Shown here piece after piece: positions 1 through 64,000 of a stretch of DNA of 64,000 nt. The stretch comes from Fundidesulfovibrio agrisoli (GTDB lineage Bacteria > Desulfobacterota > Desulfovibrionia > Desulfovibrionales > Desulfovibrionaceae). Position 1 is the stretch's first letter; every line of letters begins with the position of its first letter. The DNA is taken from positions 1-64,000 of the forward strand of contig NZ_JAKZKX010000005.1 of assembly GCF_022808715.1 (NCBI RefSeq), written 5' to 3'. The notes under the pieces were generated by a model. It had not been told where the DNA came from. It saw only the letters and a list, made by a program, of their open reading frames with translations, and ran no database searches. The position numbers and the translations under genes were made by a program.

Positions 1-198
1 CCGCGCGGCGCAAGCCGACATATCGGAAGAATATCGTCATGCGCCGCACGGGCAGGGCCGCTCGGATGACAACACGGTTCACGGCGGCAGCCCGGGGAAT
101 GAGGCCTCGCCCTGAGACTTCGTTCCGGGTGGGCATCCGCAGATTTCGAGGGATGGACGTATCGGCACGGGGTGTCGAAGCCGGACGCGAAGCCATAT

Positions 199-263
199 GG
201 GAGTCGAGAGGGAGGAACTCCCTCTCGCGGGGTCCAGGGGCGGCGCCCCTGGCCGCCGGAGGC
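199..263 (+). repeat. Intergenic hairpin repeat, copy A (forward)
   Basis: Two successive perfect hairpins (206-226, 9-bp stem with GAA loop; 234-252, 9-bp stem) are followed by the block GGCCGCCGGAGGC at 251-263. The same block and hairpin style recur near 7.3, 8.2, 16.2, 16.3 and 52.4 kb, always between genes. Bases 1-198 hold no gene I can support. Confidence 0.7.
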
Positions 264-276
264 GTCTCCCCGCCTT

Positions 277-516
277 TTATACCTGCTTCAGAGCGTCCAG
301 ATCGGCCCGGATGGCCGCGCTGACCTTCTCGGCGAAGGCCATGGCGATCTTCTGGGCGTCTTCCAGGCTGCCGAACTTGTCCTTGAGGCTGCGCTGGCCC
401 ACCTGCACCTTCCAGCCCGCCGGGGTCAGCCGGTCGTAGACCACCGTGACCAGCAGTGCCTTGCCCAGGCTCATGTAGTAGGTCGAATCGTCGTGCTTGG
501 TCCATTCCGGGGCCAT
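277..516 (-). CDS. Small conserved-looking protein, 79 aa, unknown function
   Basis: I do not recognise the family. The start at 516 (MAPEW) is chosen because AAGGAG lies 7 bases upstream; the frame is open further upstream but without a ribosome site. The product is soluble with no membrane segment: a beta-rich N-terminal half (a YYMSLG...LLVTVVYDRL stretch) and an amphipathic C-terminal helix rich in Ala, Lys and Asp. It is divergently oriented to the YciI-like gene at 588, with 71 bases between the starts that must hold both promoters. Codon use matches the chromosome. Reality of the gene is likely; its role is open. Confidence 0.6.
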   Translation of the reverse strand: MAPEWTKHDDSTYYMSLGKALLVTVVYDRLTPAGWKVQVGQRSLKDKFGSLEDAQKIAMAFAEKVSAAIRADLDALKQV

Positions 517-587
517 GGTCGACTCCTTGGCATCGTGTGCCGCCACGCGTAGCATGCACCCCGCCAAATAGCTATGTGGAGGGGTTC

Positions 588-884
588 ATGTTCGTCGTCA
601 TCCTGAATTATATCAAGCCTGTCGAGGAAATCGACCGCTGGCTGGAGGAGCACCGGGCCTTCCTGGCGGAGAACTATGCAGCGGGGCGCTTCATCGCCTC
701 GGGGAGGCTGGAGCCGCGCACGGGCGGAGTGATCCTGGCCAGGGGCGGGAGCAAGGCGGAGCTGGAGACAATCCTTGAGGCCGACCCCTTCAAGCGCGAG
801 GGCCTGGCCGCATACACCGTGCTGGAGTTCCTGCCCGCCATGCACGACCCTCGCTTCGCCCCCTTCGTGGAGGGCGGGGCCTAG
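588..884 (+). CDS. YciI-like family protein
   Basis: 98-residue protein of the YciI/YCII-like dimeric alpha-beta barrel family, whose biochemical role is mostly unknown. The N-terminus (MFVVILNYIKPVEEID) gives the first beta strand. The HRAFL segment near residue 23 carries the His commonly conserved in the family. A central RFIASGRLEPRTGGVILA segment and the late DPF...GLAAYTVLEF are also typical. GGAGGGG sits 6 bases before the ATG at 588. The stop overlaps by 4 bases the end of the convergent M99 gene (881), so the two genes share their 3' boundary. Confidence 0.8.
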   Translation: MFVVILNYIKPVEEIDRWLEEHRAFLAENYAAGRFIASGRLEPRTGGVILARGGSKAELETILEADPFKREGLAAYTVLEFLPAMHDPRFAPFVEGGA

Positions 885-2641
885 TTCAGGCGCGCTTTTC
901 CGGGTTCGGCGTCCGCCTGGGAGAGGGTCCTGGTGGTGAGCTTCATCACGCCCATGTCCGCGAAGGTGGTGGCCTGGCGAAGCACGATGGAGTCCTTCTC
1001 GGTCACTGTGAAGCTCTGGCCCAGGGTGACGGGCGTGTTGGAGGCGAACACCTGCACCATGGCGGCGGGGCCGTTGCCCTGCACGTCGGCCAGGGTGTAG
1101 CGGCCCGGGGCCAGCTGCAGCGGTTTGTCCGGCGACCAGGGCACGGTGAGGGCCTTGCCGTCCTGGGTGGTGAGCACCAGGGAGTGCACCACGCGGGGCT
1201 TGAGCACGATGGTGAACTTGTCCTTGGCCTGGGACGCGGGCAATCCGGGGGTCTCGCGCACCACCTCGCAGACCACGTCGCCGCCCGGCTGGGGAGCCAG
1301 GAATTTGGGGATGAAGCTCTTGGGGTCCAGGATGATCTCCTGCCCGGCGTCCTGCCCGTCGTTCTTGCCCACGCGGCTCACATAGCCCTTGAGGTTGAGC
1401 ACCTCGTCCTTCTTGCTGCCCCAGACGCCCTCCAGCACCAGCTGGTCGCCCTGCACGGCCTCCAGCGTGCCCCCAGCGGGCACGTGCACCAGCTTGCCGC
1501 CCAGCCAGCACACGAACTTCGTCGGCCCGGACTGCTCCGGCGCGGGCCAGGAGCCTGTCCATTGCAGGGTGGCCTTGGCCAGCACCTGGCCGTCGGAGCG
1601 CACGTCGAGGGTCTGGAAGGGGGCCAGGGGCAGGCGCGGGGCCTTGGCCAGGTTGAAGCCCGGCCTGTCGGAGGCGAACACGGCGGTGACGGGGCTCAGA
1701 CCGGCCTGGTCCTGCGGGGGCTCGCAGCGCACGTCCAGCGTGGCCCCGGGGGCCAGGCTCAGGGCGGGCTTGCGGGAGTCGAGCTCCCGGCCGTTGACCA
1801 CTATCTTCAGGTCGCGCGGGGGGTAGGCCTTGAGGTCCTGCGGGCGCGGCTCAGGGGCGTCCACCTCGATGCCGAACTGGCGCAGGAAAAGCACGGTGCC
1901 CTTGAGCTGGGCCGAGACCTTCCAGCCCAGGTCCGTGATGTTCTTGCTGACCTCCAGGGCCACGGCCGGAATGCCCACGCGGGAGAGGGCGTAGTAGGTG
2001 AGGGACTTGCGCTGCTCCAGGTATTTGGAGCGGTCGTTGAAGGTGTCCATGTTGAAGAGCTGGAAGTGGTACTCCTTGGGGGAGACGCCCTCGTTGAGCC
2101 TGGCCAGCACCTGCCTGGCCGCGCGCTCCAGGTTGGCCACGTTCTTGTAGCCCACCGCGTCGATGATCACGGACTGGCCGTAGCGATTGGGGCCGCGCAG
2201 GTCCGAGACCTTGACCGGGTTGTAGAAGCCCGAGCCCTCGTGCAGGTGGATGAGCGCCTGGCTCTGGGAGACCAGGAAGCGGATCAGGCGGGCGAGCCTG
2301 TCCTCGTAGAATTCGTTGTAGTCCTGGTCGAAGCGGCGGTTGAGGTCCACGTTGATGGCGCGCCTGCGCTCGTGGATGGAGGGGGGGTTGGCCCTGGGCA
2401 CCACGATCACGGTGCCCTTGCGCACCTTGGCCCTGGTGAGCAGTTGCGCCGTGAGGAAGCCGCCGGTCTCGTCGCCCTGGATGCCGCCCTGCACGAACAC
2501 GGTGGGGCCGGGCTTCTCGCCGCGCAGGAAGTGCACGTCCAGCGCGTACTGGGTGCCGGGGAAGAAGGTGACGACCTCGGCCCAGGCCGGCATGGAGAAG
2601 AGCAGAAAGAGGATCAGCGCAAGGCTACTGCGTTTGAGCAA
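881..2641 (-). CDS. M99-type (Csd4/Pgp1-like) zinc carboxypeptidase, exported
   Basis: 586-residue secreted protein with a cleavable signal peptide (residues 1-21, ending PAWA). The zinc site resembles the helical-shape D,L-carboxypeptidase Csd4 of Helicobacter and Pgp1 of Campylobacter: the first ligand position is Gln (Q55 in GGIQGDETGG, with E58) instead of the usual His of HxxE, and a late His lies in IHLHEGSGF (H132/H134). About 230-586 would be the additional beta-rich domains seen in M99 proteins. Expected role: trimming peptidoglycan tripeptide to dipeptide in the periplasm. It is the third gene of an operon with the coiled-coil protein (17-base overlap) and the YkuD gene. The start is TTG at 2641, translationally coupled. 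Confidence 0.75.
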   Translation of the reverse strand: MLKRSSLALILFLLFSMPAWAEVVTFFPGTQYALDVHFLRGEKPGPTVFVQGGIQGDETGGFLTAQLLTRAKVRKGTVIVVPRANPPSIHERRRAINVDLNRRFDQDYNEFYEDRLARLIRFLVSQSQALIHLHEGSGFYNPVKVSDLRGPNRYGQSVIIDAVGYKNVANLERAARQVLARLNEGVSPKEYHFQLFNMDTFNDRSKYLEQRKSLTYYALSRVGIPAVALEVSKNITDLGWKVSAQLKGTVLFLRQFGIEVDAPEPRPQDLKAYPPRDLKIVVNGRELDSRKPALSLAPGATLDVRCEPPQDQAGLSPVTAVFASDRPGFNLAKAPRLPLAPFQTLDVRSDGQVLAKATLQWTGSWPAPEQSGPTKFVCWLGGKLVHVPAGGTLEAVQGDQLVLEGVWGSKKDEVLNLKGYVSRVGKNDGQDAGQEIILDPKSFIPKFLAPQPGGDVVCEVVRETPGLPASQAKDKFTIVLKPRVVHSLVLTTQDGKALTVPWSPDKPLQLAPGRYTLADVQGNGPAAMVQVFASNTPVTLGQSFTVTEKDSIVLRQATTFADMGVMKLTTRTLSQADAEPGKARLN

Positions 2642-3413
2642 GGGGATAGGTCTCGCTGAAGATTGTTTTGCCCGTGCCGTTGGCCAGCACCAGCCTGAAC
2701 CCGAAGACCTGGGCCGGGTCCAGCCCCTGGGGCAGGGGAGCCTGCACGGACACCTGCTTGAAACGCTGGATGTTGAAGGTCAGCTCGTCCTTGCCGGGCT
2801 GCACGGGGAACACCGCGCCTTCGCGGCTGATGGCCAGCAGCTGCCCGCCCCCGGCCTGGGGCTGGGGCATCAGGTTGGAGAGGTCGAACCCGGCCTGGAC
2901 GCCCTTGGCGTCCGCCTTGGCCCGGAAGTTCTCCACGGCCACCTGGCCCAGGTCCACGCGGCCCATGATGTCCGCCAGGTCGAAGCCCGCGGGCTTCTCC
3001 GGAGCGGGGGCGGGGGCGGTGGCGTTCTTGCCCTGGTCCTTCCCGGTCTTGGCGGCCTGCTGCGCGGGTTGGGCGGGCTGGGTCCTGGCGGCGGCGTTTT
3101 CGATGCCCAGGCCCGCCAGCAGTTGGGCCAGTTCGGTGGGGTCGGAGGTCTGCAGGAGCTTTTCGATGTTCTGCAGGCGCTCCAGCTTGAGCAGCGTCTC
3201 GGAGAGGCGCTTCTCCACGTCGCGCTTGGCGGTCTGCACCTCCTGGGTGCGCCGCCAGAACTCGGCCGCGCCGAACAGCCCGCCCGCGGCGATCAACAGC
3301 AGCAGCACCAGGAGGTAGGTGAAGGCGCGGATCCAGCCCACGCGCAGCCTGAGCCTTCTGGCCGGTTCCTGGTCACGGAACCAGATGATGTTGATCTTGC
3401 CGTTCGGGGCCAT
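2625..3413 (-). CDS. Membrane-anchored coiled-coil protein of the shape operon
   Basis: 262 residues if started at MAPNGKINIIWF (3413), one base after the stop of the upstream YkuD gene. A short basic cytoplasmic segment (RRLRLRVGW) precedes one membrane helix (about residues 30-47, TYLLVLLLLIAAGG). A coiled coil follows (about 55-90, KRDVEKRLSETLLKLERLQNIEKLL), then a Pro/Ala-rich linker and a small periplasmic domain. No enzymatic motif is visible. Lying between a Csd4-like and a Csd6-like gene, with overlaps or near-contacts on both sides, it may be a scaffold that positions the hydrolases, by analogy with the bitopic Csd5 of Helicobacter. The analogy rests on architecture only. Confidence 0.7.
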   Translation of the reverse strand: MAPNGKINIIWFRDQEPARRLRLRVGWIRAFTYLLVLLLLIAAGGLFGAAEFWRRTQEVQTAKRDVEKRLSETLLKLERLQNIEKLLQTSDPTELAQLLAGLGIENAAARTQPAQPAQQAAKTGKDQGKNATAPAPAPEKPAGFDLADIMGRVDLGQVAVENFRAKADAKGVQAGFDLSNLMPQPQAGGGQLLAISREGAVFPVQPGKDELTFNIQRFKQVSVQAPLPQGLDPAQVFGFRLVLANGTGKTIFSETYPLAQTQ

Positions 3414-3414
3414 G

Positions 3415-4710
3415 CTACATCTTGCTCCAGTCCTCTTCGAGGATGGCCCAGCCGTTCCCGACGGGGCCAAGAACCAGCTTCTTGCGGCCCTTGTCCGCGT
3501 TGCCGTCCTTGCTGGCGTACTCCTGCACGAACTCCACCTGCACGCCGTCCTGGGTGAGGCTCATCTTCATGTCGCGCAGGGCCACCTTCTTGGGGGCCTT
3601 GCTGCCCGTCCAGAGCTGCTGCTTCTGCTCCCGGATGGCGGACTTGCCCCTGCGGTCGCCCTGCACGGCGTTGTCGGCGTAGTACTGCATGTAGTCCGCC
3701 ACCTTGCCGCGCTCCCAGGCCTGGCGCCAGGCCTCCACCAGGGTGGTCACGTCGGGGCGCACCCGGGCCAGGTACTTGCCTTCGAGGCCCAGGCTCACTT
3801 CGTCGTAGTCCATGCCCACGATGACGAAACGGCCCTTGTCGTTGCGCTGCCAGTAGAGGCGCTTGATGCCCTCGCTGCTGAGGGTGGGCGAGCGGTAGAG
3901 CTGCCCGAAGTAAGTGACCCAGTAGTCGGGGCCCTGCACGGCGCGCACGTCGTCGAGCAGCACGTGGATCCAGGGCAGCTTGGCGAAGAGCTGGCGCTTG
4001 TGGCTGCGGAACTCCTCGAAGGGTTCGCCCTGGGCGATGGAGAACTTGGCCGCGTCGTGGAAGGCGAAGAAATCCTCGGTCTTGCGGGACCAGGCCTTGG
4101 CCCACTCCAGGGTGGCGGCCACAACCTCCTGGGCGTCCTTGTTGGCGGCGGGGTTGTCCTTGGACCAGTGCACCGAGTTGGCGATGACCACGGGCAGCAC
4201 GCGCTTGGTGAGCATGGGGTCCAGGTCCTTGACGTCGCCGTTGTTCAGCGCCACGCAGCCCCGGCTCTCGTTGGGGGTGATGGGCCTGCCCCGGCCGTGG
4301 ATCCAGATGCCGGAGCCCTTGCGGTTGTTGATGATGTCGATGGGGTTGGGATAGTTCAGCGTGAAGGCCAGGTCGCCGTAGAGGCCGAAATCCAGCCCGC
4401 TGCTGATGCGCTGCTTGATGAAGTAGACGCCCTCGGGAGTCTTGAGGTCTCCCTCGCGCCACTTGGTGCCCGGCTCCTGCCCTGTGGTGCAGGGGAGCTG
4501 CTTCACCGGCTGCAGCGGGCTCTTCTGCTCGAAGAACCAGAAGGTCTGGGATGACTTGTCCACCGCCAGGAAGCGCTCGGGGCCGTAAGGGTCGGCCTTG
4601 AGGTCGGCGGTCCAGCCGTCGTCGGCCCTGGCGATGCCGGAGAGCGTGAACAGGAACAGGGCTGCCGCGATGCAGCCGGAGGTGATGGAACGTGCGTGTG
4701 GCAAGGCCAC
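3415..4710 (-). CDS. YkuD-domain L,D-carboxypeptidase/transpeptidase with NTF2-like C-terminus (Csd6/Pgp2-like)
   Basis: 431 residues with a signal peptide (1-29, SGIARA). The YkuD catalytic core is clear: H138 in IWIHGRGR and the nucleophile Cys152 in ESRGCVAL. The C-terminal third (about 300-431, ending EEDWSKM) has the length and strand pattern of an NTF2-like pocket, as in Helicobacter Csd6, Campylobacter Pgp2 and Bdellovibrio Bd1075. Those enzymes remove D-Ala from tetrapeptide stems and set cell curvature. The start is GTG at 4710 with AAGGAGG upstream. First gene of the shape-like operon, 41 bases after pyrE. Whether it acts as carboxypeptidase or transpeptidase cannot be read from sequence. 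Confidence 0.82.
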   Translation of the reverse strand: MALPHARSITSGCIAAALFLFTLSGIARADDGWTADLKADPYGPERFLAVDKSSQTFWFFEQKSPLQPVKQLPCTTGQEPGTKWREGDLKTPEGVYFIKQRISSGLDFGLYGDLAFTLNYPNPIDIINNRKGSGIWIHGRGRPITPNESRGCVALNNGDVKDLDPMLTKRVLPVVIANSVHWSKDNPAANKDAQEVVAATLEWAKAWSRKTEDFFAFHDAAKFSIAQGEPFEEFRSHKRQLFAKLPWIHVLLDDVRAVQGPDYWVTYFGQLYRSPTLSSEGIKRLYWQRNDKGRFVIVGMDYDEVSLGLEGKYLARVRPDVTTLVEAWRQAWERGKVADYMQYYADNAVQGDRRGKSAIREQKQQLWTGSKAPKKVALRDMKMSLTQDGVQVEFVQEYASKDGNADKGRKKLVLGPVGNGWAILEEDWSKM

Positions 4711-4751
4711 GGTCTTGCTCCTCCTTGAGTAGACGGTGGTCTGAAAGTTCC

Positions 4752-5299
4752 TCAGCTCCCCTTGGCGGCCACCAGGTCCGCCCGGGTGAAGATGGGCAGC
4801 AGCTCGTACCCGGCGGCGGCCAGGTTCTCGCGGCCGCCTTCCTGGCGGTCCAGCACGGTGAGCACGGCCACTATGTCCAGGCCGGCGTCGCGCACGCGCT
4901 CGCAGGCCTTGAGCAGCGTCCCTCCGGTGGTGACCACATCCTCGAGCATGGCCACCTTCTGCCCGGGGGCGAAGTTGGCCAGGCCTTCCAGGAACTGGTT
5001 GGTGCCGTGTCCCTTGGACTGCTTGCGCACGATGAAGCCGGGCAGGGGCCGCTTGCGGATCCAGGAGACCACGGTGACCGAGCTGACCAGGGGGTCGGCG
5101 CCGAGGGTCATGCCTCCGACGCCCATGACGTCGACGGATTCGAGCATGTCGCAGAAGATGGACCCGATCAGAAACGAGCCTTCGGGGTGCAGCGCGGTGG
5201 GCTTGCAGTCGAAGTAGTAGTCGCTCTTGCGGCCCGAGGTGAGGACGAAATCGCCCTCACGGTAAGACTTTTCCAGAATCAGTTGCGCGAGCCGCTGTT

Positions 5300-5303
<4 letters not shown>
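4752..5303 (-). CDS. pyrE: Orotate phosphoribosyltransferase
   Basis: 183 residues, the usual PyrE length. It joins orotate to PRPP to give OMP in pyrimidine synthesis. The PRPP-binding motif VAMLEDVVTTGGT lies at about residues 115-127, and the flexible catalytic loop region (FIVRKQSKGHG) precedes it. The ATG overlaps the purB stop by 4 bases (5300-5303), so the two nucleotide genes are translationally coupled. Another pair of pyrimidine genes (pyrC, pyrB) lies near 48 kb. Confidence 0.95.
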
Positions 5304-6595
<1,292 letters not shown>

Positions 6596-6634
6596 GTGTG
6601 GGGGGGTGGGGGTATGCCCGCTTGCGCGGGGCGT

Positions 6635-6668
6635 ATAAACAGGCAAGGCAGCCTAAGCTGCCTTGCTT
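6635..6668 (-). terminator. Rho-independent terminator of the FmdB-type gene
   Basis: Perfect 10-bp inverted repeat (GCAAGGCAGC / GCTGCCTTGC, 6643-6666) with a 4-base loop, followed on the minus strand by a short T-rich stretch (CTGTTTATAC). It lies 17 bases past the stop of the FmdB-type gene and just ahead of purB. Confidence 0.75.
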
Positions 6669-6682
6669 ACCAGCACATTTCG

Positions 6683-6970
6683 TCAGTTGCCGGATGCGCA
6701 GGTCGCCCCGCAGCCGGCGGCGCAGGGCGAGGATTCCGATTTGGCCGCCGGTGCGGGTTCGCTGGCGGACGCTTCAGTTTTTTTTTCACCCGGCTTGGAG
6801 TAGAGATCCGCGTACCAGCCGCCCCCCTTCAGGACGAAGGACGTGCTGGAGATAAGGCGCTCGGCCTTGGCCCCGCAGACGGGGCAGGGCACTTGTCTTT
6901 CGGCGAAGTCCCTCTGCCACTCCTCGAAAGTCTGCTGGCATTCGTTGCAGCGGTATTCGTAGATAGGCAT
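6683..6970 (-). CDS. FmdB family zinc-ribbon protein
   Basis: 95 residues beginning MPIYEYRCNECQQTF, the hallmark of the FmdB regulatory-protein family. The ribbon has CNEC (8-11) and CPVC (about 29-32). The C-terminus is a low-complexity Ala/Glu/Pro segment with four extra Cys residues near the end (CAAGCGATCASGN), possibly a second metal site. FmdB was named in formamide/amide utilisation, but most homologues have no defined role. GGAG precedes the ATG by 6 bases. It is followed by a terminator and lies downstream of the 36-aa basic protein gene in the same direction. Confidence 0.88.
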   Translation of the reverse strand: MPIYEYRCNECQQTFEEWQRDFAERQVPCPVCGAKAERLISSTSFVLKGGGWYADLYSKPGEKKTEASASEPAPAAKSESSPCAAGCGATCASGN

Positions 6971-7054
6971 GGTTTGCTCCTTGGAAAACAAAAACGTAAC
7001 AGCACCGGAGATAAGCAGCCCCGGCGCTATTGTCAAATATGGCAAACGCTCAGG

Positions 7055-7165
7055 CTAGGACTTCTTGGCGGCCTTGGCCTCGCGGATGCGCTCCTTGTTG
7101 CGCTCCTGGCGGCGTTTGCGGCGGCGGTCCAGCTCTTTTTTGCGCTCGATCTTCTTGTGGGCCAT
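7055..7165 (-). CDS. 36-residue highly basic protein
   Basis: A very short ORF with an excellent AGGAGG site 7 bases before its ATG (7163-7165). The product is MAHKKIERKKELDRRRKRR followed by QERNKERIREAKAAKKS: more than half Lys/Arg/Glu, expected to form one charged helix. I recall similar tiny MAHKK-type proteins annotated as hypothetical in deltaproteobacteria, but cannot check here. The charge suggests nucleic-acid or ribosome binding; this is inference. It is probably co-transcribed with the FmdB-type gene 84 bases downstream. Confidence 0.7.
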   Translation of the reverse strand: MAHKKIERKKELDRRRKRRQERNKERIREAKAAKKS

Positions 7166-7275
7166 GATGATTCCTCCTGGGCGGTGCGAACTCGAAAGAA
7201 GGCCCCTATGCCATACGTAACGGTGCTGTCAACAATGAAGGCTCTCAGGGGCGAAACGGAAAGAAGGCAATGGAG

Positions 7276-7314
7276 GCCTCCGGCGGCCAAAGGAACTTCG
7301 TTCCTTTGGAATCC
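7276..7314 (-). repeat. Intergenic hairpin repeat, copy B (reverse)
   Basis: GCCTCCGGCGGCC (7276-7288) followed by a perfect 10-bp hairpin (7287-7309, TTC loop) and GGAATCC. It is the reverse complement of the family consensus. The 276-bp gap 7166-7441 holds this repeat and no supportable gene. Confidence 0.75.
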
Positions 7315-7441
7315 CTTTCCGCTTCGCGACCGTTTTCGGCCCGGCGTCCCTGGCCCAGTGTCCCTTGACGGCGTACCCGGCGACCCGGCGGGACTCCCGG
7401 ACCGGCTTGCCCGCTGCCGGGGCATGCGCTAGCGGGGAGCC

Positions 7442-8074
7442 ATGGAATCTGAAGCCGACCGGATAGTTGGGCTGTACCGCCGCCATGCCCGCGCCTGGGC
7501 GGAGGCCCGGGGCGACAGGCTGATCGAAACGCCGTGGCTGGACAGGTTAATCGGTCTTCTGCCCGAAAGCCCCGCCGTTCTCGACATCGGCTGCGGGCCG
7601 GGCGTGCCCATAGGGCGCTACCTGATGGAGCGTGGCTGCCGCCTGACCGGGGTGGACTCGGCCCCGGAGATGATCGCCCTGGCGCAGAGTAACCTGGCGG
7701 AGGGCAATCTGGAGAAGGGCGGCCTGCCGCAGGCGACTTGGCTCGTGGCGGACATGCGCTCGCTGGATCTGGGCCGGGCCTTTCAGGGCATCCTGGCCTG
7801 GGACAGCTTTTTCCACCTGCGCCAGGAGGACCAGCGCCGCATGTTCCCCGTCTTCAGAAGGCATGCGGCCCCACGCGCCGCGCTCCTCTTCACCAGCGGG
7901 CCGTCGCGCGGGGAGTCCATGGGCTCGTTCCAGGGCGAACCCCTTTACCACGCCAGTCTGGACCCCTCGGAATACCGCGCCCTGCTCGACGAGAACGGCT
8001 TCGAGGTGGTGGCGCACATGGTCGAGTATCCGGCCTGCGGCCGCCACACGGTCTGGCTCGCCCGGCTCAGATGA
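7442..8074 (+). CDS. Class I SAM-dependent methyltransferase
   Basis: 210 residues with the full Rossmann methyltransferase signature. Motif I is VLDIGCGPGVPIG (about 46-58), motif II is the acidic end of strand 2 (GVDSAPEMI), and a motif IV-like LAWDSFFHLRQED is near 120. The WDSFFHL segment places it among the YrrT/UbiE-like small-molecule methyltransferases; the substrate cannot be named. GGGGAG precedes the ATG by 2-3 bases, which is close. It stands alone between two hairpin repeats. Confidence 0.8.
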   Translation: MESEADRIVGLYRRHARAWAEARGDRLIETPWLDRLIGLLPESPAVLDIGCGPGVPIGRYLMERGCRLTGVDSAPEMIALAQSNLAEGNLEKGGLPQATWLVADMRSLDLGRAFQGILAWDSFFHLRQEDQRRMFPVFRRHAAPRAALLFTSGPSRGESMGSFQGEPLYHASLDPSEYRALLDENGFEVVAHMVEYPACGRHTVWLARLR

Positions 8075-8110
8075 GCGGAACACCTCGCCTGGCCTGGGCG
8101 GCTTTTCCCC

Positions 8111-8143
8111 GGCCTCTCAAGGAACTTCGTTCCTTTGGAATCC
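8111..8143 (-). repeat. Intergenic hairpin repeat, copy C (reverse, lacks the GC block)
   Basis: The hairpin AAGGAAC-TTC-GTTCCTT (8119-8135) and GGAATCC match copy B closely, but the GCCTCCGGCGGCC block is replaced by a short CCGGCCTCT. Together with copy D it forms an inverted pair around about 80 bp. Confidence 0.65.
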
Positions 8144-8224
8144 TTTTCCGTTTCGCGCCCATCATCGGCCCCGCGTCCCCGGGCAGGCCCACAGGCCAGA
8201 CTCAAACACTCAATGCCAAACCGG

Positions 8225-8260
8225 GGTTCCAAGGGGCGAAGCCCCTTGGCCGCCGGAGGC
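8225..8260 (+). repeat. Intergenic hairpin repeat, copy D (forward)
   Basis: GGTTCC, a 9-bp perfect hairpin with GAA loop (8229-8249), then GGCCGCCGGAGGC (8248-8260). This is the closest copy to the consensus. It lies 29 bp from the stop of the convergent C_GCAxxG_C_C gene. Confidence 0.75.
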
Positions 8261-8288
8261 CTCCTCCCCAAAATACCACCGCACCATC

Positions 8289-8825
8289 TCACGCCATCAG
8301 CTTGAGGGCCTCCCGGGCGGCGGCCTCCACCAGCAGCGGGCACCTGGACTTGAACAGCCCCTTGTCCGCCGCCTCCTTGATGCCCGCGTCCGTGGCCATG
8401 TCGGTGCCGAGCAGGGCGGAGCAGTCCAGGTCGCCGAACTCGCCTTTCATGGCGGCCACCAATTGCCGCACCTTGAGCTTCACCGCCTCGGGCGAGGCGC
8501 TGTCGCTGTCGCGCCCGTAACGGAGCCCCAAGGCCATCATGGCCCCGGTCACGGCCCCGCAGGTCAGCCCGCTCCACATGCCCGCGGCGAAGGGCGTGGT
8601 GACGCGCGTGACCGCCTCCGGCGTCAGCCCTGCCGCGGGGCCAAGCGCCTCCAGCACGGCCTGCGTGCAGTTCCAGTGGGAGAGGAAGCGCTCCCGCGCG
8701 AAGGCGGGCGCGTCCGCCCCGGCGGGGGCGGCCGTCGGGGTGCCCGCTTTGAGCGAGATGCCGGCGGCCAGCGCGGCCCCGGCGCAGCAGGCTCCAGCCA
8801 TAAACATGCGGCGGTTGACAGCCAT
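8289..8825 (-). CDS. C_GCAxxG_C_C family protein, exported
   Basis: 178 residues. The N-terminus (NRRMFMAGACCAGAALAAG) looks like a Tat-type or lipoprotein-like export signal. The mature part carries the cysteine pattern of the C_GCAxxG_C_C family: a Cys in HWNCTQA, then LTCGAVTGA (a variant of GCAxxG), a Cys in DLDCSALLG and one in KSRCPLLV. The family is presumed to be redox or metal related and is common in anaerobes. A perfect 8-bp palindrome lies about 60 bp upstream (8884-8904). It is single, with its own promoter. Confidence 0.85.
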   Translation of the reverse strand: MAVNRRMFMAGACCAGAALAAGISLKAGTPTAAPAGADAPAFARERFLSHWNCTQAVLEALGPAAGLTPEAVTRVTTPFAAGMWSGLTCGAVTGAMMALGLRYGRDSDSASPEAVKLKVRQLVAAMKGEFGDLDCSALLGTDMATDAGIKEAADKGLFKSRCPLLVEAAAREALKLMA

Positions 8826-8883
8826 GAAAACCCTCAGTTCAGATGTGGCGGCCTGCCATCAGGCCAATGCTTCTTAGATATGG

Positions 8884-8904
8884 TTACTTCCTGGGTGGAA
8901 GTAA
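8884..8904. promoter_or_regulatory. Candidate operator palindrome
   Basis: TTACTTCC-tgggt-GGAAGTAA is a perfect 8-bp inverted repeat in the intergenic space upstream of the C_GCAxxG_C_C gene (start 8825). There is no T-run, so it is not a terminator. The TTACT...AGTAA form resembles sites of winged-helix repressors such as HxlR/MarR types; which protein binds is unknown. Confidence 0.5.
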
Positions 8905-9036
8905 AGACCCTGATAATTCGCCGCACTGCACCGGCCTGTGGCCGATAGCAGCCCGTGGCGGTGGGATCGCAGAAAAATGACCTCCGGCCTCGGCGCGGAT
9001 TCGGACAGGTGCTCAACCAGGGGTGGGATCGCCGCA

Positions 9037-9071
9037 CAAAAAAAAGCCCCCCGGCCACGGCGCGGGGGGCT
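9037..9071 (-). terminator. Rho-independent terminator of the DUF39 gene
   Basis: On the minus strand a GCCCCCC...GGGGGGC hairpin (9046-9070) is followed directly by eight T residues. It lies 21 bp past the stop of the gene ending at 9092. Confidence 0.9.
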
Positions 9072-9091
9072 TCTTCGTGCGTATCGGGAGG

Positions 9092-10258
9092 CTATTCCGA
9101 GACGATGCGCTCCTGCGCTTCGGTCAGCAGGAACTCGCCGCGCTCGATCTTGGCCTTGAGCAGCTGGGCGATCTCCAGGGAGAGGGCGTAGCTGGTCAGG
9201 GGCACGGTGCGCACGGTCTGCTCGTTGACCTTGATCTCGCCGCTCTTGAGCTCCTCGAAGGTGGGCTGGGCCAGCACGTTGTTGATGCCGGCCTGGTAGT
9301 CGTGCCCGTAGTCGCGCACGGGCATGGTGATGTCCGCGTCGCTGACGCCGGTGAAAAAGGCCATGTCCTCGTCAAGGATGGGGATGGGAATGCCCACGCC
9401 GACCGACAGCGAGCAGCCGTAGCCCAGGATGGAGACGCCGCGCACCCACTTGGGGTCCATGCCCGCCTTCATGTCGCCCTTGAGCATCAGGGTGCCCGAG
9501 GCCGTCAGCGGGATGCCGCGCTCGTTGCGGGCGGGCTTGGGGTTGTGCTGCGTGCCAGCGCCGATGACCCAGCCCGTGCCGCCGCCCAGCCAGATCTTGG
9601 TGCCCAGGCCGATGGTGCGCAGATAGGGGTCGTTGAACAGGGGCGAGAGCTGGCCCGCGGTGGCGTAGTTGGCGTTGCGCATGCCGGGCTTGAGCGGGCC
9701 CATGTAGGTGTAGGCCACGGCGCTGCCCGTGTTCACGGCCACGTTGTAGCTCTGGTAGCAGTTGCGGGGGTTGAGCAGCTGGGCGTACTTGAGGTCCGCC
9801 AGGGTCACGGACTTGTCCAGCTCGCGCCGGGGGTAGCAGTCCGTGCCGTAGGCCAGGGCCTTGAGGCGCACGGCCTTGCCGCGCAGCAGATCCTCGATGA
9901 CGTGGCCGCCGCCGTAGGTGAAGCGCCCTGGGTGCACCTTGTTCAGGGGGTCGTCGCTGCGGGGCTCGGTGCAGCCCAGGTAGGCGTCCACGGCGGCAAG
10001 GCCCGCGTAGCAGGGCACGTCGTTGAGCCACACCTGCGAGGCCTTCATCACCGGGGGCTCTTGCCCGAAGTTGAACAGCATCCCCGAGGAGCACATGGGC
10101 GAGAAGGTGCCCGTGGTCACCACGTCCACTTCTTTGGCCGCCGCTGTCTTGCCTTTGGAGCGCACCAGGTCCACCATTTCCTCGGCCGTGAGGATGACGG
10201 CTTTTCCCTTTTTGATGCGCTGGTTGATCTCAGCTATGGTTTTCGTAGGCTGGGCCAT
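9092..10258 (-). CDS. Homocysteine biosynthesis protein (COG1900/DUF39)
   Basis: 388 residues from MAQPTKTIAEINQRI. This is the DUF39/COG1900 family, linked genetically to homocysteine formation from aspartate semialdehyde in methanogens and sulfate reducers that lack the usual route. Family landmarks: VDVVTTGTFSPMCSSG (early Cys), NPRNCYQSYNVAVNTG, and LGYGCSLSVGVGIPIPI. No C-terminal CBS pair is present, so this is the short form; its usual ferredoxin/NIL partner is not adjacent. GGAGG lies 8 bases before the chosen ATG at 10258. A strong terminator follows. Confidence 0.88.
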   Translation of the reverse strand: MAQPTKTIAEINQRIKKGKAVILTAEEMVDLVRSKGKTAAAKEVDVVTTGTFSPMCSSGMLFNFGQEPPVMKASQVWLNDVPCYAGLAAVDAYLGCTEPRSDDPLNKVHPGRFTYGGGHVIEDLLRGKAVRLKALAYGTDCYPRRELDKSVTLADLKYAQLLNPRNCYQSYNVAVNTGSAVAYTYMGPLKPGMRNANYATAGQLSPLFNDPYLRTIGLGTKIWLGGGTGWVIGAGTQHNPKPARNERGIPLTASGTLMLKGDMKAGMDPKWVRGVSILGYGCSLSVGVGIPIPILDEDMAFFTGVSDADITMPVRDYGHDYQAGINNVLAQPTFEELKSGEIKVNEQTVRTVPLTSYALSLEIAQLLKAKIERGEFLLTEAQERIVSE

Positions 10259-10417
10259 GCCTCTTGCCTCCATTGGAATCGCAAAATGAGGGCGGATCAT
10301 GCTCAAAATCGCCGCGCTTGGCAATGGGCCCAGGAGCCCCGCCCGCCGGTTGTTGCGGTCCGGCCCGGATTGGACTAGGCCCTAGGCGTCCCGAACGCCG
10401 TCTTTCCCGGTACGTCC

Positions 10418-11725
10418 GTGCTCAAGAACACACTGCGCAGCCATCTTTTGCAGACAGTCACCGAGGCCGACCTCCAGCGCTGGTTCGACCCCCTTGAACT
10501 GCTGCACGACAAGGACTCCTCCGAAGTGGTGGTGGAGTTCCCGCACGCCTATTTCGCCCAGTGGTTCGACGCCCGCGTCAAGGAGCACTTCGAGAAGCAG
10601 CTCGGCCTGCTCATGGGCCAGGGCTGCGTGCTGCGCTACCGCAGCGGCACCCGGGACCAGGGGCTGGAAGCCTCCATGCCCAGGCCCCAGCCCGTGAGCG
10701 TGGATTTCCCCTTCGGCCACGAGTACACCTTCGAGCAGTTCTTCACCAACCACAAGAACCTCTTCCCCCTGGCTTCGGCCAAGGACATAGCGCAAACCCG
10801 CGACCCGAAGTTCAACCCGCTGGTCATCCAGGGCGAACCCGGCACGGGCAAGACCCACCTCATGCGCTGCATGGCCAACGAGGTGAGCAAGGGCGTGGAC
10901 AAGAAGCTCGTGTTCGTGGGGGACATGGACGAACTGGCCGAACTCTACGTCTCTGGCAGCAGGGACCCCGGGCAGAGCGTGCGCACCGGCCTGGCCGCCT
11001 GCAAGGCATTCTTCCTGGACGACCTGCACCGCCTGGATAACTACCCGCTGCTGGCATCCGAGATTCTGAGCCTGTTCAACGCCTACATCAACTCGCGCAG
11101 CCTCATGGTCTTCACCACGGCCATGCCCCTCGGAGCCTGCGCCGGGCTGCCCCCCGAGCTGCGCACGCGGCTCGAAAGCGGTCTCATGGTCCAGCTCGCC
11201 CCGCCGGACCTGGACGTGCGCATGAAATACGTCCAGGACCGCAGCCAGAAGAAGCAACTGCAACTGAGCAAGTCCCAGATGCTCACCCTGGCCCAGAGCC
11301 ACAGGGATTTCCGCGGCCTGCTCGGAGTGCTCAACAAGTTCCAGGCCTTCCGCGAGCTTCTGAAGCGCGACATATCGGACGCCATCTTCGAGAACATCCT
11401 GGGCCGCTCCAAGACTGCCAAGGCGGCCAAGGCCACGCCCGATTCCATCCTGGAACTGGTTGCCGAGCGCTTCAAGGTGGACAAGCGCGACCTGCTGGGC
11501 TCCAGGCGCACCAAGGACCTGGTCCTGGCCAGACAGGTGGCCATGCTGCTCTGCCGGGAGGAGCTGGGGCTCTCCTACCCGGCCCTGGGCAAGCTCTTCG
11601 GCGGGAAGGACCACTCCACCGTGCTGTACGGTGTCAAAAAAATCCATAAATTGCAGAACAATAGTAACGATATGAAAAATCTTGTGAACTCGCTGCGGAA
11701 AAGCTGTCAGCAAACGAACGCCTGA
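10418..11725 (+). CDS. dnaA: Chromosomal replication initiator DnaA (divergent)
   Basis: 435 residues, GTG start. Domain I is residues 1-75. The AAA+ core has Walker A GEPGTGKTH (139-147), Walker B AFFLDDLH (198-204; most DnaA have IDDIQ-like) and a box VII-like RTRLESGL with Arg near 251. Domain IV carries the origin-binding signature with DHSTV (398-402). Box variations and a long 211-250 segment make it more divergent than typical DnaA, as I recall for the origin-linked DnaA of Desulfovibrio. It opens the dnaA-dnaN-gyrB-gyrA cluster; 877 non-coding bases separate it from dnaN. Confidence 0.93.
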   Translation: MLKNTLRSHLLQTVTEADLQRWFDPLELLHDKDSSEVVVEFPHAYFAQWFDARVKEHFEKQLGLLMGQGCVLRYRSGTRDQGLEASMPRPQPVSVDFPFGHEYTFEQFFTNHKNLFPLASAKDIAQTRDPKFNPLVIQGEPGTGKTHLMRCMANEVSKGVDKKLVFVGDMDELAELYVSGSRDPGQSVRTGLAACKAFFLDDLHRLDNYPLLASEILSLFNAYINSRSLMVFTTAMPLGACAGLPPELRTRLESGLMVQLAPPDLDVRMKYVQDRSQKKQLQLSKSQMLTLAQSHRDFRGLLGVLNKFQAFRELLKRDISDAIFENILGRSKTAKAAKATPDSILELVAERFKVDKRDLLGSRRTKDLVLARQVAMLLCREELGLSYPALGKLFGGKDHSTVLYGVKKIHKLQNNSNDMKNLVNSLRKSCQQTNA

Positions 11726-12511
11726 GTCGCCTTCCGGCCCCTGAAAACGCCGTCCGGTTCGTTTCCCGCACGAGGATAATCACTTTTTTAATGTTTCATT
11801 CAAGCTGGTTGCGTGCATTTGGAACAAAAGCGGCCCCTCTACAAAAGCTACTAATTTTTTCAAATACCCTTGAGTAGGAAGAAGAGACGCCTGTTCCTTC
11901 CGGGCGGATGGGAGAAGAACCTAAGTGCGGCCCAGCCTCCCGGATGAAAACCCGCGAGAACTGGACGGGGCCTGTCCGGGCTGTGCCGGTGCAGGACATC
12001 CCTCCAGACCGGAACATTCCAAAAATGGTGGCCCTGGTTTCTTTTTCCCCTTGCAGGCAGGGCGGTCCCTGCGCGGGGAATGAAAAGAGCTCCTAAAGGG
12101 AGAGAGGCAATCAGAAGAAGGCGCATGCGCCGGACCGGCGCCGTCCGTCCTTGGGCAGATTCCCCGTATCGCCCTGACCCCACCAGTGAGTCATCAGGTC
12201 GCACGCGCGCAATGGTCGAACAGGCCGGGGAGCGGATCTCCGGTTGCGAGTCCTCCGGGCGCGTGCGCGCCATGGAACCCTGAGCCTGACGAAGCCTCCG
12301 GGAGGGTGTTCGAGGCGGTGTTTCCCGTGATCGGGCGAAGCTGAAGTCGTCGTGTTGTTTATGACATGGCGCGCCCCAGGGGCCTGCGCCTAAGGCTCTC
12401 GCGTCCTGTTTTCCGGGCCGGGGAGGGCGGCCTTGCGGGGCTTGGCCCGGTCCCCGCGGCGGGCTGGCGCTTCGGCCCGCCAACCCGCGCCATTGCTTGA
12501 TCCACAAGGGC

Positions 12512-12539
12512 TTGTGCTTTGGTTTTTTTTCCGTATACT
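12512..12539 (+). promoter_or_regulatory. dnaN promoter
   Basis: TTGTGC (-35, 12512-12517), a 16-bp T-rich spacer, and TATACT (-10, 12534-12539), predicting a start near 12546. The spacing and the TTTGGYTTT spacer text are shared with the promoter of the island ORF at 60076-60279. Confidence 0.65.
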
Positions 12540-12543
12540 CCCG

Positions 12544-12589
12544 CTTGCCCCAACTATGATCCAGACAATTCCCGACCATAGCCGCCCAA
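12544..12589 (+). repeat. dnaN 5' leader, duplicated inside the island
   Basis: This 46-base leader, beginning CTTGCCCCAACTATGATCC, is identical to 60292-60337 on the minus strand. The Shine-Dalgarno region (AAGGAGAT versus AAAGGAGAT) and the first codons also match closely. A short inverted repeat (CTATG 12554-12558 / CATAG 12577-12581) lies within it. Identity starts almost at the predicted transcription start. Confidence 0.9.
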
Positions 12590-12602
12590 GGAGATGACCC
12601 CA

Positions 12603-16186
<3,584 letters not shown>

Positions 16187-16216
16187 GTTGTGCCCGGTGG
16201 AGCAGGGCGGGGGAGA

Positions 16217-16256
16217 GCCTCCGGCGGCCAAAGGGCCTTCGGCCCTCTGGACTCCC
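16217..16256 (-). repeat. Intergenic hairpin repeat, copy E (reverse)
   Basis: GCCTCCGGCGGCC (16217-16229), then a hairpin around CAAAGGGCC-TTC-GGCCCTCTGG and GACTCCC. It faces copy F about 60 bp further on. Confidence 0.75.
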
Positions 16257-16318
16257 TTATAGGTCTTTGCTTCCTGGAACACTTCCGGCTGATCGAGAGA
16301 ACTTTGATTATTTAAAAC

Positions 16319-16356
16319 GGGATTCCAAAGGGCGCAGCCCTTTGGCCGCCGGAGGC
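16319..16356 (+). repeat. Intergenic hairpin repeat, copy F (forward)
   Basis: GGGATTCC, a perfect CCAAAGGGC-GCA-GCCCTTTGG hairpin, then GGCCGCCGGAGGC ending at 16356. Copies E and F are inverted relative to each other and could pair into one long cruciform between gyrB and gyrA. Confidence 0.75.
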
Positions 16357-16408
16357 CTCTCCCAAACCGCACCCCGCCCCCGGCGCCGAACACCATACGA
16401 GGCATCAC

Positions 16409-18880
16409 GTGCTCGACCAGAACGCTGAAGACAACAAGAACATCTCCATCGAGGAGGAACTCAAGAAGTCCTACCTCGAGTACTCCCTTTCGGTCATCGT
16501 GGGGCGCGCCATTCCGGACGTGCGCGACGGCCTCAAGCCCGTGCACAGGCGCATCCTCTACGCCATGCACGAGCTCTCCAACGGCTGGAACAGGCCCTAC
16601 AAGAAGTCCGCGCGCATCGTCGGCGACGTCATCGGTAAATACCACCCCCACGGCGACTCCGCCGTGTACGACGCCCTGGTGCGCATGGCGCAGGACTTCT
16701 CCATGCGCGACCCCCTGGTGGACGGCCAGGGCAACTTCGGCTCCATCGACGGCGACGCCGCGGCGGCCATGCGTTACACCGAAGTGCGCATGTCCCGCCT
16801 GACCAGCGAGTTTTTGGGCGACATCGAGAAGGAGACGGTCGACTTCCGGCCCAACTACGACAACTCCCTGGACGAGCCCTCGGTGCTGCCCACCAAGGTG
16901 CCCAACCTGCTGCTCAACGGCAGCTCGGGCATCGCGGTCGGCATGGCCACCAACATTCCGCCGCACAACCTGGGCGAACTCTGCGACGCGCTGCTGCACA
17001 TCGTGGATTCGCCCGATTGCAGCGTGGATTCGGTCATCGCCCACATCCACGGGCCGGACTTCCCCACCGGGGCCTCCATCTACGGCGGGCAGGGCCTGCT
17101 TGACGCCTACCGCACCGGGCGCGGCTCCATCAAGATGCGCGGCACTGTTGAGATCGAGCCCCAGAAAAAGGGCCACGAGCTGGTGGTCATCCGGGAGATT
17201 CCCTACGCCCTGAACAAGTCCACCCTGGTGGAGAAGATCGCCCAGCTCATCAACGAGAAGAAGATCGACGGCGTCTCCGACCTGCGCGACGAGTCCGACC
17301 GCAAGGGCATCCGGGTGGTTCTGGAGCTCAAGCGCGGCTCCATCCCGGACATCGTCATCAACAGCCTCTACAAGTTCACCCCGCTGGAGACCAGCTTCGG
17401 CATCAACATGCTGGTGGTTGCGGGCAATCGCCCGGCACTGCTGAACATCAAGCAGATGCTCACCTACTTCCTGGACCACCGCAAGGAAGTGATCCTGCGC
17501 CGCTCCCGCTTCGACCTGCGCAAGAGCGAGGAGCGTGCCCACATTCTGGAAGGCCTGCGCATCGCCCTGGACAACATCGACGAGGTGGTGCGCCTGATCC
17601 GGGCCTCCAAGACGCCGGTGGAAGCCAAGGAACGCCTGATGGAGCGCTTCGCCCTGTCGGAGCGCCAGTCCCAGGCGATCCTGGACATGCGCCTGCAGCG
17701 CCTGACCAACCTGGAGCGCGAGAAGCTGCTTGAGGAATACGCCGAGCTGCTCAAGCTCATCGAGTACCTGCGCTCCATCCTGGAGAACGACGAGGTGCTG
17801 CGCGGGGTCATCCGCGACGAAATCAAGGATCTCAAGGAGAAGTACGCCACTCCCAGGCGCACACAGGTGCTGGAGAGCCTCGAAGGCATCGACATCGAGG
17901 ACCTCATCCCCGACGAGAACGTGGTCATCACGCTGTCGCGCCGGGGCTACATCAAACGCACCCCGCTGGACACCTATCAGCAGCAGCGCCGTGGCGGGAA
18001 GGGCATCGCCGGAGTGCACACCTCCGGTGAGGACTTCATCCAGAGCTTCTCCATCACCACGAACCACCAGTACCTGCTGCTCTTCACCAACCTGGGCAAG
18101 ATGCACCAGCTCAAGGTGCACCAGATCCCCGAGGGCTCCCGCACGGCCAAGGGCCAGCACATCGCCAACCTGCTGCCCATGGACAAGGAGGAGTTCATCG
18201 CCACGGCCATCACCATCCGCGAGTTCTCCCCAGAGCGCTTCTTCCTGTTCGTGACGCGCCGGGGCATGGTCAAGCGCACCGCGCTGGACCTGTACAAGAA
18301 CGTGCGCGTAGGCGGCATCCGGGCCGTGAACCTGAACGAGGGCGACGAACTGCTGGACGTGAAGGAAGTCCCCTCCAACGCCGAGATCCTGCTGGCCACC
18401 GAATACGGGCAGGGCATCCGCTTCAGCGTCTCCGACGTGCGGCCCATGGGCCGCAGCGCCACCGGCGTGAAGGGCATCGCCCTGGCCGGGAAGGACCGCG
18501 TGGCCTCGGGCGTCGTCTTCGGCGACCCGGACCGCAACCAGGTGCTCACCGTTTCGGCAAACGGCTTCGGCAAGCGCTCCGACGTGGACCTCTACCGTTT
18601 GCAGACCCGCAGCGGCAAAGGCGTTATCAACATGAAGGTCACGGCCAAGACCGGCCACGTCGTCGGGGCGGCCCCTGTCTCCGAGACGGACGACATCCTG
18701 CTGCTCACTTCGGCCAACAAGATCATCCGCACCTCTGTTGCATCTGTGCGCAACGTGGGCCGCGCCGCCCAGGGCGTGACCCTGGTGGCCATGGACAACG
18801 GGGACCAGGTGGTCGGGTTCGACATCGTGGAATCCGAATCCTCGCCGACCCAGCAGCCCGAAAAACCCGATACCGTCTAA
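16409..18880 (+). CDS. gyrA: DNA gyrase subunit A
   Basis: 823 residues, GTG start with GAGG 7 bases upstream. The catalytic tyrosine is in [11 protein letters not shown] (about residue 119). The quinolone-resistance region reads [17 protein letters not shown], with the wild-type Ser and Asp. The C-terminal domain (about 510-800) has six beta-pinwheel blades with GyrA boxes such as QQRRGGKGI. It is separated from gyrB by the E/F hairpin repeats, and the fluoride-channel ATG follows its stop without a gap. Confidence 0.97.
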
Positions 18881-19258
18881 ATGGGCCGGAATCTGCTCTA
18901 TATCGCGTTGGCTGGCTCGGCTGGAACCCTGGCCCGTTTTTTCCTTTCAAACGCGGTACAGAGGATTTGTGGGGCCGACTTTTCCTGGGGCACCTGGGCG
19001 GTGAACGTGCTCGGGTGCTTCCTGTTCGGCCTTGTCTGGGTGCTCTCGGAGGAGAGGTTCCTGTTCTCCTCCGAGACCCGGCTCATCATCCTGGTGGGCT
19101 TCATGGGAGCCTTCACCACCTTCTCCACCTACATCTTCGAGAGCGCCGCTTTCGGCACCAGCGGCGACATGCTGCGCATGGCCGCGAACCTGCTGGGGCA
19201 GAACATAGCCGGATTCGCCGCCCTGTTCCTGGGCATGGCCAGCGGGAGGATCGTCTGA
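18881..19258 (+). CDS. crcB: Fluoride channel CrcB/FluC
   Basis: 125 residues, four predicted membrane helices, the normal size of a single FluC subunit that works as an antiparallel dimer to export fluoride. Diagnostic stretches: GSAGTLARFFL near the N-terminus, TWAVNVLGCFLFG, and the pore motif GFMGAFTTFSTY (about residues 72-83) with the polar track Thr/Ser and paired Phe. The ATG follows the gyrA stop directly, so no separate fluoride riboswitch is possible here. It overlaps the DUF190 gene by one base; that pairing is frequent. Confidence 0.93.
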   Translation: MGRNLLYIALAGSAGTLARFFLSNAVQRICGADFSWGTWAVNVLGCFLFGLVWVLSEERFLFSSETRLIILVGFMGAFTTFSTYIFESAAFGTSGDMLRMAANLLGQNIAGFAALFLGMASGRIV

Positions 19259-19593
19259 TGCAATGGACCACCCTTGAGCGACTGCGCATGTACATGGGCG
19301 AGAACGACCGCCATGAAGGCAAGCTCACCTACGAGCACCTGGTCCGCCGGGCCTCTGAGCATGGCCTGGCCGGAGCCACCGTGCTGCGCGGCATGATGGG
19401 CTACGGCGGTCACAAGCAGATCCACACGGCCAAAATCCTTGTGCTCTCGGGCGAGATGCCTGTGATCGTGGAGATCATCGACAGGGCCGGCAAGCTGGAG
19501 GATTTCTGCCGGGACAACGAATCCGCCCTCTCCAACGTGCTGGTCACGCGCGACAGCGTTTCTGCCTGGGTGCGGGAGAAGCCCGGGGAGTAG
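19258..19593 (+). CDS. DUF190 family protein
   Basis: 111 residues, a PII-like small soluble protein of the DUF190 family, often paired with crcB. It contains LRMYMGENDRHEGKLTYEHLVRRA, HGLAGATVLRGMMGYG and a central LSGEMPVIVEIID strand, which match the family core. The start codon overlaps the crcB stop (TGATG), so the two are translationally coupled. It probably modulates or senses the state of the fluoride channel; direct evidence for that role is lacking in general. Confidence 0.88.
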   Translation: MQWTTLERLRMYMGENDRHEGKLTYEHLVRRASEHGLAGATVLRGMMGYGGHKQIHTAKILVLSGEMPVIVEIIDRAGKLEDFCRDNESALSNVLVTRDSVSAWVREKPGE

Positions 19594-19598
19594 GGGGG

Positions 19599-19880
19599 TC
19601 AGTCGGCCCTGATCGGGCCTTTGCCGAAGCGCAGCTTCATGACCATGATGGACAGCGTGAGCAGCAGGCTCACCCCGTTGGCGGCCATGACAGCGATGGA
19701 ATCGATGACCACCCCGTAGAGGAACCAGAGCGCCACCCCGGAGCAGAGCAGCATGTACATGCGCAGGGAGATGTCCTCCACGGAGCGCGTGCGCCAGGTG
19801 TGCAGCACCTGGGGCAGATAGGAGGCCGTGGTCAGGCATCCCGCCGCGATTCCCAACCCTTCCTGAAACAGCTTTTCCAC
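19599..19880 (-). CDS. SemiSWEET-type sugar transporter
   Basis: 93 residues, three transmembrane helices, one PQ-loop triple-helix bundle that would dimerise. The PQ motif is in TTASYLPQVLHTWRTRSVEDIS (about residues 16-37) and the third-helix polar/Asn feature is ANGVSLLLTL. The start is GTG at 19880 because GGGGAGG lies 6 bases before it; upstream codons lack a site. It is convergent with the DUF190 gene (5-bp gap) and divergent from coaBC. Sugar specificity cannot be predicted. Confidence 0.85.
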   Translation of the reverse strand: MEKLFQEGLGIAAGCLTTASYLPQVLHTWRTRSVEDISLRMYMLLCSGVALWFLYGVVIDSIAVMAANGVSLLLTLSIMVMKLRFGKGPIRAD

Positions 19881-19929
19881 CAGCAACCTCCCCTTTGACA
19901 GCGCAACCAACCTCATACATGATCGGCCA

Positions 19930-21168
19930 ATGCTGCCACACCACCTGAAATTCACCGTGCATCACGGCGAGCGCGTGCACCTTGGAGTAACCGGGAGCAT
20001 CGCAGCGTACAAGTCCCTTGAGCTGCTGCGCATCCTTAGCGAGCTTGAGCTCATCGTGAGCGTCACGCTCACGGAGGCGGCAACGCGCTTCATCACCCCG
20101 CTGAGCTTCGAGTCGCTTGGCGCGAGCCACGTCTATTCCGGCATGTGGACCGGGTCGGACAGCGCCTTCGGGCATTTGGAGCCCTCCCAGGAAGCCCGCT
20201 GCATGGTCATCGCCCCGGCCACCGCCAACACTATCGCCAAGCTGACGCACGGCATCGCGGACGAGATCCTCTCCACGCAGGCCCTGGCCTTCGCCGGCCC
20301 CATGCTGGTGGCGCCGGCCATGAACCCGCGCCTCTGGGACGCCAAGCCCACGCAGCATAACCTGGCCATGTTGCGGGATCGCGGCGTGACCGTCATCGAG
20401 CCCGAGTGCGGGCAGATGGCTTGCGGCGAAACCGGCAAAGGGCGCATGCCCAACCCGCACGACATCGCCGCGCAGGTGCTCAAAGCCATGACCAACCCGG
20501 ACATGGCCGGCACCCGCGTGCTGGTCTCGCTCGGCCCCACACGCGAATTTTTCGACCCCGCGCGTTACTGGTCCAACCCTTCCACGGGGCTCATGGGGGC
20601 CGCCCTGGCCATGGCCGCCTGGCTGCGGGGCGCGGACGTGACTGTTGTGCACGGGCCGGTGGACCTCTGGCTGCCCGGCAGCATCCGGCGAATCCCCGTG
20701 CAGACCGCGCAGGAGATGTTCGAGGCCTGCACCGGCATCTGGAAACAGCAGGACTACGGCATCATGACGGCGGCGGTCTCCGATTTCTCTCCGGTTCCGT
20801 ACGGCAACGAGAAGTTCAAGAAGCGCAGCCTTGATTCCGACGAGATCATGATCCCCTTCAGGACCAACCCCGACATCCTGCGCACGCTCGGTGCCATCAA
20901 GGCGGAGGGGCAGAGGCTGCTTGGCTTCTGCGCCGAGACCTCCGACCTCGCCCGCTACGCCTCCATGAAGCTCAAGGAAAAGAACTGCGACATGATGGTG
21001 GCCAACTCCATCGCCGTCACGGGTCCGGGCGCTTCCAGCGGCTTCGCGGCCAAAACCAACCAGGTGCTTGTGGTCGATTCCCTGGGCCGCAGCGAGCAGT
21101 GGCCCACGCTGAGCAAGACCGAGGTGGCCTGGAGGCTCCTGGAATGGATGACACAACTTTTGCCTTGA
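19930..21168 (+). CDS. coaBC: Bifunctional phosphopantothenoylcysteine decarboxylase/phosphopantothenate-cysteine ligase
   Basis: 412 residues, two middle steps of coenzyme A synthesis. The N-terminal flavoprotein domain has HLGVTGSIAAYKSLELLRIL, VIAPATANTIAKL, the substrate motif APAMNPRLWD and the catalytic-Cys region ECGQMACGETGKGRMP (about 158-174). The C-terminal CoaB ligase domain begins near residue 190 (VLVSLGPTREFFDPARYWSNPSTG) and has MTAAVSDFSP and the late ANSI motif. There is no strong ribosome site before the ATG. The small gene at 21144 overlaps its end by 25 bases. Confidence 0.95.
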   Translation: MLPHHLKFTVHHGERVHLGVTGSIAAYKSLELLRILSELELIVSVTLTEAATRFITPLSFESLGASHVYSGMWTGSDSAFGHLEPSQEARCMVIAPATANTIAKLTHGIADEILSTQALAFAGPMLVAPAMNPRLWDAKPTQHNLAMLRDRGVTVIEPECGQMACGETGKGRMPNPHDIAAQVLKAMTNPDMAGTRVLVSLGPTREFFDPARYWSNPSTGLMGAALAMAAWLRGADVTVVHGPVDLWLPGSIRRIPVQTAQEMFEACTGIWKQQDYGIMTAAVSDFSPVPYGNEKFKKRSLDSDEIMIPFRTNPDILRTLGAIKAEGQRLLGFCAETSDLARYASMKLKEKNCDMMVANSIAVTGPGASSGFAAKTNQVLVVDSLGRSEQWPTLSKTEVAWRLLEWMTQLLP

Positions 21169-21755
21169 GCGGCCCTTTCCGGGTGCTGCATCAGGCCGGT
21201 ATCCGCTATTTGCTGCCTGGACCACCTCCTCAGAAACGAGTGGACGTCCCTTCTGGTTCGGCCCCCGGGCAGGAGGCCACCCCCTCGCCCTCCAGTGTTC
21301 AGGAAGTTCCGTTTGAGGCCCCTTGGACCGATTTCCTGGCCAAGGTTCCTGCCTCGCCCATCTTCCTGTTCACCTACAAAGCCCTCGGCGCCGACCTGGC
21401 TGGGGGGGGCTCCTCCGAGCGCTCCGCTTTGTGGCGCTCGATTGTCGGGGCCCTGAGCCTTCCCCGTGGCAGCGTCGGCTTCTGGCCCTGCCTGCGTCCC
21501 GGCACCGAGGATGACCCGGTTCCCGCACCCCAGTTCGGCGAAGGTCTCCGGCGCATCGCACCCCGCGTTCTGGTTGATTTTTCTGCCGAAGGGGAGGGCG
21601 GGTTCGCGCGTCGCTGCTTGATGGATGCCAACGCTGCTTTCGGCCTGAACATTTCATATTTCCCGGCGCCATCGCCGGAAGAGCTGCTGCTTGCTGGTCC
21701 GGAGGGTTGCAACACAGTGGCCCGTCAACTTCTGGAGCTTCTGCAAGCGGGCTGA
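21144..21755 (+). CDS. Unknown protein coupled to coaBC
   Basis: 203 residues from MDDTTFALSGPFRVLHQ; I do not recognise the family. It begins inside the last codons of coaBC and so is probably translated by coupling. It has no membrane helix or cysteine motif. A Pro/Ser-rich linker (about residues 27-53) joins an N-terminal segment (LHQAGIRYLLPG) to a core with FLFTYKALGADL, SVGFWPCLRPG and VLVDFSAEGEGG, then a C-terminal helix. The pattern of strands, aromatic residues and ELLLAGPEG suggests an alpha/beta fold. Codon use is chromosomal. Confidence 0.6.
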   Translation: MDDTTFALSGPFRVLHQAGIRYLLPGPPPQKRVDVPSGSAPGQEATPSPSSVQEVPFEAPWTDFLAKVPASPIFLFTYKALGADLAGGGSSERSALWRSIVGALSLPRGSVGFWPCLRPGTEDDPVPAPQFGEGLRRIAPRVLVDFSAEGEGGFARRCLMDANAAFGLNISYFPAPSPEELLLAGPEGCNTVARQLLELLQAG

Positions 21756-21764
21756 CCGCCAAGG

Positions 21765-21794
21765 CTTGACAAACCCGCACCCCCCTCATTACCA
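21765..21794 (+). promoter_or_regulatory. Possible promoter of the epimerase gene
   Basis: A consensus TTGACA (21765-21770) followed after 17 bp by a weak TTACCA lies about 100 bp before the epimerase ATG. The -35 is perfect and the -10 is poor, so confidence is modest. Confidence 0.4.
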
Positions 21795-21872
21795 GCACTG
21801 CATTCCACAAGAACTGCAAAAGGCCCATTCGCTCACGCACACGCCACGCCATATCACACCGAAGGATCGTTC

Positions 21873-22880
21873 ATGAAATTCCTCATTACCGGAGCGGCCG
21901 GATTCATTGGCTTCCATCTTTCCCGGCGGCTTCTCGGCATGGGACACACCGTTGTCGGCCTGGACAATCTCAATCCCTACTATTCGGTGGCCCTGAAGAA
22001 GGACCGCCTGAAGATGCTCCAGCAGTCCGAACAATTCACCTTCGTGAAGGCGGACCTTTCCGATCAGGAGGCCATCAGCTCCCTGTTCTCCACCAATCAG
22101 TTCACCCACGTGGTCAACCTGGCCGCCCAGGCGGGCGTGCGCTACAGCCTGGAAAACCCCATGGCCTACGTGCAGTCCAACATCGTGGGCTTCACCAACC
22201 TGCTGGAAGGCTGCCGCCACAACAACGTGAAGCACTTCGTGTTCGCCTCCTCCAGCTCGGTGTACGGGCTCAACACGAACATGCCGTTCTCGGTGCACAA
22301 CAACGTTGACCACCCCATCAGCCTCTACGCGGCCTCCAAGAAGTCCAACGAGCTGATGGCCCACTCCTACAGCTACCTCTACGGGCTGCCCTGCACCGGG
22401 CTGCGCTTCTTCACCGTGTACGGCCCATGGGGCCGCCCGGACATGGCCCTGTTCCTCTTCACCAAGGCCATCCTTGAGGATCAGCCCATCCAGGTGTTCA
22501 ACCACGGCAAGATGCGCCGCGACTTCACCTACATCGACGACATCGTGGAGGGCGTGGTGCGCGTCACGCAGCACATTCCTTCCGCCAATCCCGACTGGGA
22601 CAGCAACAAGCCCGACCCCGGCACCAGCGTCTGCCCCTACAAGATCTACAACATCGGCAACAACAACATCGTCGAGCTCTCCGCCTACATCGAGGCCATC
22701 GAGAAGGCCCTGGGCAAGGAAGCCAAGAAGATCATGCTGCCCATGCAGCCCGGCGATGTGCCCGCCACCTTCGCCAATGTGGATGATCTCATCGAGGATG
22801 TCGGTTTCCGCCCCGCTACCAGCATCGAATACGGCATCTCAAAATTTATCGAATGGTACCGCGACTACTACAAGGCCTGA
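21873..22880 (+). CDS. UDP-glucuronate 4-epimerase-like NAD-dependent epimerase
   Basis: 335 residues, extended short-chain dehydrogenase. The NAD motif [15 protein letters not shown] is at 6-20; [20 protein letters not shown] is characteristic of UDP-glucuronate 4-epimerases; the catalytic Tyr/Lys are in [33 protein letters not shown] is also typical. It would supply UDP-galacturonate for surface polysaccharide. It stands alone with its own promoter upstream. UDP-glucose-type epimerases are the nearest alternative but lack the NPYYS block. Confidence 0.88.
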
Positions 22881-22958
22881 TTCTATTGACAGCGTGGCGA
22901 GCGTTCCTTACGACATCAAAGGATTTCATTTCACCCCGCAACGACCACAATAAAGGTA

Positions 22959-23255
22959 ATGGAGATGGATTTCAGCGCGTTGAAAGCCTCGATGGATGAG
23001 ACCTTTCAGAAAATTCTGGACCTGACCCAGGACGGGCAGATGCCCGACGAGAAGCTCGCCAATCAGTTCGCCCGCCTCACCACGCAACTTCACATGCAGG
23101 CTGACGAAGCCTGGGCTGGTGAAGCTGAAGATTTCGCCCATCTTGCCAACCAACTGCTCCAGGCTGTGAAAAAGGGCAAACGCGAAGATTCTATCCGCCT
23201 TGTGGATTCCCTTCAGGACGCCCAGGACTACTGCCATCGGACCTACAAATCCTAG
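22959..23255 (+). CDS. Small helical protein next to parS, XXXCH-like
   Basis: 98 residues, almost wholly alpha-helical, with no membrane segment. The C-terminal DAQDYCHRTYKS resembles the XXXCH tail (x-C-H-x-x-[YF]-[KR]) known from GAK-system and related proteins; that match is from memory. There are two candidate starts, 22959 and 22965 (MDFSALKASMDETF), sharing one AAAGG site. The gene ends one base before the 20-bp parS palindrome and 47 bp before parA. Position suggests a link to chromosome segregation or simply a conserved neighbour; no direct evidence. Confidence 0.7.
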   Translation: MEMDFSALKASMDETFQKILDLTQDGQMPDEKLANQFARLTTQLHMQADEAWAGEAEDFAHLANQLLQAVKKGKREDSIRLVDSLQDAQDYCHRTYKS

Positions 23256-23275
23256 ATTGTTTCACGTGAAACAAT
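23256..23275. promoter_or_regulatory. parS centromere site
   Basis: TGTTTCACGTGAAACA (23258-23273) is an exact match to the universal bacterial parS, extended here to a perfect 20-bp palindrome by AT on the left and AT on the right. It lies 28 bp ahead of parA, so ParB loading there may also affect parA transcription. Confidence 0.97.
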
Positions 23276-23302
23276 CCGGGTGACTACCGGAGGATCGGTG
23301 CT

Positions 23303-24070
23303 ATGGCCCGATGCATTGTGATCGCCAACCAGAAGGGTGGGGTGGGCAAGACCACTACGGCCGTCAACCTGGCCGCGGCCCTCGCCGTGATGGAAAAAAA
23401 AACCCTGCTGATCGACTGCGATCCGCAGGGTAACGCTTCAAGCGGCCTGGGCATCTACCCGGACGACTTCACCGAGAATCTCTACTCCGTTCTGTACGAG
23501 CCCGCCAAGGCCAGGGAGGCGGTCTACGAGACGTCCTTCCCATATCTGCACGTGCTGCCCTCCACCTCCGATCTTGTGGCGGCGGACATCGAACTGGTGG
23601 ATAAGCCGGGCCGTGAAATCTTTCTGCGCAACCTCGTGGGGGAGCTGGGCGACGAGTACGAGTTCATCCTGCTGGACTGCCCGCCCTCGCTCGGCCTCGT
23701 GACGCTCAACGCGCTGTGCGCCGCCAACGAGCTTCTGGTGCCCCTGCAGTGCGAATACTACGCCCTGGAAGGCGTGGCCCAGTTGCTCAAGACCTTCGAA
23801 CTGGTGCGCAAGCGCTTCAACACCGGGCTGCAGCTCCTGGGCGTGGTCATGACCATGTACGACGGGCGCAACAAGCTCAACCGGCACGTGAAGCGCGAAA
23901 TCTGGAAGTGTTTCCCCAAGCACCACTTCGAAACGCTCATCCCGCGCAACGTGCGCGTGTCGGAAGCGCCGAGCTACGGCATGTCCGTCATCGGGTACGA
24001 TGTGAAGTCCAAGGGTGCGGAGGCCTATCTGGCCCTGGCCAAGGAAGTGCTGTGCAGGGTCCCCGCCTGA
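23303..24070 (+). CDS. parA: Chromosome partitioning ATPase ParA/Soj
   Basis: 255 residues, short chromosomal ParA (no N-terminal HTH). The deviant Walker A is KGGVGKTTTAVNL (about 11-23) with the signature first Lys, Walker A' is LLIDCDPQGNAS, and Walker B is FILLDCPPSLG. It uses ATP-dependent DNA binding and ParB-stimulated hydrolysis to move origin regions. GGAGG precedes the ATG by 9 bases. parB is 550 bp downstream, interrupted by a terminator and an opposing zinc-ribbon gene, an unusual arrangement. Confidence 0.96.
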   Translation: MARCIVIANQKGGVGKTTTAVNLAAALAVMEKKTLLIDCDPQGNASSGLGIYPDDFTENLYSVLYEPAKAREAVYETSFPYLHVLPSTSDLVAADIELVDKPGREIFLRNLVGELGDEYEFILLDCPPSLGLVTLNALCAANELLVPLQCEYYALEGVAQLLKTFELVRKRFNTGLQLLGVVMTMYDGRNKLNRHVKREIWKCFPKHHFETLIPRNVRVSEAPSYGMSVIGYDVKSKGAEAYLALAKEVLCRVPA

Positions 24071-24094
24071 GCGGGGTGAGAGAGTGGGATCAAG

Positions 24095-24128
24095 GGCAGG
24101 AGCCGGGTGGCTCCTGCCTTTTTATTTT
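24095..24128 (+). terminator. Rho-independent terminator after parA
   Basis: A perfect 10-bp stem GGCAGGAGCC/GGCTCCTGCC with GGGT loop (24095-24118) is followed by TTTTTATTTTT. It cuts parA transcription off from parB and overlaps the 3' end of the opposing gene. Confidence 0.92.
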
Positions 24129-24541
24129 TCAACGAAGGGGCGGCAGTCCACGTCGATGTGCTTCTTGAAGTGCTTCTTGATGATGCGGGCCTTGCACTTC
24201 TGGCACTGGAAGTTGACCAGCCCGCCCAAGCTGGCAGAACGCAGCCTGAACACGCGGGGCTCGTCCTTCTGCCAGTCCTCGGTGTGGGAACCGCACTGCT
24301 TGCAGCTCACGTCGGTGGGCAGGGGGTAGTCGAAATCCCAGAACTGGATCAGGGCCTCCCAGTCCTTGATGGGTTCGGGCTGCTCCTTGACGCTCTCGGG
24401 CGAGAGCGCTTCAAGGGCTTTGTCGATCACAGGGGAGAGGGCAGCCTGGGCCTTGAGCCACAGTTCGGGGCTCAGCCAGATGCCTACCAGGTTGCGGTCC
24501 TGGTCGTAGAGGGGTTCAAAGTGGTTTTTCAGGCCGGGCAC
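24122..24541 (-). CDS. Zinc-ribbon-like protein between parA and parB
   Basis: 139 residues, family not recognised. The N-terminal half (residues 1-70) is helical. Residues 80-130 hold two CxxC pairs (CKQCG and CQKCK) spaced 37 residues apart, followed by the His/Lys-rich KKHFKKHIDVDC, so a structural zinc site is likely. The start is GTG at 24541 with GGAGG 5 bases upstream. It is antisense to the parA-parB direction, 82 bases from the parB start, so the two genes are divergently transcribed. Confidence 0.75.
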   Translation of the reverse strand: MPGLKNHFEPLYDQDRNLVGIWLSPELWLKAQAALSPVIDKALEALSPESVKEQPEPIKDWEALIQFWDFDYPLPTDVSCKQCGSHTEDWQKDEPRVFRLRSASLGGLVNFQCQKCKARIIKKHFKKHIDVDCRPFVEK

Positions 24542-24623
24542 GTCATCCTCCAGGGATAAAGACGGTTAGAGTCGGGTGGTTGCGGTTGCGTTTGGTTCAG
24601 GCTTGAGGGTAAGGAGTTCGAAG

Positions 24624-25574
24624 ATGATGTCAAGAAGTGCGCACAATGCGGCGAAGGGGGGGCCTATGGCCGGAGCGAAAGGTTTGGGACGCGGACTCGA
24701 CGTCCTGCTCAAGGGCATGGCGGTGGATCGCGATCACCCGGAAGTGACGGTGCTCAAGCTGGAGGACATCGTTCCCAACCCGCGCCAGCCCAGGCTCGAA
24801 TTCGATCCCCAGGCCCTGAAGGACCTGGCCAGCTCCATCAAGGAGCAAGGCGTGCTCCAGCCCATCCTGGTGCGCCCGCTCAAGGGCGCGGCCCACGGCT
24901 ACGAGTTGGTGGCGGGGGAGCGCAGGCTGCGCGCCAGCAAGCTGGCCGAGCTCACCGAGATTCCCGCCATCGTCCGCGAGGTCAGCGAGGAGCAGAGCCT
25001 GGCCCTGGCCCTCATCGAGAACCTGCAGCGCGAGAACCTCAACGCCCTGGAAGAAGCCAAGGGCCTGGACCAGTTGCTCAACGCCTTCGGCCTGAGCCAG
25101 GAGGCCCTGGCCCAGAAAGTGGGCAAGAGCCGCTCCACCGTGGCCAACAGCCTGCGCCTGCTGCAACTGCCACAGGCCATTCAGGACAGCCTCTTCCAGG
25201 ACGGCATCAGCGCGGGCCACGCCCGGGCCCTGCTCGCCATCACCGACCCCGCCGTGCAGGAGGCGCTCTGGAGCCGCATCGTGGAGCGCGGCCTCTCGGT
25301 GCGCGAAACCGAGGACATGGCCACCCACTGGAAGCAGCACGGCGTGCTTCCCGACGTGCTGCCCGGCCCGGTTGAGCCCACGCCCAAGGGAGCGGTCAGA
25401 AAGCGCCCTGTGCTGCCGGAGGAGCTGGCGGGCATCCAGGGCCGTTTGCAGGGTAAATTCAACCCCAAAGTGAAGATCAGCGGAGACCAGGGGCGCGGCA
25501 AGATCACCTTCAGCTATGCCTCGCCGCAGGAGCTTCAAGCCCTGCTGGAGGAGTGGGGACTCGCCGATGGCTGA
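24624..25574 (+). CDS. parB: Chromosome partitioning protein ParB
   Basis: 316 residues if started at 24624, where AAGGAG lies 7 bases upstream; the usual KGLGRGLDVLL N-terminus begins near residue 19, so 24666 is an alternative start. The CTPase/ParB domain has GERRLRASKLAEL (the box GERRxRA), PNPRQPR and LIENLQRENLNALEEA. The central HTH is SQEALAQKVGKSRSTVANSLRLL, which reads parS, and a C-terminal dimerisation domain follows. It binds the parS site at 23256. It overlaps the heptose-kinase gene by 8 bases. Confidence 0.95.
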   Translation: MMSRSAHNAAKGGPMAGAKGLGRGLDVLLKGMAVDRDHPEVTVLKLEDIVPNPRQPRLEFDPQALKDLASSIKEQGVLQPILVRPLKGAAHGYELVAGERRLRASKLAELTEIPAIVREVSEEQSLALALIENLQRENLNALEEAKGLDQLLNAFGLSQEALAQKVGKSRSTVANSLRLLQLPQAIQDSLFQDGISAGHARALLAITDPAVQEALWSRIVERGLSVRETEDMATHWKQHGVLPDVLPGPVEPTPKGAVRKRPVLPEELAGIQGRLQGKFNPKVKISGDQGRGKITFSYASPQELQALLEEWGLADG

Positions 25575-26616
25575 GAGCCCGGCCCCCCCGCCTCTGCCTG
25601 ACACGCAGGCCCTTGCCGCGGCCGTGGACCGTCTGGCCGGGGTGCCGGTGCTGGTGGTGGGCGACGTCATGCTCGACCACTATCTCTCGGGCGATGCGGA
25701 GCGCATCTCTCCCGAAGCGCCGGTGCCCGTGGTGCAGGTCACCGGGGAGCGGCACATGCTGGGCGGCGCCGGCAACGTGGTGCGCAACATCGCGGCCCTG
25801 GGCGGCAGGCCCGAGCTGGTGAGCGTTGTTGGCGCCGACGGTCCAGGCCGCGCCATCCAGGATCTGCTCGGGCGCGAGGGGGTATCCTGCCATCTGGTGG
25901 CCGAGAAGAACCGCAAGACCACCATCAAGACCCGGGTCATCGTGCGCAACCAGCAGATGGTGCGCGTGGACAGGGAGGACACCGCCCCCCTGACCGGGCA
26001 GAGCCTGGCGGCGCTGGAATCCATCCTGCGGGAGGTTGCGGCGGGGCACGGCATCGTGGTGGTTTCCGATTACGGCAAGGGCGTGGTCAGCGAATCGGTG
26101 ATGCGCGTGCTGCGCTCCCTCAAGGAGGAGCGGGGCGGCGGCCTCACCGTGCTGGTGGACCCCAAGGTGGTCAACACCGGGCTGTATACCGGGGTGGACC
26201 TGCTCACGCCCAACGCCAAGGAAGCCGGAGAGATGGCGGGAATCCCCGCCAAAGGCCGCGAAGGCGTGATCCGCGCCGGCCTGGCCATTTTCAAGAGGCT
26301 GCGCTGTGCCCAGCTCTGCGTCACGCTGGGGCCGGAGGGCATGGCCGTGTTCACCAGGCCGGGCTCGGTGCTGCACGTGCCAACGGTGGCGCGCCAGGTC
26401 TTCGACGTCACGGGGGCGGGCGATACGGTCATGGCGGTGCTGGCCCTGGCCCTCGGTGCGGGCATGGCCCTGCCGGAGGCGAGCATCCTGGCCAATTACG
26501 CCGCAGGCTACGTGGTGGGGCAGGTTGGTACGGCGACCGTGGGCCCGCGTGAGCTGCGCGAGGCGCTCACCACGCTGCGCCAGCCCGACGTGGAGCGCTG
26601 GCTGGAAATTCAATAA
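25567..26616 (+). CDS. D-glycero-beta-D-manno-heptose-7-phosphate kinase (RfaE/HldE domain I)
   Basis: 349 residues, PfkB-type sugar kinase of the RfaE family. The N-terminus has VLVVGDVMLDHYLSGDAERISPEAPVPVV, MLGGAGNVVRNIAALGG, and the C-terminal catalytic motif DVTGAGDTVMAVL with its base Asp. Only the kinase part is present; the nucleotidyltransferase domain of bifunctional HldE is absent and must be encoded elsewhere. The product feeds ADP-heptose for the LPS inner core, which suits the following lipid-transport operon. The start at 25567 lies in the tail of parB, so it is coupled. Confidence 0.9.
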   Translation: MAESPAPPPLPDTQALAAAVDRLAGVPVLVVGDVMLDHYLSGDAERISPEAPVPVVQVTGERHMLGGAGNVVRNIAALGGRPELVSVVGADGPGRAIQDLLGREGVSCHLVAEKNRKTTIKTRVIVRNQQMVRVDREDTAPLTGQSLAALESILREVAAGHGIVVVSDYGKGVVSESVMRVLRSLKEERGGGLTVLVDPKVVNTGLYTGVDLLTPNAKEAGEMAGIPAKGREGVIRAGLAIFKRLRCAQLCVTLGPEGMAVFTRPGSVLHVPTVARQVFDVTGAGDTVMAVLALALGAGMALPEASILANYAAGYVVGQVGTATVGPRELREALTTLRQPDVERWLEIQ

Positions 26617-26627
26617 GGTGGTTCGTC

Positions 26628-26945
26628 ATGTCCGATGAGCAACAAACGCCCTGGACAGCCACTGCCGACCAGGCCGCAGGGTCGGCCCGCATAGAAGGCG
26701 AGCTTGATTTCACCAACTCCCTGGCCGTGCGGGACTGGCTGAAGGATCTCTGCGCGCAGACCACCGGAGAGCTCAAGCTGGACCTGGAGGGCCTTCGCTA
26801 CATCGACAGCTCCGGACTGGCCATCCTCATCGAGATACGCAAGTTTTTGGCCGCGAAGCAGCGCGGCATACGCATCCTCAAGGTGTCGTCCCAGGTGAGC
26901 AAGCTCTTCTCCCTGACCCAGATCGGCGAGCTCTTCGGGATATAG
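26628..26945 (+). CDS. STAS-domain protein (MlaB-like)
   Basis: 105 residues, single STAS domain. The core motif LEGLRYIDSSGLAILIEIRKFL (about 54-75) has the DSSG loop that is phosphorylated in anti-anti-sigma factors and structural in MlaB. AAGGTGG lies 6 bases before the ATG. It stands directly ahead of the MlaE-type permease, ATPase and MCE genes, the position of mlaB, so a regulatory subunit of the lipid ABC transporter is more likely than a sigma-factor switch. Confidence 0.85.
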   Translation: MSDEQQTPWTATADQAAGSARIEGELDFTNSLAVRDWLKDLCAQTTGELKLDLEGLRYIDSSGLAILIEIRKFLAAKQRGIRILKVSSQVSKLFSLTQIGELFGI

Positions 26946-26954
26946 GCGGTTGTC

Positions 26955-27704
26955 ATGACGGGCGATTTCGAAAGATTCATCTGGCTCGTCAACCGTCTCC
27001 TGGGCTGCCTGCGCCATCCGTTCACCCGGAAGCCCTACATGCGCTGGCAGACCTGGCGTCATTTCGCCTGGATCGGCGCGGACTCCCTGCCCATCGTCAG
27101 CGTCATCGCCTCCTGTACGGGCATCATCCTGGCCCTGCAATCCGCCGCGCAGTTGGAAAAGGTCGGCGCGCTCTCCTACGTGGCCAACCTGGTGGGCATC
27201 AGCATCGTCATGGAGCTCGGCCCGCTGCTCACGGCGCTCATCCTGGCGGGCAGGGCGGGGGCGGCTTTCACGGCCGAAATCGCCACCATGAAGATCTCGG
27301 AGGAGATCGACGCCCTGGAGGTCATGGGGCTGGACAGCGTGCGCTATCTGGTGTGGCCCAAATGCGTGGCCATGTTCCTGATGATGCCCCTTCTCACGCT
27401 CTGGGCGGACTTCACCGGCATCATGGCCGGCGGGCTGTTCTCCACCTTCGTGCTGGGCCTCTCCGGCCCCGGCTACTACGAGCAGACCGCCAGCTTCATC
27501 AGCATGCGCAACCTGTTCTCGGGCCTCATCAAGAGCTTCGCCTTCGGCCTGGCCATCACGCTCATCGGCTGCTGGCAAGGCTTCCTGGCCAGGGAGGGCG
27601 CCCTGGACGTGGGCACCCGGACCACCCGCTCCGTGGTGCAGTCCATCTTTCTGATCGTCCTGCTGGATCTGTTCTTCACCGCGCTGACGTACATGGTTAC
27701 CTGA
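26955..27704 (+). CDS. mlaE: MlaE-type ABC permease
   Basis: 249 residues, five to six membrane helices, the usual MlaE/YrbE permease size. Diagnostic text: GIILALQSAAQL, the MlaE signature ELGPLLTALILAGRAGAAFTAEIATMKISEEIDALEVMG, and a C-terminal LKSxFF-like GLIKSFAFGLAITLIGCWQG. It dimerises in the inner membrane with MlaF ATPases and an MCE hexamer to shuttle phospholipids between membranes. It sits between the STAS gene and the ATPase gene with short gaps, one operon. Confidence 0.93.
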   Translation: MTGDFERFIWLVNRLLGCLRHPFTRKPYMRWQTWRHFAWIGADSLPIVSVIASCTGIILALQSAAQLEKVGALSYVANLVGISIVMELGPLLTALILAGRAGAAFTAEIATMKISEEIDALEVMGLDSVRYLVWPKCVAMFLMMPLLTLWADFTGIMAGGLFSTFVLGLSGPGYYEQTASFISMRNLFSGLIKSFAFGLAITLIGCWQGFLAREGALDVGTRTTRSVVQSIFLIVLLDLFFTALTYMVT

Positions 27705-27705
27705 T

Positions 27706-28497
27706 ATGGGCGAGGACTGGCTTACAGGACACGGCGCCCCGGACGTCACCCTGGAGGGTGTCAACGCGGGCTACAACCACCGGCTGATTTTGCAGGATAT
27801 CAACACGGTGCTGCCCCAGGGGCGCATCTCCGTCATTCTTGGCGGGTCCGGGGGCGGCAAGTCCACGCTGCTCAAGACGATTCTTGGGCTGTTGCCGCCG
27901 TCCTCCGGGCGGGTGCTCATCGGCGGAGAGGACCTCTACAGCCCGGAGGGCGCATCCTTGAGGGACATCCGCCGCCGCATGGGCGTGCTCTTCCAGGATG
28001 GGGCCCTGCTGGGTTCGCTGCCCCTGGGCGAGAATGTCGCCTTGCCCTTGCGCGAGCACACCTCACTGGATGAGGAGACCATCGAGACCGTTGTGGCGCT
28101 CAAGCTTCGGCTGGTCGGGCTGGAGCAGTTCTCGGGCTATTTCCCGGCGGAGCTTTCGGGCGGCATGCGCAAGCGGGCAGGGCTGGCCAGGGCGCTGGCC
28201 ATGGACCCGCGCATCCTGCTCTGCGACGAGCCGACCTCCGGGCTGGACCCCATCACCGCGGCCGACCTGGACCAGATGATCCTGGAGCTCAAGGAGGCCT
28301 TCAACATGACCGTGGTGGTCGTCTCGCATGACATGCAGAGCGTCTACCGCATCGCGGACAACGTGGTCATGCTGAACAAGGGCCGCACGGTGTTCCAGGG
28401 AGGGGTCCAGGCCCTGCGCGAGAGCGCGGACCCGTTTCTCAGGCAGTTCCTCGACCGTCAGCCATCCAAGCGCCAGCCGGTGCGGGAAAAACAATAG
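27706..28497 (+). CDS. mlaF: MlaF-type ABC ATPase
   Basis: 263 residues, nucleotide-binding subunit. Walker A is LGGSGGGKSTLLKTILGL (about 45-62), the Q-loop is RMGVLFQDGALL, the ABC signature is AELSGGMRKRAGLARALA, Walker B is ILLCDEPTSGLDP, and the switch His is in VVSHDMQSV. It begins one base after the permease stop, so it is translationally coupled. No MlaF-specific C-terminal handshake can be judged here. Confidence 0.94.
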   Translation: MGEDWLTGHGAPDVTLEGVNAGYNHRLILQDINTVLPQGRISVILGGSGGGKSTLLKTILGLLPPSSGRVLIGGEDLYSPEGASLRDIRRRMGVLFQDGALLGSLPLGENVALPLREHTSLDEETIETVVALKLRLVGLEQFSGYFPAELSGGMRKRAGLARALAMDPRILLCDEPTSGLDPITAADLDQMILELKEAFNMTVVVVSHDMQSVYRIADNVVMLNKGRTVFQGGVQALRESADPFLRQFLDRQPSKRQPVREKQ

Positions 28498-28508
28498 GAG
28501 CAGGCACG

Positions 28509-29420
28509 GTGTTCTCCAAGACAGCTCACGGCCGCAACATGGCCAAGGCCTTCGGCGCCATCGTCCTGTGCCTGGCGATACTGGGGGCATTCAGCGTGGT
28601 GCTGGGCGGGTTCCGCTTCTGGGAAACGCTCGACGTCTACAACCTGCGCTTCCGCAGCGTGAAGGACCTCTCCGCCGGCAGGCCCGTGAAGTACGGCGGG
28701 CTTGACGTGGGGCGGATCCTCTCCATCGGTGTGGACGGGGAGGACCCGCGCCTGATCCGCGTGGTCATCGGGCTGAGTTCGCCCGTGCCCATCCGCGAGG
28801 GCGTGGTGGCCAGGATCGCCCAGAAGGGCCTTGTGGGCGATTATTACGTCTTCCTGGACCCGCAGGGCACCCTGGGCGAGGTGCTGCCCCCCGGCTCGTT
28901 CATCAAGACCATGGAGACCGTGGACATCGCCCAGCTCGCGGGCATGGCCGGGGAGATACTTTCGGAGCTCAGGCCCCGGCTGGAGCGGATCGCGGAGCAC
29001 ATTGAAGATGTGCTCAGCAATGAAAATGCTGCCAACATCAAGGAATTGATGGAGAAAGCGCCAAAGCTCGTGGAAGAGCTCAACACGACGGCCATGCAGG
29101 TCCGCTCTGATTTCAGCACCTTCGCCACCAGCGGCAAGGGGACGGCGGAGCAGGCCACCAAGGCCCTGAAAACATTCGATGAAACGATGCGCTCCATACA
29201 GGTGGAGGTCGACAAGACCTTGGCGAGCATGCGCGGGGAGATCCACGCCGTGGGCGACTTGACCAGCACCGTGCACAAGGCCGTGGCGCACGACCAGGCC
29301 CAGGTGGAGGACATCCTGGCAAATATCGAGCGCATGAGTGAGGATCTGAAGCAACTGTCCTCCCGCCTGCGCGAGAGGCCCTGGGAGCTTTTGCAGAAGC
29401 CGCAGGAGGGGAAGAAATGA
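28509..29420 (+). CDS. mlaD: MCE-domain protein MlaD-like
   Basis: 303 residues. An N-terminal membrane helix (about 12-32, FGAIVLCLAILGAFSVVLGGF) anchors a single MCE domain (about 40-118) with the LSAGRPVKYGGLDVGRI motif that marks the family. A long helical C-terminal region (about 130-290, with heptads) would build the periplasmic tube. GTG start with AGGAG upstream. It overlaps the lipoprotein gene by 4 bases. Substrate binding in the hexameric pore is the expected role. Confidence 0.92.
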   Translation: MFSKTAHGRNMAKAFGAIVLCLAILGAFSVVLGGFRFWETLDVYNLRFRSVKDLSAGRPVKYGGLDVGRILSIGVDGEDPRLIRVVIGLSSPVPIREGVVARIAQKGLVGDYYVFLDPQGTLGEVLPPGSFIKTMETVDIAQLAGMAGEILSELRPRLERIAEHIEDVLSNENAANIKELMEKAPKLVEELNTTAMQVRSDFSTFATSGKGTAEQATKALKTFDETMRSIQVEVDKTLASMRGEIHAVGDLTSTVHKAVAHDQAQVEDILANIERMSEDLKQLSSRLRERPWELLQKPQEGKK

Positions 29421-30037
29421 AGCGCCATCCGTTGATGTGGCTCGTGCTGCTGGCCGCCTTGAGCGGCTGCATGGGCAAGCCCGGCCCGGCGGAGCAGTAT
29501 CTGAGGGTGCTTGGCCCCGAGCCTGACTGCGCCAGGGCCTCACAGCCGCAGGCTGGCGCGGCTCGCATGCCGGTGCTGGCGGTGCGCCCCTTCAAGGCCC
29601 TGGACGCGCTGGACCGGCAGGGCGTGATGATTGCCGAGGGCAAGGTCATGCAGGCCAGCCAGCGCTGGTACTGGGAGGCCAGCCCGGGCAGGCTCGTGGA
29701 GCAGTCCGTGGTGCGCGCCGCATGCGGTGAAGGCCTCGCGGCCGCATGGCCGGTGCGTTCCACCACGGAGGCCAGCGTGTGGGTCTCCGGGCTGGTGAGC
29801 GATTTCTCGGTGCACACCCGGGAGATGAGGGTGGTGCTGAGCGTGGAGTGCCAGCTCTGGGACGCCTCGGGTGGGGTGGCCCTGGGCAGCGGGACCTTCA
29901 CGGCGCAGGCGCCTGTGGCGGCGCTTGACGCCGGGGCCGTTGCCGAAGCCGGGGAAAAGGCCCTGAACGATGTCTCCGCGCGGATCGCCCAGTGGGCCAG
30001 GCAGTCGCTGCCCGCGGGCTCCAAGGCGGGCAAGTGA
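29417..30037 (+). CDS. ABC transport auxiliary lipoprotein (PqiC-like)
   Basis: 206 residues with a clear lipoprotein signal (WLVLLAALSGC, lipid on Cys16). The mature domain has a beta-rich PVLAVRPFKALDALDR...VMIAEGKVMQASQRWYWEASPG stretch typical of the ABC_trans_aux/PqiC family. It is expected to sit in the outer membrane as docking partner of the MCE transporter, where MlaA or PqiC works in other bacteria. It starts inside mlaD (ATGA) and ends in a TGATG coupling with the next gene. Confidence 0.82.
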   Translation: MKRHPLMWLVLLAALSGCMGKPGPAEQYLRVLGPEPDCARASQPQAGAARMPVLAVRPFKALDALDRQGVMIAEGKVMQASQRWYWEASPGRLVEQSVVRAACGEGLAAAWPVRSTTEASVWVSGLVSDFSVHTREMRVVLSVECQLWDASGGVALGSGTFTAQAPVAALDAGAVAEAGEKALNDVSARIAQWARQSLPAGSKAGK

Positions 30038-30429
30038 TGTTCAAGGCCATCGCGATCGTCGCGGAGGAGCGCATCCGCACGGCTATGGAGCGCGGCGAGT
30101 TCGACAACCTGAGCTGCGCGGGCCAGCCCCTGGACCTCGACGACGACGCCCACGTGCCGCCCGAGCTGCGCATGGCCTACCGTCTGCTCAAGAACGGGGG
30201 CTACCTGGAGGACGACACGCGCCTGGAGCGCGAAATCCAGAACGTGGAGTCCCTGCTGCCCCGTGACGGGGAGGAGCGGGCCAAGCTGCGTCAGATGCGC
30301 AAGCTCCAGGTGATCGAATCCAGGTTCCAGGAGAGGGCTGGTCGCGGCCTGCGGGTCAGGGATGACGATCCCTATTACGACAAGGTCGTGGACGCGGTCG
30401 GCGTGAAAAAACCCAAGGAGCGGCCATGA
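30037..30429 (+). CDS. DUF1992 (DnaJC28-like) protein
   Basis: 130 residues. The DUF1992 core is plain: EERIRTAMERGEFDNLSCAGQPLDLDDD, then PPELRMAYRLLKNGGYLEDDTRLEREIQ, shared with the conserved C-terminal region of animal DNAJC28; no J domain is present. Function is unknown. It is coupled to the lipoprotein gene (one-base overlap) and to the next small gene (four-base overlap), so it belongs to the same transcript. Confidence 0.88.
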   Translation: MFKAIAIVAEERIRTAMERGEFDNLSCAGQPLDLDDDAHVPPELRMAYRLLKNGGYLEDDTRLEREIQNVESLLPRDGEERAKLRQMRKLQVIESRFQERAGRGLRVRDDDPYYDKVVDAVGVKKPKERP

Positions 30430-30659
30430 GCATGAACAATCAGGAAAGTCCGACATGCGCGCCGGAGCTCATCAGACGGTTGCAGGCCATCCCCTTCGTG
30501 CGGGTCACCCCCGAGGGGGATGTGCTGATACCATCGGACAAACTGGACGATTTCGTGCGCCGGTACCTGGAGCTCACCGACAGCCGGGAGCACATGGAGC
30601 GGCTCCTGGCGTATGTGCGGGAGGATAACCGGTGCGATCCCTCGGGATCGGCGGACTAG
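30426..30659 (+). CDS. Small acidic protein, 77 aa, unknown
   Basis: Not recognised as a named family. One small domain: LIRRLQAIPFVRVTPEGDVLIPSDKLDDFVRRYLEL forms a helix-strand-helix pattern, followed by an acidic helix (HMERLLAYVREDN). ATGA overlap with the DUF1992 gene and a 3-bp gap to the next gene place it within the mla-like operon's tail. Chromosomal codon use and coupling make it real; the role is open. Confidence 0.65.
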   Translation: MSMNNQESPTCAPELIRRLQAIPFVRVTPEGDVLIPSDKLDDFVRRYLELTDSREHMERLLAYVREDNRCDPSGSAD

Positions 30660-30662
30660 GGC

Positions 30663-31043
30663 GTGAGGAACCTTCGCCTCGGCATCGTCGCCGGTTCCCT
30701 GCTGGCCTGGTGCCTGTTCCCTTCAGGCTGCGGCACCTCCTGGGCCCAGAACTGCGACAACCCGGCCTCCGACCAGGACTTGGCCGAGTGCGCCGGGCTT
30801 CGTCTGCGCGCCGCGGAGCGCGACATGGCCGTGCTGTTGGACAGGCTGGAGCAGTCGGAGGACAAGGAACTGGTGGAGGCCCTGCGCGGCTCCCAGCAGG
30901 CCTGGACGGCCTGGAGGGAGGCTGAGGGCAGGTTGGCGTCAGTTGGTGCCAGGGACCCGCTGCTCAAGCTCTACGCCCGCAAGAAGCAGGAGGCCCAGAT
31001 GACGGAAGACCGCGTGAAGGATCTCAAGAGCCTGGCAGAGTGA
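30663..31043 (+). CDS. LprI-like (DUF1311) periplasmic protein
   Basis: 126 residues, GTG start. It has an export signal (residues 1-28; Cys23 in FPSGC could also be a lipid site). The mature part has the LprI/DUF1311 pattern: an early Cys (NCDNPASDQDLAECAGLRL) and the helical ALRGSQQAWTAWREAEG block with the conserved Trp and Arg of lysozyme-inhibitor LprI proteins. The last gene of the mla-associated operon; a 27-bp gap separates it from the convergent rsmB. Inhibitor activity is only by family analogy. Confidence 0.78.
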   Translation: MRNLRLGIVAGSLLAWCLFPSGCGTSWAQNCDNPASDQDLAECAGLRLRAAERDMAVLLDRLEQSEDKELVEALRGSQQAWTAWREAEGRLASVGARDPLLKLYARKKQEAQMTEDRVKDLKSLAE

Positions 31044-31070
31044 TCCAGGCGGCCGTCCCGGCCGCCTCTC

Positions 31071-32390
31071 CTACCGCTTTCTGAAAGAACATCCCCACAT
31101 GGCCTCGCGCAGAGGCAACCCGGGCTGCGGTTCGGCCATGCCGGTTCGCTCCCATCCGGCCTTTTCCAGGAAAGCGGCCTGGGCCTCGTTCTCGCCCTTG
31201 GTCATGGTGCACGTGGCGTAGACGAGGGCCGAACCCGAAGGCATGAACTGGGAGAGCTGCTCAAGGATGGAACGCTGCAGCTTGGCCAGGTTGCGCACGT
31301 CGGCCAGGGTGCGCTTCCACTTGGAGTCGGGCCTGCGGCTGAGCACGCCGAGCCCGCTGCAAGGCGCGTCCACAAACACTGTGGCGGGTTTGGAATGAAG
31401 CGGCGGCTTGGAAGCGTCGGCCAGGAACACCAGCGGTTTGTTCAAGCCCAACCTGAGGATTTCCCTGTCCAGCCCGCGCAGCCTGCGCATGTTGGAATCG
31501 GACGCCCACACTTCTTCATGTCCCGCTTCAAGAAGCGCGGCGGTCTTGCCGCCGCGCCCGGCGCAGCAATCCCACACCGGCCCCTTCCAGGCGGGCGCGT
31601 CCAGCTTGGCCAGCAGGTAACCCGCGGAGACGGTCTGGCGCGAGAGCCTGCCCTGGGCCTCGGCCTCCAGCAGGCCGGGGTCGGCGGCGGAAAGCGAGGA
31701 GGGCAGGGCGGCGAAGTAGGGGAAGGCCCCGGCGGCCCACTCGTATGTTCCCTCGATCTTGGCGTAGAATTCACGGGCGTCCGGCCTGGCGGCGTTGACG
31801 CGCAGCCCGGTCAGCGGCGGCAGCAGCTGGGCCTCCATGAGCTCCTCGGCCCGCTTGTGGCCGTAGTCGTCCATCCAGAGCTTCACAAGCCAGTCCGGCA
31901 GGGAGTACCAGGCCGCCAAAGCCTGTGTATTGCGATTGGCCCCCGATGTGTAATACTCACGTTTCATGGCGTCCGCGCCCAGGGCCTGGATGCGGCGCAG
32001 CACGGCGTTGGCCAGGTTGGCCTGGGTCTGGCCCAGGCGGGCCTTCACCGCGTTCACGGCCCAGGAGAGCGTGGCGTGGGGCGGCACGCCGTCCAGGAAC
32101 AGCAGCTCGTAGATGGCCACGCCCAGCACCCGCATGATGAGCGGGTGCGTGCGCTCGGGCTTGGAGAGGTGCCTGGCGGCCAGGTGTTCCACGCGGCCTT
32201 TGTAGCGCAGGTAGCCGTAGACCAGCTCCGTGGCCAGGGCCTTGTCCCTGGGGTCGGGGGAGAGGGAGCGCAGGGTGGCGTCCAGGCCGGCCTGGAGGTC
32301 CTGCCCGGAACCGCCGCCCACGGGAAGGATGCGCTCCAGGGAGGCCAGCGCGGCCATCCTGGAGGGGGGAAGAATCTGTTCGGCGGGCAT
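31071..32390 (-). CDS. rsmB: 16S rRNA (cytosine-C5) methyltransferase RsmB family
   Basis: 439 residues. An N-terminal NusB-like RNA-binding domain (1-140) is followed by a RsmB/NOP catalytic domain: SAM motif VWDCCAGRGGKTAALLE, catalytic VDAPCSGLGVLSRRPDSKWKR and the second Cys in LVYATCTMTKGE. It methylates a cytosine of 16S rRNA. Its ATG overlaps the DUF116 stop by one base. It lies in the order def-fmt-DUF116-rsmB, a variant of the def-fmt-rsmB cluster. Confidence 0.92.
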   Translation of the reverse strand: MPAEQILPPSRMAALASLERILPVGGGSGQDLQAGLDATLRSLSPDPRDKALATELVYGYLRYKGRVEHLAARHLSKPERTHPLIMRVLGVAIYELLFLDGVPPHATLSWAVNAVKARLGQTQANLANAVLRRIQALGADAMKREYYTSGANRNTQALAAWYSLPDWLVKLWMDDYGHKRAEELMEAQLLPPLTGLRVNAARPDAREFYAKIEGTYEWAAGAFPYFAALPSSLSAADPGLLEAEAQGRLSRQTVSAGYLLAKLDAPAWKGPVWDCCAGRGGKTAALLEAGHEEVWASDSNMRRLRGLDREILRLGLNKPLVFLADASKPPLHSKPATVFVDAPCSGLGVLSRRPDSKWKRTLADVRNLAKLQRSILEQLSQFMPSGSALVYATCTMTKGENEAQAAFLEKAGWERTGMAEPQPGLPLREAMWGCSFRKR

Positions 32391-33229
32391 CAGGCTTCTC
32401 CGTGTTTGCTGTCGAGTAAGGGGCCGGGCTTGGGGGCGAGCCTGGGGATCACAGGGGCGGGAGCGGCCTTGGAGCCGAGGAAGTGGCGCAGGGTGTTTTC
32501 CAGTACGGTCAGGGGGACCAGGGTGTCCAGGCAGGGGCCCTGGGGGCGTTCGTTGAGCACGCCGAAGACGGGCAGGGGGTAGGCGTCCTGGATGCCGCTG
32601 GCCAGGTCGCGCTCACAGGCCACGGCCACGATGAGCTTGGGCCGCTTCTGCACGATGATGCGCCGGGCGATGGTTCCGCCGGTGGCGATGGCCATGTGCA
32701 CGCCGTAGGCCTCGGTGAGGGCCAGGAGCCCGTGCACCGGGCACAGCCCGCAACGCTTGCAGTTGAAGATGTCGTAGGTCAGGCGCACGGAGCAGCGCGA
32801 GGACTGCAGGCAGTGCGGCAGCAGCAGGAGCACCTGGCCGGGCTCGTAACGCTTGCCCTCGGCCAGCACCAGCTCGTTGTTGACCTTGATGAAGGAGTTG
32901 CGCACCCGCTCTTTCGAGATGCCGAAGATGCGGGCGATGATGATCATCAGGGGCAGGAAGAGCTTGATGGTCAGGCCGCGCATGCGCCGGGTGAAAGGCA
33001 GGTGCCGCCCCAGGGCCACGGAGAAGGTCAGCCCCAGGCAGGCCCAGAGCACGAACAGGATGGCCACGCCCATGAGCGCGCCCCAGGCCGGCACCGCCAG
33101 CGGATGGATCTGGGCCAGGCCGATGGTGGGCACGATCCACAAGAGGGCCAGCACGCAGCAGACAACCAGGGTGCTGGCGCTGATAAGCCCGATGAACAGG
33201 CGCTTGCGTGAGCTTTCGGCGATTTCCAT
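32390..33229 (-). CDS. DUF116 membrane protein
   Basis: 279 residues. Two N-terminal membrane helices (about 12-34 and 48-72), then a cytoplasmic domain with the DUF116 cysteine cluster: LLPHCLQSSRC, FNCKRCGLCPVHG and VACERDL. The clustered Cys residues suggest an iron-sulfur or zinc site. The family is found with fmt/rsmB in delta- and other anaerobic bacteria; function unknown. Its stop overlaps the rsmB start. Confidence 0.85.
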   Translation of the reverse strand: MEIAESSRKRLFIGLISASTLVVCCVLALLWIVPTIGLAQIHPLAVPAWGALMGVAILFVLWACLGLTFSVALGRHLPFTRRMRGLTIKLFLPLMIIIARIFGISKERVRNSFIKVNNELVLAEGKRYEPGQVLLLLPHCLQSSRCSVRLTYDIFNCKRCGLCPVHGLLALTEAYGVHMAIATGGTIARRIIVQKRPKLIVAVACERDLASGIQDAYPLPVFGVLNERPQGPCLDTLVPLTVLENTLRHFLGSKAAPAPVIPRLAPKPGPLLDSKHGEA

Positions 33230-33302
33230 GTGGGTTCAGACTAATTGGTTTGCGGGGAAAAGCAACATGCCGCCGGTATAACCCCGAGCGGGCAGGGGAA
33301 CT

Positions 33303-34295
33303 TCAGGAGAGGAAGTCCGCCGGGGGAGGGCACACCGGGGGCAGAGACGGGTCCATCTTACTCAGGTAGCCGCAGGCGAAGGCGGTGGCGTCCATGAATT
33401 TCTTGCCCGCGGGCTGCACCGATGGAATGTAATAGGTTCCATTGGCGCAAGCTATGGCAAGCCGCCCCGACACAAGCCCCAGGACGCATCCTGGAGGGGT
33501 TCCTGGGGGTAAGTCATGCGAATAGCTGCCAGGAGCGGCCAGAAGGCGAATCTGGCGATTTTCGCCCTGTACGGGAAGCATGAAGGCGGCGCCCGGTCGG
33601 GGGGACATGGCGCGGATGCGGTTGTGCACCTGCTCCACGGTTTCGTCCCAGCGGATCAGGGCGTCCTCGCGGGTGATCTTGGCCGCGTAGGTGGCGAGGG
33701 CGCCGTCCTGGGGCTCGGGCTCGACCTGTCCGCCCGCGAGCAGGTCAAGGGCCTCCAAGGCCATCTCCCCGCCCAGGTCGGCCAGGCGGTCGTGCAGGCC
33801 GCCCGCCGTTTCGTCGGGGCCTACGGGAATGACGCGCCTTGTTAGCATGGGGCCGGTGTCCAGGCCCGTCTCCATGCGCATGATGGTGATGCCGGTCTCG
33901 GTGCAGCCGTCCATGATGCAGCGCTGGATGGGCGCGGCCCCGCGGTAGCGCGGAAGGATCGAGCCGTGCACGTTCCAGGGGCCGAGCGCGGGGATGTCCA
34001 GCACGGACTTGGGCAGTATCAGCCCGTAGGCGGCCACCAGCAGCACGTCCGGGTTGTAGGAGGCCAGCTCGGCCACGTGCTCGTGGCACTTGAAGTTGAG
34101 CGGCTGGAGCACCTCGATGCCGTTCTCCAGGGCCAGCACCTTCACCGGGCCGGGCACGCACTTGTGGCCCCGGCCGCAGGGGCGGTCCGGCTGGCAGTAG
34201 ACCGCCACGACCTCGTGGCGGCACGATGCGATCACCCGGCGCAGCACGGTGGCCGCGAAGTCCGGGGTGCCCATGAAGACGATCCTCAAGCTCAC
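33303..34295 (-). CDS. fmt: Methionyl-tRNA formyltransferase
   Basis: 330 residues from GTG at 34295, which overlaps the def stop by 4 bases (GTGA). Formyl-THF site motif: VHGSILPRYRGAAPIQRCI with the catalytic Asn-His-Asp arrangement (NVHG...) and TGITIMRME. The N-terminus VSLRIVFMGTPDFAATVL is typical. The C-terminal OB-like domain follows (about 205-310). It makes formyl-Met-tRNA, the substrate later deformylated by the neighbour def. Confidence 0.94.
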   Translation of the reverse strand: MSLRIVFMGTPDFAATVLRRVIASCRHEVVAVYCQPDRPCGRGHKCVPGPVKVLALENGIEVLQPLNFKCHEHVAELASYNPDVLLVAAYGLILPKSVLDIPALGPWNVHGSILPRYRGAAPIQRCIMDGCTETGITIMRMETGLDTGPMLTRRVIPVGPDETAGGLHDRLADLGGEMALEALDLLAGGQVEPEPQDGALATYAAKITREDALIRWDETVEQVHNRIRAMSPRPGAAFMLPVQGENRQIRLLAAPGSYSHDLPPGTPPGCVLGLVSGRLAIACANGTYYIPSVQPAGKKFMDATAFACGYLSKMDPSLPPVCPPPADFLS

Positions 34296-34807
34296 CCCTC
34301 GGCCTTGCGGGCCTTGAGCCACTTCTTGACCTTGTTGTCGTACATGGCCCGCTTGAGGCGGCTGACGTGGTCGATGAACAGAACGCCGTCCAGGTGGTCG
34401 ATCTCGTGTTGCAGGCAGATGGCCAGGATGCCGTCCGCCGGAATCTCGACGGGCTTGCCCTCCAGGTCGGTGGCCTTGACCACCACCTTCTCGGAGCGGC
34501 GCACCTTGGAGCGGAAGTTGGCCACGGAGAGGCAGCCTTCCTCATCGTCCACCTGACCCTCGCGGGAGACGATCTCCGGGTTGACCAGGAACATCAGGTC
34601 CGTGCGCTCGTCCGGGCCGGAGACGTCCACGGCGATGAGCCGGCAGCACTCGCCCACCTGGGGGGCGGCCAGGCCCACGCCGCGTTTCTCGTACATGGCC
34701 TCGGCCATCTCCTCGGCCAGTTGGCGGATCTCGGGGGTGATCTCGCAGATGGGCTCGGCCTTCTTGCAGAGGATCGGGTCGGGGTACTTGAGTATCTTTC
34801 TGGCCAT
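34292..34807 (-). CDS. def: Peptide deformylase
   Basis: 171 residues, iron/zinc deformylase. All three motifs are intact: GVGLAAPQVG (motif 1), EGCLSV with the metal Cys (motif 2), and QHEIDHLDG (motif 3, HExxH with two metal His). A 3-bp gap follows aspS; it overlaps fmt by 4 bases. It removes the N-terminal formyl group from nascent proteins. Confidence 0.95.
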   Translation of the reverse strand: MARKILKYPDPILCKKAEPICEITPEIRQLAEEMAEAMYEKRGVGLAAPQVGECCRLIAVDVSGPDERTDLMFLVNPEIVSREGQVDDEEGCLSVANFRSKVRRSEKVVVKATDLEGKPVEIPADGILAICLQHEIDHLDGVLFIDHVSRLKRAMYDNKVKKWLKARKAEG

Positions 34808-34810
34808 GGC

Positions 34811-36691
<1,881 letters not shown>

Positions 36692-36713
36692 GAGGCGTAT
36701 GCTCCGCTGCCCG

Positions 36714-37958
36714 CTAGGGGGCTATGATGTCCAAAAGGGTGTCTTGGGAAACGGTTTCCTGGGTACCGGCCAGCATGTTCTTTACCACCACGGTGCCATC
36801 GGCCAGCTCGGATTCGCCGAGGATCAGGCAGTAGCGCGCGCCGGACTTGCCCGCCTGGCGCATCTGGGCCTTGGCGGACTTGGCCGCCAGGGCGCACTCG
36901 CCGGAGAGCCCGGCGGCGCGCAGCTTCTGCGCCAGCAGGAGCCCGGCGTCCAGGCCCTGGGCGCCGAGCACGGCCAGGTGGAAATCCGGCGCGGCGGCTC
37001 CGGCGTCGCCCATGAGCAGGGCCAGGCGCTCCATGCCGCAGGCGAAGCCCACACCGGGCAGGTCAGGCCCGCCGAGGTTCTTCACCAGGCCGTCGTAGCG
37101 CCCGCCGCCCGCAACCGCGGACTGGGCCCCGATCTTGCCCGAGGTGACCTCGAAGGTGGTGCGCACGTAGTAGTCCAGCCCGCGCACCAGCCTGGGGTTC
37201 AGCGTATAGTCGAATCCTGCCGCGTCAAGGACGCCGGTGACAGTGGCGAAGTGGGTGCGGCAGTCGTCGCAGAGGTAGTCCGAAATCAGGGGCGCGCCCT
37301 TGGTCAGCTCCTTGCAGCTTGGCACCTTGCAATCCAGCACGCGCAAGGGGTTGGTCAGCTTGCGGCGCAGGCAGTCCTCGCAGAGCTGGCCGCCGTCGAA
37401 GCCCTTGAAATAGTCGTTCAGGGCCTGCTGGTAGGCGGGGCGGCAGTCAGGGCAGCCCAGGGAGTTGAGCTCGAAGTTGAGTTCGCCGATGCCGATCTCC
37501 GTGAGGAAGTGCCCCAGCATGAAGAGCATCTCGGCGTCCAGGTGGGCCGAGGGCGAGCCGAAGGCCTCCACGTCCAGCTGGTGGAACTGGCGCATGCGGC
37601 CCTTCTGCGGCCGCTCGTAGCGGAACATGGGGCCGTAGGTGAAGAGCTTGGTCAGCTCCTCCTGGGCGTGCAGCGCGTTCTCCACGTAGGCGCGGACCAT
37701 GCCCGCCGTGGCCTCGGGGCGCATGGTCAGGGAGCGGCCCTTGCGGTCGGGGAAGGTGTACATCTCCTTCTGGACCACGTCCGTCTCCTCGCCGATGGAG
37801 CGGGAGAAGAGTTCGGTGCGCTCCAGCACGGGGACGCGGGCTTCCTTGTAGCCGTATTGGCCGAAAACCCGGCGCGCGGCGCTCTCGAGGCGTTCGAAGA
37901 CGGTGGCCTGATCCGCGAGCAGATCGGCGAAACCTTTGATTTTCTGGATTTTTTCCAT
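36714..37958 (-). CDS. hisS: Histidyl-tRNA synthetase
   Basis: 414 residues from [14 protein letters not shown]. Class II synthetase: motif 1 ([15 protein letters not shown] region), motif 2 [24 protein letters not shown], HisA-like [15 protein letters not shown] and motif 3 [14 protein letters not shown]. The insertion domain carries two Cys pairs (CPDC, CEDC, CDDC), which suggests zinc binding and is unusual compared with enterobacterial HisRS. First gene of the hisS-aspS-def-fmt run. Confidence 0.94.
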
Positions 37959-38021
37959 AGGGAACCCCAGGGCGGCGTGCGCCCGGCAAAAGAGGGCTGT
38001 TAGCCCCAACACCTCGGGTTG

Positions 38022-38747
38022 TCAAAAACTCTTTGTGGGCTGCGCCCCCGCGAAGGAGAGCAGCGGCGTCAACGGCGGCTCCGCGGTGAGGTCCGCCGCG
38101 CATACGCAGTAGGCCCCCACCGGCAGGGGCAGCACCATCTTGCCCAGCCCCCACAGGGGCGGGCCGTCGCGCCAGGCGCACTCCGGGAAGGGCAGCACGC
38201 TGGCCTCCCGGACCGGTGCCAGGCCCAGGGCCTCCCGCAGCATGCGGTGCATGGCCCAGGGAGTGTACCATTTGGCCTTGGCCAGCAGCCTGTGCCTGCG
38301 GGCCGAGAACCGGTAGAGCGAGAAGGCGTTCACGTAGCCCACGATCACCCCGCGCCGGGCCACGCGCGCCGCTTCGCGCAGGGCCAGCTCCGGGTCGTCC
38401 AGGTATTCGAGCACCGTGAGCAGGGCCACGTAGTCGAAGCTGTCCGGGTCGTAGGGCAGATGCATGGCGTTGCCCACCGAGCACTCCACCCGTTCGCCCA
38501 GGCGGTGCCGGGATGCGGCAACCATCACCGGGGAGGCGTCGCAGCCGGTGACGTCGAACCCGGCCCGATGGAAGAACTCCAGAAACATGCCCGGCCCGCA
38601 CCCAATCTCCAGGAGCGTGCGCCCCCGCCTGGGCCAGCAGGCGGTGAGCTTCTCGATCAGGCGGCATTCCTGGGCGAAGGCGTAGGCCCCGCGCGGGGTG
38701 GCCAGCCAACGCTCGTAGAGTTCAAGGTCGCTTCGGTCCCAGTACAT
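38022..38747 (-). CDS. Class I SAM-dependent methyltransferase
   Basis: 241 residues from ATG at 38747 (MYWDRSDLELYERWL). SAM motif TLLEIGCGPGMFLEFFHRAG (about 43-62), GCDASPVMV, and post-I FDYVALLTVLEYLDDPELALREAARVARRG. The long C-terminal part (150-241) is unlike simple UbiE proteins. A TTG start at 38783 would add 12 residues. It lies 63 bp downstream of the hisS start and shares no overlap with it. Substrate unknown. Confidence 0.78.
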   Translation of the reverse strand: MYWDRSDLELYERWLATPRGAYAFAQECRLIEKLTACWPRRGRTLLEIGCGPGMFLEFFHRAGFDVTGCDASPVMVAASRHRLGERVECSVGNAMHLPYDPDSFDYVALLTVLEYLDDPELALREAARVARRGVIVGYVNAFSLYRFSARRHRLLAKAKWYTPWAMHRMLREALGLAPVREASVLPFPECAWRDGPPLWGLGKMVLPLPVGAYCVCAADLTAEPPLTPLLSFAGAQPTKSF

Positions 38748-38811
38748 GATGTCATTCCATACGTGGAATCGGGGAGCGCGCAAGCGGCTTGCGGAGGGCT
38801 AGCACGCGGGT

Positions 38812-41190
38812 TCACCTGGCGAAACGGTGAAAATACGAACCATCCCTGGCGAATAGCTGGCTTTCGACCCCGGTGAGCTCGGCGCGCAGCACCGTACCGG
38901 CTGGAAGCGGGGCGGGCAGCCGGACCAGATAGTCCGCTCCGATGGGGGTCCAGCCGTCTCCTGTGCCCAGGAGGTCGAAAAGTGGCGTTTCCGGCTCGCC
39001 CTCGTGTTCCAGCAGCAGCCGCACCCGAGAGCCGACGCCGCTGACGCGCGGGGAGAAGGCCAGGTAGTTGACGGGCTCCGACAGCCTGAACCGCATGGAC
39101 GCGATGCGGTCCCCCCCGGGGGTGGCGTAGGTGAAGCCTTCGCCCTGCGCCACGACAGGGGCTTCACCCCCGGGGGCGGGCTCAACCGTGAGCGCCACTG
39201 GCACGCGTTTTCCGTGGTCGAGGCGCAGGTAGCTCTGGCTGAGGTCCTGCAGGTAGGCGCGCGGATACCCGGCGAGCAGGGGCTCCCCGTAGCCGTGGAA
39301 ACCGGCGGAAAAACCCATGAGCCTGACGGTTGAGAAATTGAGGCCCGGATAGACGGGCGTCAGGGGCATGGCCGTGAGCTCGACGGTCAGCCGCAGGGTT
39401 TTGTAGGCCTTGTCGCGGGGAATGGTGATGAAAGCCGAGCGGAGTGGGTCGGGCCAGGCCGTGACGAAGGCCGTGCACTCCGGTTCGTCGTCGAAGCGGG
39501 CCAGCACCCTGAGGCTGTTGCCCTTGCCTGCAATTTCGTAATCGATGCGGCAGGAGATGAGCTGGGGGAAGCTGCCGGTCTGTTCGCTGAAGTCGTAGCT
39601 CACGCGGCTGGGCTCGCCCACGCGCGTGGGGCAGACCCCGTCGCCGAAGTTGGAGGCGAATTGAACGCTGTTCCAGGCGGAAGTCTTTGAAATGAAGTCG
39701 CCGGGGGTCATGGAGACGGCGCGCCGGTAGGGCAGGGAGGTCACGGCGGGGGAGGGGTCCCTGGGGATCCGCCACTGGAGCAGGCGTTTCCCGCCGATGA
39801 GCTCCTCGTGCGTTGGCGGGCCGAGTTGCCGCGCCAGCGCCTGGGCCGAAGCGCCGAAAAAGGCGTCGCCGTAGAGGGCGAAACCGGCGGACGGGTCCTG
39901 GGGCGTGGCGCTGTTCTCCACCATGTAGTTGCGGCGCACGTTGTTGGCGTAGAAGTACTCCAGCGCGTTCCAGGCATCGTCGGAACTCATGCCCATGATG
40001 TCCGTCCTGGTGAGGCGCTGGGCCATGGCCGCGGCCAGTTGGCGTTCGCACTCGCCGCATTGGGCCGGGTCGAGGATGTCGCCACCGGAAAGCCGGTGCA
40101 CGGCCGGCGGGATCAGCAGCAGGGCGGCCAGGAAGGCGATGACCGCCGGCGCGGCCCGCCCCGGCAAGAGCCTGGCCGCCAGGGCCCCCAGCAACAGGGC
40201 CAGGAAGGGCACCAGGGGCTGGACATAGCGGTAGACCACGTAACCGTGTTTGAGGATGAGCAGAATCACCCCGGGCAGAGCGAACGCCAGAGCCAGGTGG
40301 CGAAGCACGTGGGGGGCCCGCGTGCACCAGCGGGTGAAGGGGTAGGCCAGGGCGGCGGCGCACAGCAGCAGCACCGCAGGGAAATATGGCTGCCCAGCGA
40401 GCGCGGGCCAGGGGAGGCTGAATTCGAGGACCTGCCTGTAGGCCAGGGTGATGGGTGCTAGGATGTCGATGCGGCTGGAGTTCGAATTGACGAGCGCACC
40501 CCCCTTAAGCACGACCGAGATGAACGGAAGCACCGGCAGGGCCGAGAAGGCGAAAGAGAGAGCGAACAGGCCGAACGTGGCCTTGGTGAGGGTACGTGTG
40601 CGCAGCAGCTCCAGAAGGACGACCACGGCGAAGCCCACAACAAGCACCGCGGACATGTAATGGCACATCACGCCCAGGGCATTGCACAGGGTGAAGCCCG
40701 CCAGGTGTTTCAGCGAGCGGCGGCGGAACCAGTGCAGAAGGAAATACATGCCCCCGCACACGAACAGGACCGACAGGGCATGGGGGCGGATCATATCCCC
40801 GCTGCCCCTGGCCAAGGGGGAGGCCGCCATGAGCAGGGCGGCGATCATGCCGGCCGGCCTGGAGATGAAATCCCGCCCGGTGGCGTACACCAGGGCCACC
40901 GTGGCCAGGAAGGCAGCCGTTGAAATGAGCCTGAAGAAGGCGGGCTGGTCCATGACCGTGGACGCGGCCTTGATCAGGTAGTGGTAGTAGGGCGGGTGCA
41001 TTTCCACGCTGGCGGCCCAGTGCCAGATGTAGGACAGGGGCGTCCGGGACATGATGAGCACGAGGGTCTGGTCCCAGTCGATGCTGAGGGTATCCAGCCC
41101 GTGGGTGCAGATCAGAAGCAGGCAAGCCAGCACGGCGTACAGCAGGAGGCTGTAAAACCGGCCTGATTCATTGGGGCGTGTGCTTGGCAT
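38812..41190 (-). CDS. GT-C (GT39-like) membrane glycosyltransferase with C-terminal beta domain
   Basis: About 792 residues. The N-terminal half has around 10-12 membrane helices. The early acidic loop (TLSIDWDQTLVLIM) is followed by the motif HPPYYHYLIKA, AAFLATVALVYATGRDFISRPAG, and SPLARGSGDMIRPHAL. The C-terminal part (about 480-790) is soluble and beta-rich (FATDD-like repeats). Such PMT/ArnT-fold enzymes use polyprenyl-phosphate sugars on the periplasmic face. It has a paralogue in the island at 55040-57364 with the same HPPYY layout. The substrate is unknown; likely surface glycan or protein glycosylation. Confidence 0.8.
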   Translation of the reverse strand: MPSTRPNESGRFYSLLLYAVLACLLLICTHGLDTLSIDWDQTLVLIMSRTPLSYIWHWAASVEMHPPYYHYLIKAASTVMDQPAFFRLISTAAFLATVALVYATGRDFISRPAGMIAALLMAASPLARGSGDMIRPHALSVLFVCGGMYFLLHWFRRRSLKHLAGFTLCNALGVMCHYMSAVLVVGFAVVVLLELLRTRTLTKATFGLFALSFAFSALPVLPFISVVLKGGALVNSNSSRIDILAPITLAYRQVLEFSLPWPALAGQPYFPAVLLLCAAALAYPFTRWCTRAPHVLRHLALAFALPGVILLILKHGYVVYRYVQPLVPFLALLLGALAARLLPGRAAPAVIAFLAALLLIPPAVHRLSGGDILDPAQCGECERQLAAAMAQRLTRTDIMGMSSDDAWNALEYFYANNVRRNYMVENSATPQDPSAGFALYGDAFFGASAQALARQLGPPTHEELIGGKRLLQWRIPRDPSPAVTSLPYRRAVSMTPGDFISKTSAWNSVQFASNFGDGVCPTRVGEPSRVSYDFSEQTGSFPQLISCRIDYEIAGKGNSLRVLARFDDEPECTAFVTAWPDPLRSAFITIPRDKAYKTLRLTVELTAMPLTPVYPGLNFSTVRLMGFSAGFHGYGEPLLAGYPRAYLQDLSQSYLRLDHGKRVPVALTVEPAPGGEAPVVAQGEGFTYATPGGDRIASMRFRLSEPVNYLAFSPRVSGVGSRVRLLLEHEGEPETPLFDLLGTGDGWTPIGADYLVRLPAPLPAGTVLRAELTGVESQLFARDGSYFHRFAR

Positions 41191-41235
41191 GGCGGCGTGC
41201 AATAGGTGGCGATGAGGCCCGGACTCACACGCCGG

Positions 41236-41275
41236 GCGGTGGGCCGGGCCGCCGGGTGCGCACCCGGCGGCCCGC
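41236..41275. terminator. GC-rich hairpin between glnS and the GT-C gene
   Basis: A 14-bp perfect inverted repeat (GGGCCGCCGGGTGC/GCACCCGGCGGCCC) lies 8 bp past the glnS stop. No T-run follows on the minus strand, so termination efficiency is doubtful. Confidence 0.45.
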
Positions 41276-41283
41276 CTTATTGT

Positions 41284-42972
<1,689 letters not shown>

Positions 42973-43196
42973 GCGTGCGTCCTTTTCACCTTTTGGGTTA
43001 ACCAGGAGGCAATAGGGAAAAAGGCGCGTGCGGTCAAACGCCGCGCCAGCGGGGCTTCGGGGCCGGACGCCTTGCCGGGCGGACGGCCCGGATGGAAAGG
43101 GGCGGGTGGCGCGTGGAGAGCGCCTCCTGCCCGGGCAGGGTTGCCGGGGCCTGGCGCAGCAACTGGGCGCGGGCGGAGCGGGGCGGTTCAGGGTGC

Positions 43197-43229
43197 GCCC
43201 GGGGCTCCCAGTCCGATGGAGACCCCGGG
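43197..43229 (-). terminator. GC-rich hairpin downstream of the Nif11 gene
   Basis: GCCCGGGG-CTCC paired with GGAG-A-CCCCGGGC (43197-43229), 8 bp after the stop of the small Nif11 gene; no T-run. The rest of 42973-43236 is non-coding and GC-rich, with nothing I can name. Confidence 0.4.
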
Positions 43230-43236
43230 CGGAAGA

Positions 43237-43443
43237 TCAGTCCTTCTTGGGCAGCTGGTCCGTTCCGTGGACTTCGTAGACTTCCTTCTGGGCCAGCTTG
43301 AACTCGTCGATGTCGAAGTCGTAGCCGTTCTCGCGGATGAAGGCCCAGTTGCACTCGGCGTCCTCGCACTGGTTGACCTTGCGGCGGAACTCCGGGTCGT
43401 CGCGCATGCGCTGCATGTATGCCTTGGCGGATTCGATGCTCAT
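43237..43443 (-). CDS. Stand-alone Nif11-domain protein
   Basis: 68 residues matching the Nif11 domain: MSIESAKAYMQRMRDDPEFRRK at the start, a central CEDAECNWAFIRENGYDFDIDEF, and a helical end. In other bacteria Nif11 regions act as leader peptides of ribosomal peptide products or as small nitrogen-fixation-linked proteins. Here there is no double-Gly cleavage site, no Cys/Ser/Thr-rich core peptide and no modifying enzyme beside it, so precursor status is unlikely. Clear ribosome site AAGGAGC precedes the ATG. Function unknown. Confidence 0.78.
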   Translation of the reverse strand: MSIESAKAYMQRMRDDPEFRRKVNQCEDAECNWAFIRENGYDFDIDEFKLAQKEVYEVHGTDQLPKKD

Positions 43444-43559
43444 GAAAAGCTCCTTGGGTTCTGTGCCTTGTAAAATAAGCGGTTTACCAAAAATGGCAAG
43501 AATCGTTCTTGGCGATAGATTTTCTTGATAAGCCGTGTGCCTGGTTATAGACGTGAATC

Positions 43560-44309
43560 ATGAAACTGAGCACCCAGCAGCGCGAGCGCATCGCGGCGAC
43601 CCTGGACGAGAAGTACCGCTCCGTGGCCTCGGCCCCGGAGGGGCAGTTCCAGTACCCCACGGGGCAAGCCGGCCTGGACGGCCTGGGCTACGAGCCGGGC
43701 TGGTACGCCCACATCCCGGGGGAGGTGCGCCGCTTCTTCTGCGGCGTGGGCAACCCCTTCAAGGCCGGGCTGCCCGCGCCGGGGCAAAGCGTGCTGGACG
43801 TGGGCTGCGGCGCGGGCGTGGACACGCTCGTTGCGGCAGCCCTGGTCGGCCCGGAGGGCCTGGCCTGCGGGGTGGAGCGGTCGTTCCCCATGCTTGAGCG
43901 GGCCTGCCGCAACCGCGAGGCCTGCGGATTCGTGGAGGCTCAATTCGTGAGCAGCGTGGCCGAGGCCCTGCCCTTCGCGGACGGGAGCTTCGACATGGTG
44001 ATCTCCAGCGGGGTCTACAACCTGGTGGTGGACAAGCGCGAGGCGCTCCAGGAGGCATACCGGGTGCTGAAGCCCGGCGGTAGGCTCCAGGTGGCGGACC
44101 AGATGCTGGTCGGGCCGCCGCCCATGAGCGAGGAGGAGGCCGCGCTCTCCTGGTTCAGGTGACAGGGCGGCGCCATACCGGGAACGGAGTTCCTGGCCAT
44201 GCTTGGTGAGATAGGGTTTGTGGAGGCTGTGAGCCTGGGCGAGAGCGGGTTCAAGAGCTCCAGGGTGACTATGGGGATGGTGTTTGCGGCGGTGAAGCCG
44301 GAGAAGTGA
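43560..44309 (+). CDS. Probable selenoprotein SAM methyltransferase (in-frame UGA at codon 201)
   Basis: Reading through TGA at 44160-44162 gives 249 residues and ends at a true stop, 44307-44309. The first 200 residues are a UbiE/ArsM-type methyltransferase: SVLDVGCGAGVDTLVAAALVGPEG, GVERSFPMLERA, DMVISSGVYNLV and LKPGGRLQVADQM. After the UGA the frame continues QGGAIPGTEFLAMLGEIGFVEAV, the expected family tail. In relatives this place is W-x-x-C-x-x-GAL, so UGA replaces a conserved Cys (the third arsenite-binding Cys in ArsM-like enzymes). A hairpin lies 15-34 bases downstream. An alternative is a nonsense mutation. Confidence 0.75.
44163..44200 (+). promoter_or_regulatory. Candidate bacterial SECIS hairpin
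   Basis: CCGGGAAC-GGA-GTTCCTGG (44178-44196) forms an 8-bp stem (one G-U) with a GGA loop about 24 bases after the UGA, in the 16-37 base window of bacterial SECIS elements. A weaker lower stem (GGC...GCC) and a bulged U at 44176 can be drawn. Structure is proposed from base pairing only. Confidence 0.5.
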
Positions 44310-44317
44310 ATATCGGA

Positions 44318-44340
44318 CCGAGAGGGCGCTGCCCTCTCGG
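44318..44340. terminator. Hairpin after the UGA methyltransferase
   Basis: Perfect 10-bp stem CCGAGAGGGC/GCCCTCTCGG with loop GCT, 8 bp beyond the true stop at 44309; resembles the hairpin of repeat copy A. No T-run. Confidence 0.5.
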
Positions 44341-44349
44341 GCTCTCCCG

Positions 44350-44376
44350 CCAAAGGGGTTCCCCCTTTGGAATCCA
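44350..44376 (-). repeat. Intergenic hairpin repeat, diverged copy G
   Basis: CCAAAGGGG...CCCCTTTGG hairpin (44350-44370) followed by AATCC, as in copies B and I, but without the GC block on its left; the region 44310-44508 also holds a second GC-rich hairpin stretch (44440-44485). Confidence 0.55.
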
Positions 44377-44508
44377 TTTCCGCTTCGCGTCGATCTCCTG
44401 AGGGGCGTCGCCCGATCGGAAACCCGTCGCCGGGGTCCGGGGGGAGGCACTCCCCCCGGCGGGGGCCAGGGGGCGGCGCCCCCTTCGTCCAACCCCTTTC
44501 AATCTTCG

Positions 44509-45570
44509 TTAGTCGTCGCCGCGTTCGCTCGCCGTCACCAGCTGCCCGCAGGCGGCGAAGATATCCTTCCCCTTGCTCTTGCGCAGGGTCACCGTCACCG
44601 ACTTGTCCCACAGGATCTTCTGGAACGCCTCCACGTCCGCCGGGTCCGGGGCCTCGTAAGGCAGCCCGGGCGACGGGTTGTAGGCGATCAAATTCACCTT
44701 GCCCTTCACGTGGGACATGAGCCGCACCAGCTCTCTGGCGTGTTCCGCGCGATCGTTCACTCCCCCCAGCAACACGTATTCGAAGGTCAGCTTCTCGCGA
44801 TGGGCCAACGGGTACTGCCGCAGAATCTCCATGAGCTTGTCCAGCGGCAACCGCGCGGCCTTGGGCATGAGCCTGGCCCGCAGCTCCTGCGTGGGGGCGT
44901 GCAGCGACACGGCAAGCGACCCCAGGCCCGTGCGCCCGAACTCCAGGATGCCCGGCACGATGCCCACGGTGGAGACCGTGATGCGCCGCGTCGAGATATC
45001 CAGCCCCTGCGGGTGACGCAGCGACTCCAACGCGTTGACCAGGTGCTCGAAGTTGAGCAGAGGCTCGCCCATGCCCATGAACACCAGGTTGCGCAGCCGA
45101 AGCGCGCTGCCGGAGGCCTCCAGGTCGGCCCGGGCCAGCAGGATCTGGCCCAGGATCTCCCCGTGGGTCAGGTTGCGCTTGAGGCCCATGGTGCCCGTGC
45201 TGCAGAAGGTGCAGCCCATGGCGCACCCGGCCTGGCTGGAGAGGCACTGGGTGATGTGGGTCTTCTCAGGGATGAGCACCGTCTCGATCTGGGCGCCGTC
45301 TGCAAGCTCCAGCACGAACTTCACCGTGCCGTCGGAGCTTTGCAGGCGCTTGGCCACCCTGGGCAGCACGATGCAGGAGGACTCCTCCAGGCGGGCGCGG
45401 AGATCCTTGGAGATGTTGGTCATCTCCTGCGGGGAGGCCACGGCGTTCTGCCAGAGCCACTGCCAGACTTGTCGGGCCCGGAAAGGTTTCTCCCCGAGCC
45501 CGACGATGAAGTCCTCAAGCTGATGGAAGTTCAAATCCAGAAGATTCGGCTTCCCTTGGGTATCGGTCAT
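44509..45570 (-). CDS. rlmN: 23S rRNA/tRNA adenine-C2 methyltransferase RlmN
   Basis: 353 residues from MTDTQGKPNLLDL. Radical SAM enzyme with CAMGCTFC (CxxxCxxC, about 119-126). The two methyl-transfer cysteines are in GKDIFAACGQL (C-terminal Cys) and the central LVFMGMGEPLLN. It methylates A2503 of 23S rRNA and A37 of some tRNAs. The ATG overlaps the stop of the upstream CCA/HD gene by 4 bases (ATGA), so it is translationally coupled. Confidence 0.95.
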   Translation of the reverse strand: MTDTQGKPNLLDLNFHQLEDFIVGLGEKPFRARQVWQWLWQNAVASPQEMTNISKDLRARLEESSCIVLPRVAKRLQSSDGTVKFVLELADGAQIETVLIPEKTHITQCLSSQAGCAMGCTFCSTGTMGLKRNLTHGEILGQILLARADLEASGSALRLRNLVFMGMGEPLLNFEHLVNALESLRHPQGLDISTRRITVSTVGIVPGILEFGRTGLGSLAVSLHAPTQELRARLMPKAARLPLDKLMEILRQYPLAHREKLTFEYVLLGGVNDRAEHARELVRLMSHVKGKVNLIAYNPSPGLPYEAPDPADVEAFQKILWDKSVTVTLRKSKGKDIFAACGQLVTASERGDD

Positions 45571-46892
45571 CCCTTGAGCTGCTCCCGTGCGGTGTACTTC
45601 TTCACGAAGTCCACGGCCTGCTCCACGGTGGCCACGTCGCCCATGACCTGGGCCTTGAGCAGGGCGTCGCGGATGATGCCAACGCCCGGTCCGGGGGGCA
45701 TGGAGAGGATGGTCATGATCTCGTTGCCGTTGAGCAGCGGCTCGAGCTCCTCCTCGCGGATCTCCGTGCGGTCGAGCATTTTGAGGTTGTGGTTGAATTC
45801 CTTGTAGTTGCCGTTGCGGGCCTTGATGTCGGCGCGGGCCAGCTCGATCAGGCGCGGGTACTCGTCCAGGCTCTTGAAGCGGCGGATGCCCTTGTCCGTG
45901 AGCATGAAGTGGAAGCGCATGTGCTGGCGCACCAGGTGGCAGATCAGCTCCATCTCGTCCGGGGCCATGCACAGCCGGGCCAGGATCTTGCGGACCACCT
46001 TGGCGCCCACGCGGTGGTGCTGGTGGAAGGTCCAGTTACCGTCCACGATCTCGGCGGTGTAGAGCTTGCCCACGTCGTGGAAGAGGCAGGCCAGGGTGCC
46101 GAACCAGTCGTAGGGCAGCTCCTCGGGGTAATGGCGCATGACCTCGAGGGTGTGGTCGAAGACGGATTCGTCCTCGGTCTCGTTCTTTTTCTGCTTGATG
46201 CGCGCCAGGGCGGCCACCTCGGGCAGCAGGGCGTGCAGGATCATGGATTCGTAGAGCAGACGCACGAACACGTGCATGTTCTCGGCCTCGACCTTGCGCC
46301 ACTCGTTCATGATCTCGGAGACGGGCACGTAGTCCAGCACGCGCTGGCCGCCGCGCAGGATGGCCATCCAGGTGTTGGGGCCGATGGGCAGGCCGAAGTT
46401 GGCGGAAAAGCGCATGGCGCGCACCGCGCGCAGGTAGTCCTGCTTGAGGGTCTGGTCCTGGATGCCCTTGAAGCGCACCACGCCCTCGGAGAAGTCCGCG
46501 AAGCCGTCGTGGGGGTCTTCCACGGTGGGCATGTAGGGGCAGGCGAAGTAGTCGGGCATGTTCTCGCGCTCGGCCAGGGTCTTGGCCAGGCGGGGGGTTA
46601 GGCGCACGAGGCACTCCTCGGGGTGGGAGGCGTCGGCACTGTTGGACTGGTAGAAATGCAGGACTGTGTCGCCCTCGATCACGCGGGCGAAGCTGTCGCC
46701 CCCGTCGCGCTCCACGTTGGGGATCAGCTTCTGCAATTCGTCGAAGGCCACGTCGGTGCAGATGTCCAGCTCGGGCTGGGCGTCGGCGGTCAGCAGGCTC
46801 TTCTGGAGCTTGGCGTTGATGACGTAGGCGTCGTACCCGTTGCGGATGATGGCCTTGCAGATAGCGACGGCGTCTTTGAACGGCTGGCTCAT
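45567..46892 (-). CDS. CCA/poly(A) polymerase-like protein with HD domain, degenerate active site
   Basis: 441 residues. Residues 1-180 align in layout with class II CCA-adding/poly(A) polymerases, including the RNA-binding part QDYLRAVRAMRFSANFGLPI. The catalytic parts are eroded: the GGxxRD motif reads NAKLQKS and the acidic pair is LDICTD. Residues 225-330 are an HD phosphohydrolase-like domain (DHTLEVM, CLFHDVGK with both metal residues). So nucleotidyl transfer is doubtful while HD activity is plausible. The start at 46892 has GGAGTG 5 bases upstream; it is coupled to rlmN. Confidence 0.75.
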   Translation of the reverse strand: MSQPFKDAVAICKAIIRNGYDAYVINAKLQKSLLTADAQPELDICTDVAFDELQKLIPNVERDGGDSFARVIEGDTVLHFYQSNSADASHPEECLVRLTPRLAKTLAERENMPDYFACPYMPTVEDPHDGFADFSEGVVRFKGIQDQTLKQDYLRAVRAMRFSANFGLPIGPNTWMAILRGGQRVLDYVPVSEIMNEWRKVEAENMHVFVRLLYESMILHALLPEVAALARIKQKKNETEDESVFDHTLEVMRHYPEELPYDWFGTLACLFHDVGKLYTAEIVDGNWTFHQHHRVGAKVVRKILARLCMAPDEMELICHLVRQHMRFHFMLTDKGIRRFKSLDEYPRLIELARADIKARNGNYKEFNHNLKMLDRTEIREEELEPLLNGNEIMTILSMPPGPGVGIIRDALLKAQVMGDVATVEQAVDFVKKYTAREQLKG

Positions 46893-46906
46893 GAACACTC
46901 CGGATG

Positions 46907-48187
46907 TTACGAAACGTGTTTGCCCGCCACGTAGAGCGCTTTGACCACGCCGGTCAGCTCGCGCCCCAGCAGCGGGGTGTTCTTGCCCTTGGACAGGAGC
47001 GCCTGGGGCGTGACCTTCCAGCGGGCGTTGGGGTCGAAAAGGATGAAGTCCGCAGGGTCGCCGAGCTGGAAGCGGTTCAGCGGCAGGCCGAAGATCTCGG
47101 CCGGGCGCTGGCACCAGGCGCGGATCAGGGCCTCGACTGACAGCTCCCCGCGCGCGGCCAGCTCCCAGGTGACTGAGAGGGCCGTTTCAAGCCCGGAGAT
47201 GCCGTTGGGGGCCTCGTCGAAGGGGGTCTCCTTCTCGTGGGCGGCGTGGGGGGCGTGGTCCGTGGCCAGGGCGTCGATGGTGCCGTCCTCAAGGGCGGCC
47301 AGCAGGGCCTGCCTGTCCTCACCGGTGCGCAGGGGCGGGTTGACCTTGGCGTTGGTGTTGTAGCCCTCGCAGGCCTCCTCGGTGAGGATCAGGTAGTGCG
47401 GGCAGGTTTCGGCGGTCACGGGCGCGCCCTTGGCCTTGGCCGCGCGGATGATCTCCACGCTGCGCCTGGAGCTGATGTGCGCCAGATGCACCGGCACGTT
47501 CAGGTATTCGGCCAGCAGGCAGTCGCGCGCGGCCTGGATAGCCTCGCTGATGTCGGGGTTGCCGCGCAGGCCCAGGCGGGCGCTGACCACGCCCTCGTTG
47601 ACGCCGGTGGCCGGGGCCAGCCAGGGGTCCTCGCAGTGGTCGATGACGGGCACGCCCAGGTCGGAGGCGTATTCCAGGGCGCGGCGAAACAGTTCGGAGT
47701 CGGACACGGGCCGGCCGTCGTTGGAGAAGGCCTTGCAGCCGGCCGTCTTCAGCTCCTCCATGGGGGCCAGGATCTTGCCCTCGAGTCCTACGGTGAGCGC
47801 GCCAACGGGGTAGAGCCTCGGCCCGCGCGGGTGGGAGCGGGCTGCCTTGTCCAGCATGGTTTCGGTGATGGGGGCCTGGTCGTTGACGGGGTCGGTGTTG
47901 GCCATGCACATCACGCTGCCGAAGCCGCCCTTGGCGGCCGCGGCCAGGCCGGTGGCGATGGTCTCCTTCCACTCCTGGCCGGGCTCGCGCAGATGCACGT
48001 GCACGTCGGTGAGGGAGGGCAGCAGCAGAAGCCCCTCGGCCTCCACCACCTTGGCCCCTTCGGGCGCGGGCTGCGAGCCGGAGGGGAACACGCCCAGAAC
48101 GCGGCCCTTGGCCACGAACAGGTCCACATAGTCCTGAGGGGCCTGCGCAAGCGCGGCCCGGCGCACCACGAGATCAGCTTGAGACAC
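46907..48187 (-). CDS. pyrC: Dihydroorotase
   Basis: 426 residues, class I (multifunctional-type) dihydroorotase. Metal motifs: TDVHVHLREPGQEWKETIATG near residue 60 with HxH, the carbamylated-Lys region, and ALATDHAPHAAHEK (the catalytic Asp-His pair). GTG start with AAGGAG 7 bases before. Third step of pyrimidine synthesis. It is 3 bp after pyrB, and the two proteins often form a complex. Confidence 0.94.
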   Translation of the reverse strand: MSQADLVVRRAALAQAPQDYVDLFVAKGRVLGVFPSGSQPAPEGAKVVEAEGLLLLPSLTDVHVHLREPGQEWKETIATGLAAAAKGGFGSVMCMANTDPVNDQAPITETMLDKAARSHPRGPRLYPVGALTVGLEGKILAPMEELKTAGCKAFSNDGRPVSDSELFRRALEYASDLGVPVIDHCEDPWLAPATGVNEGVVSARLGLRGNPDISEAIQAARDCLLAEYLNVPVHLAHISSRRSVEIIRAAKAKGAPVTAETCPHYLILTEEACEGYNTNAKVNPPLRTGEDRQALLAALEDGTIDALATDHAPHAAHEKETPFDEAPNGISGLETALSVTWELAARGELSVEALIRAWCQRPAEIFGLPLNRFQLGDPADFILFDPNARWKVTPQALLSKGKNTPLLGRELTGVVKALYVAGKHVS

Positions 48188-48190
48188 GGG

Positions 48191-49123
48191 CTACTCCTTG
48201 CGTTCCTTGCGGGTGAGATAGAGGTGGAGCAGCGCCATGCGCACGTCCACGCCCGAGGACACCTGGTCCAGGATGAGGCTCTCCGGGGCGTCGGCCAAGT
48301 CCGAGGCGATCTCCCAGCCGCGGTTGATGGGGCCGGGGTGCAGCACCACGCAGTTCCTGGCCGCCTTGGCCAGGCGCGCCATGTTCATGCAGTAGCGGCG
48401 GGAGTACTCGCGCACGTCGGGCAGCAGCCCGGCCTGCTGGCGCTCCAACTGGAGGCGCAGGCACATCACGGCGTCCACGCCGCGCACGGCCTCGTCCAGG
48501 TCGTTGAACACGGGCACGTTCCAGCTTTTCACCGCGTGGGGCATGAGCGTGCGCGGGCCGCACAGGCGCACGTTTGCGCCCAGCAGCCGCAGCAGATGCA
48601 CGTTGGAGCGCGCCACCCGGCTGTGGGCCACGTCGCCCAGGATGAGCACGGTCTTGCCTTCAACGCCGCCCCAGCGCTCGGTGAGGGTGAAGGCGTCCAG
48701 CAGGGCCTGGGTGGGGTGGGCGTGCCAGCCGTCGCCGGCGTTGATGACGGCGCAATCAAGCCGCTCGGCGATGAACTGGGCCGCCCCGCTCATGTTGTGG
48801 CGCATGACGATGCCGTCGGGCTTCATGGCCTGCAGGGTGAGCACCGTGTCCTTGAGGGACTCGCCCTTGACCAGCGAGCTGCCGCTCTTGGCCAGGGAGA
48901 AGGTGTCCGCGGAGAGGCGCTTGCCCGCCACGTCGAAGCTCGTCTTGGTGCGGGTGGAAGGTTCCGCGAAGAAAAGGATCACGGACTTGCCCTTGAGGAT
49001 GGGCACCTTCTTCACGGGCCGGGAGTTGATCTCCTGGAAGGACTTGGCCGCCCTCAGGATTTCAAGGGCATCCGCCCTGGAAAGCTGGGTGACGTCGAGA
49101 AGATCCTTGTGTGGCCAGGTCAT
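48191..49123 (-). CDS. pyrB: Aspartate carbamoyltransferase catalytic subunit
   Basis: 310 residues from [11 protein letters not shown]. The carbamoyl-phosphate motif [12 protein letters not shown] (about 52-63), [13 protein letters not shown], and the aspartate-site [12 protein letters not shown] and HPGPINRG are all present. It condenses aspartate and carbamoyl phosphate. AAGGAG lies before the ATG at 49123. It is upstream of pyrC with a 3-bp gap. No regulatory pyrI gene lies nearby. Confidence 0.95.
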
Positions 49124-49193
49124 AGGGCTCCTTGGGGATGGTGGGGGTGGCCGAAATATGCACCCGCCATTTTCCATAGGATTCGGCCGGGCG

Positions 49194-50315
49194 TCAATCG
49201 CGCAGTGCTCGCTCCAGCGCGGAGGGCAAAACGGCCGCGCGCGCGGCTTTGCCGGGTGTAAGCGCCCCCAGGCGGGCGAAGCCGAGCACCCGGGCTGCGT
49301 TGGTTGCAAGCAAGCCCACGGATTCGCGCAGGGTAATAGGGCAGAACTCCAGCAGGGCCGCCAGTTCCGCCCAGATGTCCAGGTCCGGGGCGGAGGCCAG
49401 GGAGTCGGTTCCCAGACAGCAGGGCACGCCCGCGTCCAGGAGCGCCCGTACAGAGGCCCGCCCCACGCCGATGACCGCGTTGGAGCGGGGGCAGAGGCAG
49501 ACGGTCGCCCGGCTGGCGGCCAGCCGGATGATGTCCTGCCCGGAGAGATGCACGGCGTGCACCGCCAGGGTGGACTGGTCCAGCAGGCCCAGTTCGGCGG
49601 CCCAGGCCACGGGGCTGAGCCCCGGTGCGGCGAAGGTGGGGGGCAGGATGCGCTGGCGCATGAAGTCCGCGAAGGCTCCCGAGCCCTGGGCCAGCAGCTC
49701 GACCTCGCCCTCGTGCTCGGCCAGGTGCAGGGAGAAGGCCTTGCCGTGGGCCGAGTCCCAGGCTTTGGCCCGGCGCAGTGCCTCCGGGGCGGTGGAGTAG
49801 AGCGCGTGCCCGGCCAGGCTGCCGCCGGGGCTGGGCGTGATGGACGAATCGTCATACGAATAACCGAACACTTCGTGTTGGATAACGTAATCCAGCGGCG
49901 CGGTTTTCAGCACGGCGGCCACTTCCGCGCCTTTGCGCGTGGCGATGTCGGCCACGGCGGCCGTGCCGACGGCCTCCATCTGGCTCACGGCGGCGCGCAC
50001 GGCGTCCGGGGAGAATTCCCCTACGGGCTGGGCGATGAGCCAGCGCACCCACTCCAGGAAGCCCGCGCCGAGCACGGGCGGCAGGCCAAGGTGGGAAAGC
50101 TCCAGGTGGCAGTGGGCGTTGACGGGCGCGGGCACCAGGGTGGCGGCCCCCATGTCGCGCACGTCGGCCGGAGCCCGGGCCTTGAGCTCGCGCCAGGGGC
50201 CGGTATCGGCCACGAGGCCGCCGCAGACGATGATCGCGCCGTCCTCGATGATGGGAGCGTCGGGAGAAGTCAGCACGCGCCGGGCGCGCAGAACGTAGCT
50301 GCCGGTATCAGTCAT
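49194..50315 (-). CDS. Aminodeoxyfutalosine deaminase-like amidohydrolase
   Basis: 373 residues. The amidohydrolase metal site is visible: [14 protein letters not shown] (HxH), [23 protein letters not shown] and the final [13 protein letters not shown] (Asp). The pattern matches the deaminase that converts aminodeoxyfutalosine to futalosine in the alternative menaquinone pathway, expected in this lineage; a guanine/SAH deaminase is the other option. The start overlaps the radical SAM stop by 8 bases. Confidence 0.78.
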
Positions 50316-51366
50316 TTTGCACGTCCAGTTGGAAATCGTCCCTGTCTTCAAAATACACGCGCTCGCGCTCCAGGCCCAGCCCGGCATACGGCTCCGCCAA
50401 CTCCCTGGCGTGGCCCCAGAAGCCGCCGCTGGCGCTCGCCGGGGCGCGCAGACTGTCGGCGCGCCTGCCGCCCAGCAACTCCTCCACATGCCTGTGCAGG
50501 GCCAGGGCTCGAACCCGCATGCCGAGAGCCGGGTGGGTGGGCCCGGCCAGCACGGCGGCCTCCAGGTCCGGCTCGTGGGCCAGGCCGATGCGCGTCACGG
50601 CAATTCCGGCGCGCCAGAAGCGCAGCACCGCAGGGGCCAAGGCCGCGATGGCCCGCTCCAGGCTCCAGGGTTCATACCCGCCCGCGCGCCAGAGCTGCTC
50701 CAGCCCCGTGCCTGCCAGCACCAGGCAGGGGTGCAGGCGCACGGCCTCGGGGCCCAGCGCCACAGTCTGTTCCACATCCCGGCTGAAATCCTCGGGGGTG
50801 TGCCCGGGCAGGCCGGGCAGCAGGTGCAGGCTCAGACCGAGCCCCGCCTCCCGCACCGCCTGGCAGGCCGCGAGCGAGGCTTCCGCCCCGTGGCCGCGCT
50901 GGGCGAGGCGCAGCGCGTGTTCGCTGAAGGTTTGCACGCCCAGTTCCACCCTGTCCAGCCCCTGCGCGGCCAGCGCGCGCAGCAGTCCCGCCGGGGCGCG
51001 GTCCGGCCGGGTGGAGCAGCGCACGCCTGAGACCGCGCCGCGTTCGCGGTGCGGTCTCGCGGCCGCCAGGAAGCGTTCCATCCACGCTTCAGGCAAGCCC
51101 GTGAAGGTGCCGCCGTAGAAGCCGACCTCCAGGGGGGCGTCCGGCCGGGCAGCCTCCAGGTTTTGTTCCAGAAATGCGAGGGCCTGCTCCAGCGAGGTGG
51201 TCTTCACGCCGGTCTGGGCGTGCTGGGCGCAGAAAAGGCAGCGCCCCGGGCAACCGGCCAAAGGTAGGAATACCGGCAGGATGCGAGGCCTGGCCTTGCT
51301 TGGCGCGGGGTGGGCGAACTTCAGGGAGGCCCCACGAGGGCACTTGTTTTGAATTCCCTCTTGCAA
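50308..51366 (-). CDS. Radical SAM protein, Elp3-like
   Basis: 352 residues with the start taken as TTG 51366 (GGGAG 8 bases upstream; no ATG is available at the right place). Radical SAM signature CPGRCLFC (CxxxCxxC) near residue 42. EVGFYGGTFTGLPEAWM and VELGVQTFSEHAL are typical of the Elp3/HemN-like group. LHLLPGLPGHTPEDF contains the GxIxGxPGE-like motif. A dedicated role is not evident; it may act on tRNA or on menaquinone steps given the adjacent deaminase. Confidence 0.75.
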   Translation of the reverse strand: MQEGIQNKCPRGASLKFAHPAPSKARPRILPVFLPLAGCPGRCLFCAQHAQTGVKTTSLEQALAFLEQNLEAARPDAPLEVGFYGGTFTGLPEAWMERFLAAARPHRERGAVSGVRCSTRPDRAPAGLLRALAAQGLDRVELGVQTFSEHALRLAQRGHGAEASLAACQAVREAGLGLSLHLLPGLPGHTPEDFSRDVEQTVALGPEAVRLHPCLVLAGTGLEQLWRAGGYEPWSLERAIAALAPAVLRFWRAGIAVTRIGLAHEPDLEAAVLAGPTHPALGMRVRALALHRHVEELLGGRRADSLRAPASASGGFWGHARELAEPYAGLGLERERVYFEDRDDFQLDVQND

Positions 51367-51437
51367 AAAAAAATCTCCCAAGCTACCAAATGGTTATAGT
51401 GCTGGTGGAACGCCAGCGGCTTCGATTCGAGGTGCCC

Positions 51438-51854
51438 ATGTCTGCCGATTGCCTCTTTTGTAAGATCGTACGCGGGGAAATACCCTGCGCCAAGGTCTAC
51501 GAGAACGACGCGGTTCTCGCCTTCCTGGATATCGCCCCCGTGAACAAGGGCCACACGCTGGTGATTCCCAAGGCGCACCACGCCGACATCTACGATCTGC
51601 CCCCCGCCCTGGGCGCGCAGCTGCTCGAAGCCGTACAGGCCGTGGGCGCTTCGTTCAAGGGGGCGCTGGGCGCGACCGGCATGAACCTGGGCATGAACAA
51701 CGGGGCTTCCGCCGGGCAGATGGTTTTCCACGCCCACTGGCACCTGATTCCCCGCTTCGAGGGCGACGGCTTAAGCCTGTGGCCCCAGAAGAGCTACGCA
51801 AACATCGACGAAATGAGCGAATTGGCCCGGAAGATAGCGTCTTATATCCGATAA
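51438..51854 (+). CDS. HIT family nucleotide-binding hydrolase
   Basis: 138 residues. Starts MSADCLFCKIVRGEIPCAKVYEND; the CxxC and later HxxxxH positions typical of Hint-type HIT proteins. The histidine triad is FHAHWHLIPRF (HxHxHxx). It hydrolyses adenosine phosphoramidates or dinucleoside polyphosphates in other bacteria. GAGGTG lies 4 bases before the ATG. It is divergent from the radical SAM gene and 25 bp before the HU/IHF gene, same strand. Confidence 0.92.
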   Translation: MSADCLFCKIVRGEIPCAKVYENDAVLAFLDIAPVNKGHTLVIPKAHHADIYDLPPALGAQLLEAVQAVGASFKGALGATGMNLGMNNGASAGQMVFHAHWHLIPRFEGDGLSLWPQKSYANIDEMSELARKIASYIR

Positions 51855-51879
51855 CCCCTCGACGCCCCTGGAGGACGCC

Positions 51880-52182
51880 ATGAGCGGGAAGACCCTCACG
51901 AAAGCTGAAATCGTGGATTACATCTACGAAAAGACCGAAAAGAACCGGGCGGAAGTGAAAGTCCTGGTGGACAACCTGCTCGAAATCATGAAGCAGGCCA
52001 TCAAGCGGGACAACTCCCTGCTTATCTCCGGCTTCGGCAAGTTCGACGCCTATGACAAGCGCGCCCGCAAAGGCCGCAACCCCCAGACCAGCGACTCCAT
52101 CGTGCTGCCGCCGCGCAAGGTGGTGGTGTTCCGCCTCTCGCGCAAGTTCCGGGCTGAGCTCAACCCGGACGAAGAACTCTAG
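51880..52182 (+). CDS. HU/IHF family DNA-binding protein
   Basis: 100 residues. Typical HU fold: MSGKTLTKAEIVDYIYEKT, the arm region GRNPQTSDSIVLPPRKVVVFRLSRKFR with the Pro that kinks DNA, and core LISGFGKFDAYDKRARKGRNP. The KFDAYDKRAR-type arm base and the C-terminal extension NPDEEL place it nearer IHF-alpha than HU. GGAGGACGCC precedes the ATG. It is a plausible architectural factor for origin function and tRNA-island recombination. Confidence 0.9.
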   Translation: MSGKTLTKAEIVDYIYEKTEKNRAEVKVLVDNLLEIMKQAIKRDNSLLISGFGKFDAYDKRARKGRNPQTSDSIVLPPRKVVVFRLSRKFRAELNPDEEL

Positions 52183-52205
52183 CCCCTTCCCGCAAGGAGC
52201 TTCAG

Positions 52206-52240
52206 GGCGGGCGGTTTCCCCCTAAGGGATGCCGCCCGCG
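52206..52240 (+). terminator. Hairpin after the HU/IHF gene
   Basis: GCGGGCGG..TCCC paired with GGGA..CCGCCCGC (52208-52238), 24 bp beyond the stop, without a clear T-run. Confidence 0.45.
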
Positions 52241-52376
52241 CTCCATCGCCCCCGCATGCCCTCCGCACGCCACGGGCGCGCTCTTGAGGTGCGCGCCGTG
52301 GTGCTCAGGCACATGCCGCGCCCGCCTTGTCGCCCTCTCAACCGACGCGTCCGCCCAACCCGCAGCGAAGCAATGC

Positions 52377-52416
52377 GGGAGTCCAGAGGGGCGAAGCCCC
52401 TTTGGCCGCCGGAGGC
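52377..52416 (+). repeat. Intergenic hairpin repeat, copy H (forward)
   Basis: GGGAGTCC, hairpin AGAGGGGC-GAA-GCCCCTTT, then GGCCGCCGGAGGC ending at 52416. It is followed 33 bp later by the reverse copy I. The 464-bp gap 52183-52646 holds these repeats and no gene I can support. Confidence 0.75.
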
Positions 52417-52449
52417 CCTCTTCAAACACGCGGTAGCACCCCGGGGAAA

Positions 52450-52485
52450 GCCTCCGGCGGCCAAAAGGCTTCGCCCTTTGGATTC
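52450..52485 (-). repeat. Intergenic hairpin repeat, copy I (reverse)
   Basis: GCCTCCGGCGGCC (52450-52462) with hairpin AAAAGGC-TTC-GCCCTTTGG and ATTCCC. Together H and I form a divergent pair, the opposite arrangement to pairs C/D and E/F. Confidence 0.75.
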
Positions 52486-52646
52486 CCTTTCCGGGATGCT
52501 TGGGGCGTGGGGAATCTTTGGCTGGCGCGACCCCATGCCTGGAGCCGCGAGCCCTCGGGCAAAGGCGCATACCCCCGTCCCCAGGGCAAAACGTGCGGCG
52601 GCCCCGGCCTCCCGGCGTTGCTCGTTATACCCCTCCCGGTCGCAGC

Positions 52647-53393
52647 TCAGTCCCTGGCGAGCACGAAGCAGTCCGGGAAGTCGGCGGAGAGCCGCTCCTG
52701 CGCGGCCTGGGCCTCGGCCAGGGTAGGGAAGGAGCCCGCCTGCACCCGCCAGAGCATCACGCCGGTCTGGTCTCCCTGCTGGATGCGGGTGTCCGGGTAG
52801 CCGCGCGCGGTCATGCGCGCCTTGAGCCGCTCCGCGTTGGCGGTGACGGCGAAGGCCCCCACCTGGACCGTGAAGGGGCCGGGCAGCTGGCCCTCCTTCA
52901 TGCCGGGCACGTCGCCCTCGGTGCTCAGGCGCACCCTGGTGGTGCCCCGGCCGTGGAAGCCCAGGGCCTTGGCCCCGGCCGGGGTCAGGTCCACGCAGCG
53001 CCCGGCCACGAAAGGCCCCCGGTCGTTGACGCGCACCACCACCGAGCGGGAGTTCTCCAGGTTGGTCACGCGCACCATGGTGTTGATGGGCAGCACCTTG
53101 TGGGCGCAGGTAAGGTCGCCCGAGTGCAGGCGCTCGCCATTGGCAGTGGTCTTTCCGGAGAACCAGCCCGGTTCGTACCAGGAGGCCAGGCCCTCCTCCT
53201 GGTAGCCGTCGGCGCTGGCCAGGGGGCGATAGGTATGGCCCTTGATGGTGTAGGGGCGCTGCGTGCCCTTGCCCGCGGGCTTGGGCGCGTGGGAGGCGCA
53301 GCCGCAAAGGGCCATCGCCAGCATGAGGCCCATGGCCAGCGGTAAAAGCCATTGCAGGGCGCGCGGATGGAGTTGTTTACGTGTGAAGCACAT
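52647..53393 (-). CDS. rlpA: RlpA-type septal lytic transglycosylase with SPOR domain
   Basis: 248 residues, lipoprotein (signal to CGCAS, lipid Cys about 32). The RlpA double-psi barrel is about 55-155: EGLASWYEPGWFSGKTTANGE, VRVTNLENSRSVVVRVNDRGPF with the catalytic Asp, and GRCVDLTP. A C-terminal SPOR domain (about 170-245) binds denuded glycans at the septum. It stands divergent from the tRNA pair; a consensus promoter for the tRNAs lies between. Confidence 0.9.
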   Translation of the reverse strand: MCFTRKQLHPRALQWLLPLAMGLMLAMALCGCASHAPKPAGKGTQRPYTIKGHTYRPLASADGYQEEGLASWYEPGWFSGKTTANGERLHSGDLTCAHKVLPINTMVRVTNLENSRSVVVRVNDRGPFVAGRCVDLTPAGAKALGFHGRGTTRVRLSTEGDVPGMKEGQLPGPFTVQVGAFAVTANAERLKARMTARGYPDTRIQQGDQTGVMLWRVQAGSFPTLAEAQAAQERLSADFPDCFVLARD

Positions 53394-53433
53394 GCCCCGA
53401 GGCTAGGGGAAACAAAAAATGTGCGCAAGAGTG

Positions 53434-53462
53434 TTGACATTCCGGGGCGAGCGGCATAGGAA
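53434..53462 (+). promoter_or_regulatory. Promoter of the tRNA-Gln/tRNA-Glu pair
   Basis: Consensus TTGACA (53434-53439), a 17-bp spacer and TAGGAA (53457-53462), placing the start about 10 bases before tRNA-Gln. It matches a strong stable-RNA promoter. Confidence 0.75.
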
Positions 53463-53478
53463 CGCTTCTCCGCCGCGC

Positions 53479-53552
53479 TGGGGGATCGTCTAGCGGCAGG
53501 ACTATGGACTCTGACTCCATCAACCTAGGTTCGAATCCTAGTCCCCCAGCCA
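53479..53552 (+). tRNA. tRNA-Gln (anticodon CTG)
   Basis: 74 bases including encoded CCA. The acceptor arm TGGGGGA pairs with TCCCCCA, and the T arm has GGTTCGAATCC. The anticodon stem ATGGA/TCCAT encloses a 7-base loop with CTG at its centre, so it reads CAG (glutamine). It is followed 13 bases later by tRNA-Glu. Confidence 0.97.
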
Positions 53553-53565
53553 ACTCACATAGCGC

Positions 53566-53643
53566 GTCCCCATCGTCTAGCCTGGTCCAGGACGACGGCC
53601 TTTCACGCCGTTAACAGGGGTTCAAATCCCCTTGGGGACGCCA
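53566..53643 (+). tRNA. tRNA-Glu (anticodon TTC), island attachment gene
   Basis: 78 bases including CCA. Acceptor GTCCCCA/TGGGGAC. The anticodon loop CTTTCAC reads GAA/GAG with TTC; T arm AGGGGTTCAAATCCCC. Its 3' half (from 53597) is repeated perfectly at 62500 and with one change at 63862, so it is the target of integration; the present gene keeps a complete sequence because the element supplies the 3' half. Confidence 0.97.
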
Positions 53644-53649
53644 AAGAAA
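53597..53649 (+). repeat. att site 1 (attL, in tRNA-Glu)
   Basis: 53 bases from the anticodon stem to nine bases past the acceptor arm, identical to 62500-62552. It marks the left end of segment 1. Confidence 0.95.
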
Positions 53650-53652
53650 AAC

Positions 53653-53689
53653 AGGGACTTACGGAAGAAACGCCGTAAGTCCCTTTTTC
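53653..53689 (+). terminator. Terminator behind tRNA-Glu (element-supplied)
   Basis: AGGGACTTACGG/CCGTAAGTCCCT stem (53653-53684) followed by TTTTTCTTT. Its sequence differs from those after att2 and att3, so it came with the most recent insertion. Confidence 0.9.
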
Positions 53690-54067
53690 TTTCCCCACAC
53701 TCTTCCCCACACGCCCACGGTTTTCCGCACAAAACCCCACACCGGTGGGCAGGGTGGTTGTCCCTATTGCTGGTCACTTTTTACCCCCAAATTAATACAA
53801 AACTACGCGTGGAATTACGCAGTCGGTCCAGATTTGGGGACGCCCAGACATTTGCCCCCCCTCCCCGATTTTCATTTTGCACGCGCGAAGAAATGGGAGC
53901 GCATCCGGTCTACGGCACGACGGCTCCAGACATTTGACCCGCCCCTTGTCCGTTCTGTCCCGCTCCTGTGCCTAGGCTGCCAGCGACCAACTTTTACCAA
54001 CCTCGCCCTGTCTATGCAGATGCGGGGGGATGGAATCGTTCCGTATAGTTATGCACAAGCCCCGAAT
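53690..54067. other. Non-coding left end of the island
   Basis: Holds the arm repeat and no supportable gene. The sequence is AT-richer than the chromosome in places. The short frames seen have no ribosome site or recognisable domain. Confidence 0.5.
53691..53711 (+). repeat. Left arm-type integrase site
   Basis: The 21-base sequence beginning TTCCCCACACTCTTCCCC (two TTCCCCACA units, 12 bases apart) is identical to 62373-62393 near the right end. Tandem units close to each att core are what integrase arm-binding sites look like. More CCCCACA-like units follow to about 53745. Confidence 0.75.
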
Positions 54068-54099
54068 GTAAAAGGCCCGCCCTCGGAAGAGGACGGGCC
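54068..54099 (-). terminator. Minus-strand terminator
   Basis: GGCCCGTCCTC/GAGGGCGGGCC hairpin (one mismatch) followed on the minus strand by TTTTACATT; it lies downstream of the broken restriction gene. Confidence 0.6.
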
Positions 54100-54254
54100 A
54101 AAGTGGAATGCTCCCCGTGCGGTGCGCAACGTCCGCCTATTCGGCCAGAGGCCGGGGTCTGTGCGTCTGACAGGCCATCAACGGGGAACAGTTTGGCAAT
54201 ATGCTTCCGTGGGTCGTTCTGGCAACCCGGATCGGGTCGAGCTAGGAAAGCGAA

Positions 54255-54282
54255 CGGCCCGCCCCTGAAAGAGTGCGGGCCG
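54255..54282 (-). terminator. Second hairpin downstream of the restriction remnant
   Basis: CGGCCCGC/GCGGGCCG stem with a 12-base loop, 38 bp past the stop at 54320, followed by a short TTCGCTTTCC. It repeats the CGGCCCGCC text of the hairpin at 54068-54099. Confidence 0.45.
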
Positions 54283-54319
54283 AACAGTTGATGCCGGGCA
54301 TCGCTGGGCGCTTGTCCTG

Positions 54320-54945
54320 CTAGCCGATCTTTGCCTTGATTTGAGCCATCATGTCCCGGCCCGTCGTGGCTTCTTTCATGGTCGCCCACCAGAAGAGGGC
54401 CTTGCCGTCACTTTTGCTTTCCCACAGTTCGCCCATGTTCTTCTTGTCCTGGTCTCCAGCCTCCAGGTGCGCGCCCTTGTATTCCACAACCATGATCCGG
54501 CCATCTTCGAGCAGGGCCACGAAATCCGGGTAGAATTTATGGCCGTTGGAAAGAGGCAGCCAGAATGACGTCTTGGGGAAGCTGTCCAGGTTCCGTACCC
54601 ACCATTTCACCTTGGGGTGTGCGTCAATGATTTGGGCGCACTGGAACTCTTCCCCCTTGTTTTTCAGGTCGCGGATCACGGGGTAGAAGTGCTTGCGGAA
54701 ATCGAAGCGCCCGGCGTAGGCGGGCAGGTTTTGCGGGTAGGCGTCCGGCAGGAAGCGGAAACCGTAGTCGAAGCGGGTTTCCACCTTGGCTTGCGGCGCG
54801 AAGAGCAGCGTTTGATAGTCTCCTTGAGGGATTGGAGGCGCAGCCGGGCGATCTTGTTTTTCAGGGCCGCCGCAAGCGCGTATTTGGCCCGGCACCCCCT
54901 CTCGCACTCCAGGACGGTCGCGCCAAGCCGCGCCCGTAACGTGAC
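54320..54945 (-). pseudogene. Frameshifted C-terminal remnant of a type III-like restriction enzyme
   Basis: The open part (to about 54825) encodes ETRFDYGFRFLPDAYP, YPVIRDLKNKGEEFQCA and a PD-(D/E)xK nuclease core, PDFVALLEDGRIMVVEYKG, typical of the C-terminus of Res/type III-like DEAD-box restriction subunits. Upstream of 54825 the matching text (ECERGCRAKYALAAALKNKIARLR) is in another frame, showing a frameshift. The helicase part is missing altogether. So it is a decayed defence gene. Confidence 0.75.
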
Positions 54946-55039
54946 GTCACGATAGCATAAGATGCTTGACAGTGATTGAATTACGGAGCAAATGTTATGT
55001 TGCGATGCTTATTTAGTTTGTATTTTGCAGGTGGAACCG

Positions 55040-57364
55040 ATGAAGACTGGCCTTGATGACAATTTAAAGACTGCTGAAAGACTTGCCTTAATAGCAATAA
55101 TTGGCATGACATTCGTTTTACGCTTCCATGCCATCGGCACGCCTTCGATGTGGTGGGACGAAATGCTTGTCCCACTTATCGCATCAAAGCCGATTGCTTA
55201 TATCTTGGAACGAGCAAGGCTTGAGGACTTTCACCCGCCATACTACTATCTACTAATCAAGGCGATTTGTTTCCTCGGGAAATCAGACACTGTATTACGC
55301 ATTCTTTCGGCGTTGGCAGGGGCTGTTTCTGTCTTTGCTATTTACAGACTCGGCTTGGTTTTGAAAGGCAAAACTGCTGGCATCATCGCAGCGGCGATTC
55401 TTGCCGTCTCTCCGTATCACGTCCTGCTCTCAAGACAAGTCAGGCCGTATACGATTATCTTTATGCTGAGTTGCATTACACTGTACTTCGGCGTGTCATT
55501 CATCAGAAGTAAATCACGCAATGACCTTTTGAAGCTGGTCGTTTTCAACGCCATTTTGGGACTTTGGCATTACTCGACATTCCTCTTTTCCGCTTCAAGC
55601 TATGCAGTCATTCTCATCATCTGTGCAATGCGACGTGAAAACCGCGCATGGAACATTGGCATTGCCATCGCTGGCGGAATTTGCTCCGTCCTTCCAGCTT
55701 ATCTGTTCTACCATGCGTCCGCATCCGAAGTCATGTCTGCAACATATCTACAGCCTGCTACACTCTACTTCGGCAAACTATTGGAGTGCATCTGGAATGA
55801 CAAGTCTTTGCCTGCTTACGTTGTAGCTGGCATCCTCTTTGTTCTCGGCACGGTAGCCCTTTGGAGAAAAGGCAAGATTGAAGCAACCTACCTGCTCTGC
55901 ATCCTGCTTGTTCCCCTCGCGATCCTGTGCGCCTTCAAATACGGCAGCTATTTTAACTTTTGGCATCTGTTCGTACTGGCTCCTGCCGCCCTGGTGCTTA
56001 TCGCCGCAGGACTGGACGTTGTGTTACGCAAAGCCTGGCCAATCACCTTCGCCGTGGCTTTCTGTTTTGCGCTCTTCCTGTTCCATCTGACCTTGAATCA
56101 TGATCGCTTTTACGCCGAATGGAGCCACACAGGGCACTATAAACAATGGGCCCATGACGTTCTCGCACACAACAACGACAACGCCTTGTGGACTTTTCAG
56201 GACGGCTATGACGCTGATGCGACTGAATGGTATATGAAAGAACGCGAAGGAACACGCTTCAGCAACTACACCGACAACCCGGCAGACCGCTTTTACAAGC
56301 TGCATTTCCTGCGATTCAGCGACATTGACTTTGCCGGAAAAGACGAAGATTTTGTCCTGTACGCCGACAGATCGCAAGAATTGGCCACCTTCGGACGGGC
56401 CAAGCTCTATCAGCTTGAAATCGACAAGCGCTCCGAGCATGTTATGCAGTCCCTACCCTATGCCCTTTCCCTGTCCGGCGATCCCAGCGGCATCTTGAAA
56501 CATGCCTCCACCGTTTCAAACATTACGTTCCACCCCTACTTTAAAAGCTCGGCGATCACCTTCAGACCCGAAAACCCCGGCGTCCTGCAATACGCCCTCC
56601 GCAATGGGACCGGCCAAGCACCTCCCTACTTCATTGCGGTGGATATCTTCACAAGCTCGACCTATCCGAAGAATGTTATTCGCATCTCGTATCGCTTTGA
56701 CTCTGGAGATTGGATTGACGGTGGTGTTTTGAACTGCGCCTCTGAACCCCAGCACAATAAACTTATTGTCCACAGGGCGAATTCATTCGAACAAATGGAC
56801 TTCCGAATTCAGCTCATGCCGGATCATAACGCGCCTTCCATGACTGGCAATCCATCCGGCACTCTCCGCCTGAATAAGCTGCAATTCTACTGCAACACAG
56901 TCTCCGGCGAAGAATTTTCTTCTCATTCCTTGATGACTTCCGAACAAGGCATCGGAGAAATCGAACCCACTCTGCCCAAAGCTTTCCGCTGGTCTGATGG
57001 GCCGCAAACTCAAATTCAATTTTTCACCGTGACGTCTCGCAAGATCATGCTTGACTTTCAGATGAACAACCAACTCCCTGGCCAGGATATCTCCATCATG
57101 TTCAACGGCCAGGCCGTTCATAAATTCGACAACATGCCTGTCGCTCCGTGGCTGCACTCTTGGCTGACGCTTCACGAAGAATTGCAAAGCGCGCCAGGCA
57201 TGAACACTTTGGAAATCACCTATTCGAAGTGGAATCAGAAAGATGAACCGGGGGGGAAGGTCGTCCTGTCCGAAATCGACTTGAGGCCCATGGGCGTTGC
57301 CATCGGGCGACTCCTGCTCAACCTCGATCAACCTGCCAACGAAGATTGGCACGTGATCTACTAG
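55040..57364 (+). CDS. GT-C membrane glycosyltransferase, island paralogue
   Basis: 774 residues from ATG 55040 (AGGTGG 6 bases upstream). Around ten membrane helices in the N-terminal half, with the acidic loop SMWWDEML, then HPPYYYLLIKA, SPYHVLLSRQVRPYT and RLGLVLKGKTAG; the C-terminal part (about 480-774) is soluble and beta-rich. It follows the same plan as the chromosomal protein at 38812-41190. Codon use is much less GC-rich than the chromosome, a sign of transfer. It may modify surface glycans to block phage; that is inference. Confidence 0.8.
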   Translation: MKTGLDDNLKTAERLALIAIIGMTFVLRFHAIGTPSMWWDEMLVPLIASKPIAYILERARLEDFHPPYYYLLIKAICFLGKSDTVLRILSALAGAVSVFAIYRLGLVLKGKTAGIIAAAILAVSPYHVLLSRQVRPYTIIFMLSCITLYFGVSFIRSKSRNDLLKLVVFNAILGLWHYSTFLFSASSYAVILIICAMRRENRAWNIGIAIAGGICSVLPAYLFYHASASEVMSATYLQPATLYFGKLLECIWNDKSLPAYVVAGILFVLGTVALWRKGKIEATYLLCILLVPLAILCAFKYGSYFNFWHLFVLAPAALVLIAAGLDVVLRKAWPITFAVAFCFALFLFHLTLNHDRFYAEWSHTGHYKQWAHDVLAHNNDNALWTFQDGYDADATEWYMKEREGTRFSNYTDNPADRFYKLHFLRFSDIDFAGKDEDFVLYADRSQELATFGRAKLYQLEIDKRSEHVMQSLPYALSLSGDPSGILKHASTVSNITFHPYFKSSAITFRPENPGVLQYALRNGTGQAPPYFIAVDIFTSSTYPKNVIRISYRFDSGDWIDGGVLNCASEPQHNKLIVHRANSFEQMDFRIQLMPDHNAPSMTGNPSGTLRLNKLQFYCNTVSGEEFSSHSLMTSEQGIGEIEPTLPKAFRWSDGPQTQIQFFTVTSRKIMLDFQMNNQLPGQDISIMFNGQAVHKFDNMPVAPWLHSWLTLHEELQSAPGMNTLEITYSKWNQKDEPGGKVVLSEIDLRPMGVAIGRLLLNLDQPANEDWHVIY

Positions 57365-57638
57365 CCAAACCCGCCAGGGCCGGAGCCTGGCCCTGGACAC
57401 GGCGTTGCACGGCCTGCCACTCCCCGCCGTTGACCCGAACGCGGAATACCAACTTCAGCGCGTGGCCCAAGCCTTGAAACGAAACGCTGGATTTGCCGTC
57501 AGCCCAGCGAGTCCAGGTAATGAGCCCGGCCTTTCCCGCGTCAAAAACGCCGTCCCTATGCAGGCTCCGCACCTCCAGGCGCAACATATCCCCCGTCGTT
57601 TGCTTCCCTCCAGACCGGCCCGAACCATATCCGCCCAT
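57318..57638 (-). pseudogene. Truncated MGGYGSG-type island protein
   Basis: The first about 80 residues, from MGGYGSGRSGGKQT to VNGGEWQAVQRRV, match a conserved family of phage/island proteins of about 150-200 residues known to me only as hypothetical. After about 57398 the frame runs into DNA that overlaps the end of the glycosyltransferase gene and ends as an unrelated tail. The second half, with its zinc-binding Cys, is missing. So the cargo block 53.7-57.39 kb was inserted into this gene. Confidence 0.65.
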
Positions 57639-57671
57639 GCGCCCTCCGATGGTTTATCGAAATCATTTGGC

Positions 57672-58259
57672 TTAACGCAGCTGTTTGATGCCTGAAAAAC
57701 ACGCGCAACCAAGGCGGGGCTTGGGTTCAGGGCGGTTTCTCAAAAGTGCGGAAAATGCACGTTTCAGGGGCGTTAATTCCGCCATCTCCGCCAGCCGCCG
57801 CCGGGCTTCGGCCTGGATCGCAGCCGCCCAGCGCGGGAGCAGGTGCGCGGGCTGCCCCTCTTTCTGCTGGCCAAGCCAGGCGATGACCCCGCGCGGGTCA
57901 CGCTCGAACGCGGCCAGTGCCTCCAGGTTGGAGGCGTCGGCAGGAATGGAAGCGGAGTCTTCGCGTATGGGGCTCCGGTCAGAGCCGTTTTCTCCCGGGG
58001 CGGAGTGCTTTGGGGGTGGGACAAAACTGGCCGCGAAATCTGCGTTTTGTCCCACCTGTTTTCTATCTGTCTCACGGAATGTCCCATAATTTGTCCCACG
58101 CGGGACAGACAGCAAAACCTTGGCGGCCAACGCCTTCAGGCTGGCGGGCTCATTTCCTGTCCCACCGCCTGTCCCACGCTCTGGGGTTTTGTCCCACTGT
58201 CCCACGCTATAGGGAATGGGACAGTGGGACAGGGGAGCGCTCGGGGTAGGGGCGCTCAT
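57672..58259 (-). CDS. Unknown 195-aa island protein
   Basis: The ATG directly follows the RepA-like stop (TAG ATG), so it is coupled to it. No family recognised. The first 60 residues are low-complexity and repetitive (QWDKTPERGTGGGTG) because the DNA there is full of TGTCCCAC repeats; the remainder is Pro/Ser-rich, and the last 80 residues (FERDPRGVIAWLGQ...RRRLAEMAELTPLKRAF) are helical and may be a domain. The gene may be real only in its C-terminal half. A replication accessory role is possible by position. Confidence 0.5.
   Translation of the reverse strand: MSAPTPSAPLSHCPIPYSVGQWDKTPERGTGGGTGNEPASLKALAAKVLLSVPRGTNYGTFRETDRKQVGQNADFAASFVPPPKHSAPGENGSDRSPIREDSASIPADASNLEALAAFERDPRGVIAWLGQQKEGQPAHLLPRWAAAIQAEARRRLAEMAELTPLKRAFSALLRNRPEPKPRLGCACFSGIKQLR
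58016..58231. repeat. Iteron-like array of TGTCCCAC repeats
   Basis: Eight exact copies of TGTCCCAC or its complement (58016, 58048, 58092, 58158, 58170, 58190, 58198, 58224) and four with one change (58068, 58080, 58100, 58216) lie in 216 bp. They occur in all three frames and both strands, so they are not a protein repeat. Directly beside the replication ATPase gene, they look like a replication origin or regulator-binding cluster. Confidence 0.7.
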
Positions 58260-59711
58260 CTAAGCCGCCTTCAGCTTCTTGACCATCCGGTGAACGGTGG
58301 ACCGGGCAATGCCCGTTTCCTCGGCAATATCCCGGACCGTCATGCCTTCGGAATGCAGCGCCTGCACCTGGGCAAGGCGCACGTCCTCTATGTCCTTGCA
58401 ACGCCAGACCAGGGCCTCGCCTTGGGCATCAAGCGTGGCCTCGAAACTCTTGGCTTCATCACCGCAGATGCCCCGCGCCTTTTCAAGATGGACCTCGAAG
58501 CGCGCGCCCTCTTCCTGCCGGTAGTCCGGCGGACGTTTCAGGGCTATCACGGTGTCGAGCACGTCTTCCCGGCTGGACGTGCCCCGCTGCTGGCCGCCCT
58601 TGCCCGCGTGGTGAATCAGGCAGACGCTCAGGCCGCGCTGGCGCAGGCCAAGCATCCACTCCTGTACGGGCAACCAGCCTTCGGCGTCGTTTTCCCGGCC
58701 AGCACGCGCCAGTGTGGCCAGGTTGTCCAGAATAACCAGGTCCACACCTTCCAAGTGGGGCAGCAGAGCCGCCTGCCCCTCGGGAGTAGCCAGGTTCGGC
58801 ATTCGCGCTCCGATGCCTTGGAGGTCCGGCGTGATGAAGCGCAGCCAGTCCGGGCCGGGCAGCTCCTGTTCAAAACCGGTCACGATGGCCGCCAGGCGTT
58901 CCTGCATGGTGCTGGCGGGCATCTCACCGTCCAGGTAGAGCACGCGGCGGGGCTGGGGAGCCTGCCAGCGGAACACCCGCTGCCCGGACGCCACGGCATA
59001 GGCCAGCGTCAAGGCCACGAACGTCTTGCCTACGCCGCGCGGAGCGTAGATCATCACGAGGCCCTGGCGTGGAATGACGGGGTTCAGGAAGTATTCCCGC
59101 TGCGGCAACTGCATGGAAAGGAGCTGCGCTGCGTCCGCCACCACGAGGCGGGGCTTGCCCGCCACGACGGCGGCTCCGAGGTTGCAGGCCATTTGAGCCA
59201 GGTCGGGCAGGTTGGCGGAAAGATCATGGCCGCCGTCATACAGCGCGAGGCCCACGCCGATGACCTTCCGGCGCGCGGTCATCTCCTTGAGAATCCCCAG
59301 ATGCTCCGGGAAGTTCCCCAAGCAGCCCAGGCTTGCGATTTCCGCCAGCCGAACGGAACCGCCCACGGTGTCCAGTCTGCCCAGGCGGGACAGCTCATCC
59401 GCCAGGGTCAAGAGGTCTACGCCCTTGCCGTTGCTGCGCAGCGCTAGCATCGCCCCGTAGATGGAGCGATGGTCGGGCGCGTGGAAGTCCTCGGGTGTCA
59501 GGCTCTCCGCAGCCAGGGTCAGGCGCTCCGGTTTGAGGATGGAGGCGGCCAGCACTGCGGCCTCCGCATCCGGCGCGGCAGGGGGCGACTTGGATAGGTC
59601 TATTGCCTTGACTCGTGAACAGGGCTCCGGCAGAAAGAAGGTGTTGCAGCTTCTGTTTTCAGCACTACCCCGGTGGCCGCCGGGGTTTTGCTTTTTCTGG
59701 GCGCTACTCAT
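58260..59711 (-). CDS. RepA-like replication ATPase with DnaB N-domain and C-terminal HTH
   Basis: About 483 residues. Residues 45-155 are a DnaB-N-type domain (LTPEDFHAPDHRSIYGAMLAL). A RecA/KaiC-fold ATPase follows with Walker A YAPRGVGKTF (about 222-231), Walker B VDLVILDN, and ARFEVHLEKARG. The C-terminus is a helix-turn-helix: SEGMTVRDIAEETGIARSTVHRMVKKL. It is likely a plasmid-type replicative helicase/initiator of the element. The ATG at 59711 overlaps the AlpA-like gene (8 bases); a GTG at 59720 is an alternative. Confidence 0.85.
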   Translation of the reverse strand: MSSAQKKQNPGGHRGSAENRSCNTFFLPEPCSRVKAIDLSKSPPAAPDAEAAVLAASILKPERLTLAAESLTPEDFHAPDHRSIYGAMLALRSNGKGVDLLTLADELSRLGRLDTVGGSVRLAEIASLGCLGNFPEHLGILKEMTARRKVIGVGLALYDGGHDLSANLPDLAQMACNLGAAVVAGKPRLVVADAAQLLSMQLPQREYFLNPVIPRQGLVMIYAPRGVGKTFVALTLAYAVASGQRVFRWQAPQPRRVLYLDGEMPASTMQERLAAIVTGFEQELPGPDWLRFITPDLQGIGARMPNLATPEGQAALLPHLEGVDLVILDNLATLARAGRENDAEGWLPVQEWMLGLRQRGLSVCLIHHAGKGGQQRGTSSREDVLDTVIALKRPPDYRQEEGARFEVHLEKARGICGDEAKSFEATLDAQGEALVWRCKDIEDVRLAQVQALHSEGMTVRDIAEETGIARSTVHRMVKKLKAA

Positions 59712-59961
59712 GGGCAGCACCCTTGCCAGGGTTGATCCGGTGTGCGTCCAGGAACGCGTCCAGGTCTTCCAGACGATAGCGGACGCTGCGCCCGATTTTC
59801 AGGTAAGGCGGGTCTTGCCGCTCGAAGCGGCGCTTCTGAAGCGTGCGGACGGAAAGGCCCAGGTGTTCGGCGGCTGCGCGTTCGTTGAGGGACTTGTGGG
59901 GGCTGGTCATACGGCGCTCCTGTTGTGTGTTGTCAGCGGATTCTGTCTGAAATGCCTTCAT
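59704..59961 (-). CDS. AlpA/excisionase-like helix-turn-helix protein
   Basis: 85 residues from MKAFQTES, with AGGAGG 8 bases upstream of 59961. The winged HTH reads NERAAAEHLGLSVRTLQKRRFERQDPPYLKIGRSVRYRLEDLDAFL, the AlpA/MerR-like excisionase pattern. Such proteins steer excision or activate integrase transcription. It is the first gene of the replication operon and overlaps the ATPase gene by 8 bases. A strong terminator immediately precedes its ribosome site. Confidence 0.85.
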   Translation of the reverse strand: MKAFQTESADNTQQERRMTSPHKSLNERAAAEHLGLSVRTLQKRRFERQDPPYLKIGRSVRYRLEDLDAFLDAHRINPGKGAAHE

Positions 59962-59979
59962 TTCTTTTTCCTCCTGAAC

Positions 59980-60024
59980 AAAAAAAGCCCGGCTAAACCG
60001 CATGGTGTGCGGTTCAGCCGGGCT
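59980..60024 (-). terminator. Strong terminator upstream of the AlpA-like gene
   Basis: A 17-bp stem (AGCCCGGCTGAACCGCA/TGCGGTTTAGCCGGGCT, one G-U) with a 5-base loop and TTTTTTT on the minus strand. It ends the 67-aa ORF's transcript and stands only 19 bases before the AlpA-like start, so it may also act as an attenuator. Confidence 0.9.
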
Positions 60025-60075
60025 GTAGGTGGCCTTTTGGGCGCTACGGTTGCCGGACGCTAAGGCCGTGTGGCC

Positions 60076-60279
60076 TTATGTCTGTTGGAATATCACAGGT
60101 TGTTCTTTTGGCGTTCCAGATGCCATGTGAACGCCGAATAGGATCATGCCCGTGAATCCTCGCGCTCTCGCGTTGAGCAGAACGCCGCCAACATTCTCCA
60201 GTACAGGGATTAGCCTGGGGTGTATCCCAGAAAAAACGTCATGAGACAGCCCTGTGGGCTGCTTGTCCTTGATGGACAT
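60076..60279 (-). CDS. 67-residue island protein with a dnaN-type leader
   Basis: ATG at 60277-60279 with GGAG 8 bases upstream. No family recognised; it is mostly hydrophobic in the middle (LIPVLENVGGVLLNARARGFTGMILFGVHMA), perhaps one short amphipathic or membrane-contacting stretch. The start is striking: the promoter spacing, 46 leader bases, the ribosome site and 12 of the first 15 coding bases match dnaN (ATGTTCGTCAAGGTC versus ATGTCCATCAAGGAC). The rest of the ORF shows no dnaN similarity. It was probably built on a captured dnaN control region. Confidence 0.65.
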   Translation of the reverse strand: MSIKDKQPTGLSHDVFSGIHPRLIPVLENVGGVLLNARARGFTGMILFGVHMASGTPKEQPVIFQQT

Positions 60280-60291
60280 TAAAAATCTCCT

Positions 60292-60337
60292 TTGGGCGGC
60301 TATGGTCGGGAATTGTCTGGATCATAGTTGGGGCAAG
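60292..60337 (-). promoter_or_regulatory. Copy of the dnaN 5' leader
   Basis: 46 bases identical to 12544-12589 on the opposite strand, followed by AAAGGAGAT. It starts within 2-4 bases of the predicted transcript start in both places. Confidence 0.9.
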
Positions 60338-60340
60338 AAA

Positions 60341-60368
60341 AGCGTAACACAGGGAAAGCCAAAATCAA
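60341..60368 (-). promoter_or_regulatory. Promoter of the 67-aa ORF
   Basis: On the minus strand TTGATT (60363-60368), 16-bp spacer, TACGCT (60341-60346). Spacer length and the TTTGG-TTT text resemble the dnaN promoter. Confidence 0.55.
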
Positions 60369-60394
60369 GTACCCTTGTACCAGGGCAAAATGCG

Positions 60395-60430
60395 GTTGTA
60401 ATAATCTGAAATCACAGGTTATTATGCAAC
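60395..60430. promoter_or_regulatory. Imperfect inverted repeat in the island control region
   Basis: GTTGTAATAATCTG (60395-60408) and CAGGTTATTATGCAAC (60415-60430) pair with small mismatches around a 6-base centre. It lies 26 bp upstream of the -35 of the 67-aa ORF and may be an operator. The rest of 60280-60783 holds no other supportable gene. Confidence 0.4.
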
Positions 60431-60783
60431 ACCGTCTACTTGTCGCTACAAAAAATATCATTAAATATCGAAATGTTACGCGTGTGGATTGGGTGGCAAT
60501 AGCGTGCGGATCATGAACCTCGTATTGGGCGAGTTTTGGAGTAATATCCTGAAATAAAATAGTTTAAATTTCAAGGTTGAGGTTCTGGCGGCAAGGAAAC
60601 CTTGTCGGGGGACACGCTCGATTTGTCGTTTCAAGTCCGTCAATGATGAAGACGGCGGGGATAGACTGCACTTAACGTGGGGGCCGCTATCCCCCTTGGG
60701 GCTGTCAGGTTGGTAGCGTGCTGAGAGAGACTGATGTTCAAGGAGGTAGGACGCCTCACAAACCCTACACGCACCGCAACGCC

Positions 60784-61038
60784 TCACCGCCTTTCATGGG
60801 GGGCCTTTGCTTCGTCGTAGTGGTCGTATGCGTCCATTTCCAAGGAATCCCAATCGGACGCGAGAGCCTCCAGGCGGGCACGCGTCTCCTTGGCTTCGAG
60901 CACGGTCAGCCCGAACACCTCAACCGGCCTACCTGCGGAGCGTTCCGCCAGCCGGTCCTGGATGGCCTTCCACTCCTCAACTGGGATCAGCACGGCCAGT
61001 TTGTTCCCGGCGTCATCCGTCACGTACTGGATGCTCAT
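60784..61038 (-). CDS. Orphan antitoxin-like protein
   Basis: 84 residues from MSIQYVTDDAGNKLAVLIPVEEWKAIQ, the opening of many type II antitoxins of the Phd/YefM/RelB-like small-protein kind that pair with RelE/ParE toxins. The C-terminal half (EALASDWDSLEMDAYDHYDEAKAP) is acidic, as in antitoxin toxin-binding tails. No toxin-sized ORF follows in either direction, so it is an orphan or the toxin is lost. The ribosome site is weak (GTGGGGGC). Confidence 0.6.
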   Translation of the reverse strand: MSIQYVTDDAGNKLAVLIPVEEWKAIQDRLAERSAGRPVEVFGLTVLEAKETRARLEALASDWDSLEMDAYDHYDEAKAPHERR

Positions 61039-61120
61039 TGCGTTGCCCCCACTTGGGTGCTGCGGCAATCCCGTAGGAATGCCGCAGGCCCTTCATGGTC
61101 TCAATTCCCCATCACGCTCT

Positions 61121-62329
61121 CTATCGGTCCTGGCTGCGGCTGTCCATATTGACCACGTTGGCGCTCCTGGCTGCGTCCTGCCCCTTGGCGGCCAGTTGTC
61201 CAAAGATATCCCCGGCTACGTCCGAGGCCCGCTTCATGGCTTCATCCCGCAGGTGGGCATAGCGCTTGGTCATGAGCGCGTTTTTGTGGGTGAGCAGCTT
61301 TTGCAGGGCGTACAGGTCCACCTCGCCGCTCGAAGCCAGGGTGGAGGCGAACAGGTGCCGCAGGCCGTGCAGGGGTCGAAATTCAGGGGGAAGCCCGGCC
61401 CGGGCCTTGATCTTGTTCGAGGCAACCTGGATGGTCCGCCGCTGTCCGCCGCCCTGGCCGGGGAACACAAACGGGCTGCCCGGCGTGGGGGAGTGTTCCT
61501 CAAGAACCCTGCGGGCCATCGCGTTCATGGGTATCTTCTGGCTCTTGCCGCCCTTAGGCGCGCGGATGTGGATGAAGCCGCGCTCGAAATCCAAGTCGCG
61601 CCACTCCAGCTTGAACAGCTCTCCCCGGCGCATCCCGGTGTAGAGGGCCAGCAGCATGAGGCTCCTGGCCTGGAGGTTTGTTTCCGCCTCCAAAGCCTGG
61701 AGCAGGCGGGCCAGCTCCTCCGGGTTCAGGTCTTCCGTGGTTTCGTTGTCCACCAGGGGGATGGTGATGTGCAGCTTGCCCGGTCCCGGCGCTGCTGCAA
61801 GGCCCTTGATCTTCCCGAAGCGGATGATGCGCTTGAGCAGGGCCAGCACATGCTTGACCGTCTGGGGGCTCTTGGACTTGAGCAGCTTTACCCGCAGGCG
61901 GTCCACTTCCAGGGTGATGATCTGGGAGGGCTCCTTGTCGCCGAAAGGGGTCAGCAGATACTTCTTGAAGCGGGAATCGTCGCTGCGCAGGGTGTGTGCG
62001 CCGGGGCGCTCGGGATGATGCGCCTTGTACTCTTCCCAGAGCTTGGCCAGGGTCCAGCGTCCGGCCTCGGCATCTCGCGCGGCCCGCTCCGCCTCTCGCC
62101 GCCGTGCGTTGGATTCCTCCATGCCTTCCATACGCCGGGCGCGTAGGGCGTTGGCCTTCGCGGGGGTCATGTCGTCCTGGAACTGCCGCCCCGCCTTTTC
62201 CTCTACCAGCTTCCCGTCGCGGCGGTAGCGGATGTAATAGATGCGCTCAGGCTTGCCGGTGGCGACCGACTTCGCTTCGATGAAGGTTACGCCGGGGTAC
62301 TGCGTCTTGATGCGTTTAGCGGCAGGCAT
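61121..62329 (-). CDS. int: Tyrosine recombinase/integrase of segment 1
   Basis: 402 residues from MPAAKRIKTQYPG (AGGAG 7 bases upstream). An Arm-DNA-binding-like N-terminus (about 1-90), then an SAM-like core-binding domain (about 90-200). The catalytic domain has Arg in LYTGMRRGELFKLEW, HGLRH (LHGLRHLFASTL), His in LTHKN and Tyr in MTKRYAHL. All four catalytic landmarks are present, so it is probably active. It stands 170 bp from att site 2, as is usual for integrases that target tRNA genes. Confidence 0.93.
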   Translation of the reverse strand: MPAAKRIKTQYPGVTFIEAKSVATGKPERIYYIRYRRDGKLVEEKAGRQFQDDMTPAKANALRARRMEGMEESNARRREAERAARDAEAGRWTLAKLWEEYKAHHPERPGAHTLRSDDSRFKKYLLTPFGDKEPSQIITLEVDRLRVKLLKSKSPQTVKHVLALLKRIIRFGKIKGLAAAPGPGKLHITIPLVDNETTEDLNPEELARLLQALEAETNLQARSLMLLALYTGMRRGELFKLEWRDLDFERGFIHIRAPKGGKSQKIPMNAMARRVLEEHSPTPGSPFVFPGQGGGQRRTIQVASNKIKARAGLPPEFRPLHGLRHLFASTLASSGEVDLYALQKLLTHKNALMTKRYAHLRDEAMKRASDVAGDIFGQLAAKGQDAARSANVVNMDSRSQDR

Positions 62330-62372
62330 GACAGGCTCCTTTCGGTGTTGCCTGGGAGAGCCGTCAAATTTC

Positions 62373-62393
62373 TTCCCCACACTCTTCCCCACA
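62373..62393 (+). repeat. Right arm-type integrase site
   Basis: Identical to the 21 bases at 53691-53711, placed between the integrase start and att site 2. The region 62394-62499 is otherwise AT-rich and non-coding. Confidence 0.75.
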
Positions 62394-62499
62394 GGCAAGC
62401 TGTAAATAGAGGGTAGGGTGGAGAAGTCAAGAGTAAATAAAATCAATGATTATCGTAGATATGACGGCAGTGGAGAAGCGCAGGAAAATGTATGGTTAT

Positions 62500-62552
62500 G
62501 GCCTTTCACGCCGTTAACAGGGGTTCAAATCCCCTTGGGGACGCCAAAGAAA
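62500..62552 (+). repeat. att site 2 (tRNA-Glu 3' copy)
   Basis: Perfect 53-bp direct repeat of 53597-53649. It is the right end of segment 1 and the left end of segment 2. Confidence 0.95.
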
Positions 62553-62554
62553 TC

Positions 62555-62584
62555 AAGGGTCTACGAAAGTAGGCCCTTTTTTCT
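62555..62584 (+). terminator. Terminator after att site 2
   Basis: AAGGGTCTAC-GAAA-GTAGGCCCTT stem (one G-U) followed by TTTTTTC. Different from the hairpins after att 1 and att 3. Confidence 0.85.
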
Positions 62585-62615
62585 TGGCCCTGGAAACAGA
62601 TTGTGGATACAGATT

Positions 62616-62825
62616 TTAAGCCTGCTGGATCAAAGCCAGTGGGCATTTGTTGTTTTGGCACACAGGGCCGCGTTTCTGAAAAACGTCGTTGAGCACGATA
62701 GCGGCCCACCGCAGGTTATGCATGTACTTGGCTGCCGTGGTCGCTGACGTTCGCCGAAGGATAGCCTGCATGTTATCCAGGGGTACCCTAGCCTTATCAA
62801 GGAGACTGGCGCTCAGATACAGGAT
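62616..62825 (-). pseudogene. C-terminal remnant of a tyrosine integrase
   Basis: Minus-strand text LSASLLDKARVPLDNMQAILRRTSATTAAKYMHNLRW matches the last part of integrases, with the nucleophile Tyr in KYMHNL; the Arg-His-x-x-Arg part is absent. It lies just right of att site 2, the position expected for the integrase of segment 2. Confidence 0.6.
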
Positions 62826-62863
62826 GGCGGGCCACGATCGGCACTGCAACTGAAGGTGTAGTG

Positions 62864-63634
62864 TTAATCCCTCCGACGATCTCTCATTCGTGCAACTAGT
62901 GATTGAATGTTTTGATGAAAGTCTCCTTCTGAAAAATCCTCCCATCTCAAGTCGTAGAGCAGCATCTTGATGTGAGCAGGCATGACCGACATTAAATATC
63001 TTGGGTCGACTAGCGTAATCGGAATAATATAATCCATATAATTATTTTTAGCAGCGTACTCTACTGCAACTTCAATCTCTGCGATTGTAGCTGTGGAGAA
63101 GATGGAAGTTTGAGTTAGTAAAAATAAGACGAAACCGCAGTCAAGTGCCTCACGAATCAAGGATGTCATTGATTTGGAAAAGTCAGTTCCAAAATCTAGA
63201 AAACTTTTTAAAATATAGTCGTGCTTTTCGAGCTCTTTAGCGATATTAACGCCAACATCCAGATCATCCCTTGTATGATTAATATAAACAGTGGCACGCT
63301 TGATCAGTCTGTTAATCTTGTCAATTTGATCATGAAGTGGGCCGTTCAGGTCAATGGCTTCATAATACTTCCCAGTAAGTTGTTTTATATAAGAGACTTC
63401 ATTCTGAACCCATTTTGATTTTTGTGCATTCTCACTGTCACACAAAAGAAACCATGAGCGTGATTCAATCTCAAGCTTTATCAATCTGTCAAGCTCTTGG
63501 TCATCATCCATGCATTTAAGAAAGAATAAAAGCGGTCTGTTCCCTTTTTCTTCAAGATAGTTGCGGACTTTCCGGACCTTATTCCAGTCCTTATTAGAGT
63601 GAGACAGAAATATCCAGGCACCGTCTTTTTCCAT
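62864..63634 (-). CDS. Tandem TIR-TIR domain protein
   Basis: 256 residues, GAGGTGA 6 bases before the ATG. The first TIR is about residues 5-85: WIFLSHSNKD, WFLLCDSENAQKSKWVQNEV with the candidate catalytic Glu79. The second is about 114-215: VYINHTRDDLDVG, GFVLFLLTQTSIFSTATIAEIEV with Glu186/188. No other domain or membrane segment is present. The DNA is clearly AT-rich compared with the chromosome. TIR proteins of this kind are NADases in Thoeris, CBASS and other phage defences; which one this fits is unknown. It is isolated, with no ThsA- or cyclase-like partner. Confidence 0.75.
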   Translation of the reverse strand: MEKDGAWIFLSHSNKDWNKVRKVRNYLEEKGNRPLLFFLKCMDDDQELDRLIKLEIESRSWFLLCDSENAQKSKWVQNEVSYIKQLTGKYYEAIDLNGPLHDQIDKINRLIKRATVYINHTRDDLDVGVNIAKELEKHDYILKSFLDFGTDFSKSMTSLIREALDCGFVLFLLTQTSIFSTATIAEIEVAVEYAAKNNYMDYIIPITLVDPRYLMSVMPAHIKMLLYDLRWEDFSEGDFHQNIQSLVARMRDRRRD

Positions 63635-63707
63635 GGAGTCACCTCTTCCGCTTCTAACGGTATATATCTACATCTCTGGTCAGTTAAGTGCAATTACAGG
63701 CTTTGCA

Positions 63708-63809
63708 GTCTAATTCTTGAGTAGCTGGTCGGCTATGGCTACTACTTGAGATTGCGTATGGAGACGTGCGTAGGCCGTATATATGGCCCTATGGTCTCTG
63801 TGTCCATGC
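63708..63809 (-). pseudogene. Second integrase remnant, C-terminal
   Basis: On the minus strand GHRDHRAIYTAYARLHTQSQVVAIADQLLKN resembles the last 32 residues of a tyrosine integrase, with Tyr in AYARL. A stop precedes it. It lies 50 bp left of att site 3. Confidence 0.5.
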
Positions 63810-63861
63810 AATTAATCGGAATCGGTAGCTAATCAAGTGCGAATTGGGTGGGACAACATTT

Positions 63862-63905
63862 CTTTCACGCCGTTAACAGGGGTTCAAATCCCCTTCGGGA
63901 CGCCA
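63862..63905 (+). repeat. att site 3 (diverged tRNA-Glu 3' copy)
   Basis: 44 bases, 43 identical to the tRNA-Glu 3' half (one change in the acceptor arm, CTTCGGGAC for CTTGGGGAC). It is the outermost island boundary seen and presumably the original tRNA end. Confidence 0.88.
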
Positions 63906-63913
63906 CGAAAATC

Positions 63914-63950
63914 AGCGGCTTACGCCACAAGCGTAAGCCGCTTTTTCTTT
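63914..63950 (+). terminator. Terminator after att site 3
   Basis: AGCGGCTTACGC/GCGTAAGCCGCT perfect 12-bp stem, loop CACAA, then TTTTTCTTT. Probably the ancestral terminator of the tRNA operon. Nothing further is supported to 64000. Confidence 0.92.
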
Positions 63951-64000
63951 GCTCCGCATCGCAGTCATGCCTCGGCGCCTGCTTGGCGCGGGCGGTCTCT

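Follow-up and report, generated by a model that had tools for sequence, protein, structure and literature searches.

Two integrated elements of the Fundidesulfovibrio agrisoli genome analysed here (G000) contain adjoining pieces of the control region of dnaN, the gene for the DNA polymerase III beta clamp. The window, i.e. the whole stretch of DNA that was analysed (64,000 nt), holds both dnaN and a tRNA-Glu island, in which the dnaN leader recurs base for base ahead of a 67-aa ORF. On another contig (C8) of the same genome, a second, prophage-like element holds the half of that control region that borders the leader on its upstream side. The best explanation is that host control modules were captured and express single cargo genes, an account that we hold at even chances.

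The dnaN gene sits in a dnaA-dnaN-gyrB-gyrA cluster, as judged from Pfam matches. Alignment with genus members placed its start at 12603 and not at the upstream ATG at 12594. The locus comprised the following features.

12481..12543, + strand: upstream control module and promoter of dnaN, with an AACCCGC edge, the palindrome CACAAGGG over the -35, a T-run and the predicted -10
12482-12530, + strand: part copied in the C8 element (copy at C8:37627-37676)
12512-12517, + strand: -35 of dnaN, TTGTGC, assigned by position
12534-12539, + strand: predicted -10 of dnaN, TATACT, assigned by position
12544..12589, + strand: dnaN leader, 46 bases equal to the island copy
12603..13760, + strand: dnaN, DNA polymerase III beta clamp (Pfam, homologues)

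The dnaN promoter was not flagged by the promoter consensus scan. The same promoter stands in G003, the nearest genus member, whose DnaN is 99% identical and in which promoter, leader and gene start agree at 91/91 bases on one contig. Near-identity between G000 and G003 extended from AACCCGC to the first codons, while the DNA directly upstream was strongly diverged. The 59-base dnaN leader had not a single change between the two genomes, against 24/188 fourfold sites in dnaN; at a simple rate taken from the fourfold sites, the chance of zero changes in 60 sites is ~0.0003. With an unchanged leader and strong divergence just outside its upstream edge, the dnaN control block (~115 bp) appears as a bounded, constrained unit. 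The C8 piece starts at the left border of this unit, and the island copy takes in its leader end. In the other five genus members the dnaN leader was mostly different. CCCGACCAT, which lies in the dnaN leader (12544-12602), was kept in 6/7 genus genomes (G000, G003 and four of the other five) and is a possible regulatory site of dnaN itself.

The island was composed as follows.

53597..53659, + strand: tRNA-Glu 3' end, copy 1 of an attachment-type repeat (from sequence repeats)
58260..59720, - strand: island helicase, DnaB-N plus AAA_25
59704..60003, - strand: HTH_17/excisionase-type (AlpA-like) regulator
59986..60024, - strand: strong intrinsic-terminator-like site after the 67-aa ORF, 17-bp stem and T run
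60076..60279, - strand: orphan 67-aa ORF, no family match
60285..60291, - strand: continuation of the copy, extra A and ribosome site GGAGAT
60292..60337, - strand: island copy of the dnaN leader, 46/46
60338..60378, - strand: island promoter region, ACAAGGG plus TTG at the -35, TTTGG, weak -10
61121..62446, - strand: island tyrosine integrase
62500-62562 and 63859-63921: further tRNA-Glu-type repeat copies

The island unit, with its 17-bp stem and T run, thus possesses a terminator of its own. A sequence-only reading of the window had claimed a 46-base identity beyond the reach of chance. Both parts of the claim held: 12544-12589 (+) equals the complement of 60292-60337 (-) exactly, and a 45-nt core, with up to 3 mismatches allowed, occurred at two places in the 64,000-nt window and in none of 100 shuffles. 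Within its own genome the leader was present at dnaN and in the island solely (all 10 candidates scored). With the island leader as query and a cut-off of E 0.001, G000 and G003 alone were matched among 199 family genomes. Neither a leader 27-mer nor a 20-mer occurred in viral_contigs; the 27-mer was also missing from genome_contigs, a set from which near records may be left out. In its own genome, the family genomes and the contig sets, the 46-mer is therefore not the dispersed repeat that the sequence-only reading had itself raised against a tie to dnaN.

The match outran the 46 bases. Past a single A that the island has in addition, it continued through GGAGAT, in agreement with the likeness of ribosome sites claimed before, and 53 aligned columns were obtained at 98% identity; on the dnaN side the common stretch, with one indel, ended at 12595. 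The first 15 coding bases of dnaN and the 67-aa ORF agreed at 12/15 positions, as had also been stated, and past the ATG at 9/12. At least 9/12 was reached past the ATG by 3 of 598 ribosome-site-plus-ATG matches, which were taken from loci of at least 7 kb and in which a single start may count twice; two of the three agreed at 12/12 and are, we take it, the dnaN of G003. The island copy probably includes the first codons of dnaN. The earlier view that the copy spans exactly the transcribed leader depends on a predicted start site, the identity beginning 4-5 nt past the -10.

G003 contains an element that shares the tRNA-end repeat and has an integrase 64% identical to that of the island. Where the island has the leader copy and the 67-aa ORF, between integrase and AlpA, this element has a 159-aa ORF and no copy. 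Because G003 has the dnaN leader but its element with the related integrase is without the copy, the leader probably passed from dnaN to the island; among related elements, one, that of G003, was compared closely. Stretches from G002 and G004 gave neither a tblastn match to the 67-aa ORF nor a long leader match. A 16-nt match of the G002/G006 dnaN in the G003 element was set aside as probable chance. The earlier notion of capture from dnaN gains support from the G003 dnaN leader, the copy-free G003 element and the second element in the same genome.

The 67-aa ORF itself may not be a gene. Its GC3 was 0.56 compared with 0.76-0.81 for regulator, helicase and integrase; two other island ORFs had values of 0.59 and 0.66. 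Structure modelling gave a single long helix of low confidence (mean pLDDT 70.5, pTM 0.35) and was uninformative. Among 247 genomes the sole match outside G000, from G147, was weak, contained one stop and was disbelieved, as was a plasmid match at E 0.3. No positive evidence was obtained for the proposal that production of the 67-aa protein keeps pace with clamp synthesis or depends on a regulator that binds the leader. Against such a regulator stand the lack of an Rfam match, an unexceptional folding energy and a leader mostly unconserved in the five other genus members. At gathering score, Rfam returned nothing in the window save two tRNAs and nothing at the leader copy, and the leader folding energy was not unusual (z-scores of -1.39 and -0.30). 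A structured cis-regulatory leader RNA was rejected on the same three grounds.

Two stretches near the island ends, 53691-53714 and 62373-62396, repeat TTCCCCACACTCTTCCCCACA and are perhaps arm sites of the integrase. Repeats two and three of the tRNA-Glu type enclose a 1.36-kb unit (62500-63921) that encodes a TIR-domain protein (62864-63634) with a Thoeris ThsB-type PADLOC match (E 1.7e-8); by its sequence, the unit appears to be a small cargo of defence type, flanked by attachment-type repeats. A 195-aa ORF at 54320-54907, probably a remnant, matches no more than the last fifth (732-892 of 898) of the PADLOC model for a type III restriction enzyme.

Upstream of the leader copy, the island promoter has a -35 of TTGATT at 60368-60363 and a -10 of TACGCT at 60346-60341 on the - strand. 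They are separated by 16 bp, and the spacing of 16 bp claimed for both sites was right by position. The island -10 meets the consensus at 3/6, and the promoter was not flagged by the promoter scan. In register, likeness was tested against three references (G003, G000 and C8), and only G003 and C8 support it. Agreement with the G003 dnaN promoter amounted to 20/41 bases; of 711,454 background positions a fraction of 0.0007 did as well, and of composition-matched ones 0.0014. Agreement with C8 was 19/41 (background 0.0020). The G000 allele agreed at 15/41, which was not significant (background 0.061). By gapped alignment the island promoter was not significant against shuffles (p 0.10-0.22), and ~1% of background segments aligned as well. 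The motif ACAAGGG-N0-3-TTG, picked after the alignment had been seen, had 7 occurrences in 580 kb read on both strands (the window plus fetched loci of at least 7 kb); 4/7 of these sites are the -35 of the dnaN promoters of G000 and G003, of the island promoter and of C8. That the island promoter may be a diverged dnaN-type promoter is weakly supported. The dnaN-like promoter of the earlier reading accordingly found weak support: significant in register with the G003 allele, but no better than shuffles in gapped alignments.

The prophage-like element on contig C8 encodes an integrase, a phage-type primase and an ERCC4 nuclease. The two features relevant here were the following.

C8:37627-37676, - strand: dnaN-like piece of 50 bases, 98% (49/50) identical to G003 and 96% to G000
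L061:7089-7490: 133-aa ORF of the C8 element, 137 bases past the dnaN-like piece and in the same direction

The piece was searched for in G000 with 4 of 7 candidates scored. It lies 3' of an integrase gene 35% identical to that of the island. GCACC and an extra A are shared with G003 (not present in G000, G002 or G006), and ATTGC is shared with G000, G002 and G006; this allele comparison comprises few sites and no tree, and the leader, identical in G000 and G003, is uninformative for it. The promoter scan did not flag the piece. It flagged another promoter-like site between the piece and the 133-aa ORF (7550-7523 of L061), nearer the ORF, a result that disfavours the piece as the main promoter. 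On the ORF strand, only a weak terminator-like site was seen (6920-6901 of L061). The leader half at C8 was rejected as a diverged dnaN leader, the match not being significant (p 0.30). By our reading there is a tRNA-like fragment on the integrase side of the element, and no whole tRNA was found by ARAGORN. Origin of the piece from an att site was dropped: the tRNA-like fragment is on the other side of the integrase gene and no element was seen at dnaN.

The 67-aa and 133-aa proteins gave no alignment with each other, and neither matched the DNA clamp family. Distant relatives of the 133-aa protein were found in 5 other genomes of 297 and on two plasmids, pDCAR2 and pGSUB1; in G001 and G002 they adjoin integrase-type genes. 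In the comparisons made, which left aside the native dnaN of G148 and that of the Geoalkalibacter plasmid host, the upstream DNA of these homologues was not dnaN-like. The 133-aa protein represents a small-protein family of mobile elements. Another C8 protein, the 793-aa primase-like product of L061:2811-5192, also fits a PADLOC DnaG-like model (E 1e-11), the model name of which points to a partner of defence reverse transcriptases.

Further copies were sought within and beyond the genome. Positions 1-53400 of the window were compared with nine element-type stretches, namely the island, the C8 element and seven other G000 stretches around integrase-type genes or tRNA-Glu-type repeats; within its genome, the C8 element was compared against these positions. 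Four matches had E values of at most 0.01. Two were the dnaN pieces (1.6e-18 and 9e-16), and two were of 25-28 nt at 0.002. With 59500-62600 as query, the own genome (40 of 102 candidates scored) returned the query itself, dnaN, the tRNA-end repeats, a match near an integrase-type gene (C51), a within-island repeat and one 23-nt word. In the six other genus genomes, one of which (G006) is 66% complete, no second dnaN copy appeared in the searches made. The own-dnaN queries of G002 and G004 over the 7 genus genomes gave matches of 18-28 nt only. The dnaN regions of G001 and G005 were each compared with integrase-type gene neighbourhoods of their own genome (8 and 6, respectively) and gave no match at E 0.1. 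Matches of 21 and 15 nt in L095 and L096 were discarded as probable chance. Because the six other genus genomes gave no second copy, use of the dnaN block as a general rule is disfavoured.

Mobile promoters, or promoter propagation, are said to consist of near-identical upstream sequences ahead of non-homologous genes within one genome. The present case resembles them in that 53 aligned columns are shared between dnaN and the 67-aa ORF and 50 between dnaN and the 133-aa ORF, the genes being non-homologous. It differs in that there are two partial copies only, both in integrated elements, and the source is identifiable as dnaN. Work by Matus-Garcia et al. (2012) on mobile promoters is cited in PMC8049555. 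Horizontal regulatory transfer, as described in PMC5890482, concerns alternative regions upstream of the same gene across isolates, and the C8 alleles, which hint at the dnaN of another lineage, recall it. Here, the control region of an essential gene is found in mobile elements before non-homologous ORFs, with different halves kept. As in the prophage morons of PMC7067206, a single accessory ORF has its own terminator (in the island) and is absent from the element with a related integrase, whereas the putative signals derive from a host replication gene. Among titles and abstract openings on regulatory transfer, mobile promoters, morons and the dnaN promoter, no dnaN control region in a mobile element was encountered. 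Transfer of regulatory regions is already known; what is added here to the earlier reading is the second element, on C8.

According to the capture account, two mobile elements would have copied modules from the dnaN control region of the G000/G003 species group, possibly by short-patch recombination with the host dnaN region and, for C8, perhaps from a G003-like allele. In the tRNA-Glu island, a diverged promoter of dnaN type would have been combined with the leader, the ribosome site and probably the initial codons ahead of the 67-aa ORF; in the C8 element, the upstream half (palindrome, -35 and T-run) would have come to stand ahead of the 133-aa ORF. The parts relevant to expression would have been retained, and each module could serve as a ready-made host-type expression signal for one accessory gene while the element is integrated, as in a moron. 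The promoter scan at C8 and the GC3 values of two further island ORFs brought our confidence in this account down from marginally above even to even. Capture alone leaves the combination of an identical leader with a diverged promoter unexplained. A bolder version strikes us as unlikely: integrative elements of this group would use the dnaN block as a plug-in signal and would independently have grafted different modules of it (the palindrome and -35 half, or the half with leader and ribosome site) onto accessory genes, which would be switched with the host replication machinery.

Selection for regulatory mimicry is a rather unlikely alternative. Here, dnaN and the element genes would be bound by the same trans-acting factor, at the -35 palindrome (CACAAGGGC(A)TTGTG) and/or in the leader (CTATGATC-N12-GACCATAG), so that the element genes would follow dnaN control, and selection on the binding site would keep the exact copy. 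The retained modules do fall inside the block constrained between G000 and G003, and 4 of the 7 ACAAGGG-N0-3-TTG sites in 580 kb are at the -35s of dnaN, island and C8, but that motif was chosen post hoc from the alignment. TGATCCACA, one mismatch from the DnaA-box consensus, lies beside the -35; however, it is one of 43 such words in the window, where 28.8 are expected, and both it and the palindrome are absent at dnaN in the other five genus members. Nor does mimicry sit well with the different halves kept by the two elements, with a leader that is mostly unconserved in the genus save for CCCGACCAT in 6/7 genomes, or with the missing Rfam match and folding signal. We consider it unlikely that the pieces are neutral relics, functionless host fragments swept in by illegitimate or relaxed recombination ahead of a spurious 67-aa ORF. 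The orphan state of that ORF, the weak promoter consensus and the presence of copies in 1/7 genus genomes, as far as searched, would be expected of relics. Relics would not be expected to come both from one ~115 bp block and each to stand in the right orientation before an ORF, nor to have ends that coincide with functional borders, here the left edge of the constrained block, the predicted start and the ribosome site; nor would a terminator close the island unit.

An antisense effect on dnaN is very improbable. If the + strand were transcribed through 60285-60337, the RNA would be the complement of the dnaN leader save for a one-base indel and, by pairing with leader and ribosome site, could lower clamp synthesis; but 59900-60285 contains no + strand promoter-like site, the sole one (60396-60425) lies beyond the copy, and ribosome site, ORF start and terminator all fit the - strand. 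The sequence-only reading had also named an assembly chimera as a danger, and an exact inverted repeat of 46 bases can indeed mislead short-read assembly. We regard this as close to negligible. A single contig of G003 holds the identical dnaN promoter, leader and gene start without interruption, so the dnaN side is correctly assembled, and the same should be true of the island junction. The C8 piece is on a different contig.

We prefer the capture of control modules to these alternatives; the occurrence of dnaN control DNA in mobile elements suggests that such elements borrow control sequences from their host. The case bears on how mobile genes, once newly arrived, obtain expression signals that function in the host: the probable donor is an essential replication gene, and two elements of one genome hold complementary pieces of its ~115 bp unit. 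The dnaN control block of this group would provide a defined bait for a regulator of clamp expression, and capture, module function and coupling to replication become directly testable by reporters.

Elsewhere in the window, REP-like palindromic repeats with GCCGCCGGAGGC were observed at 7275-7353, 8105-8263, 16210-16363 and 52365-52490, and the GCCGCCGGAGGC motif was also seen upstream of dnaN in G046 and G158.
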